NCBI RefSeq assembly: GCF_003427025.1
Contig: NZ_QVAI01000003.1
Location: 434,001 to 498,000 of the forward strand
Origin: Jiangella endophytica
GTDB taxonomy: Bacteria > Actinomycetota > Actinomycetes > Jiangellales > Jiangellaceae
Length of the DNA stretch: 64,000 bases
Direction of reading: 5' to 3'
Shown: positions 1 through 64,000 of the stretch, piece after piece
Position numbering within the stretch: position 1 is the first letter of the stretch
Layout of the letters: each line of letters begins with the position of its first letter
Position numbers and translations under genes: made by a program
Notes under the pieces: model-generated
Told to the model about the DNA's origin: nothing
Databases searched by the model: none
The model's input: only the letters and a program-made list of their open reading frames with translations

Positions 1-298
1 CCTCGGCGCCGCGGTCCAGGCCCTCGACCCTGTCGGCCGGGTTGCCCAGCGCCGACAGCACCAGCGTCGGCGTCGTCACTCCACTGCGGCGCAGCCGGGT
101 GAGCACATCGAGGCCGTCGAGCGCCGGCAGCCCGCGGTCCAGCAGGATCACGTCGTACGCGCCGGCCAGCCCTTCGTGCAGCGCCCGCTGCCCGTCGCGC
201 GCGACCGCGACGCCGTAACCCGCGCCCTCGAGCAGCTCGGTGAGCATGGCGCACAGCCGGGCGTCGTCCTCGACCACCAGGATCCGTGGTTCCCCCAC
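1..298 (-). CDS. Response regulator, receiver domain (3' part outside window)
   Basis: Only the first 99 codons lie in the window; the gene runs off the left edge. The translation from the GTG at 298 has the receiver signature: an acidic pair in LVVEDDAR near residue 7, the phospho-acceptor region YDVILLDRGLP around residue 50, and a DGLDVLTRLR helix followed by a TPTLVLSA strand. The RGLP and DRVEGLDRGAE stretches resemble OmpR/PhoB-type regulators, but the output domain is not visible, so the class is inferred. It lies 75 bases downstream of the small membrane gene at 374-550 in the same direction, so it may be the last gene of the aldolase operon. Whether it regulates the neighbouring oxygen-limitation genes cannot be told. 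Confidence 0.8.
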   Translation of the reverse strand, partial: MGEPRILVVEDDARLCAMLTELLEGAGYGVAVARDGQRALHEGLAGAYDVILLDRGLPALDGLDVLTRLRRSGVTTPTLVLSALGNPADRVEGLDRGAE

Positions 299-373
299 GT
301 CAGCAGCATAAGGATGACGCGCGGCCGGGATCGGGGCCCCCGGCCGAGTCCGTACGACGAGGCACTTCTCGGG

Positions 374-550
374 TCAGTTCAGTGCTCGGAAGGCCTCGTA
401 GACCATGAACGCCGGCCAGAACAGACCTTGGAGGACGGCTAGCACGTGTTCCCAGAACGTGTCGGCCTGCTGCCAGAAGAACACCAGCGCTCCGAAGATC
501 CCGAGTCCGTAGATGGCCCCGCCGCCGGCGGTGGCTCCTTTGTCCGCCAT
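374..550 (-). CDS. Small membrane protein, 58 residues, unknown function
   Basis: This short gene encodes 58 residues starting MADKGATAGGG and ending FRALN. There is a strong ribosome binding site (GAGGAGG) seven bases before the ATG. A glycine-rich start is followed by a hydrophobic stretch (AIYGLGIFGALVFFW), a polar stretch, and a second hydrophobic segment (VLAVLQGLFWPAFMVYEAF), so two membrane passes or one hairpin are likely. It follows the class I aldolase gene by 44 bases on the same strand and is probably co-transcribed with it. I do not recognise the family. The good start signal and amphipathic composition support a real gene. Confidence 0.65.
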   Translation of the reverse strand: MADKGATAGGGAIYGLGIFGALVFFWQQADTFWEHVLAVLQGLFWPAFMVYEAFRALN

Positions 551-594
551 GTGTCCGCCTCCTCACGTGTGCGCGACGGCGATCGTGTTGCCGG

Positions 595-1515
595 TCATGA
601 CGGGTCTGGGCTCGGGTGGCCGGGTCGGCTCGGGTACTTGGCGAGGATGTCCTTGAGGCCGTCGACGAAGCGCAGCGACGAGTCGTGGTCACGCTGCCAG
701 ATGTTGCGGCCGAAGATCAGGCCCGTGGCGCCGGCCTCCATGGTCTGACGGGCCTTCTCCAGCATCGCGTCGTCGCCGGCCCGCGTCCCGCCGGAGACCA
801 GCACGAGCGTGCGGCCGGCGGAGCGCACGACGGCGTCGATCGCGTGCTGTGGGGTGACGCCGACGTCGTATGGCGGCTTGACGCCGGTGCGCTTCTCCGG
901 GTGGGGGAAGTTGACCTTGACGATGTCGGCTCCGAGTTCGCTGGCGGTACGGGCGGCGTAGTCGACGGCGTAGAACGAGTCCTTGCCGCCCTTGGCCTCG
1001 ATCGCCGATCCGCGTGGGTATGCCCAGACGATGAGCGGCATGCCGAGCCGCTCGGCCTCGGCGCGGACGACGTGGTACTGCGCGAAGTCCCGTTCCTGGG
1101 CTGGGGTGCCGACGTACATGGTGTAGCCGACGGCGTCCGCGCCCAGCCGGACGGCGTCCTGCACCGTCGCGTGGACGGGGGAGAGCGCCGCGTCGTCGGG
1201 TGGGATGTCGGTCTTGCCGTTGAGCTTGAGGATCAAGGGGATCTCGCCGGCATAGTCCCAGTAGAACTTCTCCGCCAGCCCGATCTGGGTGACGATCCCG
1301 TTGAACTCTCCCTCGCGTGCGAGCCTGGCGATGTACGCCGGATCGCTCGCCTCCGGGTTGGCGAAGAAGTCGCGCGGTCCGTGCTCGAGGCCCTGGTCGT
1401 ACGGGAGGAAGAGCGCTGTTCCGTTGCGCAGGCCGTGCTCGAAGAGGATGCGGTGCAGGCGCGCCTTCTTGCCCGTGTTCAGCCCCAGCTGGGTCATCGT
1501 CGGCCGAGTCGTCAT
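595..1515 (-). CDS. Class I fructose-bisphosphate aldolase, DhnA/archaeal type
   Basis: A 306-residue TIM-barrel aldolase that would cleave or form fructose-1,6-bisphosphate through a Schiff base. The segment ADIVKVNFPHPEK carries the expected Schiff-base lysine (about residue 200); LFLPYDQGLEHGP near residue 40 and LVSGGTRAGDD near 240 match the DhnA family phosphate-binding regions. The ATG at 1515 was chosen because GAGGGG lies just upstream and the family similarity begins there; the reading frame is open further upstream but that part is low complexity. It is divergent from the universal stress protein gene, with two DevR-like sites (1665 and 1736) in between. Its place beside a GAPDH and a ferredoxin-dependent oxidoreductase suggests a glycolytic module for low oxygen. 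A related transaldolase-like role (as in DhnA homologues) is possible. Confidence 0.85.
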   Translation of the reverse strand: MTTRPTMTQLGLNTGKKARLHRILFEHGLRNGTALFLPYDQGLEHGPRDFFANPEASDPAYIARLAREGEFNGIVTQIGLAEKFYWDYAGEIPLILKLNGKTDIPPDDAALSPVHATVQDAVRLGADAVGYTMYVGTPAQERDFAQYHVVRAEAERLGMPLIVWAYPRGSAIEAKGGKDSFYAVDYAARTASELGADIVKVNFPHPEKRTGVKPPYDVGVTPQHAIDAVVRSAGRTLVLVSGGTRAGDDAMLEKARQTMEAGATGLIFGRNIWQRDHDSSLRFVDGLKDILAKYPSRPGHPSPDPS

Positions 1516-1664
1516 CGTGATCGCCCCTCGATGCGGCGGTGGTGACGCGGTCAGCATCCGCTCCGGCGCCGTCGCGCCGCGGGCACCGGTCCGGTCCGCG
1601 TCCTCATGCCTCGAGCGTCCGCCTTGTGGGCGCGGGAGACGTAGAGCCGGAAGGCCGTGAGCGC

Positions 1665-1678
1665 GGGACTTTCGGCCC
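1665..1678. promoter_or_regulatory. DevR/DosR-like binding site between aldolase and usp genes
   Basis: The sequence GGGACTTTCGGCCC fits the core of the mycobacterial DosR/DevR box (GGGACTWWAGTCCC) with intact half-site character on both sides. It lies in the divergent promoter region between the aldolase (start 1515) and the universal stress gene (start 1809). The assignment is by eye and not tested. Confidence 0.45.
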
Positions 1679-1735
1679 GACCGGGTCCAGCGGCCCGCCG
1701 CTCGGATGTCGCCTGCGGTCGCGGTGACCAACGTC

Positions 1736-1749
1736 GGGACCTTGGGCTC
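1736..1749. promoter_or_regulatory. Second DevR-like site upstream of usp
   Basis: GGGACCTTGGGCTC, preceded by TC, is a second imperfect DevR-type site 60-73 bases before the usp start. Paired boxes in front of one gene are common for DevR targets. Assigned by eye. Confidence 0.4.
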
Positions 1750-1808
1750 TGCCGACCCGAGGACTTCGTGGCGACGGTGGGAGCAGGAGGGATCGGCGGG
1801 AGGACGCC

Positions 1809-2114
1809 ATGGACACGCGTGAACGACTCCTGGTCGTCGTCGGCGTCGAGACGACCGCGCGGGTGCTTCCCGGCGGTGGGAGCACCCCGATCGCCACGAC
1901 GGTCGTCGAGGGCGCGCCGAGACCGGTCCTGGCCGAAGCGACGCGCGGGGCTGACCTGCTCGTCGCGGGCAGCCACGGCCGTCGTCGCGTCTTCACCGCG
2001 CTCATGGGTTCGATCAGCGAGTACTGCATCCGCAACGCCGCGTGTCCTGTCGTGGTCATCCCCGTGCGCGTGCGCCTGCCGTCGGAACCGCGCGACGCGG
2101 TGGCACGACCGTGA
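1809..2114 (+). CDS. Universal stress protein (UspA), shortened
   Basis: A 101-residue protein whose second half is a clear UspA C-terminus: LAEATRGADLLVAGSHGRRR followed by GSISEYCIRNAACPVVVIP, which matches the G-2X-G-9X-G(S/T) ATP-binding pattern. The first 30 residues keep the LLVVVGV first strand, but the middle of the domain (normally about 40 more residues with helix 1 and strands 2-3) is missing, since Usp domains are usually 140-150 residues. This looks like an internal in-frame deletion, so function is doubtful. The ATG follows GGGAGGACGCC. DevR-like sites lie upstream; Usp proteins are abundant members of the DosR regulon in mycobacteria (known), so hypoxic induction is inferred. 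Confidence 0.75.
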   Translation: MDTRERLLVVVGVETTARVLPGGGSTPIATTVVEGAPRPVLAEATRGADLLVAGSHGRRRVFTALMGSISEYCIRNAACPVVVIPVRVRLPSEPRDAVARP

Positions 2115-2125
2115 GGGGAGTGGAC

Positions 2126-2548
2126 ATGACGCACACTGTGGTGCACTTCGAGATCGGCGCCGAGAACGCCGGCCGGCTGGCCGCGTTCTACCACGCGCTG
2201 TTCGGCTGGACGTTCGACCGGACCGATCCGGCATATCCGGTGGTGGCCGACACGGACGGTGGCGTCGGCGGCGGCATCATGCAATTGCCCGCCGACGTGG
2301 CGCCCTACGTGACGGTCTACGTGTCCGTCGACGACCTCGCCGCCATGCTGCATCGGGCCGAGGATCTGGGCGGCAGCACGGTCGTCAAGCCGACGAAGAT
2401 CCGCGACATGGGCGAGTTCGCGATGTTCACGGACCCGGAGGGCCATGTCGTCGGGCTGTTCGCCGCGGACGAACCTCCCGCGCGGCACGCTCGTCGAGGC
2501 GGCCGCCGCCGCCCGCTGCAGCCGGGCTCGGGCCGGAGCCCCGGCTGA
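2126..2548 (+). CDS. VOC (glyoxalase/bleomycin-resistance fold) protein
   Basis: A 140-residue protein of the vicinal oxygen chelate family. The N-terminus HTVVHFEIGAENAGRLAAFYHALFGW is the typical first beta-alpha unit, and GEFAMFTDPEGHVVGLF near residue 105 is the typical last strand with the metal-ligand glutamate region. GAGGGGAG lies just before the start; the GTG six bases upstream is an alternative. The last 20 residues are Arg/Pro-rich and unlike the family, so the original C-terminus may have been lost by a frameshift near 2475. It follows usp by 11 bases and probably shares its transcript. The substrate is unknown. Confidence 0.7.
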   Translation: MTHTVVHFEIGAENAGRLAAFYHALFGWTFDRTDPAYPVVADTDGGVGGGIMQLPADVAPYVTVYVSVDDLAAMLHRAEDLGGSTVVKPTKIRDMGEFAMFTDPEGHVVGLFAADEPPARHARRGGRRRPLQPGSGRSPG

Positions 2549-2804
2549 GGCCGGCACCGGTCCTCGTGCGGAAGGCCGCCAACGCCGCCGGGTCGATCGC
2601 CGGGTGGCTGGACGCCCGCCAGCCGGTGTGATCCCGCCGGAGCTGATCCATCGCGGCGATGGTGAGCTTCGCAGCCCATCGGCTGCCACTCCAACGCTCC
2701 GGGGTGTCGCTCTCCTTGCTGGTGGGCGTCACTCTCAGCCTCCACCGGCGGTGAGGACGTCACCAGAGCCGTCCGTCCCCGATCCGGGAGGACCGAAGCC
2801 CCGC
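2549..2804. other. Stretch without a convincing gene
   Basis: Between the VOC gene and the pncB remnant I see no open frame with protein-family character. A minus-strand frame at 2427-2732 overlaps the VOC gene and reads as Arg/Gly-rich low complexity. This is probably degraded sequence. Confidence 0.4.
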
Positions 2805-3171
2805 TCAGGACGCCGGGTCGCCATCCACCCCGCCGTCGTACGTCCGCCGGGCGGTGAGCGCGCGCGACAGCTCCTCGACGAGTCTCACCCGGCGCGTGCC
2901 TCTCCCCGCCGACAGCTCCATCACCGGGCGCCACCCGTAGGCGACCAGCTTGTATGCCGTGTCGAGACAGGGGGCGTCCGCTGACGTGCCCACCTTCCAG
3001 CGCTCGAGAACGCCCGCGACCGTCGAGACCCCGGCCGCGACCAGGAGCCCGCGGCCGGGTGAAAGTCGCGCGCGGACAGGCCGCAGGGTGGCCGGATCCG
3101 TCATCCCCTTCGCGCAGGTAGGGCAGCGCCATCGTCACCTCGTGGAGATCGGTCACCGCGGCATCGGACAT
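2805..3171 (-). pseudogene. pncB: Nicotinate phosphoribosyltransferase remnant (frameshift and large internal deletion)
   Basis: From the ATG at 3171 the reading MSDAAVTDLHEVTMALPYLREG is the classic N-terminus of nicotinate phosphoribosyltransferase. One extra G in a run of four G near 3107-3110 shifts the frame; in the next frame the match continues with MTDPATLRP, LSPGRGLLVAAGVSTVAGVLE and then jumps to SADAPCLDTAYKLVAYGWRP and VMELSAGRG, which belong near residue 300 of a normal protein of about 440 residues. Roughly 240 central residues, including the catalytic histidine region, are gone. NAPRTase normally makes NaMN from nicotinate in NAD salvage; this copy cannot. A second pncB (Rv0573c) belongs to the DosR regulon in M. 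tuberculosis, which fits the surroundings. Confidence 0.8.
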
Positions 3172-3240
3172 GGCCACACCGTCGCGCTGCCGCTCGACGG
3201 CGGGTGGAGCCGCAAGTCCTGCCGCACGGCCTGGCGGGCC

Positions 3241-3254
3241 AGGACCTTCGTCTC
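3241..3254. promoter_or_regulatory. Weak DevR-like site upstream of gap
   Basis: AGGACCTTCGTCTC, 66-79 bases before the gap start, keeps the GGAC and G-C-C half-site spacing of the other candidates but with two mismatches. It lies between the divergent pncB remnant and gap. Low confidence. Confidence 0.3.
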
Positions 3255-3319
3255 TGTGTCCTTCCGCTGCTGCGGCCAAGGCTGGATGGTGGAAGCGAGA
3301 GACCTCGCGGAGGCGGATC

Positions 3320-4321
3320 ATGACTGGACGAGTGGGCATCAACGGGTTCGGCCGCATCGGGCGCACCTACCTGCGCGCCGCGCTGGAGCAGGGGGTCGAG
3401 GTGGTGGCCGTCAACGATGTCGCGGACGTCGACACGCTGGCGCACCTGCTCGCCTTCGACTCCACCTACGGACGACTCCGCCGGGAGATCGAGACCGACG
3501 GCTCGGCGCTGCTCGTCGACGGACGGCGCATCGCCGTTCTCGCCGAGACCGAGCCGGCCCGGCTGCCCTGGGGCGATCTCGGCGTGGACATCGTCATCGA
3601 GTCGACAGGCAGGTTCCGGACCCGTGACGACGCGGCCGGACACCTCAAGGCCGGCGCGCGCAAGGTGCTGATCTCCGCGCCGGGCAAGGGCGTCGACGCG
3701 ACCCTGGTCATGGGCGTCAACGAGTACGTCTACGACCCCGCGGTGCACGACGTCGTCTCCAACGCGTCCTGCACCACGAACTGCGTCGCCCCGATGGTCA
3801 AGGTCCTGCACGACACGTTCGGCATCGTCAAGGGCTTCATGACGACCGTGCACGGCTACACCGGCGACCAGCAGTTGCTGGACGGCCCGCACAAGGACCT
3901 GCGCCGTGCGCGGTCGGCCGCCGTCAACATCATCCCGACCAGCACGGGCGCCGCCCGCTCCGTCGGCGTCGTGATCCCGGACCTGGCCGGCCGGCTCGAC
4001 GGCGTCGCGCTGCGGGTGCCGGTCGAGGACGGCTCGCTGGTCGACCTGGCCGTCGTGCTGGACCGCGAGGTCACCGTCGCGGAGGTCAACCGGGCGTTCC
4101 AGCTGGCCGCGGGAAGCCGGCCGCTGGCCGGCCGGCTGTCCTATGTCACGCGGCCGATCGTGTCCCGCGACGTCATCGGCGACTCTGCCGCCTGCCTGTT
4201 CGACTCCAGTCTCACCGAGGCCAACGGTGAGCTGGTCAAGGTTTTCGGCTGGTACGACAACGAGTGGGGCTACGCCGCGCAGCTGGCCGACCTCACCGCG
4301 TACGTCGCCGACCGGCTGTGA
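3320..4321 (+). CDS. gap: Glyceraldehyde-3-phosphate dehydrogenase
   Basis: A 333-residue full-length phosphorylating GAPDH that interconverts glyceraldehyde-3-phosphate and 1,3-bisphosphoglycerate with NAD. The Rossmann motif GINGFGRIGR is at residues 6-15, Asp33 (VNDV) suggests NAD rather than NADP, the catalytic cysteine is Cys151 in SNASCTTN, the active-site histidine is in MTTVHGYTGDQ, and WYDNEWGY closes the domain. The ATG was chosen because GGAGG lies nine bases upstream; upstream in-frame sequence is unrelated. It starts a tight + strand run with the 2-oxoacid:ferredoxin oxidoreductase genes (15-base gap), which suggests a dedicated lower-glycolysis module. It is probably a second, condition-specific GAPDH rather than the housekeeping one; that is inference from context. 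Confidence 0.95.
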   Translation: MTGRVGINGFGRIGRTYLRAALEQGVEVVAVNDVADVDTLAHLLAFDSTYGRLRREIETDGSALLVDGRRIAVLAETEPARLPWGDLGVDIVIESTGRFRTRDDAAGHLKAGARKVLISAPGKGVDATLVMGVNEYVYDPAVHDVVSNASCTTNCVAPMVKVLHDTFGIVKGFMTTVHGYTGDQQLLDGPHKDLRRARSAAVNIIPTSTGAARSVGVVIPDLAGRLDGVALRVPVEDGSLVDLAVVLDREVTVAEVNRAFQLAAGSRPLAGRLSYVTRPIVSRDVIGDSAACLFDSSLTEANGELVKVFGWYDNEWGYAAQLADLTAYVADRL

Positions 4322-4336
4322 GGAAAGGGCACGGCG

Positions 4337-4930
4337 ATGTCCAGCTCCATGTTCCAGGTGCGCATCCACGGACGCGGCGGGCAGGGCGTCGTGACGGCGG
4401 CCGAGTTGCTGTCCGTCGCCGCGTTCGTCGAGGGCCGGTACGCCCAGGCGTTCCCGAGCTTCGGCTCCGAGCGCACCGGCGCGCCGGTGGTCGCGTTCTG
4501 CCGGATCTCCGATGTCGCGATCAGGCGGCGCGAGCCGATCGTCGACCCTGACGCGATCATCGTCCAGGACACCACCTTGCTGGAGGGCATCGACGTCTTC
4601 GCCGGGCTGAGACAGGACGGCTATGCCCTGCTGAACGCGCCCGTGCCGGCGAGCGAGCTGGGCCTGGTCGAGCGGCTGCGATGGTATCCACCCGGCCGGG
4701 TCGTCACCGTCCCCGCCAGCGAGCTGGCCCAGCGGCATCTCGGCCGGCCGGTCCCGAACGCGGCGCTGCTCGGCGCCTTCGCCGCGCTGACCGGCGTCGT
4801 CTCCGCCGCCTCGGTGATGGCTGCCATCCGCGGCCGGTTCGGTGACGGTCTGGCCGAGGGGAATCTCGCCGCGGCCACCGAGGCGTACGACCTGGTCCGA
4901 TCCGATCAGGGGAGTGCCGCCCGTGCTTAG
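4337..4930 (+). CDS. 2-oxoacid:ferredoxin oxidoreductase, gamma subunit
   Basis: A 197-residue gamma subunit (pyruvate/ketoisovalerate oxidoreductase catalytic domain). The start FQVRIHGRGGQGVVTAAELL and the stretch YAQAFPSFGSERTGAPVVAF are hallmark sequences of this subunit. It forms part of a separate-subunit enzyme with the alpha and beta genes that follow, oxidising a 2-oxoacid with CoA to an acyl-CoA, CO2 and reduced ferredoxin; pyruvate is the most likely substrate but is not provable here. Its last eight bases overlap the GTG start of the alpha gene, which indicates translational coupling. Confidence 0.9.
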   Translation: MSSSMFQVRIHGRGGQGVVTAAELLSVAAFVEGRYAQAFPSFGSERTGAPVVAFCRISDVAIRRREPIVDPDAIIVQDTTLLEGIDVFAGLRQDGYALLNAPVPASELGLVERLRWYPPGRVVTVPASELAQRHLGRPVPNAALLGAFAALTGVVSAASVMAAIRGRFGDGLAEGNLAAATEAYDLVRSDQGSAARA

Positions 4931-6110
4931 GCAGATCGAGGGCTCGCAGGCGGTCGCGGCCGCCGTCGCGGCCTGCCGGCCGCAGGTGATCTGCGCCTAT
5001 CCGATCTCACCGCAGACGCACATCGTCGAGGCGCTGAGCGCGACGGTGAAGTCCGGCGCACTGGCGTCGTGCGAGTTCATCAACGTCGAGTCCGAGTTCG
5101 CCGCGATGTCCGTCGCCATCGGCGCGTCGGCCGCCGGCGCCCGTGCGTACACCGCGACGGCCAGTCAGGGGCTGCTGTACATGGCCGAGGCCGTCTACAA
5201 TGCCGCCGGGCTCGGCCTGCCGATCGTCATGACGATCGCCAACCGGGCCATCGGCGCGCCGATCAACATCTGGAACGACCACAGCGATTCGATGGTCATG
5301 CGCGACGCCGGCTGGGTCCAGCTCTACGCCGAGGACAACCAAGAGGCGGCCGACCTGCACGTGCAGGCGTTCGCGCTGGCCGAGCGGCTGTCGGTGCCGG
5401 TCATGGTGTGCATGGACGGCTTCGTGCTCACGCACGCGTTCGAGCGGGTCGACGTGCCCGAACAGGACGCCGTCGACGCGTTCCTGCCGCCGTACCGGCC
5501 GCGCCAGCGGCTGGACCCGGCAGACCCGGTGACCATCGGCGCGATGGTCGGCCCGGAGGCGTTCACCGAGGTCCGCTACCTCGCCCATGTCAACCAGCTG
5601 CGTGCGCTCGACGCGGTCCCGGCCATCGCCGCGGGCTTCGCGGCGGCCTTCGGACGGTCCACGGGCGGCCTGGTGCGTCCGTACCGCGTGGACGACGCGG
5701 ACACTGTCGTGGTTGCGCTCGGCTCGGTGCTCGGCACCCTGAAGGACGCCGTCGACGAACTGCGCGACGGCGGCCTGCGGGTCGGCGTGCTGGGCGTCAC
5801 CACCTATCGCCCGTTCCCATCCGCCGCGGTCCGCGCCGCGCTCGGCGGTGCTCGGCGGATCGTCGTACTGGAACGGGCGTTCTCAGCCGGCACCGGCGGC
5901 ATCGTCACCGCCGACGTCCGCGGTGCCCTGCCCGGCGCCGGCGCCGGCACCGTCACCGTCGTCGCCGGACTCGGCGGCCGCCCGATCACCCGGGCGTCGC
6001 TGCGCCAGGTGCTGGCCGACGCACACGGCGGCCGGCTCGAGCCGCTGACCTTCCTCGACCTCGACCTGAGGCTCGTCGAGCGCGAGCTTGCGCGCACCCC
6101 CACCGGCTGA
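4923..6110 (+). CDS. 2-oxoacid:ferredoxin oxidoreductase, alpha subunit
   Basis: A 395-residue alpha subunit. The GTG at 4923 gives the expected N-terminus VLRQIEGSQAVAAAVAACRP followed by YPISPQTHIVE and EFINVESEFAAMSVAIGAS, the pyrimidine-binding domain. The region TATASQGLLYMAEAVYNAAG and IWNDHSDSMVMRDAGW are typical of pyruvate:ferredoxin oxidoreductase alpha chains, and domain II follows (LGSVLGTLKDAVDELRDGG to GVTTYRPFP). The 8-base overlap with the gamma gene and 15-base gap to the beta gene support an operon. Confidence 0.9.
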   Translation: MLRQIEGSQAVAAAVAACRPQVICAYPISPQTHIVEALSATVKSGALASCEFINVESEFAAMSVAIGASAAGARAYTATASQGLLYMAEAVYNAAGLGLPIVMTIANRAIGAPINIWNDHSDSMVMRDAGWVQLYAEDNQEAADLHVQAFALAERLSVPVMVCMDGFVLTHAFERVDVPEQDAVDAFLPPYRPRQRLDPADPVTIGAMVGPEAFTEVRYLAHVNQLRALDAVPAIAAGFAAAFGRSTGGLVRPYRVDDADTVVVALGSVLGTLKDAVDELRDGGLRVGVLGVTTYRPFPSAAVRAALGGARRIVVLERAFSAGTGGIVTADVRGALPGAGAGTVTVVAGLGGRPITRASLRQVLADAHGGRLEPLTFLDLDLRLVERELARTPTG

Positions 6111-6125
6111 AGGGAGTGCTCGGCA

Positions 6126-7138
6126 ATGCCTGTGGAACAGATCCCGCACCAGCAGACCGGCAGCCTGGTCGCCGGGAACCGCCTGCTCGCCCCCGAGCAA
6201 CGGTCCGGCCAGGCCCGGCCGGACCGTGCCAACTCGCTGACCTGCGGCCACCGGGCCTGCCGCGGCTGCGGCGAAGCGCTCGGCGCGCGCTGGGTGGTGG
6301 ACGCCGCCCTGCGGGCGACCGGCAACCGGCTGATCGCCGTCAACGCCACCGGCTGCCTGGAGGTGTTCTCGACTCCGTATCCGCAAAGCGCGTGGCAGCT
6401 GCCGTGGCTGCACTCGCTGTTCGGCAACGCGCCCGCCGTGGCGACCGGCGTGGCCGCGGCGCTGCGCGCCACGGGCCGCGCCGACGTCCGTGTCCTGGGC
6501 CAGGGCGGCGACGGCGGCACCGTCGACATCGGCTTCGGCTGCCTGTCCGGCATGTTCGAGCGCAACGACGACGTGCTCTACGTCTGCTATGACAACGAGG
6601 CCTACATGAACACCGGTGTGCAGCGGTCCGGCGCGACCCCGGCGGCCGCTCGGACGGCCACCACACAGGCCGTGGGCACTGAGCCCGGCAACGTGTTCGG
6701 CCAGGGCAAGAACCTCCCCGCGATCGCGATGGCGCACGAGATCCCGTACGTCGCGACCGCCACCGTCGCCGACCTGCGCGACCTGGAGGCCAAGGTCACC
6801 CGCGCCATGGACGTGCAAGGCGCGCGCTACCTGCACGTGCTCGTGCCGTGCCCGCTCGGCTGGGGCAGCGAGGCGCACGACACGATCCGGCTCGCGCGGC
6901 TGGCCACCCAGTGCGGGCTGTTCCCCGTCCTCGAGGCCGCGTACGGCGAGGTCACCGCAGCGACCCGGATCCGCCGCCGCGTCCCCGTCGAGGGTACCTG
7001 CGCCGGCAGTCCAGGTACGCCCACCTGTTCCGGCCACGCGAGCGGGCCGACGTGGTCGCCCGTATCCAGGCGCAGGCCGATCGGAACATCGCCCGGTACG
7101 GCCTGTTGGCCGCACCGCCACCCGAGGAGGTGGCCTGA
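6126..7138 (+). CDS. 2-oxoacid:ferredoxin oxidoreductase, beta subunit (apparent frameshift)
   Basis: The TPP-binding beta chain. HRACRGCGEALGARW supplies the first cluster cysteines, NATGCLEVFSTPYP follows, and GQGGDGGTVDIGFGCLSGMFERNDDVLYVCYDNEAYMNTG contains the GDG...N TPP motif. The frame is intact to about 6992 (RVPVEG). There one base is missing in GAGGGTACC (a G run): the conserved C-terminus (YLRRQSRYAHLF ... NIARYGLLAAPP) continues in the other forward frame and ends at the TGA at 7136-7138, which overlaps the ATG of the next gene as TGATG. Corrected length is 337 residues, normal for the family. Unshifted reading would add a junk tail to 7280. A sequencing error or a recent inactivating mutation are both possible. 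Confidence 0.85.
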
Positions 7139-8769
7139 TGGAGACCCCGTACGCCATCACGCTCGGCTCGGCGTCGAGCCGGACCAATCGGACCGGCGCC
7201 TGGCGCGTCGAGCGACCCGTCTACCGCGACCTGTTTCCGCCCTGTGCCGCCGCGTGCCCCGCCGGCGAGAACGTCCGTGAGTGGTTGCGACTGGCGCAGA
7301 ACGGCGACTACGAGGCGGCCTGGCGGGAGATCATGCGGATCAACCCGCTTCCCGCGATCATGGGCCGGGTCTGCTACCGGCCGTGCGAGACCGCCTGCAA
7401 CCGCGGGCAGCTGGACGAGACCGTCGGCATCAACTCGGTCGAACGGTTCCTCGGCGACGAGGCCGTCCGGGCCGGCTGGACGGTGTCGGCCGGCCCGTCC
7501 ACCGGGCGGCGCGTACTGGTCGTCGGCGCGGGGCCGGCCGGCCTGGCTGCCGCCTACCACCTGCGGTTGCTCGGGCACGACGTGACGATGCGCGACGCCG
7601 GCCCGGAACCCGGCGGCATGATGCGCTTCGGCATCCCGGCGTACCGGCTGCCACGCGACGTCCTCGACGCGGAGATCCGCCGCATCGTCGACCTCGGCGT
7701 GACGCTCGAGCTGAACACCCGCGTCGACGACGTTGCCGCCGTCCGCGAGACCGACGGGTTCGAGGCGGTGTTCCTCGCCGTCGGCGCGCAGCTCAGCCAC
7801 CGCACCTACGTGCCGGCCGGCGACTCCGCGCGGCTTCTCGACGCGCTCTCCGTCCTGCGCCACACGGCGGGCGGCGCCCCGCCGCTGCTCGGTCGCCGGG
7901 TCGCAGTGTACGGCGGCGGCAACACCGCCGTCGACGTCGCCCGTACCGCTCGGCGTCTCGGCGCTGCCGACGCGGTCATCGTCTACCGGCGTACCCGCGA
8001 CCGCATGCCCGCCCACGAGTCCGAGGTCGCTGAGGCCGAGGAGGAGGGCGTGCGGATGTGCTGGCTGTCCACCATCGCCCGGGCCGGCGAAGGCCGGATC
8101 ACCGTCGAGCGGATGCGGCTGGACGAGTCCGGCTTCCCGCAGCCGACCGGTGAGTTCGACGAGCTCGACGCCGACGCCGTCGTGCTCGCGCTCGGGCAGG
8201 ACAGCGACCTCGGCCTGGTGTCGCAAGCACCGTCGGTCGCGACCGCGCACGGCCGCATCGTCGTCGACTCCGCGTTCATGACCGGCCTGCCCGGCGTGTT
8301 CGCCGGCGGCGACGCCATCTCCGGCGACCGCACCGTCACCAGCGCCGTCGGCCACGGCCGCCGGGCAGCGCAGGCGATCGACGCCTGGCTGCGGGGGAGG
8401 GCCACGGCGGAGGAGGCACTGGTCCGCGAAGCGGGCTACGACCTGCTCAACCCGTGGTACTACACCGAAGCGCCGCGCCAGCACAGGGCGAGGCTCGAGG
8501 CCGCACGCCGCACGTCGACGTTCGACGAGGTGGTCGCCGGCCTGGACCCCGCGACGGCGCTGTTCGAGGCACGCCGCTGCCTGTCCTGTGGCGGCTGCTT
8601 CGAATGCGACAACTGCTACAGCGTGTGCCCGGACGACGCCGTCATCAAGCTCGGGCCCGGCCTGCGGTACGAGATCGACCTCGAGTACTGCAAGGGCTGC
8701 GGGCTCTGCGCCGCGGAGTGCCCTGCCGGCGCCATCACCATGATTCCCGAGCAGAGACAGCCCACCTGA
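7138..8769 (+). CDS. GltD-like FAD/NAD(P) oxidoreductase with C-terminal 2[4Fe-4S] ferredoxin domain
   Basis: A 543-residue iron-sulfur flavoprotein. Residues about 30-110 form the Cys-rich N-terminal domain of glutamate synthase small subunits (CAAACPAGENV, CYRPCETACNR). The FAD motif VLVVGAGPAGLAAAYHL is near residue 125, a second GGGNTAVDVA nucleotide motif near 260, and GVFAGGDAISGDRTV closes the flavin domain near 385. The C-terminal 70 residues carry CLSCGGCFECDNCYSVCP and CKGCGLCAAECP, two [4Fe-4S] clusters. Known GltD proteins pass electrons between NADPH and a partner. Here, coupled by TGATG to the beta gene, it most likely acts as the delta/ferredoxin subunit and links the oxidoreductase to NAD(P). 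That electron route is inference. Confidence 0.88.
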   Translation: METPYAITLGSASSRTNRTGAWRVERPVYRDLFPPCAAACPAGENVREWLRLAQNGDYEAAWREIMRINPLPAIMGRVCYRPCETACNRGQLDETVGINSVERFLGDEAVRAGWTVSAGPSTGRRVLVVGAGPAGLAAAYHLRLLGHDVTMRDAGPEPGGMMRFGIPAYRLPRDVLDAEIRRIVDLGVTLELNTRVDDVAAVRETDGFEAVFLAVGAQLSHRTYVPAGDSARLLDALSVLRHTAGGAPPLLGRRVAVYGGGNTAVDVARTARRLGAADAVIVYRRTRDRMPAHESEVAEAEEEGVRMCWLSTIARAGEGRITVERMRLDESGFPQPTGEFDELDADAVVLALGQDSDLGLVSQAPSVATAHGRIVVDSAFMTGLPGVFAGGDAISGDRTVTSAVGHGRRAAQAIDAWLRGRATAEEALVREAGYDLLNPWYYTEAPRQHRARLEAARRTSTFDEVVAGLDPATALFEARRCLSCGGCFECDNCYSVCPDDAVIKLGPGLRYEIDLEYCKGCGLCAAECPAGAITMIPEQRQPT

Positions 8770-8837
8770 GCGGACGCGCCCCGCGTCGCCGGCCGCGGCA
8801 CGCCATGCGCACTGCCGGGGAGTAGTACGCATGGCGA

Positions 8838-9051
8838 TCACCGATTCCTCAGGTGCACGGACTCGTGGGTCATGTCCTCGACGTCCGCCGTCGCCATGTC
8901 GAGCAACTCGTCGGCGAGCGCCCGCATCGCGCGGGCGGCGGCGATCTGCGCCCGCCGTCGTGCGGGTGGTGAGGCGAGCTTCGGCATCGGTCTCCCCGTC
9001 GTCGTGCTCGCCGGTGTCGAGGTCGACGGTCCAGTGCTTGGTGGCTGCCAT
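8838..9051 (-). pseudogene. DUF1876 protein remnant (frameshift, internal deletion)
   Basis: The ATG at 9051 opens MAATKHWTVDLDTGEHDDG and continues to EARLTT, the start of DUF1876 proteins; a frame change near 8960-8970 leads into IAAARAMRALADELLDMA and DVEDMTHESVHL, the typical DUF1876 end. About 25 residues of the middle (the NPxD and PEIGDE part) are missing, so the gene is broken. Members include M. tuberculosis Rv2632c and Rv1738, the latter hypoxia-induced and structurally similar to ribosome-hibernation factors (known). Its presence supports a dormancy theme for this region. Confidence 0.7.
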
Positions 9052-9121
9052 GACATCAGCCTGAGGCTGAGCCAGGTGGCCGAGACCCGGACGCCACGGT
9101 CGTCAGGCCGGCGCAGCGGGT

Positions 9122-9541
9122 TCAGTCCGGCGTCGGCTCGAACGACCGGCCGGTGATCTGGTCGCCGTGGACCCGCACGAACCACTGCTTCGGGTACGCC
9201 GTCCACGACGGCAGCTCCAGTTCCTCGGCGCGGTAGATGTCGGCGAACCGTTCCAACCGCTCGGCACGTCCCTTGACGACGACGCTCCACGCTCTGCCGG
9301 TGGCGGGATCCACACCGTCGGCCTCGACGGCGACCCGGGGAGCGATGACCGCGGCAGCCAGTTTCGTGCCCTCGCCGGTCCGGAAGACGACGGTGTGCTC
9401 GTCAACGACGATGTTGACCGGGAAGACCTCGACATCACCGGCGATCGCCACGGCCACCCGGGCGAGGGCGGCGGTGCTCAGCAGACTCCAGCAGAGGTCC
9501 TCGCCCAGGATGGTCATGCGCGTGCGGGGATCGGTGGTCAC
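9122..9541 (-). CDS. Pyridoxamine 5'-phosphate oxidase-family flavin-binding protein
   Basis: About 139 residues with the split beta-barrel of the PNPOx family: LCWSLLSTAALARVAVAIAG, DVEVFPVNIVVDEHTVVFRTGEGTKL and AVEADGVDPATGRAWSVVVKGRAE are typical of the short actinobacterial members that bind FMN or F420. I chose the GTG at 9541 because GGAGG lies eight bases upstream; the GTG at 9550 sits directly on the Shine-Dalgarno sequence. It is divergent from the metal ATPase gene, with two DevR-like sites between. Several PNPOx-like proteins are DosR-controlled in mycobacteria (known). The substrate is unknown. Confidence 0.8.
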   Translation of the reverse strand: MTTDPRTRMTILGEDLCWSLLSTAALARVAVAIAGDVEVFPVNIVVDEHTVVFRTGEGTKLAAAVIAPRVAVEADGVDPATGRAWSVVVKGRAERLERFADIYRAEELELPSWTAYPKQWFVRVHGDQITGRSFEPTPD

Positions 9542-9647
9542 AGTGGTCACCTCCCGTCCACTGCCTCAGTGGTGGACGCCCACTCCCGGTGCTTCGACCT
9601 TCGACCCGCGCGCGGCGTGACACCACCTTCGTTGGGCCCGTGACATC

Positions 9648-9661
9648 GGGACCTTTGGCTC
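9648..9661. promoter_or_regulatory. DevR-like site between PNPOx and ATPase genes
   Basis: GGGACCTTTGGCTC preceded by TC and followed by C is one of the best DevR-type matches in the window. It lies in the 271-base divergent promoter region of the PNPOx gene and the P1B ATPase gene. Confidence 0.45.
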
Positions 9662-9743
9662 CAGGTCGAGGCTCGGCGAAGTACGCTCCGGCCTCGTGCC
9701 CGGCTGGTCCTCCGCCGCGCCGCCGAACGGCCGCTGGGGCGCG

Positions 9744-9757
9744 GGGCCTTCGGCTCT
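9744..9757. promoter_or_regulatory. Second DevR-like site, proximal to the ATPase gene
   Basis: GGGCCTTCGGCTCT, 56-69 bases before the ATPase start, matches the same pattern less well. Together with the site at 9648 it forms a pair about 96 bases apart. Confidence 0.35.
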
Positions 9758-9812
9758 GTCAGCACGGCCACTCATGCGATCGACTGGAACGGAGCCGATC
9801 GAGGAGACCAGC

Positions 9813-12155
9813 GTGACGGCGACATCGGGCAAGGCCAGGCGCCTCGCGACGTCTGCCGGTGAGTGGCGCGGCCTCGTGGCTCCGGCGCTGCTCGTGACGA
9901 CGACGGTGCTGTTCGTGGTGGGCGTGATCGCCTGGCTGATGGACGCCCCAGCGGCCGCGGATGTGTGCTGGCTCGTGGGGACGCTGGTCGCGCTGATCCC
10001 GGCGGTGGGCTGGGTCGTGGCCGAGCTGCTCAGGCGTCGAGCTGGTGTCGACCTGATCGCCGTCCTGTCGCTCGTGGGGACGGCCCTGGTGGGCGAGTAC
10101 GCCGCGGGCGCGTTGGTCGCGGTGATGCTCGCGACCGGCCGCACGCTCGAAGCAGCCGCACAACGCCGCGCGTCGCACGACCTCGATGCCTTGATCGAGC
10201 ACGCGCCGCGGGTCGCCCGGCGTCGCGTCGGCGACCAGGTGACCGTGGTTGCGCTGCGCGACGTGCGTCCTGGTGACCTGCTGGTCGTCGGACCCGGCGA
10301 GGTCGTGCCCGTCGACGGTGAGGTCGCCGGCGGCGCGGCGGTGCTGGACGAGTCCGTCCTGACCGGTGAGTCGCTGCAGGTCGAGCGGGACGCCGGTGAG
10401 CCCGTGCGAAGCGGCGTGGTGAACGCCGGGCCCGCATTCGAGCTGCGGGCCACTGCCACCTCCGACGAGAGCACCTACGCGGGCATCGTGCGACTTGCCC
10501 GGCAGGCCGGCGCGGAGGGAGCGCCGGTGGTCCGCCTGGCGGACCGGTACGCGGCCTGGTTCCTGCCGCTCTCGCTGCTGGTGGCCGGTGTCGCGTGGAT
10601 CGTGAGCAGTTCGGCCGTCCAAGCCGTCGCCGTGCTGGTGGTGGCGACCCCGTGCCCGCTGTTGCTCGCCGCGCCAGTCGCCATCGTGGCCGGTCTGTCG
10701 CGGGCCGCTCGTCGCGGCGTCGTGGTCCGCGACGGCGCAGCCCTGGAGAACCTCGGACACGCGACGACTCTGGTGATGGACAAGACGGGGACACTGACAG
10801 CCGGGCGGCCGGCGGTCCTCGATGTCGCCTGCGCGCCGGGCTGGGAACCGGACGAGGTGCTGAGGCTGGCCGCATCGGCCGATCAACTGTCACCGCACGT
10901 GCTTGCTTCCGCGATCGTCGCCGAGGCGCGGGTGAGAAGGCTGGCGTTGTCGTATCCGGTCGGTGTGGTGGAGGAGCCCGGCAGGGGAGTGAGCGCGACC
11001 GTCGACGGACACCGGGTCGAGGTGGGCGGTGCGCGCGGCTCACCTCCCGACGTGTCGTGGGCGAGTGCGGCGCTCAACCGCGCCGCACTCGACGCTGCGG
11101 CGATCGCCTGGGTGAGTGTCGATACCGAGCCGGTCGGTGCGGTGCTTCTGCGCGATCCAGTGCGACGGGACGCTCCGCGCACGTTGCGCCGGTTGCGGAG
11201 CGCGGGTCTGACGCGGCTGATCATGCTGACCGGTGACCGGCGTGAGCCGGCGGCGGAAGTCGCGTCGGTGCTCGGTCTCGACGATCTGTACGCCCAGCAG
11301 AGTCCGGCGGACAAGGTCGCCGCCGTCCGTGCGGAGCGGCAACGCGCGGTCACCGTCATGGTGGGCGACGGGGTCAACGACGCCCCCGCCCTGGCGGCCT
11401 CGAGCGTCGGCGTCGCCATGGGTGCGCGCGGTTCCACCGCCTCGTCGGAGGCCGCCGACATCGTGCTCATGGCGGACCGGCTGGACCGGCTGGGCGACGC
11501 CATGCAGATCGCCCGTCGTTCTCGCCGGATCGCCGTGCAGAGCGCGGTCGTGGGTATGGCGTTGTCGATCGCGGCCATGGGCGTCGCCGCGATCGGCTGG
11601 CTGCCTCCGGCGGCCGGCGCGTTGCTGCAGGAGGGCATCGACGTGGCAGTGATCCTCAACGCGCTGCGAGCGCTGCGCGGCGGCCGTGGCACGGACGTGG
11701 CGCTGCCCGGCGGCACCGCGCGCCTGGTACAGGGGTTCGCCGCGGAACACGACGACCTCCGCAAGACCCTGACCGTCCTGCGCCGGGCCGCCGACCAGCT
11801 CAGCCGCGGCGTCGACGACGAGGCCCTCGTTGCCCTGCGCGGCGTCGTCGGCTACCTGACGGAGCAACTGCTCCCGCACGAGCGAGCCGAGGAGGCCGAT
11901 CTCTATCCGGCGCTCGCAGAGGTGCTCGGTGGCTCCGAAGCCACCGCCACCATGAGTAGGAGCCATGCGGAGATCGAACGCCTCGCCCGAAGAATCGGGC
12001 ATCATCTCGCCGTCGCCGAGGCGGCCGGCGGGGTGCGTCCGGAGCAGTTCGACGACCTGCTCGCCTCGCTCTACGGGCTGCACATGGTCCTCCTCCTTCA
12101 CTTCGCGCAGGAGGAGGAGAACTACTTCGTTCTCGCTGACGAGACGACCCGGTGA
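9813..12155 (+). CDS. P1B-5 type metal-transporting ATPase with C-terminal hemerythrin domain
   Basis: A 780-residue P-type ATPase. The TGES actuator motif is near residue 185, the transmembrane metal site is TPCP near 277, the phosphorylation motif DKTGTLT is near 322, and MVGDGVNDAPAL is near 516. The TPC motif together with a hemerythrin tail defines the P1B-5 group (the S. meliloti Nia pump, Ni and Fe; known). Residues 630-780 form the HHE domain, with histidines in EHDDLR, LLPHERAEE, SHAEIE and GLHMVLLLHFAQEE able to hold a di-iron centre. No N-terminal metal-binding domain is present. The GTG start is preceded by GAGGAG at six bases; upstream in-frame sequence lacks family similarity. 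DevR-like sites upstream suggest low-oxygen induction. Export of Ni or Fe(II) with O2 or iron sensing by the tail is inference. Confidence 0.9.
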   Translation: MTATSGKARRLATSAGEWRGLVAPALLVTTTVLFVVGVIAWLMDAPAAADVCWLVGTLVALIPAVGWVVAELLRRRAGVDLIAVLSLVGTALVGEYAAGALVAVMLATGRTLEAAAQRRASHDLDALIEHAPRVARRRVGDQVTVVALRDVRPGDLLVVGPGEVVPVDGEVAGGAAVLDESVLTGESLQVERDAGEPVRSGVVNAGPAFELRATATSDESTYAGIVRLARQAGAEGAPVVRLADRYAAWFLPLSLLVAGVAWIVSSSAVQAVAVLVVATPCPLLLAAPVAIVAGLSRAARRGVVVRDGAALENLGHATTLVMDKTGTLTAGRPAVLDVACAPGWEPDEVLRLAASADQLSPHVLASAIVAEARVRRLALSYPVGVVEEPGRGVSATVDGHRVEVGGARGSPPDVSWASAALNRAALDAAAIAWVSVDTEPVGAVLLRDPVRRDAPRTLRRLRSAGLTRLIMLTGDRREPAAEVASVLGLDDLYAQQSPADKVAAVRAERQRAVTVMVGDGVNDAPALAASSVGVAMGARGSTASSEAADIVLMADRLDRLGDAMQIARRSRRIAVQSAVVGMALSIAAMGVAAIGWLPPAAGALLQEGIDVAVILNALRALRGGRGTDVALPGGTARLVQGFAAEHDDLRKTLTVLRRAADQLSRGVDDEALVALRGVVGYLTEQLLPHERAEEADLYPALAEVLGGSEATATMSRSHAEIERLARRIGHHLAVAEAAGGVRPEQFDDLLASLYGLHMVLLLHFAQEEENYFVLADETTR

Positions 12156-12318
12156 CACGGCGCCTTGCGTTGCGAGGCCGGCGTCGTTGCCGTGCGTGAC
12201 GAGTTGGTCGATCACCTCGAGCGGCGCCGCGAGCCTCAGCGTCCGCGCTGGATGGCCGAGGCTCGCGACCCGTGCGCCTGGTGGAGCACGATCGGTGCGG
12301 TTCGGAGCACCTCCGGAC

Positions 12319-12981
12319 TCAGGCTCGTCTTCCGGCACTGACCTCGAGTTCGTCGAGGAGCGTGAGGACGCGGCGTTCGATCTCGTCGCGGATGGGGCGG
12401 ACGGCGGTGAGGTTCTGTCCGGCGGGGTCGTCGAGGGTCCAGTCCTCGTAGCGTTTGCCGGGGAAGACGGGGCAGGCGTCGCCGCAGCCCATGGTGACGA
12501 CGACGTCGGCGGCGCGGACGGTCTCGTCGGTCCAGGGCTTGGGGAACTCGGCGGCGATGTCGATGCCGCGTTCGGCCATGGCGGCGACGGCGATCGCGTT
12601 GACCTGCTCGCCTGGTTCGGAGCCGCCGGACCAGGCGATCGCGTTCTCGCCGGCGTGGTGGCGGAAGAAGCCGAGGGCCATCTGGGAGCGGCCGGCGTTG
12701 TGCACGCACAGGAACAGCACGGTGGGTCGGCCGTCGTGGCTCAGGCCCTCGACCCGGGCGAGGGCGGTGAGGCGCTGGCGGGCGAACCGTTCGGCCAGCA
12801 GCGGGAGGAAGTTCGCGACGACGGCTCGGCCGGCGAACTGGTCGTAGGAGGTGTGCAGGAACCGCTCGATCGTCTCGGTGCCGAAGGTCCCTTCGAAGTC
12901 GCTGGCCAGGCGGGTGGCGGCGGTAGTGAGGGCGACCTGCTGGTCCAGCGTGAGCGGTTCGCGTTCGTAGGTGTTCGACAT
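12319..12981 (-). CDS. arsC: Arsenate reductase ArsC (thioredoxin-type) with N-terminal helical domain
   Basis: A 220-residue protein. Residues 85-215 are a low-molecular-weight phosphatase-fold arsenate reductase with the CX5R loop CVHNAGR, the distal redox cysteines in TMGCGDACP, and WTLDDPAGQ as the general-acid region. Residues 1-80 form an extra helical bundle (LTTAATRLASDFEGTFGTETIERFL) often found in actinobacterial members. It reduces arsenate to arsenite for export. It lies 12 bases downstream of the ArsR-phosphatase fusion in the same operon, so expression is probably arsenite-induced. Confidence 0.92.
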   Translation of the reverse strand: MSNTYEREPLTLDQQVALTTAATRLASDFEGTFGTETIERFLHTSYDQFAGRAVVANFLPLLAERFARQRLTALARVEGLSHDGRPTVLFLCVHNAGRSQMALGFFRHHAGENAIAWSGGSEPGEQVNAIAVAAMAERGIDIAAEFPKPWTDETVRAADVVVTMGCGDACPVFPGKRYEDWTLDDPAGQNLTAVRPIRDEIERRVLTLLDELEVSAGRRA

Positions 12982-12993
12982 GAGGTGCTCCGT

Positions 12994-13665
12994 TCAGGAA
13001 GCGGTGAGTCGTGGGGCGAGGCCGCCCACGCGGTCGGCGAGTGTCGTGACGGCGGCATCGAAGGCCTCGTTCGTGCCGGCCGGGACGGGATCCGGGATGG
13101 ACCAGTGCAGGCCGCCGAGGTCGCCGATCTCCTCGTGTGCGTGGTCGCAGACGGTGATGACGAAGTCGTCGTCGGCGGCGATGTCGGCCAGCCGGCGCGG
13201 ACGTGCCGGTCGTATCGGCAGATCATGGCGGCGTGCGGCGGCGACGGCACCGGGGTCGATGCGCGCGGCGGGGTGGGTGCCGGCCGACGTCGCGGGGATA
13301 CTGCTGGCGCGCCGCCAGAGTGCCGCTGCGAGCTGCGAGCGGGCGGAGTTGGCGGTGCAGACGAACACCACGCGGTGCGCGTGCCCGACGGCGCCGGGGG
13401 ACAGCCCGTCGAGTGCGCCGGGGTTGAGCCGGACGTAGCTGCGCCGCCGGTCTGCCTCGGACCGGCGGCGCGTCAGCAGTCCCGCCGCCTCGAGCGCCCT
13501 GAGGTGGTGGGCCAGCAGGTTCGACGGCATCCCGAGCCGTTCCTGCAGCTCACTGGGGGAGAGATCGCCGAGGCTGAGCAGGTCGACCATGTGCAGCCGC
13601 GCCGGATCGGACAGCGCTGCGTGCGTCGCGGCGCGCCGCTCCAACTCGGTTCGCTCAACATTCAT
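12994..13665 (-). CDS. ArsR repressor fused to a low-molecular-weight phosphatase/arsenate reductase domain
   Basis: A 223-residue fusion. Residues 1-85 are an ArsR-type winged helix (ATHAALSDPARLHMVDLL, PSNLLAHHLRALEAAGLLTRRR). Residues 95-223 are a second LMW-PTP/ArsC-like domain with CX5R loop CTANSAR and a SIPDPVP acid loop. The redox cysteines of trx-linked ArsC are not obvious in this domain, so it may be a phosphatase, an arsenate sensor or a glutaredoxin/mycothiol-linked reductase. The ATG has GAGG seven bases upstream, and the operator at 13674-13703 lies directly in front, so autoregulation with arsC (12 bases downstream) and the divergent aquaporin gene is likely. Such fusions are known in actinobacteria. 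Confidence 0.88.
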   Translation of the reverse strand: MNVERTELERRAATHAALSDPARLHMVDLLSLGDLSPSELQERLGMPSNLLAHHLRALEAAGLLTRRRSEADRRRSYVRLNPGALDGLSPGAVGHAHRVVFVCTANSARSQLAAALWRRASSIPATSAGTHPAARIDPGAVAAARRHDLPIRPARPRRLADIAADDDFVITVCDHAHEEIGDLGGLHWSIPDPVPAGTNEAFDAAVTTLADRVGGLAPRLTAS

Positions 13666-13673
13666 TGCCTCAA

Positions 13674-13703
13674 TCTTGACTGAGCTAATCCGCTCCGTCA
13701 AGA
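13674..13703. promoter_or_regulatory. ArsR operator (inverted repeat) between divergent ars genes
   Basis: TCTTGAC and GTCAAGA form a perfect 7-base inverted repeat separated by 16 bases. The site fills the gap between the arsR-arsC operon start (13665) and the aquaporin start (13705-13714), so one repressor dimer could silence both directions. Confidence 0.65.
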
Positions 13704-13713
13704 TGTGGCCGTG

Positions 13714-14427
13714 ATGCGGAGACGTTTGCTCGCCGAGTTCCTTGGCACGGGTCTGCTGGTGGCCGTCGTTGTCGGCTCCGGGGTCGCTGCGCAGCGGCTG
13801 TCGCCGGGCGACGTAGGGCTGCAGCTGTTGCAGAACAGCACCGCGACCGTGCTGGGGCTCACGGTGCTGATCCTGCTGTTCGGGCCAGTGTCGGGGGCGC
13901 ACTTCAACCCGGTGGTGTCGCTGGCGGACTGGTGGCTGGGCCGCCGATCGGGCAGCGGGCTCTCCGGCAGCGAACTCGGGGCCTATGTGGTCGTCCAGTG
14001 TGCTGGCGGCATCGGCGGGGCGCTGCTGGCGAACGTCATGTTCTCCGTCGACGCCGGGCTGGCGACGACGGAACGCAGCGGCGCCGGCCTGCTGGTCGGT
14101 GAGGTGGTGGCGACGGCCGGGCTGGTGCTGCTGATCTTCGCCCTCGCCCGATCCGGCCGGGCCGCGCTGGGCGCTCCGGCGGTCGGCGCCTATATCGGGG
14201 CGGCGTACTGGTTCACCAGCTCCACCTCGTTCGCCAACCCCGCCGTCACCGTCGGGCGGATGTTCACCGACACGTTCGCCGGTATCGCGCCGTCCTCGGT
14301 TCCGGGGTTCGTCGGCGCCCAGCTGGCCGGCGGCGCCGTCGGCGTCCTGCTGGTGCTCGTCCTGTACCCGATCGCGGTCCGCACGGCCGACGCCGTCATC
14401 GTCGATGCCGAACCCGCCCGAGCCTGA
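13714..14427 (+). CDS. Aquaporin/glycerol-facilitator family channel (probable arsenite channel)
   Basis: A MIP-family protein of 237 residues with six hydrophobic segments and two NPA-type loops: AHFNPVVS (NPV variant) near residue 67 and SFANPAVT near 173. Aquaporins in ars operons (AqpS, known in S. meliloti) let arsenite leave the cell after ArsC reduction; no ArsB or Acr3 pump is seen in this window, so this channel probably provides the efflux route. GTG codons at 13705 and 13711 are alternative starts. No Shine-Dalgarno sequence is visible and the operator abuts the start, so a leaderless mRNA is likely. Confidence 0.85.
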   Translation: MRRRLLAEFLGTGLLVAVVVGSGVAAQRLSPGDVGLQLLQNSTATVLGLTVLILLFGPVSGAHFNPVVSLADWWLGRRSGSGLSGSELGAYVVVQCAGGIGGALLANVMFSVDAGLATTERSGAGLLVGEVVATAGLVLLIFALARSGRAALGAPAVGAYIGAAYWFTSSTSFANPAVTVGRMFTDTFAGIAPSSVPGFVGAQLAGGAVGVLLVLVLYPIAVRTADAVIVDAEPARA

Positions 14428-14436
14428 GAGGCACCC

Positions 14437-15839
14437 GTGCACATCGTCGCCATCGGCGGCAGCGACGCCGGCATCTCCGCCGCGTTGCGCGCTCGCGAGC
14501 TGGACCCGTCGGCCGAGGTGACGTGGTGGTCGCCGACGCCTACCCGAACTTCTCCATCTGCGGGATCCCGTACTACATCTCCGGCGAGGTCGGGCACTGG
14601 TCGAACCTGGCGCACCGCACCCACGCCGACCTGGAGGCCACCGGTATGCGGCTGCGGCTGGACACCCTGGCCACCGCGATCGACGTCACCGGGCGGCGGC
14701 TCGCGCTGCGGGAGAGCGACGGCACCGAGACGACCCTGGGCTACGACGAGCTGATCGTGGGCACAGGCGCGCTGCCGGTGCGCCCGCCGATCACCGGCCT
14801 GGACGAGCTCGGCGCGGCCGACGGCGTGCACGTGCTGCACTCGATGGGCGACACGTTCGCGCTCGAGCAGAGCCTGGATCGCATCAAGCCCTCGACGGTG
14901 CTCATCGTCGGCGCCGGTGACGTCGGGCTGGAGATGGCCGAGGGATTGACCGCCCGCGGGATCGCCGTCACCCAGGTCGAGATGCTGCCCGAGGTGCTGC
15001 CCACCGTCGACGCCCGACTCGGCGCGCTGGTGCATGCCGAGCTGGACCGCCACGGCGTCACCGTCCACACGCAGTCGACCGTCACGTCGATCTCCCGCGG
15101 GGCCGCAGGCCTGCACGTCGACGCCGCGGGGCCCGACGGCGAGCCGCTCGCCTGGGACGTCGACGTCGTCCTGGTCGTGGTCGGGGTGCGCCCGGACACC
15201 GACCTGCTCGTCGCCGCCGGGGCACAGACCGGGCCGCGCGGCGCCGTCGTCGTCGACGAGACCATGGCCACCGGGCTGCCGCACGTCTGGGCCGCCGGCG
15301 ACTGCGTCGTCACCCACCACCGCCAGCTCGGCGTCACCTACTTGCCGCTGGGCACGACGGCGCACAAGCAGGGCCGGGTGGCCGGCGAGAACGCGCTCGG
15401 CGGTGCCACCCGATACGCGGGCAGCCTCGGCACCCAGGTCGTCAAGGTGTTCGACCTCGTCGCCGCCCGCACCGGACTGCGCGAGCACGAAGCGACGGTG
15501 GCCGGGTTCACGCCGGTCAGCAGCACCGCCACACCGGACGACCACAAGGCCTACTACCCGGGCGCCCAGCCCATCACCATCCGCATCACCGGCGACGCCG
15601 GCACCGGCCTGCTCCTCGGTGCCCAGCTGGTCGGGCCGCGCGGCACCGAGACCGCCAAACGCCTCGACACCTACGCCACCGCGCTGTTCCACGCCATGAC
15701 CGTCGACGCCTTCAGCGAGCTCGACCTGTCGTACACCCCGCCGCTCGGCTCACCCTGGGACGCTACCCAGATGGCCACCCAGGCCTGGGTCCGCGAGCAC
15801 CAGCTCCCGACGCAGGTGCGTGCGCTGACCCGCGGATAG
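14437..15839 (+). CDS. FAD-dependent pyridine nucleotide-disulfide oxidoreductase, CoA-disulfide-reductase-like (apparent frameshift)
   Basis: With one base restored near 14521 this is a 467-residue flavoprotein. The N-terminal HIVAIGGSDAGISAALRARE (FAD motif) lies in the frame starting at 14437; the sequence then shifts, at GTGACGTGGTGG where one base is missing, into the frame with VADAYPNFSICGIPYYISGE. The cysteine in SICGIPYY matches the single redox cysteine of CoA-disulfide reductase/NADH oxidase relatives. A second Rossmann motif (VLIVGAGDVGLEMAE), WAAGDCVVT and a C-terminal dimerisation domain follow. It starts nine bases after the aquaporin gene. Genes of this type occur in arsenic clusters; the substrate is unknown. 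The shift may be a sequencing error or real decay. Confidence 0.8.
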
Positions 15840-15905
15840 GCACGGGTCCGCCGTCGGCGCCGTTCGTACGATGTGCCGGTGGAACCCTCGGGGGAGTCCG
15901 CGCCG

Positions 15906-16715
15906 ATGGCGGACCGCGCCGCGCGGGCCGGGTGGCGTCGTCACCCGGTGGTGGTGTTGGGTGCCGGTGCCGTCGTCGGCCTCGTCGGCGGGATGATGGG
16001 GCTCGGCGGAGCCGAGTTCCGGCTGCCGCTCCTGATCGGCGTGTTCGGGTTCGCCGCACTGGCCGCGGTCATCCTGAACAAGGCGATGAGCCTTGTCGTC
16101 GTTCTCACCGCGATCCCGGCCCGCTTGATTGCGGTGCCTCTGGAGGACCTGACACCGCACTGGGACGTCGTGGTCAATCTGCTCCTCGGCAGCCTCGTCG
16201 GGGCCTGGCTGGGAGCCACCTGGGCGACGCGGGTGCGCTCGGCCACGCTCTACAGGGTTCTTGCCGTGCTGCTCGTGGCCATCGCCGCCGCTCTGGCAGC
16301 CAATCATCTCGGGCCGGCTGACGGACTCGATCTGCCAGCGGGGTTGACCGTCGTTGTCGGCGTCATGGCCGGGGTCGGGATCGGTGTGGTCGCGGCCCTC
16401 ATGGGGGTGGCTGGTGGTGAGCTGCTCATCCCGACGATCGTGCTGCTCTACGGGGTGGACATCAAGATCGCTGGAAGTCTGTCGCTGGCCGTATCACTGC
16501 CGACGATGCTGGTGGCGTTCGCCCGGTACAGCCGCGACCGCAGCTTCGTCGTCGTGCGCCAGCAGTCCCGGTTCGTCATCATCATGACGGCGGGCTCCAT
16601 CGCCGGCACCGTTATCGGTGGCCTGCTCCTGGGCGTGGTGTCCGACCTCGTCCTGATCCCCGCTCTCGTCACTCTGCTCCTGCTGTCGGCGATCAAGATC
16701 TGGCGGCATCGTTGA
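15906..16715 (+). CDS. TauE/SafE-family permease
   Basis: About 269 residues with seven to eight hydrophobic segments. The motifs GLVGGMMGLGGAEFRLPLL near the start and VVAALMGVAGGELLIPTIVLLYGVDIK in the second half are the repeated TauE/SafE signature (anion or sulfite/sulfoacetate export). The ATG at 15906 has GGGGGAG nine bases upstream; GTG codons at 15873 and 15879 are alternatives. In an arsenic locus it might move a thiolated or organic anion, but the substrate cannot be read from sequence. It is convergent with, and overlaps by 23 bases, the decayed MFS gene. Confidence 0.82.
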   Translation: MADRAARAGWRRHPVVVLGAGAVVGLVGGMMGLGGAEFRLPLLIGVFGFAALAAVILNKAMSLVVVLTAIPARLIAVPLEDLTPHWDVVVNLLLGSLVGAWLGATWATRVRSATLYRVLAVLLVAIAAALAANHLGPADGLDLPAGLTVVVGVMAGVGIGVVAALMGVAGGELLIPTIVLLYGVDIKIAGSLSLAVSLPTMLVAFARYSRDRSFVVVRQQSRFVIIMTAGSIAGTVIGGLLLGVVSDLVLIPALVTLLLLSAIKIWRHR

Positions 16716-17414
16716 TGGTTGCCGTCCCGAGTGCGATGAGGGCAGCGGCACCGGCGATCGCGGTGAGCACGGCGAACATGGCCGGGTAGGAGCCGACGGT
16801 GGCGGCGATGGCACTGCCGGCCCAGGGCGCGAGGGCCATGGCGAACGCGGTCAGTGCCGAGGCGATGGTGAGGCAGATGAACGCCCGGCTGGTCGCGACC
16901 GTGTGGACGTGGCCGTTTCGCAGTCGCGCGTGCGCTGTGTGGTCGGTGGTCGGCCATGCAGCGTTGAGGCCCAACGCGTGGCCCGGAATGGTCGTGACGG
17001 CCAGCAGCACCGCTAGGGCGAGGTAGGTCTGCCGCCAGGAGAGGTGGTCGAGCAGGGCCGCGGTGGCGGGGCGGCGGCGAACCAGCCGACACTCGGTGCG
17101 GAGGCCACTGCGAGCGTCGCGGCGACGCCGATGACCGACCCGAGCGTCATGACCCAGCGTGGGCCGTGCCGGTCGATGATCCGGCCGACCGCGATGCCGG
17201 CGACGGCCGCGACGACGAGGGCGGCCGAGAACGCCGCCGTCGTCGATGACTCGGACCAGTCGGTGCCGGTGGTGATCGCGGGCAGCGCGACCGGGAACGA
17301 GTAGTACAGGACGCCCCAGCCGACGATCTGGGTCAGGCACAAGGCGGCCAACACGCCGCGGGGACCGGCGAGCTTGGAACCGCGCTGATCCCCGCTCGGG
17401 CGGACTCGTCTCAC
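16693..17414 (-). pseudogene. MFS transporter remnant (frameshift, deletions)
   Basis: The GTG at 17414 overlaps the stop of the upstream monooxygenase gene as GTGA, so it was translationally coupled. The first 100 residues (ALCLTQIVGWGVLYYSFPVAL, AVGRIIDRHGPRW) are the start of a major facilitator transporter of the arsenic/NreB-like type. Near 17065 the match moves to another frame (LLDHLSWRQTYLALAVLLA) and ends at 16693. In total only about 240 residues remain, against about 400 in intact relatives, with transmembrane segments missing at the shift and probably again near 16830. It is non-functional as sequenced. Confidence 0.7.
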
Positions 17415-18490
17415 AGCCCGATGATCGCGTGTGCCTGCCGGACGTGCGCGGCCAGCGGCCGTGCGACGTGGTCGGCGTCGCGGCTGACACCGCGGATGGT
17501 GTTGGACGAGAACGAGCGCTGGAACTCCAGTCCCAGGTAGACCAGCCCGGGATGGGTGGTGGAGATGCCGTCGACGTGCAGCGGCAGGCCGTTCTCGTCC
17601 AGGGCGCCGAGCGGGCGCAGGTAGTCGACGCTGGGCCGATAGCCGGTAGCGAAGACGACGGCGTCGACGTGCTCGCGCTCGCCGTCCGGCCAGCTGACGC
17701 CGTCGCCGTCGAAGGCGGTGAACATCGCCCGGCGGGGGATGCGGCCGGACTCGATGCCCTCGCGATAGCGGCCGGTGTCCAGCACGAGCGGCTTTCGGAC
17801 GATGTGGCGCAGCCAGGCCGCGGGCAGGTGGTCGAAGCCGGTGACCTCGAGCCAGTGGTGCAGGTCGCGGCCGCGGACCACCTGGGGGAGGAAGTGCACC
17901 GGTGTGAGCGTGGCCAGTGTCAGGTCGGCGACGGCGGCGAGCTCGTCGGCGATCTGCACGCCCGAGTTGCCGCCGCCGACGACGATGACACGCTTGCCGG
18001 CGTACGGGGCGGGGCCGCGGTAGGTGGCGACGTGCGGCAGTTCCCCGGCGAACGATTCCTGGCCGGGCAGGTTCGGGACGATCGGGCTGCCGAACGACCC
18101 GGACGCCGCGACCACGCCCGCGGCCGACAGAGCGTCGCCGTCGGCGGTGTGCACGACGAACCCGGTGCCGTCGGCCTCCACCGCGGTCACCCGGGTGCCG
18201 GTGCGGATGTCGGCGTCGAGGTGTTGGGCGTAGCGGTCGAGGTAGTCGGCGACCTCGTCGCGGGTCGGGTAGCGGTCGGGGTCGCCGTCCATCGGGAAGC
18301 CCGGCATGGCGCTGTAGCGGGCGGGGGAGAAGACCCGCAGGCTGTCGTAGTAGTGCGGCCAGGATCCGGCCGCGCGATCGCTCGCCTCGAGGATGACGGG
18401 GTGCAGGCCGGCGTCGCGGACGGCGCGGGCCGCGGCGAGCCCGGACTGGCCGGCGCCGACGACGATCACAGGGTGTGCTGGGCTGGTCAT
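17411..18490 (-). CDS. Flavin-containing monooxygenase, ArsO-like
   Basis: A 359-residue FAD/NADPH monooxygenase. VIVVGAGQSGLAAARAV at the N-terminus binds FAD; GKRVIVVGGGNSGVQIADEL near residue 165 binds NADPH; VVFATGYRPS near 285 is the conserved ATG region. SWPHYYDSLRVFSPARYSAMPG is characteristic of the ArsO group found in ars operons. The biochemical role of ArsO is not settled; oxidation of an arsenic or thiol compound is the usual proposal. The ATG at 18490 is used; a GTG lies three bases upstream. It is divergent from arsR at 18543 across an inverted-repeat operator, and leads a two-gene operon with the broken MFS gene. Confidence 0.88.
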   Translation of the reverse strand: MTSPAHPVIVVGAGQSGLAAARAVRDAGLHPVILEASDRAAGSWPHYYDSLRVFSPARYSAMPGFPMDGDPDRYPTRDEVADYLDRYAQHLDADIRTGTRVTAVEADGTGFVVHTADGDALSAAGVVAASGSFGSPIVPNLPGQESFAGELPHVATYRGPAPYAGKRVIVVGGGNSGVQIADELAAVADLTLATLTPVHFLPQVVRGRDLHHWLEVTGFDHLPAAWLRHIVRKPLVLDTGRYREGIESGRIPRRAMFTAFDGDGVSWPDGEREHVDAVVFATGYRPSVDYLRPLGALDENGLPLHVDGISTTHPGLVYLGLEFQRSFSSNTIRGVSRDADHVARPLAAHVRQAHAIIGL

Positions 18491-18509
18491 CACGACAACG
18501 TATCGTCGA

Positions 18510-18533
18510 ATCGCGATATATCAAAATGGCGAT
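18510..18533. promoter_or_regulatory. ArsR-type operator, divergent promoter
   Basis: ATCGC and GCGAT form an inverted repeat around a 14-base AT-rich centre (GATATATCAAAATG). The site sits between the monooxygenase (start 18490) and arsR (start 18543), the place where an ArsR dimer would control both genes. Confidence 0.5.
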
Positions 18534-18542
18534 GTGTTGCGT

Positions 18543-18899
18543 ATGCTCGACGGCGTGAGCGATGTCGTCCAAGCGGGGGAGCGCAGGTCGTTGCCGCTGG
18601 TCACCGACGACTTGGCCGAGCTCGGCGACGCGACGCTCGAGTTCCTCAAGGCGCTCGCCAGTCCGGCGCGGCAGAAGATCCTGCTGCTGTTCGCTCGTGG
18701 CGCCGAGCTGTCGGTGGGGCAGATCGCCGAACTCGCCGGCATCGGCCAGTCGACCGCGTCAGAGCAGCTCAAGTTCCTGCGGCGCGGTGGCATCGTCACC
18801 TCGCGGCGCGACGGCAAGACCGTCTACTACCGCGCTGACAAGGACGGCATGGCCCGCGCGCTCGATGACCTGCAGAACTACCTCAAGGTCTGCTGCTGA
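18543..18899 (+). CDS. arsR: ArsR-family transcriptional repressor
   Basis: A 118-residue winged-helix repressor: LEFLKALASPARQKILLLFARG, GQIAELAGIGQSTASEQLKFLRRGGIV and RRDGKTVYYRAD are helices 1-5 and the wing. There is no ELCVCDL motif in helix 3; the only cysteines are the last two residues (YLKVCC), so metalloid sensing would need a C-terminal site. The GTG at 18555 is an alternative start. It is divergent from the ArsO-like gene with the operator at 18510 between, and is followed five bases later by an acetyltransferase gene. Confidence 0.88.
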   Translation: MLDGVSDVVQAGERRSLPLVTDDLAELGDATLEFLKALASPARQKILLLFARGAELSVGQIAELAGIGQSTASEQLKFLRRGGIVTSRRDGKTVYYRADKDGMARALDDLQNYLKVCC

Positions 18900-18904
18900 A
18901 CGCC

Positions 18905-19354
18905 GTGCGTCTGGTGCTGATCGAGAAGCGCCGAAGGCCCGACGACGACCGCTACACCTGGCAGCGGTTCGAGCTGAGCGAGCACTTCAACGAACGCTGG
19001 TGGAACGAGCCGCGGCTCTTCGATGACAGTGCGACCTACTTTGAGGTGCGTCTGGACGGCGTTGAGGTTGCCCGCGTCGAACTCGACGATCGGGTTGGCT
19101 TCGCCCGCGACTTCGGTGCACCCCAACTGGGTGCTGCCGCACTCGAGATCCAGTTCATCGAAGTTGCGCCTGCCTACCGTGGTAGGGGCATCGGAACCGA
19201 GGTGGTCACGCGCATCGCGGCCCTCCACCCGGGCTGCCGGCTCATGGCGCTCAGTGAGCACGCCGACGAGTTCTGGTCGTCTCTGGGGTGGCAACGTTAT
19301 GAGCGCCCTGAGCGTCATCTCCGCGGGCAGCCCCTCTACCTCCAGCCGCCCTGA
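18905..19354 (+). CDS. GNAT-family N-acetyltransferase
   Basis: A 149-residue GNAT protein. EIQFIEVAPAYRGRGIGTEVVTRI holds the acetyl-CoA motif (R-G-x-G-x-G) near residue 97, and LGWQRYERPE is the typical last strand. The GTG start lies five bases after the arsR stop, so the two are probably co-transcribed. The substrate is unknown; ars clusters sometimes carry acetyltransferases that modify organoarsenicals (ArsN), but this protein shows nothing that proves that role. It is convergent with the next arsR gene, two bases away. Confidence 0.8.
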   Translation: MRLVLIEKRRRPDDDRYTWQRFELSEHFNERWWNEPRLFDDSATYFEVRLDGVEVARVELDDRVGFARDFGAPQLGAAALEIQFIEVAPAYRGRGIGTEVVTRIAALHPGCRLMALSEHADEFWSSLGWQRYERPERHLRGQPLYLQPP

Positions 19355-19356
19355 CG

Positions 19357-19722
19357 TCACCGGCCCAATGACAGGGCGTCGCGGATGGCAACCAGGCGCT
19401 CCGGGATCACGCGGTAGTAGATCCAGGTGCCGCGACGATCTCCGGTGATCAGGCCCGCGTCGCGCAGCAGCTTGAGGTGGTGGCTGGTGGTGGCCGCCGT
19501 CTTGCCGATGCTGGCCGAGAAGTCGCAGGCGCAGACCTCGTCGGCGTTGAGCAGCATCGACAGGATCTTCACCCGGGCCGGGTCGGCCAGCGCCTTGAAC
19601 ATGCCGGCCAGCAGCGAGGCGTCGTCGTCGCTCATGGTCGAGCTTGGCGTGCAGCAGTCGTTCAGCACCGGCAGGGTGCGAGCGCTCCCCGGCGCGATAG
19701 GGCTGATCGCGGTGGTGGTCAT
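19357..19722 (-). CDS. arsR: ArsR/SmtB-family repressor with helix-3 cysteine motif
   Basis: A 121-residue repressor. An N-terminal NDCCTP pair and VCACDF in the recognition region (equivalent of ELCVCDL) provide an As(III)-binding set. LAGMFKALADPARVKILSMLL and SHHLKLLRDAGLITGDRRGTWIYYR are the winged helix. Its start faces the inverted repeat at 19785-19809 and the two small ORFs beyond, so it probably controls both itself and them. Confidence 0.9.
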   Translation of the reverse strand: MTTTAISPIAPGSARTLPVLNDCCTPSSTMSDDDASLLAGMFKALADPARVKILSMLLNADEVCACDFSASIGKTAATTSHHLKLLRDAGLITGDRRGTWIYYRVIPERLVAIRDALSLGR

Positions 19723-19784
19723 CGTCGCTCCAGGCTACCTCGGGCGATCCGCTGTTTCCATGATTCTCGAAGTTTGTTTTGACA

Positions 19785-19809
19785 TTCATCGAATCAGTGT
19801 TTAGATGAA
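19785..19809. promoter_or_regulatory. ArsR operator between arsR and the Cys-pair small ORFs
   Basis: TTCATC and GATGAA form a perfect inverted repeat with a 13-base spacer in an AT-rich patch (19755-19820) of an otherwise GC-rich locus. Further CATCGAA copies flank it. It fits an ArsR/SmtB operator for divergent transcription. Confidence 0.6.
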
Positions 19810-19863
19810 CATCGAAACAAGGTCGGTCTGTTCCGGCCCCGTGGATGTTGCCGAGGAGGCGTC

Positions 19864-20058
19864 ATGGACCCGTACCTGCCCGAGACGATGGCCGCGGAGC
19901 GCCGGCGCGACCTGTTCGCCGAGGCCGCCCGCAACCGTCTCGCCGCGTTGGCGACCTGCTGCCGCCCGGGCGCCCTAGGACGCGCGACAGCGCGTATCCG
20001 CGACGCTTGGGCAACACGTGCCGCCCGCCGCGGCACTGCCTGCTGCGTCACCACCTGA
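19864..20058 (+). CDS. Small protein with two Cys-Cys pairs, 64 residues, unknown
   Basis: Starts MDPYLPETMAAERRRDL with GAGGAGG eight bases before the ATG, an unusually strong start signal. It is Ala/Arg-rich and mostly helical in appearance, with two vicinal cysteine pairs, ATCCRP near residue 32 and TACCVTT at the end. Vicinal thiols are As(III) ligands in many sensors. It faces the As(III)-type arsR across the operator at 19785. I do not recognise the family; it could be a truncated gene, but the start signal and cysteines argue for function. Confidence 0.55.
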   Translation: MDPYLPETMAAERRRDLFAEAARNRLAALATCCRPGALGRATARIRDAWATRAARRGTACCVTT

Positions 20059-20098
20059 CCGGCGCCCCACCGCTCGTGCGTGAGGGGAGGTGACCACG

Positions 20099-20152
20099 AT
20101 GGACTGCTGCGACGACCAGACAGCGGACTGCTGCGACACCGGTTGCTGCTAA
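20099..20152 (+). CDS. 17-residue cysteine-rich peptide (MDCCDDQTADCCDTGCC)
   Basis: A mini-ORF of 17 codons with six cysteines in three vicinal pairs and five aspartates. It has one of the best ribosome binding sites in the window (GGGGAGGTGACCACG before the ATG) and ends in TAA. It is 40 bases after the 64-residue Cys-pair ORF and under the same presumed ArsR-controlled promoter. The spacing CC-x6-CC-x3-CC would bind soft metals or arsenite. Too short for homology calls; it could instead be a leader peptide or the start of a lost gene. Confidence 0.5.
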   Translation: MDCCDDQTADCCDTGCC

Positions 20153-20318
20153 CGGTCCCGACCCGCGGCGGCGCTGGCGTTGGGTCAGCGCCGCCCACCG
20201 GGGTTCGGCGCGGAGTCAGGCCGGACGCTACCGGCCCCGACCAGCTCGATTCGACAGCCTCGGGGCCTCGTCGCCGTCGACGTAGCGGACGGGGATCCCC
20301 AGGATCGAGGCCCCGGAG

Positions 20319-20543
20319 ATGGCGCCGAGCTCGTGGTTGCCCACCGTCACGCCGCGGGATCTACGGCGCACCGCGGCCAGCATCGCCATCGCCTCCGGGG
20401 CCGGCGTGCTCGCCGTCCGGAGGATGCTGGGCCACAAGGACGCCTCGATGACCCTGAATGTCTACGCGGACCTGTTCGACACGGATGCGCAGGAGCTGGC
20501 TGACCTGCTTGACCGGCTCGCGTCGGCCTGGACCCGGCTGTGA
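20319..20543 (+). pseudogene. Tyrosine recombinase (integrase) C-terminal remnant
   Basis: The 74-residue reading TPRDLRRTAASIAIASGAG, VRRMLGHKDASMTLNVYADLF is the end of a phage-type integrase: the R of HxLRxT (here D-L-R-R-T), the GH of LGHKD, and the catalytic tyrosine in NVYADL. The rest of the protein (about 300 residues) is absent. It ends 73 bases from the 3' end of the tRNA at 20616, the usual place for an integrase of a tRNA-targeted element. The sequence 20153-20318 before it shows no other recognisable part. Confidence 0.8.
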
Positions 20544-20615
20544 GGGAGCGGGGGAACGCCTGCTCACTGTGCTCACAGGGCGGCCTGAAAGTAACTGTTC
20601 AGAGGGTGTTTGTGC

Positions 20616-20692
20616 TGGTAGCCCGGGTGGGACTCGAACCCACAGACACCGCATTTTGAGTGCGGCGGCTTTGCCAATTTGCCTACCGGGCC
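20616..20692 (-). tRNA. tRNA-Leu (anticodon CAA), short variable loop
   Basis: On the minus strand the sequence folds into a cloverleaf. The acceptor stem is GGCCCGG paired with CCGGGCT, the anticodon arm is CCGCA-CTCAAAA-TGCGG (anticodon CAA), the variable loop is TGTCT, the T arm is GTGGG-TTCGAGT-CCCAC, and CCA is encoded. CAA reads the leucine codon UUG. The variable region is only five bases, whereas bacterial tRNA-Leu normally has a long variable arm, so the charging identity deserves a check. Confidence 0.9.
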
Positions 20693-20758
20693 GCGCTCTG
20701 GCGGCGACAGGGGCCCAGCCTACCCTCATCCGTAACATGCGCCGAGTAGGCTTCGCGA

Positions 20759-21370
20759 GTGACCGAAACGCCTACGCCAGCCGCGCCCGCCCGACGTGTT
20801 CTCGTCGCCGAGGACGAGTCGCTCATCCGCCTCGACCTCATCGAGATGCTGGGTGAAGAGGGCTATGAGGTGGTGGGAGAGGCCGCCGACGGCGCCAGCG
20901 CCGTCCGGCTGGCCGAGGAGCACCGCCCCGACCTCGTCGTCATGGACGTGAAGATGCCGGTGCTCGACGGCATCTCGGCCGCGGCCCGCATCGTCGAGCA
21001 GCGCATCGCGCCCGTCCTCATCCTGACCGCCTTCTCCCAGCGTGACCTCGTCGAGCGCGCCCGCGACGCGGGGGCCATGGCGTACCTGGTGAAGCCGTTC
21101 AGCAAGGCCGACCTCGTGCCGGCCATCGAGATGGCGCTGTCGCGGCACGAAGAGCTCACCCAGCTCGAGAACGAGATCGCCGACCTCAACGAGCGGCTCG
21201 AGACGCGCAAGCTGGTCGACCGCGCGAAGGGGGTCCTGCAGACGAAGTACGGGTTGAGCGAGCCCGACGCGTTCCGGTGGATCCAGAAGGCGGCCATGGA
21301 CAAGCGCACGTCCATGCGCGAGGTCGCGAAGGTCGTCCTGTCCGACACCGAGGGCGAGCCGAAGAGCTGA
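20759..21370 (+). CDS. pdtaR: ANTAR-domain response regulator PdtaR
   Basis: A 203-residue regulator with a receiver domain (acidic pocket Glu19-Asp20 in VAEDE, phospho-acceptor Asp63 in VMDVKMP, Lys112 in LVKPF) and a C-terminal ANTAR RNA-binding domain from about residue 140 (LETRKLVDRAKGVLQ, AFRWIQKAAMDKRTSMREVA). After phosphorylation by a PdtaS-type kinase it would bind paired hairpins in mRNA leaders and act as antiterminator. The GTG start lies 66 bases from the divergent tRNA. Rv1626 in M. tuberculosis has the same domain order and genomic position near polA (known). Confidence 0.93.
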   Translation: MTETPTPAAPARRVLVAEDESLIRLDLIEMLGEEGYEVVGEAADGASAVRLAEEHRPDLVVMDVKMPVLDGISAAARIVEQRIAPVLILTAFSQRDLVERARDAGAMAYLVKPFSKADLVPAIEMALSRHEELTQLENEIADLNERLETRKLVDRAKGVLQTKYGLSEPDAFRWIQKAAMDKRTSMREVAKVVLSDTEGEPKS

Positions 21371-21371
21371 C

Positions 21372-22514
21372 ATGTCGTTGCGTCGTGGCGCGGGGTGGGC
21401 CGCGCTGACGGCGGCTGCTGTCCTGCTCTCGTCCTGCGGCATGCTCGGCGCGCTGGGCGACGACGACGCGGGCGCGCAGACGGCGACCGTCGGCGTGCTG
21501 GTGCCCGGGAGCGGCTGGCAGCAGGCCGACGGCGAGGCGGTGCTGGCGGCGGTCCGCGCCGCCGTCGAGGAGACGGCGGGCGACATCGCGGGCTGGACGG
21601 TCGAGGTGGTCGCCGTCGACGAGGGTGAGAAGGGCGAGGCGACGGCCGACGCCGTCACGGAGCTGGTCGACGGCGACGCTGTCGCGGTGGTCGGCGGGCT
21701 GAACACGCGGGCCGTGCGGGCGGCACAGCCGGTCCTCGACGACGACGACGTGCTGTTCGTGTCGCCGGCCGACGTCGTGCCGGCGCACACCCTGGGCGCC
21801 GACCCGAGCGCCCCGTTGCGGCCGTACCGCTCCTACTTCCGCACGGCGATCGGCGCCGAGCCGCCGGCCGCGGCGCTGGCCAGGTACGCCGTCAGCGGGT
21901 TGCGGGCGGAGTCCGTCGCCGTCGTCGACGGGGGAGACGCCGCCGAGGCGCGGGCGTTCACCGAGACCGTCGACGACCTCGGCGGCACGGTCGTGGCCAG
22001 TGGTACCGACGTCGCCACCGTCATCGCGAAGGCGAAGACCGAGGGCGCCACCGCCGTGTTCGTGGCCGGCGACCGGGAGGTCGCGGCCCGGGTCGACCGG
22101 CAGGTCCGCAGCTCACGGCTGGAGGCGACCCTGCTGGGCGCGACGGCGTTCGGCGGTGACTTCGCCGACGACGCGGCCTCCGGCGCGGTGCGGGCGCGAC
22201 CGGCCGAGCTCGACGCGACGGCCGGGGTGCGGTCGGGCCGGCTGGCCGATGAGATCGGCGTCGCGCTGGGGGAGTTCGGCGCCGCCGCCTACGACGCCGG
22301 GACGGCGGTGGGCACGGTGCTGGCGCGCTGTCTTCCCCCGGCCAGTTCGGCGTCGTCGGCCCGCCGCGGCTGCCTGGGCGAGATGAGTCAACTGGACTTC
22401 GCCGGAGCCACGGGAGAGGTCTCGTTCGACGGGTTCGGCGACCGCGCCGGCGGCGGCGTGCGGTTCAGCGTACTGCGCGACGGAGCCTGGGAAGTCGTGG
22501 GTGTTGACGGCTGA
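21372..22514 (+). CDS. Lipoprotein of the Leu/Ile/Val-binding receptor family
   Basis: A 380-residue exported protein with lipobox LLSSCGML (Cys17 region) and a type I periplasmic-binding fold: TVGVLVPGSGWQQADGEAVLAAV, DAVAVVGGLNTRAVRAAQPVL, VLFVSPADVVPAHTL. It starts one base after the pdtaR stop, so it is probably co-transcribed. It differs from the clear LivK that follows and is shorter at the ligand-binding loops, so it may be a diverged receptor. Ligand unknown. Confidence 0.8.
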   Translation: MSLRRGAGWAALTAAAVLLSSCGMLGALGDDDAGAQTATVGVLVPGSGWQQADGEAVLAAVRAAVEETAGDIAGWTVEVVAVDEGEKGEATADAVTELVDGDAVAVVGGLNTRAVRAAQPVLDDDDVLFVSPADVVPAHTLGADPSAPLRPYRSYFRTAIGAEPPAAALARYAVSGLRAESVAVVDGGDAAEARAFTETVDDLGGTVVASGTDVATVIAKAKTEGATAVFVAGDREVAARVDRQVRSSRLEATLLGATAFGGDFADDAASGAVRARPAELDATAGVRSGRLADEIGVALGEFGAAAYDAGTAVGTVLARCLPPASSASSARRGCLGEMSQLDFAGATGEVSFDGFGDRAGGGVRFSVLRDGAWEVVGVDG

Positions 22515-22657
22515 TGTCCAAGGTCACAGTGTCCTAACAAGATGATCCTGGTTCGCCACCACTACTACGTTTAGGCCCTTCCACGGCATAGGTTTCGGAA
22601 ATCATCGCAGACCAAACCGGCGGCCGACGGCGGCCGGCTCGGCGAAGGAGACAACTC

Positions 22658-23941
22658 ATGACCCGCACATCGCGACTGTGGCGGTCTCTTGCCGTCGCCG
22701 GAGCGGCCTCGCTCGTCCTGGCCGCTTGTGGTGGCGACGACGACGGCGGTTCGGACGACGAGTCGCCCGGGGCCGGCGGCGACGGTGGCACGGCGACCAG
22801 CGAGGAGCCCCTGCGGCTCGGCACGCTGCTCCCCGAGACCGGCAACCTGGCCTTCCTGGGCCCGCCGGAGTTCGCCGGCGTCGACCTCGCGATCCAGGAG
22901 ATCAACGACGCCGGCGGCGTGCTCGGCCACGACGTCGAGGTGACGCACACCGACTCCAGTGACGCCAGCAACACGGCGGTCACCCAGCAGTCGACGGACT
23001 CGCTGCTCAACGCGGGGGTCGCGGCCATCATCGGCGCCGCGTCGTCCGGTGTGTCGTTCACGGTGCTCGACCGCATCGTCCAGGACGAGACCATCATGTT
23101 CTCGCCGGCGAACACCTCGCCCGACTTCACCACGTACGAGGACGACGGCCTGTACTTCCGCACGGCGCCGTCCGACGTGCTGCAGGGCCAGGTGCTCGGC
23201 GACACCATCCTCGGTGACGGCCACGCCAACATCGCGATCATGAACCTCGACGACGCGTACGGCAACGGCCTCGCTCAGTACCTCACCGAGACCATCGAGA
23301 GCGGCGGCGGCACCGTCGCGGCGCAGATCGTCTACGACCCGCAGGCCTCGAACTACACGTCCGAGATCAGCCAGCTGGCCGCGACGGCGCCCGACGCCAT
23401 CGCGCTGATCGGCTTCGAGGAGACCGTCACGATCATCCCCGAGCTGGTCACGCAGGGTGTCGGCCCGCAGCAGATCCCGCTGTACTTCGTCGACGGCAAC
23501 CTGTCGAACTACGGCGCGGAGCTGCCGGCCGGGCTGCTCGAGGGCAACAAGGGCACGCAGCCGGGTGCGGAGATCGGCGACGACTTCCGCCAGCGGATGC
23601 TCGACACCGACCCCGACCTGCAGGACTTCAACTACGGTCCTGAGTCGTACGACGCGACCGTCCTGCTGGCGCTGGCCGCCATCCAGGCCGGGTCGGTCGA
23701 GAGCCGCGACATCGCCGACAACCTGGTCCAGGTCTCCCGCGACGGCACCGAGTGCGCGACGTTCCAGGAGTGCGCCGACCTGCTGGCCGACGGCGAGGAC
23801 ATCGACTACAGCGGTGTCTCCGGCCCGATCGAGTTCACCGACGCCGGCGACCCCGAGACGGCCACCATCGGCGTCTACCAGTACGGCGCCGACAACACCC
23901 TGACGCCGCTGGACTTCGTCGAGCGGACCATGTCGCAGTGA
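22658..23941 (+). CDS. livK: Branched-chain amino acid ABC transporter, substrate-binding lipoprotein
   Basis: A 427-residue receptor with a signal peptide and lipobox VLAACGGD (Cys about 25). LRLGTLLPETGNLAFLGPPEFAGVDLAIQEIND and AAIIGAASSGVSFTVLDRI are typical of Leu/Ile/Val receptors. AAGGAGACAACTC precedes the ATG. It should deliver ligand to the LivHMGF complex encoded convergently at 26168-30302. A strong hairpin terminator follows at 23960. Confidence 0.92.
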   Translation: MTRTSRLWRSLAVAGAASLVLAACGGDDDGGSDDESPGAGGDGGTATSEEPLRLGTLLPETGNLAFLGPPEFAGVDLAIQEINDAGGVLGHDVEVTHTDSSDASNTAVTQQSTDSLLNAGVAAIIGAASSGVSFTVLDRIVQDETIMFSPANTSPDFTTYEDDGLYFRTAPSDVLQGQVLGDTILGDGHANIAIMNLDDAYGNGLAQYLTETIESGGGTVAAQIVYDPQASNYTSEISQLAATAPDAIALIGFEETVTIIPELVTQGVGPQQIPLYFVDGNLSNYGAELPAGLLEGNKGTQPGAEIGDDFRQRMLDTDPDLQDFNYGPESYDATVLLALAAIQAGSVESRDIADNLVQVSRDGTECATFQECADLLADGEDIDYSGVSGPIEFTDAGDPETATIGVYQYGADNTLTPLDFVERTMSQ

Positions 23942-23959
23942 TCTGACATCACGTCAGCG

Positions 23960-23993
23960 AAGGCCCCGCCGGGCACGCCCGGCGGGGCCTTTT
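23960..23993 (+). terminator. Rho-independent terminator after livK
   Basis: AAGGCCCCGCCGGGC and GCCCGGCGGGGCCTT form a perfect 15-bp stem with a two-base loop, followed by TTTT, 19 bases after the livK stop. Confidence 0.92.
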
Positions 23994-24023
23994 CGCGCGC
24001 CCGCGCGGGGCGTGATACGACCG

Positions 24024-24053
24024 TTGACATTTTATACATTGCTCTTGTACGTT
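24024..24053 (+). promoter_or_regulatory. Candidate sigma70-type promoter for the amidohydrolase gene
   Basis: TTGACA at 24024 and TACGTT at 24048 are separated by 18 AT-rich bases, conspicuous in this GC-rich DNA. The site lies about 180 bases upstream of the M20 gene start, so there would be a long leader. The rest of 23994-24229 shows nothing else recognisable. Confidence 0.45.
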
Positions 24054-24229
24054 CCTCGTTCAAGGCGCCGAAATCATCCTCAGCCGACCTATTTCGACAT
24101 CCGTCCTGCCTTGGCGCGACCACTCTGGTCGCGTCCGGGTCAGCGGTTCCGGCGACGGCGCCACGCCGCTCATCCCCGCAGCTCAGACGCCTGTCCGGCC
24201 ACTTGTGGCCGCAGTGAGGAGCGAATGCG

Positions 24230-25960
24230 ATGTGCGACACCGACCACAACGAACCCGTCAGCAATCCGCAGTTCAGCCGGCGTCAGGCGATCGGCCTCGG
24301 CGCCGCCGCGGCGGCCGCCGCGACCGTCGTCCCGGGGCTCACCGGACGGCAGGCCGCGTACGCCGCGGCGGAGGTGAGCCCGGACAACTACGAGGCGCCC
24401 ACCGGCCTGGCGATGGACAGCAACGCGAAGGACACCGCGCTCGGCGTCATCGACCGCAACGCGGACTCGATCACCGGCCTCAGCGACACCATCTGGGAGT
24501 TCGCCGAACCGTCGCTGGCCGAGTGGAACTCCGCCCTCGCGGAGGCGGAGTTCCTGCGCAAGAACGGGTTCCGCATCCAGTGGGCGGTCGGCGGCCTGCC
24601 GTCGACGTTCGTCGCGACGTTCAGCAACGGGACCGGCAGCCCGGTCATCGGGTTCAGCGGCGAGTACGACGCGCTGCCCGGCGTCTCGCAGAAGAAGGGG
24701 TCCACCGCGCACGACCCGCTGGTCTACAAGGATGACCCGTACTCGCCGAACTACGGGTACGGGCACGGCTGCGGCCACTCGGCGCTCGGTGCGGCGGCGG
24801 CCGGGGCGGCGGTGGCCGCGGCGAGCGCGCTGCGCCGGCACCGGCTCGACGGCACCGTCAAGTTCTTCGGGTCGACGGCGGAGGAGCAGCTGGTCGGCAA
24901 GGCCTACGACGTCATGAAGGGCGTGTACGACGGCTGCGACGTGTTCGTCGACTGGCATCCGGGCCGCAACACCAGCACCGGGTTCGGCTCGAACAACGCG
25001 CTCAAGGCGATCGCGTTCAACTTCAGCGGCACGCACGGCCACGGCGGCAGCCCGCTGGGCAACAAGAACGCGCAGAACGCCGTCCGGGCCCTGACGGTGC
25101 TCACCGATCTGCTGCGCGAGCACCACGTCGCGCCGTCGGGGCGCATCCATCACGCGATCCGGCACTCCGCCGAGGCGCCGAACGTGCACGCCGCGCTGGC
25201 CGGCGCCTGGTTCTTCGTCCGCGAGGCGACGCCGGAACGGGTGGCGATCCTGGCGTCGAAGGTGAGCGACTGCGCCCGGGCGGCCGGCATCGCCATGCAG
25301 ATGGAGGTGCACGAGCGCACCGTCGCGAACATCTGGAACATGCTCCCGAACAAGCGCGGCGCCGAACTCGTCCACGACAACATGGTGCAGATCGGCGCGC
25401 CGGAGTTCACCGAGGAGGACCAGGCGTACGGGAAGGGGCTGCAGGCCGCGGCCGGTATCGCTCAGAACGGCTTCAGCACCGGCGTCGCGGACCTGCGCCC
25501 GCCGGAGACGACCTTCCTCGGCGGCGGCTCCACCGACGTCTCCGACATCAGCTGGATCATCCCGACGCTCAGCCTCGGCACCCCGGTGAGCCCGTCGGGG
25601 ACGGCGAACCACAGCTGGCTGACGACCGGCTCGACGGTGTCGCATGCGGGCCACGTGGCCCTGCTGGCCGCCTCCCGCTACCTCGCCGCCATCGCCGTCG
25701 ACCTGTTCACGCAGCCGGCGCTGGTGACGGAGATCAAGGAGGAGCACGCCGCCCGCACGGCGAACGTCGACTGGGCCAGCCTGCTGCCGGCGGACTTCCA
25801 GCCGCCGGTCGTCGAGCCGCCGGAGTGGTTCCTCAAGCGGACCGGGCAGAAGTGGCCCAACGGGCAGATCGCCTGGCCGCCCGAGCGGATCGTCGGGCAC
25901 ACCAAGTGGGAGAGCCTCGGCCCGCCCATCCCGCCGGGCAACGTCCAGCCCTACGAGTGA
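24230..25960 (+). CDS. Tat-exported M20-family amidohydrolase (AbgB-like)
   Basis: A 576-residue protein. The twin-arginine signal FSRRQAIGLGAAAAAAATVV is at residues 15-35. The metallohydrolase core has EYDALPG near residue 143, GYGHGCGHSALG near 178 and a TAEEQLVGK glutamate near 220; HGHGGSPLG lies in the dimerisation insert. This matches p-aminobenzoyl-glutamate/amino-acid amide hydrolases. GTGAGGAGCG precedes the ATG. Between livK and livHMGF, it may release branched-chain or other amino acids from N-acyl or amide precursors outside the cell for uptake; this link is inference. A C-terminal extension (about 70 residues, Pro/Trp-rich) goes beyond the family core. Confidence 0.85.
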   Translation: MCDTDHNEPVSNPQFSRRQAIGLGAAAAAAATVVPGLTGRQAAYAAAEVSPDNYEAPTGLAMDSNAKDTALGVIDRNADSITGLSDTIWEFAEPSLAEWNSALAEAEFLRKNGFRIQWAVGGLPSTFVATFSNGTGSPVIGFSGEYDALPGVSQKKGSTAHDPLVYKDDPYSPNYGYGHGCGHSALGAAAAGAAVAAASALRRHRLDGTVKFFGSTAEEQLVGKAYDVMKGVYDGCDVFVDWHPGRNTSTGFGSNNALKAIAFNFSGTHGHGGSPLGNKNAQNAVRALTVLTDLLREHHVAPSGRIHHAIRHSAEAPNVHAALAGAWFFVREATPERVAILASKVSDCARAAGIAMQMEVHERTVANIWNMLPNKRGAELVHDNMVQIGAPEFTEEDQAYGKGLQAAAGIAQNGFSTGVADLRPPETTFLGGGSTDVSDISWIIPTLSLGTPVSPSGTANHSWLTTGSTVSHAGHVALLAASRYLAAIAVDLFTQPALVTEIKEEHAARTANVDWASLLPADFQPPVVEPPEWFLKRTGQKWPNGQIAWPPERIVGHTKWESLGPPIPPGNVQPYE

Positions 25961-26051
25961 CGGACCGGGGCGGGGGCTCGCGCACCGGCGAGCCTCCGCC
26001 CGCCGGAGTGTTGCCCAGCCACCGTCCCCCTGCTGCGGGCAGTTGTCAGGG

Positions 26052-26104
26052 GGCGTTCTCCTGCTCTACCAGGCATGCATGCCTGGTAGAGCGGGAAGAG
26101 TCCT
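26052..26104. repeat. 53-bp palindromic repeat element, copy 1
   Basis: The core GCTCTACCAGGCATG with its exact reverse complement forms a perfect 30-base palindrome at 26063-26092. The element extends from GGCGTTCT at 26052 to GAGTCCT at 26104 and aligns without gaps to the copy at 55465-55517. It lies between the convergent amidohydrolase and livF genes, so it may act as a bidirectional terminator. Confidence 0.75.
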
Positions 26105-26167
26105 AGTGGGGTGGGAACGGGCGCGCGAAGCTGCGGGCTGCGCCCGCTCGTCCCCTGCGAGCGTGGG

Positions 26168-26943
<776 letters not shown>

Positions 26944-26947
<4 letters not shown>

Positions 26948-27936
26948 CGCCCGTCCTTCGTCTCGCCGCTGGTCTCGGCCGCGACCGGCGCATCGGTGCC
27001 GGCCAGCTCCGCCTCGGCCTCCGCGGTCAGCGCACCGGTCTCGAACTCCTGCTCCAGCTCGGCCAGCGACTGGTCGTGGTGGGCGCCGAGGTAGGCGTCG
27101 ATGACGCGCGGGTCGGACATGACGGCGTCGGGCGGGCCCTCGGCGAGGACCTTCCCCTGGCCCATGACGATCACCCAGTCGGCGATGTCGCGGACCATGT
27201 CCATGTCGTGCTCGACGAACAGGACGGTCATGCCCTGCTCGCGCAGGTTGGAGACGTGCTCGAGCAGCGACTGGGTGAGTGCCGGGTTCACGCCGGCCAT
27301 CGGCTCGTCGAGCATGACGAGCTCGGGCTCGACCATGAGCGCGCGGGCCATCTCGAGCAGCTTGCGCTGGCCGCCGGAGAGCGAGCCGGCGAAGTCGTCG
27401 CGCTTGGCGTCGAGCTTGAAGCGGGTCAGCAGCTCCTCGGCCCGCCCGGTGATGGCGTCCTCCTGGGAGCGCCAGGTGAACGGCAGCAGCGCTCGCCAGA
27501 ACGACTCGCCGCGCTGCCCGGTGGCGCCCAGCCGCATGTTCTCGATGACCGTCAGCTTCGACAGCGCCTTGGTCAGCTGGAACGTGCGCACCATGCCGGC
27601 CCGCGCGACCTTGAACGGCGGTGTGCCGTGCAGCGAGCGGCCGTTGAACGACCACGAGCCGGAGTTGGGGCGGTCGAACCCGGTGAGCAGGTTGAAGAAC
27701 GTGGTCTTCCCGGCGCCGTTGGGGCCGATCAGCGCGGTGATGGAGCCGCGCTGCACCTCGACGTGTTCGACGTCGACGGCGAGCAGGCCGCCGAAGTGCC
27801 GCTTGACGTCGTCCGCGACGAGGATCGGGTCGGGCTTCTTGGCCCCGGGCTCGCGCGGCACATCGGCGAGGGCGGCGACCGCCGCCTCGCGCTTTGCCGT
27901 CAAGGACGCCGGGGTCCTCTGGTCGTCAGCGGGCAT
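26944..27936 (-). CDS. livG: Branched-chain amino acid ABC transporter ATP-binding protein LivG
   Basis: A 330-residue ATPase with Walker A GPNGAGKTT near residue 70, signature LSGGQRKL and Walker B LVMLDEPMAGVNP. It carries an N-terminal extension of about 40 residues and an acidic C-terminal tail of about 45 residues (ELEQEFETGALTAEAEAEL) not found in typical LivG proteins. The start overlaps the livM stop by 11 bases. Confidence 0.94.
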
Positions 27937-28915
27937 CGAGCGCGATCTCCCTCCGGTCGCCGAGAATGCCTTGCGGGCGGAACACGAGCAAGAGCACCAG
28001 GACGACACCGGTCAACATGAATCGTACGGCGCCGACGTCGTTCGAATCCATCAACCAGCTGGGGATGTAGTCCTGCTGGATGGCCCCGCGCAGCGCGAGG
28101 TCGATGAACTGGAAGGAGAACCACATGATCGCGGCGCCCAGCACCGGGCCGAACACCGTGGCCGCGCCGCCCAGGATGAGGATCGCGTAGGCGAAGAAGG
28201 TGAAGTTGGTGGCGTACACGTCCGGCTGCATCGCGCCCTGGAACAGGGAGTAGACGATGCCGGCGAGTGCACCGATGACGCCGCCGATGACCAGCGACTG
28301 CATCTTGTAGGCGTAGACGTTCTTGCCGAGGCTGCGCACGGCGTCCTCGTCCTCGCGGATGCCCTTGAGCACGCGGCCCCACGGGCTGCGCATGAGCAGC
28401 CAGACGACCAGCGTGCAGATGGCCACCAGCGACCAGCCGACGACCAGGACCCACAGCACCCGCTCGCGGAACTCGAACGGGCCGAACGAGAACGGCTCGG
28501 TGAACGGGTTGAGGTCGTAGAACGCCCTGCTGAAGCCGGTGATGCCGTCGGAGCCGCCGAAGATGTCGCGGCCCGACGCGGACCGGCCGACCAGGCGGAC
28601 GATCTCGGACGCGGCGATGGTGACGATGGCGAGGTAGTCGGCCCGCAGCCGCAGCGTCGGGATGCCGAGCAGGAGAGCCAGGATGATCGCGCCGACGACG
28701 CCGACCACCAGGCCGAGCCAGAACGACATGTCGTAGGTGGTGACGATGACGGCGATGCCGTAGCCGCCGACGGCGGCGAACGCGGCCTGGCCGAAGTTGA
28801 GCAGGCCGGTGTAGCCGAACTGCACGTTGATGCCGATGGCGGCGAGAGCGAACACGATCGCCTGCACGCCGATCAGCTCGCGCAGCGACAGCTCGAGGAT
28901 GTTTCCCCAGTCCAT
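27926..28915 (-). CDS. livM: Branched-chain amino acid ABC transporter permease LivM
   Basis: A 329-residue permease with about eight membrane segments. AIGINVQFGYTGLLNFGQAAF is the LivM signature and SPWGRVLKGIREDEDAVRSLGKN is the coupling loop that contacts the ATPases. It starts 19 bases after the livH stop (ORF order livH-livM-livG-livF). Confidence 0.94.
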   Translation of the reverse strand: MDWGNILELSLRELIGVQAIVFALAAIGINVQFGYTGLLNFGQAAFAAVGGYGIAVIVTTYDMSFWLGLVVGVVGAIILALLLGIPTLRLRADYLAIVTIAASEIVRLVGRSASGRDIFGGSDGITGFSRAFYDLNPFTEPFSFGPFEFRERVLWVLVVGWSLVAICTLVVWLLMRSPWGRVLKGIREDEDAVRSLGKNVYAYKMQSLVIGGVIGALAGIVYSLFQGAMQPDVYATNFTFFAYAILILGGAATVFGPVLGAAIMWFSFQFIDLALRGAIQQDYIPSWLMDSNDVGAVRFMLTGVVLVLLLVFRPQGILGDRREIALDAR

Positions 28916-28934
28916 GGTCGTAGCTCCTTCCGCC

Positions 28935-30302
28935 TCAGCCGACCCGCTCGCGGCGGCCGAGGATGCCCTGCGGCCGGACCAGGAGGATCAGGATGAGCAC
29001 GACCAGCACACCGGCCGTCTTGAGTTCCGATGGGACCACGTAGGCCGAGACCTCGATGAAGATGCCGACGACCAGCGCGCCGACCATGGCGCCCCAGGCG
29101 GTGCCGAGCCCGCCGAGGACCGTCGCGGCGAACACCAGCAGCAGGATCCGCATGCCCATGAGGTAGTCGACGCCCTGGATCATGCCGAAGAAGATGCCGG
29201 ACAGGCCGGCCAGCCCGGTGCCCACCGTCCACACCACGGTGATGACGCGGTCGACGTTGATGCCGGAGGCGGCGGCCAGCGCCGGGTTGTCGGCGACGGC
29301 GCGGGTGGCCTTGCCCATGCGGGTGCGCGTCAGCGCCAGCGCGACGGCGGCCAGCAGCACGACGCAGATGCCCATGATGATGAGGTCGCGCGGTGTGATG
29401 CTGACGGGGCCGATGGAGATCGGGTCCTGGTAGGTGTACTCGTCGTAGGTCTCGCGGCCGCCGCCGATGATGAACTGCGTGAGATAGCGCAGGATCAGCG
29501 ACACACCGATCGAGATGATCATCAGTGCGATCAGCCCGGTGGGTTTCTTGCGCAATGGTCTCCAGAACCCGCGGTCCTGGCCCCACCCGAAGAGGGCGCT
29601 GAGGATGGTGGCCAGTACGGCCGCCAGCAGGATCGGCACGCCGGCCTGGTTGAGCAGCAGCGCCGCGACGGCGCCGAAGACGATCAGTTCGCCGTGCGAG
29701 AAGTTGGTGAGGCCGGTGGTCCCGAAGACCAGCGACAGCCCCAGTCCGGCGAGGCCGAGGATGAGCCCGAACCGCAGGCCGCTGACGAACAGTTGCAGCA
29801 GCTGGTTGTTACCGCCGGTGGCGGTGAGGTCCTGCCCCGCCTCGGACTCCGCGCCGCTGCCGGACTCGGTGCCGCCCGGCGCCTCGCTCTCGCCCTCGGA
29901 CGGCGCGGACTCCGATGGTGACGGCTGTTCGCCGCCGGTCTCGGGTGCGCCGATGCGGAAGAGGACGACCTTGCGCTGCTGCGGGTTGACCGTGGTCTCG
30001 ATGGTCTCGCGGACGACGCCGGGCGCCGTCGGCGGCAGCGTCGCCGCGTCGAGCGTCACGGAGTAGTCGCCAGGGCCGGGCACGGGCACCGCCCAGGTGC
30101 CGTCGGCGGCGGTCTGCGCGGTCCCGATCTCGGTGCCGTCGGCGGAGGCGACCGAGATGGTGACGCCCGCGACGGGCGCGTCCTGGTAGGTGAGCGTGCC
30201 GTTGACCGTCTCGCCGCTGCCCTGGGCCACCGCGGGGGTGGCGAGCAGGACGGCGGCCAGGACAGCGAGCAGCGCTCCCAGACATCTGGCCAGCTTCTGC
30301 AC
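28935..30302 (-). CDS. livH: Permease LivH with fused exported regulatory-like N-terminal domain
   Basis: A 455-residue protein, about 160 longer than ordinary LivH. Residues 1-27 are a signal peptide (LLAVLAAVLLATPAVAQ). Residues 30-118 form a carboxypeptidase-regulatory/Cna-B-like beta domain (TVNGTLTYQDAPVAGVTISV, PGPGDYSVTLD). Residues 120-160 are an acidic Ser/Glu/Gly linker. The permease follows (LGLAGLGLSLVFGTTGLTNFSHGE, TRTRMGKATRAVADN coupling loop). The GTG at 30302 has GGGAGGT nine bases upstream, and the signal peptide begins directly, so the extension is genuine. It may help the receptor dock or sense the cell wall. First gene of the liv operon. Confidence 0.9.
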   Translation of the reverse strand: MQKLARCLGALLAVLAAVLLATPAVAQGSGETVNGTLTYQDAPVAGVTISVASADGTEIGTAQTAADGTWAVPVPGPGDYSVTLDAATLPPTAPGVVRETIETTVNPQQRKVVLFRIGAPETGGEQPSPSESAPSEGESEAPGGTESGSGAESEAGQDLTATGGNNQLLQLFVSGLRFGLILGLAGLGLSLVFGTTGLTNFSHGELIVFGAVAALLLNQAGVPILLAAVLATILSALFGWGQDRGFWRPLRKKPTGLIALMIISIGVSLILRYLTQFIIGGGRETYDEYTYQDPISIGPVSITPRDLIIMGICVVLLAAVALALTRTRMGKATRAVADNPALAAASGINVDRVITVVWTVGTGLAGLSGIFFGMIQGVDYLMGMRILLLVFAATVLGGLGTAWGAMVGALVVGIFIEVSAYVVPSELKTAGVLVVLILILLVRPQGILGRRERVG

Positions 30303-30481
30303 GTGTGATGTACCTCCCGCTCCCAGGACCGGCCGCACGTGTGGCAGACACACGTCAGATCGGTCGTCCGATCGTCAGACGTTCGTGCCGGAGCATAACT
30401 CGCTTCTGGGACGCCGCCGTTGCCACGGCGTCGCCGAGTCCGGACCGATACCACATGGTGACGTTCGGGCATTCCCGCACG

Positions 30482-31231
30482 TCAGGTGCGAATGGCGGCG
30501 ACAATACTGACAAGTAGGGGCGCCACGAGGAGAGCGGGCAGCAGATCACCGACGGGAAGCGGCTTCATCCGCAGCAGCCGCAGCGCCACGCCGACGAGTA
30601 GCAGCCCGCCGGTCGCCGTGATCGCGGACACATAGGCGTCGCCGAGCAGGCTCCCGGCGATCACGCCGACGAGCGTCAGCAGCCCCTGGACGACGGCGAC
30701 GGCGATCGCGGAGGCCATGACGCCCCAGCCCAGCGACGCCGCGAACGCGACCGCCGCGAACCCGTCCATCGTCGCCTTGAGCGCCAGCTGGTCGTAGCCC
30801 AGGCCCATGCCGTCGGACAGCGACCCCAGGATGGTCAGCGGGCCGACGCAGAACAGCAGCGACGTGCTGACGAACCCCTCGACGAAGCGCCGCCGCGCCT
30901 CGCCGTCGCCGGCGCGCGACAGCCGCCGCTGCAGCCCGGACCCGACGTCCTCCAGCCGCGCCTCGATCCGCAGCAGCGAGCCGGTGATGCCGCCGACCAG
31001 CAGCGCCCCGAGCACGATCAGCACCGTCGCGGAGTCGCCCACGTCGGCGGCGAACCCGGCGTCCAGGACGGCGGCCGCGGAGATCGCGGCGATGAGCAGC
31101 GTGACCAGCCCGAGCGCGTCGGTGACGACATCGCGGGTGCGCTGCGGCAGGCGGTGGCCGACGAGCAGGCCGGCGGCCGAGCCGGCGACGACGGTGACGA
31201 CGTTGAGGACGGTGCCGAAACCCGGGAACAT
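30482..31231 (-). CDS. DUF554 family membrane protein
   Basis: A 249-residue protein with six to seven hydrophobic segments. The start MFPGFGTVLNVVTVVAGSAAGLLVG, SLLFCVGPLTILGSLSDG and LALKATMDGFAAVAFAASLGWGV are the DUF554 (YqgA/YdfK) signature. Function is unknown in the family; transport or a channel role is assumed. It follows the hotdog thioesterase gene by eight bases, so the two are probably one operon. No hairpin is obvious in the 179 bases towards livH. Confidence 0.88.
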   Translation of the reverse strand: MFPGFGTVLNVVTVVAGSAAGLLVGHRLPQRTRDVVTDALGLVTLLIAAISAAAVLDAGFAADVGDSATVLIVLGALLVGGITGSLLRIEARLEDVGSGLQRRLSRAGDGEARRRFVEGFVSTSLLFCVGPLTILGSLSDGMGLGYDQLALKATMDGFAAVAFAASLGWGVMASAIAVAVVQGLLTLVGVIAGSLLGDAYVSAITATGGLLLVGVALRLLRMKPLPVGDLLPALLVAPLLVSIVAAIRT

Positions 31232-31239
31232 GCGCGGCG

Positions 31240-31674
31240 TCAGGCGCCCGGTTCGATCGGGATCAGGAAGCAGGTGAGCCGCGCGGTGCAGACCCGCCGG
31301 CCGTCGTCGTCGGAGATGACGATCTCGTAGCTGGCCGAGCTGCGGCCGAGGTGTGCCGGAGTGGCGACCGCGGTGACGTGCCCGGACCGCACCCCGCGGT
31401 GGTGGGTGGCGTTGATGTCGACGCCGACGGCGTACTTGTCCGGCGCGCCGTGCAGGTTGGCCGCCACCGAGCCGACGCTCTCGGCCAGCACGCACGACGC
31501 GCCGCCGTGCAGCAGCCCGAACGGCTGGGTGTTCCCCTCGACCGGCATGCGGGCGACGACGCGCTCGGCGGTGGCCTCGACGTACTCGATGCCCATGCGG
31601 TCGTCCAGGGGAGCGGACGGCAGGCCGGGCTGGCGGTTGTACGCGGCGACGGAGTCACGGGCCGGTTCGGTCAT
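31240..31674 (-). CDS. PaaI-type hotdog-fold thioesterase
   Basis: A 144-residue protein with the hotdog thioesterase signature NTQPFGLLHGGASCVLAESVGS (residues about 50-70) followed by VGVDINATHHRGVRSGHVTA. It would hydrolyse an acyl- or aryl-CoA. The ATG at 31674 fits the family length; a longer in-frame reading to 31728 has no support. Divergent from polA with an 82-base gap; a hotdog gene beside polA is a common actinobacterial arrangement. Confidence 0.9.
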   Translation of the reverse strand: MTEPARDSVAAYNRQPGLPSAPLDDRMGIEYVEATAERVVARMPVEGNTQPFGLLHGGASCVLAESVGSVAANLHGAPDKYAVGVDINATHHRGVRSGHVTAVATPAHLGRSSASYEIVISDDDGRRVCTARLTCFLIPIEPGA

Positions 31675-31756
31675 GGCCGGACGATATCGCGGCACGGATG
31701 GCGGTCGTCCGGGCAGACCCTGCGACAATGTCGGAACCGGCTACTAGGGTTGCCGC

Positions 31757-34447
31757 GTGGTCGCTGCATCCGATTCTCCCCGCCTCCTGCTCCTCGACGG
31801 TCACTCGCTGGCCTACCGGGCTTTCTACGCTCTGAAGGACGCCAACCTCGTCACGACGACGGGCCAGCACACCGAGGGTGTGTACGGCTTCACCTCCATG
31901 CTCATCAACGTGCTGCGTGACGAAGCGCCCACGCACGTGGCGGTGGCCTTCGACGTGTCGCGCAAGACGTTCCGCAGCGAGAGGTTCCCCGAGTACAAGG
32001 CCAACCGCAGCAAGTCGCCCGAGGAGTTCAGCGGCCAGCTCGACCTCGTCAAGGAGGTGCTGACGGCGCTGCGCATCCCATACGTGGAGAAGGACGGGTT
32101 CGAGGCCGACGACGTCATCGCCACGCTGGCGACCATGGCCGAGAAGGACGGCCTCGACGTCTCCATCTGCACCGGCGACCGCGACGCCTTCCAGCTGGTC
32201 ACCGATCGCGTCACGGTGCTCTACCCGCGACGTGGCGTGTCCGACCTCTCGCGCATGACCCCTGAGGCGGTGCAGGAGAAGTACGGCCTCACGCCGGCGC
32301 AGTACCCCGACTTCGCGGCGCTTCGCGGCGACCCCTCCGACAACCTCCCGAACATCCCGAGCGTGGGGGAGAAGACGGCCGTCAAGTGGGTGGTCGAGTT
32401 CGGCGACCTCGACCAGCTCGTCGCCCGCGCCGACGAGGTCAAGGGCAAGGCCGGCGACGCGCTGCGGGCCCACCTCGGCCAGGTCATGACCAACCGGCAG
32501 CTCACCGAGCTGGTCCGCGACGTCCCCATCGACGTCCGCATCGACGACCTCGCCCGGCAGACCTGGGACCGCGAAGAGGTGCACCAGCTCTTCGACACCC
32601 TCCAGTTCCGGGTGCTGCGCGACCGTCTCTACGAGTACCTCGAGCCCGACACCGCCCCCGAGGCCGAAGAGGGCTTCGAGATCGACGCGGTGCACCTGCG
32701 CCCCGGTGAGGTGGCCGGCTGGCTGGCCGAGCACCTCGGCCAGGGCCGGGCCGGCGTGTCGGTGCGCGGCCACTGGGCCCGCGGTTCCGGCGAGGTCACC
32801 GAGCTGGCCGTGGCGACGTCCGACGGCGCCGGCGCCTGGTTCGAGCCGGCCGACCTCACCCCCGACGACGACGCGGCCGTCGCCGCCTGGCTGGCCGACC
32901 CCGCGCGCGGCAAGGTCATGCACGACGCCAAGGGCCCCATGCACGCGCTGGCCGCCCGCGGCTGGCCGCTGGGTGGCCTGGCCGCCGACACCGAGCTGAC
33001 GGCGTTCCTCGCGTTGCCCGGCCAGCGCTCCTACAACCTCGCCGATCTCGTGCTGCGCTTCCTCAGCCGCGAGCTGCGCGCCGAGGACGCCGGCGGCGCC
33101 GTCCAGCTGTCCCTCGACGGCGGCGACGAAGAGCAGCTGGGCGCCGACGAGACCGTCCGCGCCCGCGCCGTCCTCGACCTCGCCGAGGCGCTCGAGGCCG
33201 AGCTCGACAAGAAGGGCGGCCAGACGCTGCTCGAGCAGGTCGAGCTGCCGCTGGTCGGGGTGCTGGCCGGCATGGAGCGGGCCGGCATCGCCGTCGACCT
33301 CGACCACCTGCACGCGCTCGAGTCCGAGTTCGCCGGCAAGGTCGCGAAGGCCGCCGACGACGCCTACGACGCCATCGGCCGCCGCGACGTCAACCTCGGC
33401 TCGCCGAAGCAGCTGCAGGCCATCCTCTTCGACGACCTCGGCATGCCGAAGACCAAGCGCACCAAGACCGGTTACACCACCGACGCCGACTCCCTGGCCG
33501 AGCTGTACGCCAAGACCGAGCACCCGTTCCTCGCCGCGCTGCTGCGCCACCGCGACGCCTCCAAGCTGCGGGTCACCGTCGAAGGGCTGCTCGGCTCGGT
33601 CTCCGACGACGGCCGCATCCACACCACGTTCGTGCAGACCATCGCGGCCACCGGTCGGCTGTCGTCCACCGACCCCAACCTGCAGAACATCCCCATCCGC
33701 ACCGACGAGGGCCGGCGCATCCGCGAGGCGTTCGTCGTCGGGGCGGGCTGCGAGGCGCTGCTCAGCGCCGACTACAGCCAGATCGAGATGCGCATCATGG
33801 CGCACCTCTCCGACGACCAGGCGCTGATCGAGGCGTTCGCGTCGGGCATGGACTTCCACTCCGTCACGGCGTCGCGGGTGTTCGACGTCCCGGCCGACGA
33901 CGTCAGCCCCGCGCAGCGGGCGAAGATCAAGGCGATGAACTACGGCCTCGCCTACGGCCTGTCGTCCTACGGGCTGTCGCGGCAGCTGAACATCGCGGTC
34001 GCCGAGGCGCAGGGCCTCATGGACGAGTACTTCGAGACGTTCGGCGGCGTGCGCGACTACCTCAGCGAGGTGGTCGAGCGGGCCCGCATGGTCGGCTGGA
34101 CCGAGACCATGCTGGGTCGCCGTCGCTACCTGCCCGACCTCACCAGCGAGAACCGGCAGCGCCGCGAGATGGCCGAGCGCATGGCGCTCAACGCGCCCAT
34201 CCAGGGGTCGGCCGCCGACATCGTCAAGGTGGCGATGCTGCGGGTCGACCAGGCGCTGGCCACGGAGAAGCTGGCCTCGCGCATGCTGCTGCAGGTGCAC
34301 GACGAGCTCGTCCTCGAAGTCGCCGAGGGCGAGCGCGAGCAGGTCGACGAACTCGTCCGGCGCGAGATGGGCGCGGCCTATCCGCTGCGGGTTCCACTCG
34401 ACGTCTCGGTCGGAATCGGACGTACGTGGCACGAAGCGGGCCACTGA
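31757..34447 (+). CDS. polA: DNA polymerase I
   Basis: An 896-residue protein. Residues 1-290 are the 5'-3' exonuclease (LLLDGHSLAYRAFYAL, DRDAFQLV, LRGDPSDNLPN). The middle part (about 310-490) is a degenerate 3'-5' exonuclease domain without the full acidic set, as in other actinobacteria. The polymerase carries motif A LSADYSQIEMRIMAHLSDD, motif B RAKIKAMNYGLAYGLSSYG and motif C LQVHDELVLEV. It replaces RNA primers and fills repair gaps. The GTG start gives the conserved N-terminus and no upstream frame extends it. Confidence 0.97.
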   Translation: MVAASDSPRLLLLDGHSLAYRAFYALKDANLVTTTGQHTEGVYGFTSMLINVLRDEAPTHVAVAFDVSRKTFRSERFPEYKANRSKSPEEFSGQLDLVKEVLTALRIPYVEKDGFEADDVIATLATMAEKDGLDVSICTGDRDAFQLVTDRVTVLYPRRGVSDLSRMTPEAVQEKYGLTPAQYPDFAALRGDPSDNLPNIPSVGEKTAVKWVVEFGDLDQLVARADEVKGKAGDALRAHLGQVMTNRQLTELVRDVPIDVRIDDLARQTWDREEVHQLFDTLQFRVLRDRLYEYLEPDTAPEAEEGFEIDAVHLRPGEVAGWLAEHLGQGRAGVSVRGHWARGSGEVTELAVATSDGAGAWFEPADLTPDDDAAVAAWLADPARGKVMHDAKGPMHALAARGWPLGGLAADTELTAFLALPGQRSYNLADLVLRFLSRELRAEDAGGAVQLSLDGGDEEQLGADETVRARAVLDLAEALEAELDKKGGQTLLEQVELPLVGVLAGMERAGIAVDLDHLHALESEFAGKVAKAADDAYDAIGRRDVNLGSPKQLQAILFDDLGMPKTKRTKTGYTTDADSLAELYAKTEHPFLAALLRHRDASKLRVTVEGLLGSVSDDGRIHTTFVQTIAATGRLSSTDPNLQNIPIRTDEGRRIREAFVVGAGCEALLSADYSQIEMRIMAHLSDDQALIEAFASGMDFHSVTASRVFDVPADDVSPAQRAKIKAMNYGLAYGLSSYGLSRQLNIAVAEAQGLMDEYFETFGGVRDYLSEVVERARMVGWTETMLGRRRYLPDLTSENRQRREMAERMALNAPIQGSAADIVKVAMLRVDQALATEKLASRMLLQVHDELVLEVAEGEREQVDELVRREMGAAYPLRVPLDVSVGIGRTWHEAGH

Positions 34448-34554
34448 GTCGTCCGTGTAAACCACACGTTGGTCGGCTGTTTGCATTGTGGGGTAGACCG
34501 AACGGACGATCACATGCGAGGCTCGTGGGGACGTCGTGAGAACGGGAGTCCGCA

Positions 34555-36039
34555 TTGCGACCAGTGTTCCGAGCAGCTGGGGCCGTCGTGGCGACATCGG
34601 GGGTCCTCTGCCTAGGCGGCGCGGCGGGACTCCCGGGACCGGCCCAGTTGGTCTCGTCCTCCGAGTATCCCGACGGCCACGACTCCGACGGCATCTATCA
34701 GGGCCGCGGCGACGCCATCATCTCCAGCGACCCCACTGACGGTCAGGCCTCGGTCACGGTGGTCGCCGACAATGCGGCCGCCGTCGCGGCCGGCTTCATC
34801 GTCGGCCCGAGCCCGTCGCCGGGCGTCATCACCCAGACACTCGCCAGCGGCCTCGGCATCCCCAGCATCGTGCTCGAGGCGTATCAGAGCGCCGCGGCGC
34901 AGATGACTCTCGAGAAGCCCGGCTGCGGCATCCGCTGGGAGATCCTCGCCGGCATCGGCAAGATCGAGTCCGGGCACGCCAACGGCGGCCAGGTCACGGC
35001 CGGCGGCGACGTCCAGCCGCGCATCGTCGGCCCGGCGCTCAACGGCAACGGCTTCGCGTCCATCGGCGACAGCGACGGCGGACGGTGGGACGGCGACACC
35101 GTCTGGGATCGCGCCGTCGGCCCGATGCAGTTCATCCCGGGCACCTGGAAGGCCTACGGCGTCGACGGCAACGGCGACAGCGTCGTCGACCCGCACAACA
35201 TCTTCGACGCCACGCTCGCGTCCGCGCAGTACCTGTGCGCCGGTGGCGGCAACCTGGCCGACGAGGCGCAGCTGCGGGCGGCGCTGTTCCGCTACAACCC
35301 GTCGTCCACGTACGTCGACAACGTGATGGCCTGGATCCGCGCCTACGACAACGGCAACGGCTACGTCACCGAGACCCCGGGTCCTGGCCCGGCCGGTCCG
35401 CCGCTGCCGCCGCCGTCGACCGACGCGCCGAATCCGTCCGGCTCCCCGAGCCCGACACCCACGCCGCCGCAGGACCCGCAGCCGACGACGCCGCCGAACA
35501 CCCCGCCGACGACGCCTCCGCCGTCGACGCCTCCGTCCACGCCGCCCACCACGCCGCCGCCGACCAACCAGCCGACGACGCCGCCCACATCGACGCCGAC
35601 GCCCACGTCGTCGCCGACTCCCACCCCCACGCCGACTCGCACTCCCACGCCGACTCCCACGGAGACCCCGACGGAGACTCCCACGGAGACCCCGACGGAG
35701 ACGCCCACCGAAGATCCGACGGAGACGCCCACCGAAGATCCGACGGAGACGCCCACCGAAGATCCGACGACGCCGCCGGGCGAGGAGCCCGACACCGACT
35801 GCCCGGAGGACACGGCAGTCGACCCGGCGACGGGTGAGGTGATCGATCCCGCGACGGGTGAGGTGGTCGACCCCGACTGCGAGACGCCGCCGTCCACCGA
35901 GCCGCCGACCATCACCGGCTCGCCGGCGCCCACCGAGGACTCGCCGTCACCGACCGTCGCCGAGACGCCGAACACCGCGACGCCCACGTCGCGCTCGACC
36001 AGCCGGCGTCGCTGGCTCGGCCGGCTCGGCGCACGCTGA
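34555..36039 (+). CDS. Secreted lytic transglycosylase-like protein with Pro/Thr-rich tail
   Basis: A 494-residue exported protein starting at TTG 34555 (GGGAG eight bases upstream). A signal/anchor segment (residues 5-30) is followed by a lytic transglycosylase domain at about 105-290: CGIRWEILAGIGKIESGH holds the catalytic glutamate, and GPMQFIPGTWKAYGVDGNGD and NIFDATLASAQYLC follow the MltB/SLT_2 pattern. Residues 300-425 are almost only Pro, Thr, Ser and Glu with tandem TPTET and TPTEDPTE units, a cell-wall spanning linker. The end has a Cys-containing DPATGEV repeat and a basic tail. It probably remodels peptidoglycan outside the cell. Confidence 0.88.
   Translation: MRPVFRAAGAVVATSGVLCLGGAAGLPGPAQLVSSSEYPDGHDSDGIYQGRGDAIISSDPTDGQASVTVVADNAAAVAAGFIVGPSPSPGVITQTLASGLGIPSIVLEAYQSAAAQMTLEKPGCGIRWEILAGIGKIESGHANGGQVTAGGDVQPRIVGPALNGNGFASIGDSDGGRWDGDTVWDRAVGPMQFIPGTWKAYGVDGNGDSVVDPHNIFDATLASAQYLCAGGGNLADEAQLRAALFRYNPSSTYVDNVMAWIRAYDNGNGYVTETPGPGPAGPPLPPPSTDAPNPSGSPSPTPTPPQDPQPTTPPNTPPTTPPPSTPPSTPPTTPPPTNQPTTPPTSTPTPTSSPTPTPTPTRTPTPTPTETPTETPTETPTETPTEDPTETPTEDPTETPTEDPTTPPGEEPDTDCPEDTAVDPATGEVIDPATGEVVDPDCETPPSTEPPTITGSPAPTEDSPSPTVAETPNTATPTSRSTSRRRWLGRLGAR
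35655..35768 (+). repeat. Coding minisatellite in the transglycosylase tail
   Basis: Tandem in-frame units of 12-21 bases around ACGGAGACSCCCACC and GAAGATCCGACGGAG encode TPTE and TPTEDPTE repeats; three near-identical 21-base units lie at the 3' end. Copy number is likely to vary between strains. Confidence 0.8.
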
Positions 36040-36054
36040 GTTCCGGACGCCGCG

Positions 36055-36088
36055 TCACCTGACCGTTCCCGCGGGGGCGGTCAGGTGA
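36055..36088. terminator. Bidirectional hairpin between convergent genes
   Basis: TCACCTGACCG and CGGTCAGGTGA pair as an 11-bp stem around a 12-base loop, between the transglycosylase stop and the flippase stop, the latter lying inside the right arm. No T run is present, as is usual for actinobacterial terminators. Confidence 0.65.
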
Positions 36089-37379
36089 GCGTCGCCGGGC
36101 TCTCGCCCCTGTCGTAGCGGCTCGGCGCGCCGAACCGCTCGCGGGCCAGCCCCCACAGCACGATCAGCCCGGCGGCGACCAGTCCCGGCAGCAGCACGCC
36201 GGCCAGCGTCGACGCCCACACCTCGACGGTCACCACGTAGCCGGCCAGCACGATCCACAGCACGCCGGTGGTCCACCGGTCCCGCTGCGCCAGGTGCGCG
36301 TACACCAGCAGGTGCGCCAGCGCGTACAGCGCGCCGAGGCCGGCGAACCCGGGCACCCACGGCACGACGTCGTCGTAGGACGGCCCGGCGACGAGGTCGA
36401 CGGCGGGCTCGGCGACCAGCCAGCAGAGCACCGTCAGCGCCGCGCCGCAGCCCGCCACGGCGGCCACCCCGATCGTGACCGCGGTCCGCCGCCGGGCGGG
36501 GTCGGTCAGCGCGGGGAACGCCAGCATCGGCACGAACTGCGGCAGCCAGAACGCGATCTTGGTGAAGATCGACCCCGCCGCGTAGAGCCCGCTGATCTCC
36601 GGGGGCAGCACGTGCCGGGCGAGGATCACGTCGATGTTGGTGAGCACGACGAAGCCCAGCAGCATCGCGCCCGACGCCAGCGTTGCCCGGACGGCGAAAC
36701 CGCCGCGCGACGACAGCAGCGACGACGGCCGCGCGACCAGCCAGGCCACGAGACCCGCGGCGGCGAAGCCGAGGGCGATGCCGATCAGCGCGCTGGTCGC
36801 GGTCGGCTCCAGCGCCATGCCGACCAGCCCGCCGCCGACCCGCAGCGCCGCCTGGACCGTCACCAGTGCCGCCAGCAGCCCGAAGCGCTCACGGCCCTGG
36901 ATGATGCCCAGTGACGGCGCGGTGGCGGTGAGCGACGCGATCGCGACGGCCGCGGCGATCGCCGGCACCGGCGACGGCAGCTGCAGCACCGACTCGACGA
37001 GCGGGCTGAGCGCCGTCAGGCCGACACCGATGACGACGGCGAGGACCAGGCCGGAGCGGACCGCCGGCGCGACCGGCCGATCGGTGGCCGCCGCGCGCGC
37101 CGTCGTCGCTTGGACCGCCAGCGCCGCGACGTTGCCGACGATGATCAGCGCCAGCAGCGCGCTGAACGCGCCGAACTCGTGCGGCCCGAGCCGCCGCGCC
37201 CCGACCACCGTCAGCGCGTATCCGAGCAGGTTGGCGACGCTGGTGCCGAGTGCGAGCAGCCCGGCGGAGCTGCGCCCGGCACCGAGCAGGCGTCTGGCGA
37301 GCTGCGGCACGGGCCTATCGTGCCAGTCCGTCGCGCCGATCGGTCCAGGGTTGCCCGGCCTGTCCGGTTGTTCTTGCAT
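36081..37379 (-). CDS. Polysaccharide flippase-like (MATE/Wzx superfamily) membrane protein
   Basis: A 432-residue protein with 12 or more hydrophobic segments. The start LALGTSVANLLGYALTVVGARRLGPHEFGAFSALLALI is the Wzx/MurJ-like first repeat, and MLLGFVVLTNIDVILARHVLPPEISGLYAAGSIFTKIAF is the typical central motif. It would move a lipid-linked glycan across the membrane, in keeping with the envelope genes downstream. The ATG at 37379 is used; a TTG lies six bases upstream and the Shine-Dalgarno signal is weak. Divergent from the membrane gene at 37482. Confidence 0.85.
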   Translation of the reverse strand: MQEQPDRPGNPGPIGATDWHDRPVPQLARRLLGAGRSSAGLLALGTSVANLLGYALTVVGARRLGPHEFGAFSALLALIIVGNVAALAVQATTARAAATDRPVAPAVRSGLVLAVVIGVGLTALSPLVESVLQLPSPVPAIAAAVAIASLTATAPSLGIIQGRERFGLLAALVTVQAALRVGGGLVGMALEPTATSALIGIALGFAAAGLVAWLVARPSSLLSSRGGFAVRATLASGAMLLGFVVLTNIDVILARHVLPPEISGLYAAGSIFTKIAFWLPQFVPMLAFPALTDPARRRTAVTIGVAAVAGCGAALTVLCWLVAEPAVDLVAGPSYDDVVPWVPGFAGLGALYALAHLLVYAHLAQRDRWTTGVLWIVLAGYVVTVEVWASTLAGVLLPGLVAAGLIVLWGLARERFGAPSRYDRGESPATLT

Positions 37380-37481
37380 GACCAAGTTTCTTGCCGGAAG
37401 TACTGGCGCAACTTGTTACTGACTGGTAAGAAGTCTCCTCATCGATGACGGTGGCCGCGGACGTCCGCCGGAGAGGAAGCG

Positions 37482-38093
37482 ATGAGGGGCTATTTCCTGC
37501 CAGGAGTGTTCCTGGCCGTGGCGACCGGCGTGCTGGTCTTCGGTGGCGACTGGCTCGGGCTGGAACTGGAACACGTCGCCCTGCTCGGAGCGGCGCTCGG
37601 CGGGGCGACCGGCGTCGTGCCGGACCGCGCGCCGTGGGAGCGGGCGGCCGGACTGCTGGCCGGCGCGGTGCTGGCCTGGCTCGGCTACGCGCTGCGGGCC
37701 GCCTGGCTGCCGGACACTTCGGCCGGACGCGGCGTCGCCGCGATGCTCGTGGTGCTGGCCTGCCTGCTCATCGCGTTCCTGACCTCCGGCCGGCTGCCGC
37801 TGTGGTCGTTCCTCATCGGGGCGGCCGCGGTGGTCGGCTCCTACGAGGTCGCCTACACCGCCGCGCCGCCGGAGTTCGTCGAGACCTCGCCGACGGCACT
37901 CACGACCGTGCTGCTCGCGGCCGCGTTCGGCTTCCTCGCGACCGTGTTCCTCGGCAACACCATCGAGGAGGACCGGGCCCGCGAACGCGGCCGGTACGCC
38001 TCGGACGACGAACCGGACGCCGTCCAGCCCGAGCCCGGCGAGACCGCCGACGACACCTCGCGCGGCCCGTTCTGGGAAGGGGCGCTGCGATGA
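37482..38093 (+). CDS. Membrane protein, unknown function (203 residues)
   Basis: Five to six hydrophobic segments (FLPGVFLAVATGVLVFGG, AAMLVVLACLLIAFLTSG, LLAAAFGFLATVFLGNTI) and a charged C-terminal tail of about 45 residues (EEDRARERGRYASDDEP). GAGAGGAAGC precedes the ATG. The stop overlaps the start of the next gene as ATGA, so the products are made together and probably work as a membrane anchor or partner for the large repeat protein. I do not recognise the family. Confidence 0.8.
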   Translation: MRGYFLPGVFLAVATGVLVFGGDWLGLELEHVALLGAALGGATGVVPDRAPWERAAGLLAGAVLAWLGYALRAAWLPDTSAGRGVAAMLVVLACLLIAFLTSGRLPLWSFLIGAAAVVGSYEVAYTAAPPEFVETSPTALTTVLLAAAFGFLATVFLGNTIEEDRARERGRYASDDEPDAVQPEPGETADDTSRGPFWEGALR

Positions 38094-40891
38094 GCCGCCG
38101 GATCGCCGCGGCGGCCGCCGGAGCCGTGACCCTCGTGCTCGTGGTCGCGCCCGCCGCGGCCGCGGACGTCGACGTCACCAACACCGAGACCGTCCAGGTC
38201 TACCTGAACCCCGACGGCGGCGTGGACCGCGCCCGCGTCTACGACCAGCTCGACCTCACCGGCAGCGGCAGCGTCGACCTGCGCAACCCGGTCACCACCG
38301 ACGGCCTGCGCAACCTCGACGGTTTCGGCGGCACCGACACCGAGGACGGCGAGGCGCTACTGCAGACTGACGTCGACGGCGAGCAGCGCCGGCGCACCGT
38401 CTCCGACTTCGCCGGCGAGCTGCCGCTGTCGGTGTCGGTGGAGTACCGGCTCGACGGCGAGGTCGTCGACGCCGGGGACGTCGTGGGAGAGTCCGGTGAG
38501 CTGGAGGTCCGCTACCGGGTCGTCAACGAGACCGGCGAGCCGCGCGAGATCGAGTACGACGACGGCACCGGCACCATGGTGAGCGCCGAGGAGGACGTCT
38601 ACGTCCCCATGGTCGGCACGATGACCACCACCCTGCCGCCGTCGTTCACCAGCGTCAGCTCCGGCGAGGCGAACATGGGCGGCGACGGCCGGGGCGGCAC
38701 CAGGCTGACGTACGCGCTGACCCTGTTCCCGCCGATCGGCTCGGCCGAGCAGGAGTTCGGCTACACGGCCGTCATCGAGGACGGCGTCATCCCGCGGGCG
38801 ACGCTGTCGGCGCTGCCGGTGTCGCCGCTGGACAGCCCGACGTACGCGACCGGCGTCGCCGGGTACGAGGGCGGCATCGACTCCGGCATCGCGCTCACCG
38901 AGGGCGCGCAGACCATCGACGAGAACCTGCTGCGGCTGCGAGACGGCGCGGCAGACCTGCTCGGCGGGCTGATCCAGCTGCGCGACGGCGCGCAGGAGCT
39001 GAGCACCGGGCTGTCCGACCAGGCCGCGCCGGGCGCTCGCGAGCTGGCCGACGGGCTCGGCGACCAGCTGGCGCCGGGTGCGCGCGAGCTGCAGGCCGGC
39101 GCGCAGGTGTTCTACCAGGGCGTCAACGGCGAGCTGGCGCCGGGCGCGGCGCAGCTGTCCGAGGGCGCCGGCGTGCTGGCCGAGGGCCTGGCGGAGCGGC
39201 TCGTGCCGGGCGCTGGGCAGCTCGCCGACGGTGGAGCGGAGCTCGCCGAAGGGCTGCGGGGCCGGCTCGCGCCGGGCGCGAACCAGCTCGCCGACGGCGC
39301 CTCCGACGCCGCCGACGGGGCCGGGCAGCTGGCCGAGGGCCTCGAGACCGCGGGCGACCGCGCGCCGGAGCTCATCGGCGGGCTCGAGCAGGTCGGCTCC
39401 GGCCTGGACCGCGTCGATGCCGGCCTCACCCGCCTGTACGACGGCGTCGGCGGCCTGCCCGAGCAGGCGCAGCCGCTGGTCGACGGCATCGCCCGGCTGC
39501 GCGCCGGCATCGGTGACGTCGACGACGGCGAGACGTTGCTCGGCGGGCTGGAGACGATCCGGGTCGGCCTCGAGGAGCGTGCGGTCCCGGCGCTGCAGCA
39601 GATGGCCGAGGGCGTCTACCACGAGTCCGCCTCGGAGCCCGGCGCCTACCAGCGCCTCGGCTGCGCCGTCGTCGTCCTCCAGGACATCGCCGACCGGAAG
39701 ACCAGCGGGTTCGGGCCGCCCTGCTACACGCCCGAGCAGGCGGTGCTGCTGAACACGGCCCGCCCGACGCTCGGCTACGACGTCGACGTCATCACCGACC
39801 AGGTGCTGGCCGGGCTGCGCGATCAGCTCGCCGACGGCCGCGGCGCCCTGGCCAACCCGGACGACCCCATGGACCAGGACACCCTCTACGGCGGGCTCAA
39901 CACCCTGGAGGCCGCTCTGACGAGTGGCGACGGGGTCCTGCGCGGCCTGCTGCGGCTGCAGTGCGGCCTGTCCAACCGGTCCACCGACGTCTGCGACCGC
40001 GACGAGCCGGGCCTGCTGCAGGGCCTGAACCTGCTCGACGACGGCGTCGGGCAGCTGGTCAGCGGCGTGGTCGGGTCGGTGCAGGGCGGCATCGGCCAGC
40101 CCGACGACCTCCCGGCCGACGAGACCCTGCGCGGCGGCGTCAACGGCCTCAGCGACGGCGTCGACCAGATCATCGCCGGCGGCAACGCGCTGGTCTCCGG
40201 GCTGATGCAGCTCACCGACGGGGCCCACCAGCTGCACGACGGCAACCTGCGGATCTCCGAAGGGGCCGGCGAGCTGGCCACCGGCGCGCAGGATGCCGCC
40301 GACGGCGCGGGCCGGATCGCCGACGGCGCGGGTCAGCTCGAGGACGGCGCCCGCGACGCCGCCGACGGCGCCGGGCAGATCGAGGACGGCGCCGGCCGGC
40401 TCTCCGAGGGCGCCCAGGACGCCGCCGACGGCGCGGGGCAGATCGCCGACGGCGCGGATCAGCTGGCCGACGGCGCCGACGAGGCCGCGGTCGGGGCCGG
40501 AGTGCTGGCCACCGGGCTCGAGGACGCCGCCGACGGCTCCGTCCAGATCTACGACGGCCTGCTCCAGGCCGCCCAGGGCGCGCCGCAGCTCGTCGACGGC
40601 GCCCAGCGGCTGTCCACCGAGGGCGCGTCGCAGCTGGCCGGCGCCGGACAGGAGACCGCGGCCGACTTCGGTACCCGGTACGCGCTGCTCGAGGCCGGCG
40701 CCGATCGGGCGAAGAACGAGGCGCTGGTCAACGGCGCGCCGGCGGGCGCGACGCTGAAGACGGCGTTCACCTTCGAGATCCCTGAGGTGAGCGGCGAGGG
40801 CGGCCGCAACGTCACCCGCGGTGTGGTGGCGCTCGGCGTGTTCGCGGCCGCTGCCGCCGCGGCGACGTTCGTCCGCAGCCGCCGCACCTGA
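38090..40891 (+). CDS. Large exported repeat protein with YhgE/Pip-like DGA repeats and C-terminal membrane anchor
   Basis: A 933-residue protein. Residues 1-25 are a signal peptide (ending APAAAADV). Residues 30-270 form a beta-rich extracellular part. From about 290 onwards the chain consists of heptad-like units such as L-A-D-G-A-x-Q-L and D-A-A-D-G-A-G-Q-I, the pattern of the YhgE/Pip family, in two blocks (290-470 and 690-860) separated by a Cys-containing non-repeat part (520-680). One membrane segment (VVALGVFAAAAAAATFV) and a short basic tail close it. The repeats probably form long helical surface structures. YhgE/Pip relatives include phage receptors and secretion-system components (known); the role here is open. 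Confidence 0.82.
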   Translation: MSRRIAAAAAGAVTLVLVVAPAAAADVDVTNTETVQVYLNPDGGVDRARVYDQLDLTGSGSVDLRNPVTTDGLRNLDGFGGTDTEDGEALLQTDVDGEQRRRTVSDFAGELPLSVSVEYRLDGEVVDAGDVVGESGELEVRYRVVNETGEPREIEYDDGTGTMVSAEEDVYVPMVGTMTTTLPPSFTSVSSGEANMGGDGRGGTRLTYALTLFPPIGSAEQEFGYTAVIEDGVIPRATLSALPVSPLDSPTYATGVAGYEGGIDSGIALTEGAQTIDENLLRLRDGAADLLGGLIQLRDGAQELSTGLSDQAAPGARELADGLGDQLAPGARELQAGAQVFYQGVNGELAPGAAQLSEGAGVLAEGLAERLVPGAGQLADGGAELAEGLRGRLAPGANQLADGASDAADGAGQLAEGLETAGDRAPELIGGLEQVGSGLDRVDAGLTRLYDGVGGLPEQAQPLVDGIARLRAGIGDVDDGETLLGGLETIRVGLEERAVPALQQMAEGVYHESASEPGAYQRLGCAVVVLQDIADRKTSGFGPPCYTPEQAVLLNTARPTLGYDVDVITDQVLAGLRDQLADGRGALANPDDPMDQDTLYGGLNTLEAALTSGDGVLRGLLRLQCGLSNRSTDVCDRDEPGLLQGLNLLDDGVGQLVSGVVGSVQGGIGQPDDLPADETLRGGVNGLSDGVDQIIAGGNALVSGLMQLTDGAHQLHDGNLRISEGAGELATGAQDAADGAGRIADGAGQLEDGARDAADGAGQIEDGAGRLSEGAQDAADGAGQIADGADQLADGADEAAVGAGVLATGLEDAADGSVQIYDGLLQAAQGAPQLVDGAQRLSTEGASQLAGAGQETAADFGTRYALLEAGADRAKNEALVNGAPAGATLKTAFTFEIPEVSGEGGRNVTRGVVALGVFAAAAAAATFVRSRRT

Positions 40892-40969
40892 GGACGCGGG
40901 GCGGCCGCCACGCCCCCCGGTGGCCGCCCCGTCTCACCCGTCCGGATACGCCGCCGCCTTCGCCGCCAC

Positions 40970-41038
40970 CCGAGTTGATCATGGAGAAGTACAGCTTCCG
41001 GTTCAGCGGGAAGCTGTACTTCTCCATGATCAACTCGG
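40970..41038. repeat. 30-bp perfect inverted repeat (hairpin) between genes
   Basis: The left arm 40970-40999 (beginning CCGAGTTGATCATGGAG) is the exact reverse complement of 41009-41038, with a nine-base loop. It lies in a 265-base gap after the repeat-protein gene. It could be a very strong terminator or a small palindromic mobile element; the AT content is far above that of its surroundings. The rest of the gap shows nothing. Confidence 0.85.
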
Positions 41039-41156
41039 ATTCGGGGAGTTGGACCGCGTCGTACCGGGCTGTGGGAGAGCTGGCCGAATCGCCCCGTGCG
41101 CCGCCGCCGCGACCGTTATGCTCGCGGCAAGGTCGATCATGCGGGGAGGAGCTGGT

Positions 41157-43067
41157 GTGACCGCCCCGCAGGCCGTCGCCCGTCGCGACGCAGCGCCCGA
41201 CAGCGGGGCCCGGCACCGGCGGGCGCACCGCGGCGACTGGATCCTGCTCTGCTGGTGCGTCCTGCTCACGGCCGTCATGCTCGGCCCGCTGGCGGCGCCC
41301 GGCTACGTGCTCTCCTACGACATGGTCGCGGTGCCGGACCAAGCGCTGTTGCCGTCGTCCGTGGGGCTGAGCAGCGCGGTGCCCAGGGCCGTCCCGCTCG
41401 ACGCCGCGGTCGCGCTGGCCGACTCCGTGCTCACCGGGCAGCTTGTGCAGAAGCTGGCGCTGGCCGGCATCGTGCTCGGCGCGGCCCTCGGCGCCGGGCT
41501 GGCGCTGCCGACGGTCCGCACGGGGACGCGGCTGGTCGCGGCGTCGGTCTATGTCTGGAACGCCTACGTGTTCGAGCGGCTGGTCATCGGGCACTGGCCG
41601 ACGCTGATCGCGTACGCCGCGCTGCCGTGGCTGCTGATCCTCGGCCGCCGGGTCCGCCGCGGCCGGACCTCGGCCCTCGCGCCGGCCGTGCTGCTGGCCG
41701 GGGTGTCCGCGCTGACGCCGACCGGCGGGCTGCTCGCGGCGGCGCTGTTCGGCGCGCTGCTCCTCGCTCCGGGCGGCCGGCACGGCCGGCGCACGCGTGT
41801 CCTGGGTGCCGTCGCCCTCCTGCTGCTCCAGGCGCCGTGGGTGGTCCCGTCCGTCCTGCGGCCCGACCCGGCCGTCTCCGACCCGTCCGGCGTCGCCGCG
41901 TTCGCCGCCGCCTCCGACTCGCCGCTCGGCCTGCTCGGCAGCCTGCTCACGCTCGGCGGCATCTGGAACGGGGGCGTCGTCCCGGACAGCCGGGCACTGC
42001 CGTCCGCGCTGGCCCTGACGGTGGTCGTGCTGGCGCTCGCGGTGTTCGGCGCGACGGAGCTGCGCCGGCACCTGGGCCGCGCGGAGCTGGCGACGCTGGG
42101 CGCGCTGGCCGCCACCGGCTTCCTCGTCGCGGTGAGCAGCGCGCTGCCGGGCGGCGGGAGCGTCCTCGAATGGCTGGTGTCTGAGGTCCCCGGCGGCGGG
42201 CTGATCCGCGACGGGCAGAAGTTCCTCGCCTGGTACGCGCTGCTGGTCGCGCTCGCCGCTGCCGCGGGTGCCGCCCGGCTGGTCCGGCTGGCCGCGAGCA
42301 GCGCCGCCACGGCCGCCGGCACCGCCCGCGCTGACACGAGCAGCGCCGCCACGGCCGCCGGCGCCGCCGCGAACCGCACGACGTTGTCGGCCCCCGCCCG
42401 TAGGGTGGGTGGCCCACCCGGCCGGGCGGGGTCTGGCGTCGCGGTCGCGGCCGCGCTGATCCCCGCTCTACTCCCCATCGCGGCCCTGCCCGACCTCGCG
42501 TGGGGGGCGGCCGGCCGGCTCGAGCCGTCCAGCTACCCGGCGGCGTGGTCCGACGTCAGGGCGGCCATCGACGGCGGCCACGGCGACGTCGTCGTCCTGC
42601 CGTACCAGCCGTTCCGCCGCTTCTCCTGGGCCGGCGACCGCACGGTGCTCGACCCCGCTCCGCGGTACCTCGGCGTCGAGGCCGTCGTCCCGGACGCGCT
42701 GCCGGTCGGCGATGCCGTCGTGCCGGGGGAGGACCGCCGGGCCGCGGAGGTCGCCGCAGCGCTCGACGGCGACGATTCTGCGGGCGAGCTTGCCGTCCTC
42801 GGCGTCGGCTGGGTCGCGGTCGAGCGGGACACCCCGGGCGCCGTTCCGGACGGACTCCTCGAATCGCTCGAATCGGTCGAAATCAACGGGACGTTCGACC
42901 TCTATCGCGTTCCGGGTGTCATAGGCACGTGGACCCGCATTCCGCCCGCAGCGCCAGTCATTGCCGCCGATATCGTCTTTTCGGTCATTCTCGTCGTCGC
43001 ATCGGCTGATGTTGCTCGAAGGGCCTTCTCTCGGCGACGACGGTCGTTACGCTCCCAAGAGTCGTGA
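41157..43067 (+). CDS. Polytopic membrane protein of the AftD neighbourhood (Rv0226c-like)
   Basis: A 636-residue protein with about 10-12 hydrophobic segments in residues 20-440, a low-complexity AAT/AAG stretch near 380-420, an extracellular domain (about 450-600: SDVRAAIDGGHGDVVVLPYQPF, RRFSWAGDRTVLDP) and a last membrane segment near 605. GGGGAGGA lies six bases before the GTG at 41157; an ATG 18 bases upstream is possible. The layout (membrane core, periplasmic globular part, final helix) is that of GT-C-like envelope proteins. A glycosyltransferase or polymer-export role is inferred from context only. Confidence 0.75.
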   Translation: MTAPQAVARRDAAPDSGARHRRAHRGDWILLCWCVLLTAVMLGPLAAPGYVLSYDMVAVPDQALLPSSVGLSSAVPRAVPLDAAVALADSVLTGQLVQKLALAGIVLGAALGAGLALPTVRTGTRLVAASVYVWNAYVFERLVIGHWPTLIAYAALPWLLILGRRVRRGRTSALAPAVLLAGVSALTPTGGLLAAALFGALLLAPGGRHGRRTRVLGAVALLLLQAPWVVPSVLRPDPAVSDPSGVAAFAAASDSPLGLLGSLLTLGGIWNGGVVPDSRALPSALALTVVVLALAVFGATELRRHLGRAELATLGALAATGFLVAVSSALPGGGSVLEWLVSEVPGGGLIRDGQKFLAWYALLVALAAAAGAARLVRLAASSAATAAGTARADTSSAATAAGAAANRTTLSAPARRVGGPPGRAGSGVAVAAALIPALLPIAALPDLAWGAAGRLEPSSYPAAWSDVRAAIDGGHGDVVVLPYQPFRRFSWAGDRTVLDPAPRYLGVEAVVPDALPVGDAVVPGEDRRAAEVAAALDGDDSAGELAVLGVGWVAVERDTPGAVPDGLLESLESVEINGTFDLYRVPGVIGTWTRIPPAAPVIAADIVFSVILVVASADVARRAFSRRRRSLRSQES

Positions 43068-43098
43068 TTTCCGCACCGCTCGAGGAGTGCATTCGTTC

Positions 43099-43242
43099 AT
43101 GGGCAATTTCGGAGGCGTTGTCGCCGCCATTGTGGGAGTGGTGCTCGCCGGTCTGACCGTCGTCACCGCCGTGAACGTGAGCCAGCCGAGCGACGCCGAC
43201 GACGTCAGCCACGAAGAGCTGATCAACTACGACGACAACTGA
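43099..43242 (+). CDS. Small single-pass membrane peptide, DUF2613-like (47 residues)
   Basis: MGNFGGVVAAIVGVVLAGLTVVTAV is one hydrophobic segment followed by an acidic tail (SDADDVSHEELINYDDN). GAGGAG lies 11 bases upstream. Small DUF2613 proteins sit beside aftD in mycobacteria (Rv0236A, from memory), and the position here is equivalent. Function unknown. Confidence 0.7.
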   Translation: MGNFGGVVAAIVGVVLAGLTVVTAVNVSQPSDADDVSHEELINYDDN

Positions 43243-43266
43243 CCCGGCGTCAGCGAAAACATCACA

Positions 43267-44511
43267 GTGCATTCCCCGGAGACCCTGGTCGAGTCGCGCC
43301 CATTGCGCGTCGTGCTGCTCAACTGGCGCGACACCACCCACCCGGAGGGTGGCGGCTCGGAGCGCTACGTGGAGAACGTCGCCGCCGGCCTGGCTGCCGC
43401 CGGGCACGAGGTCACGTTCTTCTGTGCGGCCCATCCGGGCGCGCCGAAGGTGGAGCGGCGCGACGGCTACCGGATCGTGCGGCGCGGCGGGAAGTTCTCC
43501 GTCTACGCGCATGCGGTCCGGATGCTGGCCAGCGGGGCACTCGGGCGGCCCGACGTCATCGTCGACGTGCAGAACGGCATTCCGTTCTGGAGCCGCCTGG
43601 CCGCCCGGTGCCCCGTGGTCGTCCTCGTCCACCACGTCCACCGCGAGCAGTGGGGGGTCGTCTACGGCCGTGCCACGGCCCGGCTGGGCTGGTGGCTGGA
43701 GTCCCGGCTCGCGCCCCGCGTGTACCGGAACTCCCGCTACGTCACCGTCTCGGAGATCACCCGGACGGAACTCGCCGAGCTCGGGGTCGGTCCCGAGCGA
43801 GTGGACGTCGTCCACAACGGCACCGCGCCGGCACCGGCCACGACGACGCCGCGGTCCGATGCGCCGCGCATCTGCGTCCTCGGCCGCCTGGTGCCGCACA
43901 AGCGGGTCGAACACGCCCTGCGGGTCGCGGCCCGGCTTCGTGCCAGCCGGCCCGGCCTGCGGGTGAGCGTCATCGGCGACGGCTGGTGGTCCGAGCGCCT
44001 CACCGCCGAGGCCGAGCGGCTCGGCGTCGACGACATCACCGACTTCCTCGGCTTCGTCGACGAGCGGGCCAAGCACGAGGAGCTGGCCCGCAGCTGGCTC
44101 ATGCTGGCGCCGTCGGTGAAGGAGGGCTGGGGGCTCACCGTCGTCGAGGCGGCCCAACACCAGGTGCCCACCATCGGCTACCGCAGTGCCGGCGGTCTGG
44201 CCGAGTCGATCGTCGACGGCGCCACCGGCCTGCTCGCCGACGACCTCGACGGCCTCACCGCGGCCACCGACGAGCTGCTCGCCGACGCCGTCCGTCGCAC
44301 CGCGCTGGGTCGCGCCGCCGCCGCCCGCGCCGCGACGTTCACCTGGGACCAGACGGTGCGATCGTGGGACGCGCTGCTGCGCCGCACCGTCGCCGAGGCG
44401 CCGGCCGAGCGGTCCGCCCGCCGGGTCGCCGCGGCCACCGCCGGCGTCGCGCTGGACCCGCACCGGGTGCCCGTCGGCGCCAACGGCGGGCCGTTCTTCC
44501 ACCAGTCGTGA
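43267..44511 (+). CDS. GT4-family glycosyltransferase
   Basis: A 414-residue retaining glycosyltransferase of the GT-B fold. PEGGGSERYVENVAAGLAAAGHEV is the acceptor-site start, ICVLGRLVPHKRVEHAL begins the nucleotide-sugar domain, and SVKEGWGLTVVEAAQHQVPTIGYRSAGGLAESI has the E-x7-E motif. It corresponds in type and position to Rv0225 beside aftD. It probably builds a cell-envelope glycan; donor and acceptor are unknown. Confidence 0.9.
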   Translation: MHSPETLVESRPLRVVLLNWRDTTHPEGGGSERYVENVAAGLAAAGHEVTFFCAAHPGAPKVERRDGYRIVRRGGKFSVYAHAVRMLASGALGRPDVIVDVQNGIPFWSRLAARCPVVVLVHHVHREQWGVVYGRATARLGWWLESRLAPRVYRNSRYVTVSEITRTELAELGVGPERVDVVHNGTAPAPATTTPRSDAPRICVLGRLVPHKRVEHALRVAARLRASRPGLRVSVIGDGWWSERLTAEAERLGVDDITDFLGFVDERAKHEELARSWLMLAPSVKEGWGLTVVEAAQHQVPTIGYRSAGGLAESIVDGATGLLADDLDGLTAATDELLADAVRRTALGRAAAARAATFTWDQTVRSWDALLRRTVAEAPAERSARRVAAATAGVALDPHRVPVGANGGPFFHQS

Positions 44512-44554
44512 CGAATCGCCACAACCGCCACGGTAATTGTCGTAATGTGCCGAC

Positions 44555-45298
44555 GTGCTCCTCACCGAATCCCCGGGCCATACAGCGACGCTGAGCCGTT
44601 CGGTCCGGCTGTTTCGGGCATTTCTCTCCGAGCAACGTGACCCGGATCATTTCTATGGGGTGCTGGCCGCCGACTCTATTACGCAATTGTCCGATTATGC
44701 CGATTTGCGGGGAGCGTTGGTGCTCGACGTCGGTGGCGGGCCGGGCTATTTCCGCGAGGCGTTCGGCCGGGCCGGTGCCCGCTACGTCTCCGTCGACAGC
44801 GACCTCGGTGAGCTGTCCGCCCGCGGCCGGCCCGAGCCGGGCACCGTCATGGGCAGCGGCATGGCGTTGCCGATCCGCGACGAGGCCGTCGACGTCTGCT
44901 ACTCGTCGAACGTCCTCGAGCACGTGCCGGACCCCTGGGCGATGGCCGAGGAGATGCTGCGGGTGACCCGGCCCGGCGGCGTCGTCTTCCTCTCGTTCAC
45001 CGTCTGGCTGTCGCCGTGGGGCGGGCACGAGACCGCGCCCTGGCACTATCTCGGCGGTGAGGCCGCCGCCCGCCGGTACGCGAGCCGGCACGGGCACGAT
45101 CCGAAGAACCGCTACGGCACCAGCCTGTTCCCGGTCTCCGTCTCCGACGCGCTGCTGTGGGCGCGGCACACCCCGAACGGCGAACTGCTCGAGGCGTTCC
45201 CGCGCTACCACCCGTGGTGGGCGCGGGGCGTCGTCCGCGTGCCGGGCCTGCGTGAGCTCGCGACGTGGAACCTCGCGGTGGTGCTGCGCCGCCGATGA
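44555..45298 (+). CDS. Class I SAM-dependent methyltransferase
   Basis: A 247-residue methyltransferase: VLDVGGGPGYFREAFGRAGARYVSVDSD (motif I and the acidic loop) near residue 55, and CYSSNVLEHVPDPWAMAEEMLRVTRPGGVVFLSFTVW (motifs post-I to III). It corresponds in type to Rv0224c. Its stop overlaps the ATG of the AftD-like gene, so the two are coupled; methylation of a glycan or lipid intermediate is likely. Confidence 0.9.
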   Translation: MLLTESPGHTATLSRSVRLFRAFLSEQRDPDHFYGVLAADSITQLSDYADLRGALVLDVGGGPGYFREAFGRAGARYVSVDSDLGELSARGRPEPGTVMGSGMALPIRDEAVDVCYSSNVLEHVPDPWAMAEEMLRVTRPGGVVFLSFTVWLSPWGGHETAPWHYLGGEAAARRYASRHGHDPKNRYGTSLFPVSVSDALLWARHTPNGELLEAFPRYHPWWARGVVRVPGLRELATWNLAVVLRRR

Positions 45299-48200
45299 CC
45301 GCACAGTCTTCTGGGGCGACTGACGTCGGACCTCGCGGTCGGCTACCCCGTCGGCGCGCGCCGCGCCGACGGGGTACCCGACCGGCGTGGCGGCTGCCAT
45401 TCGTCCGTGGCGCTTCGCGCCGTCACCTGCCGGCGTGGCACGTGCAGCTCGCCGTCTGCTGCCTCGGGCTGATCGCGCTGGCGTTCCGGCAGGCGCCCGG
45501 GCAGATCGTCCCCGACACCAAACTCGACCTCACCGCCGACCCGGCCGGGTTCCTGCAGCGCGCGCTGCACCTGTGGGAGCCGGCCGCCGCGTTCGGGCAG
45601 CTGCAGAACCAGGCCTACGGCTACCTGTGGCCGATGGGCCCGCTGCACCTGGCGGGCGACCTCGCCGGGCTGCCCGCCTGGATGGTGCAGCGGCTGTGGT
45701 GGTCGCTGATCCTGGTCGCGGCGTTCCTCGGCGTGGTCCGGCTGGCCGGCGAGATGGGCATCGGCCGCTCGTGGACCCGGCTGCTCGGCGGCCTGGTGTA
45801 CGCGCTGGCGCCGCGGATCCTGGTCTCGCTGGGAGCGGTGTCGATCGAGGCGTGGCCCACGGCGCTGGCTCCGTGGGCGCTGATCCCGCTGGTCCGGGCC
45901 TGGCGCGGTGGTCCGGTCGTGCGCAACGCGGCGCTGTCGGCGCTGGCCGTCCTCTGCATGGGCGGGGTCAACGCGGCGGCGACCGCCGCCGCCGTCATAC
46001 CCGCCGGGCTCTGGCTGCTGCTGGCGCCGCACTGGCCCGGGCGCTGGCGGTTCGCGGCGTGGTGGGTCGGCTGCTGCGCGGCGGTGACGGTGTGGTGGTG
46101 GGTGCCGCTGCTGCTGCTCGGGTCCCACAGCCCGCCGTTCCTCGACTGGATCGAGACGGCCGGCAACACCACCCAGCACACGTCGCCGATCGAGGTGCTG
46201 CGCGGCAACGACCACTGGCTGTCCTACCTGTCCGTGGCCGGCGGTCCGCAGTGGCCGGCCGGCTGGCTGCTGGCCAGCGAGCCGGTGCTGATCCTGCACA
46301 CGGTGCTGATCGCGGCGATCGGGCTGGGCGGGCTGGCCCGGCGCGACATGCCCGGGCGGCGGGTGTTCCTCACCGGCGCGGTGCTCGGGCTGGCGCTGGT
46401 GTCGGCCGGGTACGTGGGCGCCGCGGCCGGGCCGCTGGCGGCGACGGTGCGCGAGCTGCTGGACGGGCCGCTGGCGCCGTTCCGCAACGTGCACAAGTTC
46501 GACGTCGTCCTGCGGCTGCCGCTCGCGCTCGGGCTGGCGCACGCGCTGTCGATGCTGCGGGTGCCGGCCATCTCCGTGCGCCGGTTCCGGGTGCTCGTCG
46601 TCGGTCTCGCCGTGGTGGTGATCGCCGGGGTGGCGACGCCCGCGCTGGCCGGACGGCTGCCGCAGGCGGGCTCGTACGACGCGATCCCGGGCTACTGGCA
46701 CGAGGCGTCGGACTGGCTGGACGAGAACGCCGGCACCGGGCGGGCGCTGCTGGTGCCGGGCGCGTCGTTCGCCGAGTACACCTGGGGCGCGCCGCGCGAC
46801 GAGCCGCTGCAGGCGCTGGGCGACACCCCGTGGGCGGTGCGCGACTCCGTCCCGCTCTCGTCGGCGGGCAACATCCGGTTGCTGGACGCCGTCGAGACGC
46901 GGCTCGCGGCCGGCGACGGTGGCGCGGGCGTCGTCGACACGCTGCGCCGCGCGGGCGTCACCCACCTCGTCGTCCGCAACGACCTCGACCGGTCCCGCAC
47001 CGACGCGCCGCGCGCCGCGCTCGTCCACCAGGCCATCGCCGACCTGCCCGGCGCCGAGCGGGTCGCGGCGTTCGGCCCGCAGGTCGGCGCGACCGACGAC
47101 CCCGCTGCGGCGTCGGACTCGCGGCTGGACGTGCGGTACCCGGCCGTGGAGGTCTTCGCCGTCGCCGACCCCGAGGTCGATGAGCACCGCGTCCACGCCT
47201 ACCCGCTGGACGGCACGCTGCGGATGTCCGGCGGGCCGGAGTCGCTGCTGACGGCCGGAGACGCCGGGCTGCTGGACGGGCGGGCGGCGTTCGTGGCCGG
47301 CGACGGCGCCGGCATCGCCGACCCGAACCCGGTGCCGGTCGTCACCGACGGCCTGCGCCGCCGCGCCGTCTGGTTCGGGGCCAGCCGCGACAACACCACC
47401 GAGGTCCTGCGGGCCGGCGAGGACGGCGGCCTGGGGCGGGTGGTGCGCGACTTCCTGCCGTCCGGCGACGACCTCGCGCGCGAGACCGTCGCCGTCGTCG
47501 ACGGGGTCGCGTCGGTGACGGCGTCCTCGTCCGGCTCGGACCCGCGGGCGACGATGGCGCGCGGCGCGGAGAACTCGCCATGGGCCGCCGTCGACGACGA
47601 TCTCGGCACCAGCTGGGTGTCGGGGGAGTACGGCAGCGCCGTCGGGCAGTGGCTGGAGATCACCTTCGACGAGCCGCGCCGCGTCCCCTCCGTCGAGCTG
47701 ACGCCGCTGACCGGCGGCCCGGTGAGCGCGCCGTTGCGGCGCGTCGCCGTCCAGACCGACACCGGGATCCTGGAGAGCGACCTGAGCCCCGGCGACGACG
47801 CGCAGGTGCTCGCGGTCCCGTCCGGCGAGACCAGCACACTGCGCGTGACCGTCGTCGCCGTCGGCGAGGGCACCGTGAGCGGCGTCGGCATCCGCGAGCT
47901 CACCGTCCCCGACTTGAAGGTGACCCGCACGCTCGCCGTGCCGGCCGTGACCGAGGCGGACCTCGGCGGCTCGGCGTCCGGCGACCCGGCGCCGGCCACG
48001 CTGGTCTTCGCCGTCGCCGACGGCCGCCGCGGCGAGTGCGTCGCGACGGCGACCGGCGACACCGACGTCGCGCGGTGCGCCCGGCAGCTGGCCCGGCCCG
48101 GCGAGGAGAACCGCGACCTGCGCCGCAGCGCCGAACTCGCGGCCGCCGCGGACTACGAGGCCGAGCTGACGGCGCGCCCGCGCCCCGGCCGGTCGTTGGA

Positions 48201-49854
48201 GGAGCTGCTCGCGCCCGATGCGGACGCGATCGTGGCGACCGCCAGCTCGCGGGCCGTCACCGACCCGCTCGGCCGCCCGCAGGCCGCCGTCGACCACGAT
48301 CCCGGCACCGGCTGGGTGGCCGCGCCCGACGACGAGTCACCGTCGCTGACGCTGACCTGGGGGCCGCGGCGCACCATCGAAGGGCTGCGACTGCAGGTCG
48401 AGCCATGGCTGGCGGCGTCGCGGCCCAGCCTGGTCGAGGTGCGGGCCGGCGAGGCCCGGTTCCAGACGGACGTCGGCGACGACGGCGCCGTCACGTTCCC
48501 GGAGCCGGTGCGCACCGACGAGCTGACCATCCAGATCGTCGAGGTCGCCGAGGTCGAGGACCGGGACCCGGCGTTCGGGCTGCGCTCGGTGCTGCCGGCC
48601 GGGGTGTCCGAGGTCGAGGTGCTGGGCGCCGACGACCTGCGGCTGCCGGTCGACGAGTCGCGCACGGTGAACATCGCCTGCGGTGACGGCCCGGAGCTGG
48701 TGGTCGGCGGGTCGTCGGTGACCACGCGCGTCGAGGCGACCGTCGGCGACCTGCTGCGCGGGCGGCGGCTGGACGTGCTGCCCTGCGGCGACGGCGCCGA
48801 GCCGGTGCCGGTGGACGAGGGGGCACTCGACGTCGTCGTCCGGTCCACGGGCGCCGTGCGGCCGGAGTCGGCGACGCTGCGGCCGGTCGACGAGCTGCCG
48901 GAGCCGTCGTCGTCCCTGGACGTCACCGTCCAGACCTGGGATGCGGCGGCGCGCGAGGTCGTCGTGCCGGTCCGCGACGAGCCCGCCGTCCTCGCCGTCA
49001 CGGAGAACCTCAACACCGGTTGGACTGCCACCCTCAACGGTGAGGCGCTGGAGCCGGTGCGGCTGGACGGCTGGGCGCAGGGGTTCGTGCTGCCCGTGGG
49101 CTCGGCCGGCGTGGTGCGGCTGACGTACGGGCCGGACGGCCCGTACCGCTGGGCGCTGCTGGCCGGGCTGGGTGCCGTGCTGGTCGTCGGCGTGCTGGCC
49201 TGGCGGGGAACCCGCGTGCCCGCGGCGCCGTCGCCGGTGCCCGCCCAGCGGGTGTCCGGCGAGGCGGTCGCCGCCGGTGGCGGGCGCCGGGCGCGGCGGA
49301 CGGTGCCGCTCGGGGCCGGCGCGCCCACCCGGCCGGTGACCGCCCGGCCGACGGCCAGGCCACTCGCCCGGCATCGCCGGCAGCGGGCCGCGCCGATCAT
49401 CGTGCTCGGCGCCGCCGTGCTGGTCCTGATCGGCGGGGCGGCCGGGCTGGCCGCGGCCGCCGTCGGCGCCGTCGTCCTGCTCGCCGGGCCGGGGCGGCCC
49501 TGGCTGACCCGGCTGGCGCCCGCTCTCGCCGCCGGGGCCGTCCTGCTCGCCGGCTTCGTCGTCGCGCTGCGGCCCTGGCCGGGTCCGTCGCCGGGCGCCC
49601 ACTCCGGCGTCGCGCAGGGGCTGGTGCTGATCGGGATCGCCCTCGCCGTCATCGGCTCGGTGGCCTGGCAGCGCGCGGGGAGCGTCCCCGAGGACGACGA
49701 GTTCGTCCGGATCGACGCGATGCTCGACCCGGCCGCCGAGTACCGGCCGCCGGAGCGGACCGCCGAGCCCGGACACGGGGACGAGCCGGCCCGGCTCAGC
49801 GCGTCGGTGGCACGACGGTCGCGGTCGTCGTCGCGAGCGAAGGGGCCGAGGTGA
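45295..49854 (+). CDS. aftD: AftD-like alpha-(1->3)-arabinofuranosyltransferase
   Basis: A 1519-residue GT-C enzyme. Residues 45-470 hold about ten membrane segments of the arabinofuranosyltransferase N-domain (DTKLDLTADPAGFLQRALHLW, GPLAPFRNVHKFDVVLRLP). The extracellular part has two discoidin (F5/8 type C) carbohydrate-binding modules at about 738-872 (SPWAAVDDDLGTSWVSGEYG) and 980-1115 (AAVDHDPGTGWVAAPDDESP). Further beta domains follow, and membrane segments lie near 1285, 1370, 1410 and 1440. In mycobacteria AftD branches arabinan (known). In a species without arabinogalactan it would decorate another wall polymer. Confidence 0.88.
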   Translation: MTAQSSGATDVGPRGRLPRRRAPRRRGTRPAWRLPFVRGASRRHLPAWHVQLAVCCLGLIALAFRQAPGQIVPDTKLDLTADPAGFLQRALHLWEPAAAFGQLQNQAYGYLWPMGPLHLAGDLAGLPAWMVQRLWWSLILVAAFLGVVRLAGEMGIGRSWTRLLGGLVYALAPRILVSLGAVSIEAWPTALAPWALIPLVRAWRGGPVVRNAALSALAVLCMGGVNAAATAAAVIPAGLWLLLAPHWPGRWRFAAWWVGCCAAVTVWWWVPLLLLGSHSPPFLDWIETAGNTTQHTSPIEVLRGNDHWLSYLSVAGGPQWPAGWLLASEPVLILHTVLIAAIGLGGLARRDMPGRRVFLTGAVLGLALVSAGYVGAAAGPLAATVRELLDGPLAPFRNVHKFDVVLRLPLALGLAHALSMLRVPAISVRRFRVLVVGLAVVVIAGVATPALAGRLPQAGSYDAIPGYWHEASDWLDENAGTGRALLVPGASFAEYTWGAPRDEPLQALGDTPWAVRDSVPLSSAGNIRLLDAVETRLAAGDGGAGVVDTLRRAGVTHLVVRNDLDRSRTDAPRAALVHQAIADLPGAERVAAFGPQVGATDDPAAASDSRLDVRYPAVEVFAVADPEVDEHRVHAYPLDGTLRMSGGPESLLTAGDAGLLDGRAAFVAGDGAGIADPNPVPVVTDGLRRRAVWFGASRDNTTEVLRAGEDGGLGRVVRDFLPSGDDLARETVAVVDGVASVTASSSGSDPRATMARGAENSPWAAVDDDLGTSWVSGEYGSAVGQWLEITFDEPRRVPSVELTPLTGGPVSAPLRRVAVQTDTGILESDLSPGDDAQVLAVPSGETSTLRVTVVAVGEGTVSGVGIRELTVPDLKVTRTLAVPAVTEADLGGSASGDPAPATLVFAVADGRRGECVATATGDTDVARCARQLARPGEENRDLRRSAELAAAADYEAELTARPRPGRSLEELLAPDADAIVATASSRAVTDPLGRPQAAVDHDPGTGWVAAPDDESPSLTLTWGPRRTIEGLRLQVEPWLAASRPSLVEVRAGEARFQTDVGDDGAVTFPEPVRTDELTIQIVEVAEVEDRDPAFGLRSVLPAGVSEVEVLGADDLRLPVDESRTVNIACGDGPELVVGGSSVTTRVEATVGDLLRGRRLDVLPCGDGAEPVPVDEGALDVVVRSTGAVRPESATLRPVDELPEPSSSLDVTVQTWDAAAREVVVPVRDEPAVLAVTENLNTGWTATLNGEALEPVRLDGWAQGFVLPVGSAGVVRLTYGPDGPYRWALLAGLGAVLVVGVLAWRGTRVPAAPSPVPAQRVSGEAVAAGGGRRARRTVPLGAGAPTRPVTARPTARPLARHRRQRAAPIIVLGAAVLVLIGGAAGLAAAAVGAVVLLAGPGRPWLTRLAPALAAGAVLLAGFVVALRPWPGPSPGAHSGVAQGLVLIGIALAVIGSVAWQRAGSVPEDDEFVRIDAMLDPAAEYRPPERTAEPGHGDEPARLSASVARRSRSSSRAKGPR

Positions 49855-50089
49855 CCGAGCCCAGGCAGCCGCAAGCCCAGCGACTTGCCCGGCAGCCGCG
49901 CGACGGTGCTCGAGCAGCTCGTCAAGGGACTCCGGCGCCGCTCTGATCGGGCGCGATGTTGCCGAGTGGCATGCACAGGCGCGGATCGGAGGGTAGTTTC
50001 ACGAAGAGCCCCCGCGCCGCCCCGGGGCCGCGCCCGGCGGTGGTCTCACGCGGGCCGCGCGGAGACCCCGATCCGAGGAAGGCTTGTCC

Positions 50090-52579
50090 ATGCGGCGCAG
50101 TATCGGCCTGGTCCTGGTGGGACTGGGCGTGTTGATGTTGGTGCTCGCGCCGATGTCACGCTGGTACGCCTACCCGCGGCTGGCGGTCGTCTCCAACGAC
50201 GTCGCCGAGCGGGTGTCCACCGGCTCCGACGTCACCGTCCTCGACCTCGGCGCCGTCGTGCGCCAGGAGCCGGAGGTCGAGCGCGTCACCGACGTCCGCT
50301 CCGTCCGGCGGATCATCCCCGACCGGGGCGACAGCACCGACGACACCGCCGTCTGGGACACCAGCGTCACCAACTTCGACGGCCTCGGCGCCGGGGCGAC
50401 CCCCGAGGAGAACGTGCTCTCGTACTTCGAGGAGCGGGTCGCGTTCGACCGCCACACCGGCGACTCCGTCGACGGCCACGACCAGTACTACACGCCCACC
50501 GGCGAGCGCGCCGACCGCGTCGAGGTCGACCACGAGGGCTACTACTTCAAGCTGCCGTTCGGCACCGAGGAGCGGTCGTACCCGTTCTGGGACTCCACCA
50601 TCCAGGAGGCCCGGCCCATGCAGTTCCAGAACGAGACCACCCTCGAAGGCCTGTCGGTCTACGTGTTCCAGCAGGTCATCGAGCCGACGCCGGTGTCGGC
50701 GCTGGAGATCCCCGGCGCTCTGTTCGGCCAGGCCGGGTCGATCGTCGCCGACCGCATCTACAGCAACACCCGCACCATCTGGGTCGAGCCGCACACCGGC
50801 GCGATCATCAAGGGCCAGGAGGAGCAGGACTCCTACCTCGACTTCGAGGGCACCCGCGGCCCGACGATCGTCCAGGGCACGCTGACCTACACCGACGACC
50901 AGGTCACCGCCAACATCGACGAGTTCTCCTCGAGCGCCGACCGCCTCGAGCTCGTCCGCGACACCGTCCCGATCGCGGCCGCGGCCGGTGGCCTCGTGTT
51001 CGTGGTCCTCGGCCTGCTGCTCGCCCGCCGCGGCGCCTACCACGGCAAGCGCCGGGCGCCCGGCCTGGAGGACGACGGTCCGGACGGGCCGGGTGGGTCC
51101 GGCGGGTCCGGGGCCGGTGCCGTCGCGGCTGCCGCGCCGGGGGTCGTCACGCGGCCGGCCGAGGACCGGATGCCGCTGCGGCAGCGGCCACGCGCCCAGG
51201 AGTCGGTCGGGCAGTCCCGCTACCAGCCGGCCCACGACGACCGCTACGACGACGGCGGGCATGGCGGCGGTGACGACCGCCGGTACGGGGAGCGGCCGCG
51301 GTACGAGGACGCGGCGGCGGCCGCCCCGGCCCCGGCGGCGGAGCAGCCCTACGCCGACCCGCCTGTTGAGCAGCAGCCGCGGCTGCACGGCGAGACCGCC
51401 CGCGGCGCCGGGTACGGCCGCTGGGACGACCAGGCCGGCGAGTACGGCACCGCCGGCCAGGCCGCCCACGCTGCCCCGGCCCACGCCGGCGGCTGGGACG
51501 AGCAGGCTGACGGGTACGGCACCGCCGGCCAGGCCGATGAGTACGACACCGCCGGCCAGGCCGCACGAGCCGACCAGATCGCGCCGGCCGGCCCGCCCGC
51601 TGCGGCCGACGACGCCCGCTGGTCCGAGTCCCGCGGCTGGGACGAGCAGGCCGGTGGGTACGACACCGCAGGTCAGGACGCCTACGCCGATCAGTCGGCG
51701 GCGGAGGGGCACCGCGACCAGTTCGCGCCGGGCGTCCGCCCTGACCAGGCCGACGAGTACGGCAGCGCCGGCGAAGCCACTCAGGCCGGCCAGCTGGCAC
51801 AGCCCGGCCAGCCGGCACCGCCGCAGCAGACCACGGGGGAGCGCCAGCTGGACCAGCGAGCCACCCAGTCGCTGCCGCGTCGCCGCCCCCAGACGGGAGC
51901 CGTCCGGCCGCCGGTGGGACGGCAGCAGGCCCAGGCACAGTCGGCGCAGTCGCTGCTCGGCCAGTCGCCGACCGGCCCGCTCACGCCCGACCACCCGCAG
52001 GACTTCGAGCCCGACCGCCCGCAGGACCGCGTGCCCGACCAGCCGCAGGACCGCGTGCCCGGCCGCCCGCAGGACGACCGCTCGCCGGCCCGGCCGGCGG
52101 CCGATGGCGCCGCGCCGGTCCAGTCGACCGACAGCCGCGACGCCCATCCCGACCAGGGCGAGTCCCACGACACCCGGGCTCACGACGCGCGGGCTCACGA
52201 CAGCCGCTCCGAGGACCGCCGGCCAGCGACGTCGTCCGCTGCGGAGTCCGCCGAGTCCGTCCACCTGGACCGGACCCGCGCCGACCTCGCCCGGCTCGAG
52301 CAGGCGCGTGCGGAGCTGGCCCGGTTCGCCCAGGAGCACCCCGACCTCGCCCCGGCCGACCAGAACGCCGCCGAGTCGCCGAGCCCCCATCCGGCGCCCG
52401 CCGAGCCTGAGCCGACGCACGCCGCGACCCCGTCCCAGACCGCCGGCGCACCCGACGACGGCGCGACGTCGCGGCCCGCCACACCCGCCCAAGGCCGTCG
52501 CCGCGCCCGCGACGACGAGGGCCTGTTCGACGAGTTCGACGAGGACGGCCAGTCCGCGGGCAGCCTGCACCGCTACTGA
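50090..52579 (+). CDS. DUF3068 membrane protein with long disordered tail
   Basis: An 829-residue protein. A membrane segment (residues 4-24), an extracellular DUF3068 domain (about 28-295: DVAERVSTGSDVTVLDLG, YYFKLPFGTEERSYPFWDST, GLSVYVFQQVIEPTPVSAL) and a second membrane segment (about 305-325) match the porin PorA/DUF3068 family. The remaining 500 residues are a low-complexity cytoplasmic tail rich in Pro, Gln, Asp, Ala and Gly with units such as YGTAGQA and PDQPQDRVP. GAGGAAGG precedes the ATG. Probably an envelope component like its neighbours; the tail is unusual. Confidence 0.82.
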   Translation: MRRSIGLVLVGLGVLMLVLAPMSRWYAYPRLAVVSNDVAERVSTGSDVTVLDLGAVVRQEPEVERVTDVRSVRRIIPDRGDSTDDTAVWDTSVTNFDGLGAGATPEENVLSYFEERVAFDRHTGDSVDGHDQYYTPTGERADRVEVDHEGYYFKLPFGTEERSYPFWDSTIQEARPMQFQNETTLEGLSVYVFQQVIEPTPVSALEIPGALFGQAGSIVADRIYSNTRTIWVEPHTGAIIKGQEEQDSYLDFEGTRGPTIVQGTLTYTDDQVTANIDEFSSSADRLELVRDTVPIAAAAGGLVFVVLGLLLARRGAYHGKRRAPGLEDDGPDGPGGSGGSGAGAVAAAAPGVVTRPAEDRMPLRQRPRAQESVGQSRYQPAHDDRYDDGGHGGGDDRRYGERPRYEDAAAAAPAPAAEQPYADPPVEQQPRLHGETARGAGYGRWDDQAGEYGTAGQAAHAAPAHAGGWDEQADGYGTAGQADEYDTAGQAARADQIAPAGPPAAADDARWSESRGWDEQAGGYDTAGQDAYADQSAAEGHRDQFAPGVRPDQADEYGSAGEATQAGQLAQPGQPAPPQQTTGERQLDQRATQSLPRRRPQTGAVRPPVGRQQAQAQSAQSLLGQSPTGPLTPDHPQDFEPDRPQDRVPDQPQDRVPGRPQDDRSPARPAADGAAPVQSTDSRDAHPDQGESHDTRAHDARAHDSRSEDRRPATSSAAESAESVHLDRTRADLARLEQARAELARFAQEHPDLAPADQNAAESPSPHPAPAEPEPTHAATPSQTAGAPDDGATSRPATPAQGRRRARDDEGLFDEFDEDGQSAGSLHRY

Positions 52580-52736
52580 CGGCGACGTCTCATACGCCGT
52601 TCTGCCTGCGCCGATGCAACGCGATCCCATCCGGTCGAAGGGGAGTATTCTGGTGCGCAACGAGGAACGGGGGCATGACGCCCAGTGACCCCATAGCCGA
52701 ATCGTTCGCCGTGATCAACTCGCGACCTTGCGCCGA

Positions 52737-52766
52737 TTGACCCTGGTCGTCGCGGGCAGGTAATCT
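52737..52766 (+). promoter_or_regulatory. Candidate rpsA promoter
   Basis: TTGACC at 52737 and TAATCT at 52761 are separated by 18 bases, 166 bases before the rpsA start. The remaining leader (52767-52931) could hold regulatory structure, but I see none with confidence. Between 52580 and 52736 nothing is recognised. Confidence 0.55.
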
Positions 52767-52931
52767 ATGTGTGCGCTGTGGGCCTGCGCGAACCTCGGAC
52801 GGAGCAGGCTCGCGCTCGTTATTGTCGGTTGGCGGCACAGGGGATACAGCACCTGGTCGGTGATGGCACAGCGATCCAAGGGTCCTGGCGCGTGAAGCTA
52901 CCACCGAACCTTGTCCGGAGTCCCCTTCCAC

Positions 52932-54416
52932 ATGACGAGCAGCATCGAGGCCGAGACGCCCACCTCGACGGCCCCCAGGACGACCACGCAGGTCGCGATC
53001 AACGACATCGGGTCCGAGGAAGCCTTCCTCGCCGCGATCGACGAGACCATCAAGTACTTCAATGACGGCGATATCGTTTCCGGTACCGTCGTCAAGGTCG
53101 ACCGGGACGAAGTCCTACTCGACATCGGCTATAAGACCGAGGGCGTCATTCCCTCGCGCGAGCTGTCCATCAAGCACGACGTCGATCCATCCGACGTCGT
53201 CGCGGTCGGCGACGACGTCGAGGCGCTTGTCCTGCAGAAGGAGGACAAGGAAGGCCGCCTGATCCTGTCCAAGAAGCGCGCCCAGTACGAGCGCGCCTGG
53301 GGCAAGATCGAGGAGATCAAGGAGGCCGACGGCGTCGTTTCGGGCACCGTCATCGAGGTCGTCAAGGGCGGCCTCATCCTCGACATCGGTCTCCGCGGCT
53401 TCCTGCCGGCGTCGCTGGTCGAGATGCGCCGGGTCCGCGACCTCCAGCCGTACGTCGGCAAGGAGATCGAGGCCAAGATCATCGAGCTGGACAAGAACCG
53501 CAACAACGTGGTCCTGTCCCGCCGGGCGTGGCTCGAGCAGACCCAGTCCGAGGTCCGGTCGACCTTCCTGCAGACGCTGCAGAAGGGCCAGATCCGCTCC
53601 GGCGTGGTCTCCTCGATCGTCAACTTCGGCGCGTTCGTCGATCTCGGCGGCGTCGACGGCCTGGTGCACGTCTCGGAGCTCTCCTGGAAGCACATCGATC
53701 ACCCCTCCGAGGTGGTCGAGGTCGGCCAGGAGGTCACCGTCGAGGTGCTCGACGTCGACATGGACCGCGAGCGCGTGTCGCTCTCGCTCAAGGCCACCCT
53801 CGAGGACCCGTGGCAGCAGTTCGCCCGGATCCACCAGATCGGCCAGATCGTGCCCGGTAAGGTCACCAAGCTCGTCCCGTTCGGCGCGTTCGTTCGCGTC
53901 GAGGACGGCATCGAGGGCCTCGTGCACATCTCCGAGCTGGCCGAGCGCCACGTCGAGGTGCCCGAGCAGGTCGTCACCGTCGGCAAGGACGTCATGGTCA
54001 AGGTCATCGACATCGACCTCGAGCGTCGCCGTATCTCGCTGTCGCTGAAGCAGGCCAACGAGGGCGACACCGCCGCGCACGTCAGCGAGCACTTCGACCC
54101 GACGCTGTACGGCATGGCCGCCGACTACGACGACCAGGGCAACTACAAGTACCCCGAGGGCTTCGACCCGGAGACCAACGACTGGCTCGAGGGTTACGAG
54201 AAGCAGCGTGAGGAGTGGGAGCGGCAGTACGCCGAGGCCCACGCTCGCTGGGAAGCGCACAAGTCCCAGATCGAGAGCGCGCAGGAGGCCGACGCCGAGG
54301 CGAAGGCCGACAACCCGTCCACGTACTCGTCGGGCGCGGCTGAGGAAGAGGGCGCCGGCACGCTGGCGTCCGACGAAGCGCTGCAGGCGCTGCGCGAGAA
54401 GCTCACCGGTAACTGA
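52932..54416 (+). CDS. rpsA: 30S ribosomal protein S1
   Basis: A 494-residue S1 with four S1 RNA-binding domains, at about residues 40-110 (GDIVSGTVVKVDRDEVLLDIGYK), 125-195, 210-280 (GQIRSGVVSSIVNFGAFVDLGG) and 295-365 (GQIVPGKVTKLVPFGAFVRVEDG), and an acidic C-terminal tail of about 120 residues. It helps mRNA binding on the ribosome. The ATG at 52932 gives the normal N-terminus MTSSIEAETP. Four domains rather than six is usual in actinobacteria. Confidence 0.97.
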   Translation: MTSSIEAETPTSTAPRTTTQVAINDIGSEEAFLAAIDETIKYFNDGDIVSGTVVKVDRDEVLLDIGYKTEGVIPSRELSIKHDVDPSDVVAVGDDVEALVLQKEDKEGRLILSKKRAQYERAWGKIEEIKEADGVVSGTVIEVVKGGLILDIGLRGFLPASLVEMRRVRDLQPYVGKEIEAKIIELDKNRNNVVLSRRAWLEQTQSEVRSTFLQTLQKGQIRSGVVSSIVNFGAFVDLGGVDGLVHVSELSWKHIDHPSEVVEVGQEVTVEVLDVDMDRERVSLSLKATLEDPWQQFARIHQIGQIVPGKVTKLVPFGAFVRVEDGIEGLVHISELAERHVEVPEQVVTVGKDVMVKVIDIDLERRRISLSLKQANEGDTAAHVSEHFDPTLYGMAADYDDQGNYKYPEGFDPETNDWLEGYEKQREEWERQYAEAHARWEAHKSQIESAQEADAEAKADNPSTYSSGAAEEEGAGTLASDEALQALREKLTGN

Positions 54417-54431
54417 GCCGAAACGCATCGC

Positions 54432-54466
54432 ACGAGCCCCGCACCCACTTCGGGTGCGGGGCTCGT
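54432..54466 (+). terminator. Hairpin terminator after rpsA
   Basis: ACGAGCCCCGCACCC pairs perfectly with GGGTGCGGGGCTCGT around a five-base loop, 15 bases after the stop. There is no T run. Confidence 0.85.
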
Positions 54467-54531
54467 CGCATCCGGGCCTCGCCACGCGGCGCCTGCGTGC
54501 TCGGGGCGACGCGGGACGTTACGGTGTGCTC

Positions 54532-55311
54532 GTGACGAGCAGACTCCTCCGGCGGACCCGGCCCACCGCGGCGGCGACGCTGTTCCTGCCGCTGCTCCTG
54601 GTGCTGGCCGGTTGCTCGAACGGCAACGAGCCCGAGGTGCCGGTCGTGCCCACCTCGGGGGAGCCGACGGACGGCGACGGCACCGCTGCGGCTGGTGAGC
54701 CGTCCGCGTCGCCGAGCTCGACGACGGGCGTGCCCGAACTGTGCGGCGACCTCGCCACCGCGGGCGAGATCGCGCAGATCCTGCAGGTCCCGATCCAGGG
54801 CGAGACCGTCCGCGTCTACAACGACGAGTTCCTGCCCGACTCCGGTCGCACCGGCCGGCTGACCTGCAGCTACGGAGTTCCCGAGGCGCCGGAGGCTCCG
54901 ACGCCGGCGCCGATTCCTGCGCCCACCCCGGCGCCCACGCCCACACCGGCGCCGGTGCCGCTGGAGATCGCCGTCAGCGGCTACACCGACGCCGACACCG
55001 CGGCGGGCCGCATCGACTCCACCGTCGATGGCGCGCAGGCCGCGGGTGCGGTCGTCACCGCCCAGACGGTCGCCGGTCACGACGGCTTCCTGCTGTCCGA
55101 CGCCGAGGACGTGTCGTTCGTGGTCGCCGCCGACCTCCGTACCTACGTCATCACGTTGCGGCACGGCGTGGTGGCGGCCGCGGCGGAGCCGGTGGTGCTG
55201 GTGAACCTGGCCGCGCACCTGCTCGGCGGCGAGGCCTCCGGCACGCCGACGCCCGTGCCGACGGGTTCGGCGACGGCCACACCGGGCGCGTCCGCGACGC
55301 CGACGCCGTAG
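54532..55311 (+). CDS. Lipoprotein, unknown function (259 residues)
   Basis: GTG start with a basic N-region (TSRLLRRTRP), a hydrophobic stretch and lipobox LVLAGCSNG. The mature part has a Thr/Ser/Pro-rich linker, a domain with two cysteines (ELCGDL, LTCSYG), an Ala/Pro spacer (TPAPIPAPTPAPTPT) splitting the domain, and a second Pro/Thr tail. The fold resembles small DUF3558-like lipoproteins, but I cannot assign it. It has no clear Shine-Dalgarno sequence; a GTG six bases upstream is an alternative. Confidence 0.78.
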   Translation: MTSRLLRRTRPTAAATLFLPLLLVLAGCSNGNEPEVPVVPTSGEPTDGDGTAAAGEPSASPSSTTGVPELCGDLATAGEIAQILQVPIQGETVRVYNDEFLPDSGRTGRLTCSYGVPEAPEAPTPAPIPAPTPAPTPTPAPVPLEIAVSGYTDADTAAGRIDSTVDGAQAAGAVVTAQTVAGHDGFLLSDAEDVSFVVAADLRTYVITLRHGVVAAAAEPVVLVNLAAHLLGGEASGTPTPVPTGSATATPGASATPTP

Positions 55312-55464
55312 CTGAGTGAGTCCGGATGAGGCTCTGCACTCCGGTCCGCTGGTAGGTTGCGCCCCGGGTTCGCCGGAGTCGGCGGCATCCACCGGAGGCC
55401 GCAGGTTGGCAGTGCCCTGCTGCCCATTCTCTGAGCAGCCGTCACACGAGATGGGCCATCATGT

Positions 55465-55517
55465 GGCGTTCTGGTGCATCGCGAGGCGTGCATGCCTGGT
55501 GGAGCGGGAGAACGCCT
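55465..55517. repeat. 53-bp palindromic repeat element, copy 2
   Basis: The copy runs from GGCGTTCT to AGAACGCCT and shares TGCATGCCTGGT and GAGCGGGA with the copy at 26052-26104. Its outer arms (GGCGTTCT/AGAACGCC) are perfect while the inner left arm has diverged. It again sits between convergent genes (lipoprotein and GPP34). The rest of 55312-55705 shows no gene. Confidence 0.7.
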
Positions 55518-55705
55518 GGTGTCGTACGCGATCGTCGATGATCACCGTTGTCCACCAGCACTGACCGCTGCCCGGCTCACGTCAACGCGCGCCTTGATCA
55601 AGGGTGAGTCGTCATCGCCACAGCAGCACCGACCCGCACCTGATCACGGTGCTCGCCGAACCCGAGCGCGCCGCCGCCCGGCCACCGGCGATCGGACTCA
55701 CGCGG

Positions 55706-56377
55706 CTAGGAGTTGGTCGCTGCGGTCGCGGCGGCGACCGCGACTGCGCTGGCCGCCGACGCGACGATGCCGGCGTAGGTCGTCATGACGGCTTGCGTGG
55801 CCGGGTCGGTGGCCCACTCGCCCTGCTGGATCTCGCTGGCCCGATTGGCGACGGTGCGCCAGGGCAGGTCCGGGCCGCTGACGACGATGTGCAGCACGTT
55901 GATGGCGTTGAGTAGCGCGATGATCGCCGCTGTGCGAGCGTCGGGCTGCTCGCCGCCGACGAGGACGCGCCGCAGCCGTTCACGCAGCTCGGCCTCGTGC
56001 CGGACGTCGTCGGCCGGCCACGTCGTGGTCCGGAACAGTCCCAGGAACTTCCGCGTCTCGCGGCGGATCAGGCCGCGCTCGACCAGCCGTTCGGTGACCC
56101 GGTCGGAGAGACCCTGGCCGAGCACGAAGAGCAGCGCGTGCGTGCCGCGGCGCTTCTCGGCGACCTTGGCGAGGGCGTCGTCGAGCAGCGGATCGTCCAG
56201 CGGCGGCCCGTCGACGACCGTCACGCCCTTGGACTCGATCGTGATGCGTCCCGCCAGCGCGAGGTCGACGAGCAGCGCGCCGCCGAGAGAGTAGTGCAGG
56301 GTGCCGGCACCGGCCGGGCTACCGCTCTCGTCGTCGAGCAGGAGCAGCATGAAGTCGTCGACGATGAGCAGGTCCAT
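55706..56377 (-). CDS. GPP34 (Golgi phosphoprotein 3-like) family protein
   Basis: A 223-residue protein with the bacterial GPP34 pattern: LLIVDDFMLLLLDDESG at the start, LGGALLVDLALAGRI, GLSDRVTERLVERGLIRRE, and an Ala-rich helical end. Eukaryotic GOLPH3 binds phosphatidylinositol-4-phosphate; bacterial members are common in actinomycetes but their role is unknown. Divergent from the TetR gene with a shared palindrome at 56415. Confidence 0.88.
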   Translation of the reverse strand: MDLLIVDDFMLLLLDDESGSPAGAGTLHYSLGGALLVDLALAGRITIESKGVTVVDGPPLDDPLLDDALAKVAEKRRGTHALLFVLGQGLSDRVTERLVERGLIRRETRKFLGLFRTTTWPADDVRHEAELRERLRRVLVGGEQPDARTAAIIALLNAINVLHIVVSGPDLPWRTVANRASEIQQGEWATDPATQAVMTTYAGIVASAASAVAVAAATAATNS

Positions 56378-56414
56378 TCCGCACCTCGTTAGTACACTGT
56401 GCCAACCGGGATTT

Positions 56415-56429
56415 CACGGTAGCACCGTG
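56415..56429. promoter_or_regulatory. Candidate TetR operator
   Basis: CACGGT-AGC-ACCGTG is a perfect 15-base palindrome between the divergent GPP34 (start 56377) and TetR (start 56456) genes, 27-41 bases before the latter. Confidence 0.5.
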
Positions 56430-56455
56430 GGCCGGAGGCGGGAGGTGGAACCGCG

Positions 56456-57040
56456 CTGAACGAGCGGCAGGAGCAGATCGTCCGCGCCGCGCGCGAGCTG
56501 ATCGCCGAGAAGGGCACGGCCGGCTTCAGCGTGCGCGGGGTGGCGGCGAGGGCCGGCATCGGCGCCAGCACGTTGCGCTACTACTTCCCGTCGCAGCGCG
56601 ACCTCTACGAGGCCGTCTTCGGTGCCGCGATCGACGCGACGATGCTCGATCTGCGCATCCGCGACACCGCCGTCCCGCCCGGCGAGCGGCTGGCCGAGTG
56701 CCTCGCACAGCTGCTGCCGCCGGCGCCGCCGCCCGAGCAGGCCGTCGAGCGCTGGATGGACGTCATCACGTCGACGTTCGGCCCCGGCGGGGCGCCGGAA
56801 TCGCGGCTGGCGTGGTCGGCCGTCTCGAGGCGGGCGCGGGCGCGCGTGACGGCCTGGCTGGAGGCGCTCGCCGCCGAGGGGGCCGTCGCGAGCGACCGGC
56901 GCGCGGTCGAGCGGCACGCCCGGCTGCTCCTCACGGTGGTCGACGGTCTGGCGCTCGGCCGGCTGGTCCCGATCGAGCGTCTCGACGAGCGCCAGGAACG
57001 CGGCGTCCTGGCCGACGCTGTCGCCGCGGTCGTGCATTGA
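56456..57040 (+). CDS. TetR-family regulator, probable CTG start
   Basis: A protein of about 194 residues. The DNA-binding domain reads [37 protein letters not shown]. The first standard start codon in frame (GTG 56531) would delete helix 1. The frame upstream has no ATG, GTG or TTG before the TAG at 56420, but a CTG at 56456 lies eight bases after GGGAGGTGG. I therefore place the start at this CTG. The C-terminal ligand domain (residues 60-190) is of unknown specificity. It probably represses itself and the divergent GPP34 gene. Confidence 0.75.
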   Translation: MNERQEQIVRAARELIAEKGTAGFSVRGVAARAGIGASTLRYYFPSQRDLYEAVFGAAIDATMLDLRIRDTAVPPGERLAECLAQLLPPAPPPEQAVERWMDVITSTFGPGGAPESRLAWSAVSRRARARVTAWLEALAAEGAVASDRRAVERHARLLLTVVDGLALGRLVPIERLDERQERGVLADAVAAVVH

Positions 57041-57105
57041 GCCCGGCGGTTCGCCGCGATCCGGCCGCACGCCCACGGGCCGGGGGCGGCCGTTAGGGTC
57101 GTGGG

Positions 57106-58284
57106 GTGCTGAGAGTCGGGCTGACGGGCGGAATCGGGGCAGGCAAGTCGGTGGTGGCGCGCCGCCTGGCCGAGTGTGGGGCGACGGTCGTCGATGCGGA
57201 CCTGATCGCTCGCGAGGTGGTCGAGCCGGGGACACCGGGTCTGGCCGCCGTCGTCGAGGAGTTCGGGCCCGGCGTCCTGACGCCGGAAGGCGCGCTGGAC
57301 CGGCCCGCGCTCGGGAAGATCGTCTTCGCCGACGAAGGGCGCCGGACGGCGCTGAACGCGATCGTGCATCCGCTGGTCGGCCGGCGCCGGGCGGAGTTGG
57401 TCGCCGCGGCGGGGCCGGACGCCGTCGTCGCCGAGGACATCCCGCTGCTCGTCGAGAACGGGCTCGCCGCCGGGTACCCGCTGGTCATCGTCGTGCACGC
57501 GCCGGAGGAGGAACGGCTGCGGCGACTGGTCGACGACCGCGGCATGACGCCCGCCGACGCGCTGGCCAGGATCCGAGCGCAGGCCACCGACGACCAACGG
57601 CGGGCCGCCGCGGACGTCTGGCTCGACAACTCCGGCCGGCTTGTGGCTATCGAGGCGGCGGTCGATGCCCTGTGGACGGAGCGCCTGGCGCCGTTCGCGG
57701 CGCACCTGCGCACCCGCACGCGCGCACCTCGTCCGCCGCACGCCGTCATCGCCGAACCCGACCCCAGCTGGGCCGCTCAGGGGGAGCGGCTGCTGGAGCG
57801 GATCCGGCGGGTCGCGGGCGACCGGCTGATCCGCTCCGACCACCACGGCTCGACGTCGGTGCCCGGGCTGCCGGCGAAGGACGTCATCGACGTGCAGCTC
57901 GTCGTCGCCGACCTGCCCGCGGCGGAGACGGTCGCCGGTGAGCTGGCCGAGGCCGGGCTGGTCCGGCTGCCGGACCGCTGGTGGGACGTCGGCCGCGACG
58001 GCGTCGAGCACGACAAGGCGATCGTCGTCAACGCCGATCCCGGCCGCCCCGTCAACTGCCACATCCGCCCGGTCACGTCACCGACCTGGCGCGACGCGCT
58101 CCTGCTGCGCGACTGGCTGCGCGCGCACCCGGACGCCGTCGCGGAGTACGCGACGCTCAAGCGGGAGCTCGCCAGTCAGCCGCACGAGACCATCGACGAG
58201 TACGCCACCCGCAAGACACCCTGGATCAACTCCGCCCTCGCCCGCGCCGACGCCTGGGCCGAGCGCACCGCCTGGCAGCCCTGA
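57106..58284 (+). CDS. coaE: Dephospho-CoA kinase fused to a GrpB (UPF0157) domain
   Basis: A 392-residue two-domain protein. Residues 1-200 are dephospho-CoA kinase: P-loop GLTGGIGAGKSVVARRL, DADLIAREVVEPG, DIPLLVENGL. Residues 205-390 are GrpB/UPF0157: PDPSWAAQGERLLERIRRVAG, HHGSTSVPGLPAKDVIDVQLVV. It catalyses the last step of CoA synthesis; the GrpB half is a nucleotidyltransferase-fold domain of unknown role, and the same fusion occurs in mycobacteria (Rv1631; known). TTAGGGT nine bases before the GTG start suggests a leaderless or short-leader transcript. Confidence 0.95.
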   Translation: MLRVGLTGGIGAGKSVVARRLAECGATVVDADLIAREVVEPGTPGLAAVVEEFGPGVLTPEGALDRPALGKIVFADEGRRTALNAIVHPLVGRRRAELVAAAGPDAVVAEDIPLLVENGLAAGYPLVIVVHAPEEERLRRLVDDRGMTPADALARIRAQATDDQRRAAADVWLDNSGRLVAIEAAVDALWTERLAPFAAHLRTRTRAPRPPHAVIAEPDPSWAAQGERLLERIRRVAGDRLIRSDHHGSTSVPGLPAKDVIDVQLVVADLPAAETVAGELAEAGLVRLPDRWWDVGRDGVEHDKAIVVNADPGRPVNCHIRPVTSPTWRDALLLRDWLRAHPDAVAEYATLKRELASQPHETIDEYATRKTPWINSALARADAWAERTAWQP

Positions 58285-58335
58285 CGGCAGGCAGCACCGG
58301 CCGGTCGTCGCGCAGCGCCAGGCGTACCCACGGTC

Positions 58336-59775
58336 TCACCGGGAACGCGGGGTGGTGAAGCGGCTGACGTCCTCGTGGTGGCGGCCGGAGCCGGCGTCGG
58401 AGTCGGCGCCGAGCAGGCTCCGGGTCAGCATCTCGGTGTCGCCGAGCAGCTCGTCCAGTGCGGTGGACAGGTCCTCGTCGCCCGGCGGATGGCCGGCGTC
58501 GGCGGCGGTGAGGACCGCCCGGCGCATGAGTTCCTTGGCGAACGACGCCGTCGTGCCCTCAGCACGGTCGGCCGCCGCGTCGAGCGCCGGCGGGGTGAAC
58601 GGCAGGTCGCGCGCGTACAGCCGGTTCAGCCGCCGCCGAGCACCGACGTCGGGCAATGGGATCTCCGCGGCGAGGTCGACGCGGCCGGGACGCTGGGCGA
58701 GGGCGGGTTCCAGCAGGTCGGCCCGGTTGGTGGTGAGGACGAACGCGACGTCGGCGTCGTCGGCCAGGCCGTCGAGGGCGTCGAGCGCCTCGAACAGCAG
58801 CGGCTGTGGCCCGGCCGTGAGGCTGCGGTCCTCGGCGATCAGGTCGCAGTCCTCCAGCACGACGACGGCCGGCTCCAGCGCGCGGGCGGTCTCGGCGGCG
58901 GCCTGGATCAGCCGGAGCGACTGCCCGGTCAGCACGATCACCGTCGTGCCGGGGCTGACCGCCATGAGGTACTTGACGGTGTGCGTCTTGCCGGTGCCGG
59001 GCGGCCCGAAGAGCAGGATGCCACGCTTGAGATGCTGGCCGGCGGCGGCGAGGGCGTCGCGGTGGCGGGCGACGCCGGTGAGGTGCCGCTCGACTTTCGC
59101 CAGCACGCCGTCGGGCAGCACGACGTCGTCGGCGCTCAGGCCCGGGCGGGGCAGGAATGTGACGTTGCCGTTGCTGGCGCCGAACTCGCTGGGCGTGAAC
59201 GTGACCACCTGCCCGCGCAGCACGCTGTGCTCGGCCATGAGCCGGCGCAGCTCGTCGAGCAGGGCGGGAACGACCTCGTCGACCGGCGCGAGCACCTCGA
59301 GGTCGGGGTGCTCACGGCCGAAGTGCGGCTGCGGGGCGCGCTGGAGGACGGCCACCGGGACGCCGTCGTACGTGAACAGGTGCAGGCCGAACGTCACGAC
59401 CTGGCGGCTGGCCTCGGGGCCGGTGGGGACGCGCGCGTAGTCGACCGGGCCGACGGGGAACTGCCGGCGGCCGGCGAACTCGATGATCTCGGCGAGTGAC
59501 GAATGCCGCCGCTGCTGACCCCCGCCGATGCCGATGAGCCGCCGGCCGCCGTGCCGCTCGGCGAGCAGCTCGAGCGCGACGTCGGCGTCGGTGAAGCGCT
59601 GTGTCGAGACGCGCTCGCCCACGACGGGCAGCGTGCGCGGCGGCACGCCCAGGTGCTGCTCGAGCACGGGGAGCAGCGGCTCGCCGCCGGGGTCGCCGCC
59701 GGGGTCGGCCTGATGCACGACGTCTTCGAGGAAGCTGCGGAACGTGGTCACGAACCTGCGGGTTTCGTCGTCCAT
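58336..59775 (-). CDS. AAA+ ATPase with N-terminal accessory domain
   Basis: A 479-residue protein. The AAA+ module (about 235-440) has Walker A FGPPGTGKTHTVKYL, Walker B AVVVLEDCDLIAED, sensor 1 LTTNRADLLEPAL and an arginine-finger region QRPGRVDLAAEIPLP, the CDC48/FtsH-like arrangement. Residues 1-230 are a separate domain (RLIGIGGGQQRRHSSLAEI, FLPRPGLSADDVVLPDGV). It resembles stand-alone actinomycete AAA proteins of unknown function. It is divergent from uvrB with a 59-base gap. Confidence 0.85.
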   Translation of the reverse strand: MDDETRRFVTTFRSFLEDVVHQADPGGDPGGEPLLPVLEQHLGVPPRTLPVVGERVSTQRFTDADVALELLAERHGGRRLIGIGGGQQRRHSSLAEIIEFAGRRQFPVGPVDYARVPTGPEASRQVVTFGLHLFTYDGVPVAVLQRAPQPHFGREHPDLEVLAPVDEVVPALLDELRRLMAEHSVLRGQVVTFTPSEFGASNGNVTFLPRPGLSADDVVLPDGVLAKVERHLTGVARHRDALAAAGQHLKRGILLFGPPGTGKTHTVKYLMAVSPGTTVIVLTGQSLRLIQAAAETARALEPAVVVLEDCDLIAEDRSLTAGPQPLLFEALDALDGLADDADVAFVLTTNRADLLEPALAQRPGRVDLAAEIPLPDVGARRRLNRLYARDLPFTPPALDAAADRAEGTTASFAKELMRRAVLTAADAGHPPGDEDLSTALDELLGDTEMLTRSLLGADSDAGSGRHHEDVSRFTTPRSR

Positions 59776-59834
59776 CGCTGTGAGCGTAGCCGTAGCCCAG
59801 GACCTTGTCGGTGGGAGCGCATACCGTTGTTCTC

Positions 59835-61946
<2,112 letters not shown>

Positions 61947-62523
61947 CCTGCCCGCCTCATCCGCCGCCGCGCGGTGCGGTTCGGGAGCGTCGCGGTGCAC
62001 GGGCACTGGCCCCGGCTCGGCGGTCGCGGGTGGGTGCGGTGCGGCGTGACGGTGGGGGACCGGGCTCGTCGCGGTCCACGTGCGCTGGCCCGGCCCGGCG
62101 GCCGCGCAGGCGGTGTGCCGGCGCCTCGGGCGGCGATCGGCCGAGCTGACCGGCGACGCTGCCGAGGCGGCTGACCTCGCCGCGTTCCTCGGTACGCGCG
62201 GTGGGTCCCGGCACGCGGCCCGTCTCGGCACACGCGACCGCATCCCGGCACGCGCGGCGGGTCCCGGCACGCGCGGCCGTCTCGACCCACTGCGTTGTCG
62301 CGCAGGCGTGCCGGGGATGTCCTGGGCAGGCTGGACCATCGTCGGTGCGCCCGGAGCGTGGCTGTCGTCGAGCGTGCCGGCGGGCCAAGAGCGCTCCGCC
62401 GGCCATCACGTTGCCCCGGCCACCACCGCAAGGCGGCCACGTCCGGAGCCGCGGGCGGCGGGCGGCACTCGGCGGACCGCCCGCACCCCCGGAGGAGTGG
62501 GCAGCCCGCCGGCGCCGGGGACG
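61947..62523. other. 577-bp stretch without a gene, degenerate GC-rich repeats
   Basis: No frame here has protein-family character; the open frames are Arg/Pro-rich shadows. Between about 62195 and 62290 short units around GGTCCCGGCACGCG recur four times with variation, and an earlier CGGTGCACGGGCACTGGCC-like unit recurs near 62070. It separates uvrB from the convergent peptidase-like gene. Confidence 0.5.
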
Positions 62524-64000
62524 TCAGCCGAGCTCGTAGGCGCGCAGCACGTCCTGCTCGATCCGGTTGCCGTCGCGATCCCAGGCCTCGACCCGCAGCG
62601 ACAGGTGCGAGGCGTCGCCGGGCACGCGGTTGACCAGGGCGCGGAACGTCCCATCACCCCGCGGCAGCACCCGCGCCGGCCGCCAGCTGACGCCGTCGTC
62701 GAACGAGACGGAGACCGTGGCGCCGGCCACCGCAGAGGCCTCCGAACCGGGCTGGTGCCCGACAGTGATGTCGACGAACTGGGTGCCCGGCTTGGCGGCG
62801 ACGTTCAGCAACGAGACGTCGACGTCGTAGGAGAGCATCAGCAGGGGGAGCGCCGCCGGTTCATCGACCGACGACGATCGGACCGTCCACGCGGTCGAGG
62901 TCGACGTCGACGCGAGCCACCACGGCGCCGACCTCGCGACGTCCAGTTCGACCCGCAGCGTCGACGGCGACGAAGGCACGGCGAACGTCCCGTCCGCCCG
63001 TCCGCCCGACGCCACCAGCGCACCGTTCGCGAACAGCCGGAACGACGGCGTATCGACCCCCGCCACCGCACCGCCCCAGTGCCCGTACCCGTCGGTCCAC
63101 TCCTGCAGCCGCAGCGTCACGTCGTCGCCCGACCGGTACGCCGCCGCGTTCTCCGCGCCGAAGTCGACCGGCAGCACGCCGGGCGCGAGCACCTGCCGCA
63201 GCCACGCGTCCGACAGCACCGTCCCGTTCGCGTACGTCCGCGGCGCCGACTGCAGGAGGAACCCGAACGGATCGGCGTCGGTCGATGCGCCGTAGAGGTA
63301 CTGCGCCCACGTCGTGTCGCCGCCCGAGACGTACTCCACCCGCTGTTGCGGCGCGACCGTCCGCCGCAGGAACCCGAACGAGAACGAGTCCCACGGCCGC
63401 CACTTGTGGCGCAGCTCGCCGATCCCGTGGTCGCCGACGTGGCTGTGGTAGTCGACGGAGATGCGCGTCGTGTTGGAGGAGTCGATGACGTAGTCCAGCG
63501 ACGGCGGCACGACGTCCGGCTCGACCAGCACCAGGTCGTAGAGGTAGGGGCTGACCGGGATCGCGTCGACGGCCGCCGTCACCGGACCCTGGTCCAGCAG
63601 CGCGAGCAGCGCCTGCCCCTCCTCGCGGGTCATCGACATCGTCGGCACCGTCGACGGATCGCCGCCGATCGGCAACGGCCCGGCGACGTTGTTGAAGATC
63701 ATCACGAGCGAGGCGCCGGCCGCCGCCGCATTGTGCATCTTCTCCAGGAACGTGATCTCGCCGCGCTGGATCAGCGCGATCTTCCCCGCCACATCGAGCC
63801 CGGAGAAGTCCGAGGCCCGGCCCAGCCCGGCGTACACCATCGGCAGCTCGAACGACCCGTCCAGCAGCGCGGAGTTCGACACGTACGACGCCGCGATCGG
63901 CCGCTCCACCGGGGTCAGCGTCCGCACCTGGATCAGCGGGGCGACCATGGAGTACTGGGTGTAGTACTCGAAGTCGCCGACGGTCACCGGGTCGGTCGGC
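62524..64000 (-). CDS. Exported PA-domain protein, probable subtilase, C-terminal part (5' end outside window)
   Basis: The 492 residues seen continue beyond the right edge. A PA (protease-associated) domain occupies the first 140: AGLGRASDFSGLDVAGKIALIQRGEITFLEKMHNAAAAGASLVMIFNN is its signature. It is followed by beta-rich domains (EYVSGGDTTWAQYLYG, TLRLQEWTDGYGHWGG, VSVSFDDGVSWRPARVLPRGDGTF). This order is typical of the C-terminal two thirds of large actinomycete S8 serine proteases; the catalytic domain would lie upstream of 64000. No membrane anchor is seen at the C-terminus. Confidence 0.8.
   Translation of the reverse strand, partial: PTDPVTVGDFEYYTQYSMVAPLIQVRTLTPVERPIAASYVSNSALLDGSFELPMVYAGLGRASDFSGLDVAGKIALIQRGEITFLEKMHNAAAAGASLVMIFNNVAGPLPIGGDPSTVPTMSMTREEGQALLALLDQGPVTAAVDAIPVSPYLYDLVLVEPDVVPPSLDYVIDSSNTTRISVDYHSHVGDHGIGELRHKWRPWDSFSFGFLRRTVAPQQRVEYVSGGDTTWAQYLYGASTDADPFGFLLQSAPRTYANGTVLSDAWLRQVLAPGVLPVDFGAENAAAYRSGDDVTLRLQEWTDGYGHWGGAVAGVDTPSFRLFANGALVASGGRADGTFAVPSSPSTLRVELDVARSAPWWLASTSTSTAWTVRSSSVDEPAALPLLMLSYDVDVSLLNVAAKPGTQFVDITVGHQPGSEASAVAGATVSVSFDDGVSWRPARVLPRGDGTFRALVNRVPGDASHLSLRVEAWDRDGNRIEQDVLRAYELG

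Follow-up and report, generated by a model that had tools for sequence, protein, structure and literature searches.

A conserved 17-codon reading frame with three cysteine pairs, divergent from arsR in the Jiangella family, as a candidate metalloid-binding peptide

Bacterial ars operons carry functions for the reduction, efflux, methylation and demethylation of arsenic. The bacterial metallothioneins, such as MymT and SmtA, the latter controlled by an ArsR/SmtB repressor, and the phytochelatins are short and rich in cysteine, and we know of no metalloid-sequestering gene product nearly as short as 17 residues. Within the ars operon itself, no gene specific to sequestration inside the cell had previously been found, according to the abstract of one study (PMC12093948), which describes QueF and QueE of Lysinibacillus as As(III)-binding proteins induced through ArsR. 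In another study (PMC11212059), a short AfArsR peptide with three cysteines becomes folded when it binds As(III), for which its logK is 6.35 at pH 7.5, and its binding of Hg(II) is much stronger than that of As(III).

Here we describe a 17-codon open reading frame (the 17-mer) that lies with a second small frame, ORF1, in a unit divergent from arsR in Jiangella endophytica, a member of a family of soil bacteria. Positions refer to the window, which is the whole 64,000-nucleotide stretch analysed from this 7.85-Mb genome. By description, the 17-mer is like the metallothioneins and phytochelatins in being short, cysteine-rich and presumably metal-induced, but it differs from metallothioneins in having 17 residues and vicinal cysteine pairs only, and from phytochelatins in that it would be made on ribosomes. 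It would share with QueF and QueE the intracellular sequestration of As(III) under ArsR induction as a route to resistance, whereas those are Que-pathway proteins from outside the ars operon and the 17-mer would be a dedicated peptide. Among the open-licence literature matches listed, no description of such a peptide was found. By analogy, the 17-mer may constitute a new microprotein family that works like a minute metallothionein or like the tail of ArsI. We lean slightly towards the view that it is a thiol trap induced through ArsR, a tail-like peptide standing alone that would capture As(III) or another soft metal of similar kind. An earlier note on this DNA had offered a chelator and a cysteine-dependent leader peptide as possible roles, and the comparisons below point to the chelator as the best supported of these.

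Layout, distribution and conservation of the module

ORF1 and the 17-mer are divergent from arsR in the window (Table 1). Both frames lie where the earlier note had placed them, each behind the strong ribosome binding site it had described, and the vicinal cysteine pairs it had reported are present in both, as two CC pairs in ORF1 (residues 32-33 and 60-61) and as CC-x6-CC-x3-CC with five Asp in the 17-mer. Its remark that gene finders would skip the 17-mer does not carry over to ORF1, relatives of which appear in public Jiangella genomes under the annotation hypothetical protein.

Table 1 Positions of the features of the arsR and ORF1-17-mer module in the window.
Feature	Position	Strand	Basis
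arsR, ArsR/SmtB repressor gene	19357-19722	minus	Pfam HTH_5, 2.3e-13
Promoter-like TTGACA-N17-TAGATG, 5' of ORF1 and the 17-mer	19779-19807	plus	Same arrangement at 10 of 14 loci
Conserved operator-like block TCGAATCAGTGTTTAGAT within the promoter	19789-19806	strand-neutral	Aligned at 14 of 14 loci
Shine-Dalgarno GAGGAGG of ORF1	19853-19859	plus	Sequence; similar in relatives
ORF1, basic protein of 64 aa, ATG start, two Cys pairs	19864-20058	plus	
Shine-Dalgarno GGGGAGGTGA of the 17-mer	20084-20093	plus	Sequence; SD-like stretch 5' of the ATG in relatives
17-codon ORF MDCCDDQTADCCDTGCC, ATG start, three Cys pairs	20099-20152	plus	
Hairpin just 3' of the 17-mer stop, terminator-like, no U run	20167-20195	plus	

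Among 148 genomes searched, the window's own included, 12 further genomes, 10 of the same genus and two of the same family, encode an ArsR with an identity of 70% or higher, and ORF1 matched in 14. This ArsR orthologue, ORF1 and the 17-mer co-occur at 14 loci in 13 genomes, all of the Jiangella family, and the 17-mer stands behind ORF1 at every arsR-ORF1 locus of the family (14/14, window included). By profile search, 13 of the 22 Jiangella-family genomes carry the 17-mer; over 393 genomes of the class, the 17-position profile recovered the 14 arsR-linked copies in 13 genomes and one additional weak, partial match (E = 0.05), and over 376 genomes of the phylum it recovered no copy besides the window's own. 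Over the genomes searched, its occurrence is limited to a single family, which counts against its acting as a thiol trap. The earlier note would have withdrawn its proposal if the cysteine pattern were not conserved beside arsR in related genomes; the reading frame is present at 14 of 14 loci, with all six cysteines at 11 of them. The module travels as arsR with the divergent ORF1-17-mer pair, and this form is kept while the genes downstream vary.

One genome of the same genus (G002) has none of the three, and the ORF1 matches in G041 and at a second place in G006 come with no 17-mer. The second G006 match (L046/L061, E = 2e-5) is partial, with no arsR recognised by eye, and it was left out of the alignment. 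A search of viruses with one exact degenerate pattern, which tests only for that exact peptide end, matched 0 contigs. Two copies of the module, about 21 kb apart, occur in G005 (L059, at G005:C201:106000-121000, and L048), and the second adjoins an arsC-like gene.

Across the 14 loci, no part of the region is better conserved than the 17-mer. Its mean pairwise nucleotide identity is 0.86, compared with 0.72 for ORF1, 0.55 for the 115 nt 5' of ORF1, 0.46 for the spacer of 34-55 nt between the two frames, and 0.31 and 0.26 for the first 60 nt and the next 140 nt 3' of the 17-mer; the flanks are rich in indels. The frame is open in all 14 copies, one of which has an extra in-frame codon. M1, D2, C3, C4, C16 and C17 are invariant, the first and third cysteine pairs are intact throughout, and the acidic residues are likewise conserved (net charge -4 to -6). 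One cysteine of the middle pair is lost at three of the 14 loci (C11 is Ser in two and C12 is Gly in one), and this loss counts against a thiol trap.

Counted on the arsR tree, the whole 17-mer has undergone 20 synonymous and 32 replacement changes, a deficit of replacements relative to expectation (P = 0.0003, 0.0046 and 0.032 at kappa 1, 2 and 4), and the cysteine codons 3, 4, 16 and 17 show five synonymous changes and no replacement (P = 2e-4 at kappa 2). These counts indicate selection on the protein, chiefly on the outer cysteine pairs, with the middle of the peptide freer. Selection over the whole peptide is modest, a point that we also list against a thiol trap. Co-occurrence and substitution counts together rule out a chance ORF, and the observation is confirmed as real and above chance. 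A frameshifted end of ORF1 was ruled out as well, by the different frame, the separate Shine-Dalgarno sequence and the 34-55-nt spacer.

Terminal position of the 17-mer and the candidate operator

Had the 17-mer been a leader peptide, the speed of ribosomes on its CC codons, set by the supply of cysteine or thiols, would control termination at a hairpin, and this termination would govern a downstream gene. We consider this quite improbable. A cysteine-rich small ORF followed by a hairpin does fit such a role, and cysteine-codon leaders attenuate in mycobacteria according to PMC9094748 and PMC9031893; like the polycysteine small ORFs of mycobacteria, the 17-mer is a tiny actinobacterial ORF with contiguous cysteine codons. 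The mycobacterial ORFs, however, are leaderless and regulate genes downstream (PMC9031893), whereas the 17-mer, as read from the DNA, is an internal cistron behind ORF1, the last of its unit, with its own Shine-Dalgarno sequence, and the ORFs nearest to it downstream do not point to a regulated gene.

A strong hairpin, defined by z of -2 or less against 30 mononucleotide shuffles, lies just 3' of the 17-mer at nine of the 14 loci and falls short of the threshold at the other five (window: -34.8 kcal/mol, z -3.2), and none of the hairpins is followed by a clear U run. A heuristic gene set was used for these loci, made up of ORFs of at least 70 aa whose third-position GC is high, a few of them doubtful. 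In this set the first ORF downstream runs in the opposite direction at 6/14 loci, and no nearest-ORF cluster is common to more than two. Three Jiangella loci (L047, L049 and L050) share a downstream ABC-transporter region, as a leader might require; the window and L054 share another neighbourhood, and two Phytoactinopolyspora loci share a third. Hairpins at nine loci and differing downstream genes argue that the 17-mer is a terminal cistron and not a leader, and the conservation of its acidic residues and the synonymous variation of its cysteine codons also speak against attenuation. Of the two roles named in the earlier note, that of a leader is therefore disfavoured.

A script found the arrangement TTGA.A-N17-TAGAT. 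5' of ORF1 at 10 of the 14 loci, and the block TCGAATCA.TG.TTAGAT, which lies in the spacer and -10 element, could be aligned at every one of the 14, where it differs slightly. The two frames had been said to lie behind an inverted-repeat operator shared with arsR; a short repeat is present (AATCA-G-TGTTT, 19792-19802) and is perfect in several relatives (AATCA-G-TGATT), but it is imperfect in the window, and a longer repeat there (TTCATC-N13-GATGAA, 19785-19809) is not conserved. At up to three mismatches, beyond which sites would be missed, the operator-like block occurs only once, both within the window and across the complete genome. This suggests that the candidate operator, and with it ArsR, serves only the divergent ORF1-17-mer pair.

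ArsR class, arsI and the inducing metal

The repressor belongs to the ArsR domain family (PF01022, 50.2 bits, cut-off 22; NF033788, HTH_metalloreg, 88.7 bits, cut-off 55). Its best-scoring model was the Rv2640c-type NF041413 (93 bits, below the cut-off of 155), and the CmtR model also matched below its cut-off. The CxC motif given in the earlier note was located at residues 64 and 66, and a CC pair at residues 23-24, absent from that note, is an additional feature; both motifs are present in all six of the 14 ArsRs that were inspected. As defined in PMC11868830, the type 3 As(III) site of CgArsR is formed by Cys15 and Cys16 of one monomer and Cys55 of the other, and the type 1 site of R773 by Cys32, Cys34 and Cys37. 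When the repressor was aligned to CgArsR (PDB 6j0e), its DCC paired with ECC, such that its CC stands opposite the As(III)-binding pair. The repressor is thus like CgArsR in its N-terminal CC and like R773 in its alpha-3 CxC, but unlike CgArsR it lacks Cys55, with Ala60 in the opposite position, and unlike R773 it lacks Cys37, with Ser as the third residue. Since the third cysteine of both typed sites is missing, a hybrid site is indicated. The label "As(III)-type" that had been given to this ArsR hence applies at most tentatively, on its CxC and its CgArsR-like CC, and does not extend to the third cysteine of either site; the incomplete match counts against a thiol trap.

Outside the family, ArsRs of this class face an arsI at 8 of 17 loci, and the unit of arsR and divergent ORF1-17-mer stands where other Actinobacteria have arsR and arsI. 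At E = 1e-20, ArsI was matched in 151 of the 393 class genomes, but the 20 genomes listed for the family gave no match. Given that ArsR and ORF1 are kept and ArsI is not matched, the family would either have lost ArsI or never have had it, and would possess a free-standing, tail-like peptide. The 30 best-scoring ArsI loci (L109-L138) were chosen by score and not at random; at 28 of them the C-terminal tail contains a cysteine pair (for example ...GDPASCCTSGCGEDVGCC in L110). These ArsI/CadI tails are variable, 17 of the best 30 ending in CC, including a single CCC, and an ORF1-like gene with a cysteine pair follows arsI at two. By eye, and as a resemblance rather than homology, the 17-mer looks like the cysteine-pair tail of ArsI without the enzyme. 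It recalls ArsI/CadI further in its position opposite ArsR and, in few genomes, in the ORF1-like neighbour, but at 17 aa it is without the VOC/glyoxalase domain that defines ArsI/CadI and has a separate gene.

ORF1 had no Pfam match and, judged by its sequence, is a new family of small proteins. Its profile matched in 34 of the 393 class genomes at E = 0.01; of the 34 proteins from a separate search of public records, 25 and 16 entered two alignments. An arsR or arsI was matched at two of 16 inspected profile loci (L093-L108), and the remainder, with neither gene matched, were taken as chance or unrelated. A distant relative of ORF1 lies directly behind arsI in G041 and G372, in the order arsR, then arsI-ORF1, and a weaker relative behind arsI in G287 has no cysteine pair. 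The ORF1 relatives that follow arsI in other Actinobacteria appear to form a new arsI-linked family of small proteins. Small ORF1-family proteins were seen directly 3' of arsI at L060 (2297-2452), L093 (about 1501) and L094. A narrower version of our proposal, in which the 17-mer is a dedicated arsenic trap that descends from an ArsI-type tail freed after loss of the enzyme and works with the ORF1 family, is tentative, and we would rather doubt than affirm it.

The metal that induces the unit could possibly be Cd(II), Hg(II) or Sb(III), and the 17-mer may be a metallothionein-like buffer for one of the soft divalent metals Cd, Hg, Pb, Cu and Zn instead of arsenic, with the repressor acting as a CadC/CmtR-like sensor. 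The four cysteines of ArsR, an N-terminal pair plus the alpha-3 CxC, are arranged as in CadC; Lmo1102 has CVC in the place of the CxC, the PDB matches of ArsR include the cadmium efflux accessory protein 1u2w, and the CmtR match points the same way. Five Asp and six Cys in the 17-mer would be in keeping with a Cd cluster. Beside the two Phytoactinopolyspora copies, inspection by eye of the ORFs from -5.5 to +2.5 kb recognised no ars gene, which likewise counts against an arsenic trap. Set against a divalent metal are an ArsO-like gene (cluster c2) upstream at 9/14 loci and a second arsR at 8/14, both within the 15-17 kb read, together with the arsI genes that this ArsR class faces and the distant ORF1 relatives that come after arsI, and we judge buffering of a divalent metal to be unlikely. 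Genes of the arsC type also occur at several loci, in a cluster (c1) that is mixed. On account of the neighbourhood and the link to arsI, arsenic is favoured.

Export genes and a proposed mechanism

SBF/ACR3 (PF01758) had no match in any of the 12 Jiangella genomes (G000-G011) and was matched in four of the five genomes searched of the sister genus Phytoactinopolyspora. The ArsB family (PF02040) was matched in 2 of the 12 Jiangella genomes, one of them the window's own (71.5 bits), and in none of the five Phytoactinopolyspora genomes searched. With ACR3 matched in none and ArsB in two of the 12, sequestration would be useful in most Jiangella. Encoded in the window are an aquaporin, proteins of the arsC type, a monooxygenase that resembles ArsO but scores below the cut-off, and an MFS protein that matches ArsK weakly. 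The ArsB match, the aquaporin and the MFS protein make export possible, least doubtfully so in the window's own genome, and export as a route there counts against a thiol trap.

We propose that arsR and the divergent ORF1-17-mer operon would form a self-contained metalloid-response module. Without metal, ArsR would occupy one operator overlapping the spacer between the -35 and -10 elements and block the operon. The ArsR cysteines would bind a thiophilic ion, for which As(III) is the likeliest candidate, and the repressor would thereby be released, upon which two tiny thiol peptides would be made. The three cysteine pairs of the acidic 17-mer could take As(III) as di- or tri-thiolates, and the basic ORF1 (net charge +3 to +7), with its own cysteine pairs, would probably bind the 17-mer or pass the metal on. 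Counting against a trap, the first cysteine pair of ORF1 is absent at two of the 14 loci, and rapid degradation of the 17-mer is conceivable.

The net charges of ORF1 and the 17-mer are opposite at all 14 loci, where the two always occur together, and this pairing may also be read as that of a regulatory or chaperone microprotein that moves metal to or from ArsR, ORF1, ArsO or a transporter and does not act as a bulk trap. ArsD is a cysteine-pair chaperone of arsenic. Such a role is improbable in our assessment, since ArsR and ORF1 are the only possible partners that recur in every one of the 14 neighbourhoods. A pair of very small genes whose products are oppositely charged, found in changing surroundings and twice in one genome, could also bring to mind a toxin-antitoxin or other non-metal pair with an incidental ArsR-family regulator; the cysteine pairs in ArsR, ORF1 and the 17-mer and the ORF1 relatives behind arsI make this extremely improbable. 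If the 17-mer does trap metalloid, a 17-codon gene controlled with arsR would fill the sequestration gap of the ars operon, and functional metal-binding genes could sit far below the usual limits of gene finders. Loss of 54 bases should then alter metal tolerance, and a 17-residue peptide would be ready for use in biosensors or clean-up.

Several further features were observed around the module. Two arsC-type proteins are encoded side by side on the minus strand (12319-12981 and 12994-14442); one has an N-terminal three-helix domain (NF046112), and the C-terminal part of the other reads as an ArsR-ArsC fusion, with an ORF start inside the aquaporin antisense. A second ArsR-like repressor, which ends in CC, is divergent from the ArsO-like gene (18546-18899, plus strand). 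A GNAT acetyltransferase (18905-19354, plus strand) is convergent with arsR, and L048 has a relative in the corresponding position (cluster c11). Downstream, a C-terminal fragment of a tyrosine recombinase (PF00589; 20319-20543 and 20616-20692) lies beside tRNA-Leu (caa), and the two probably mark what is left of an integrated element, bordering the ars region.
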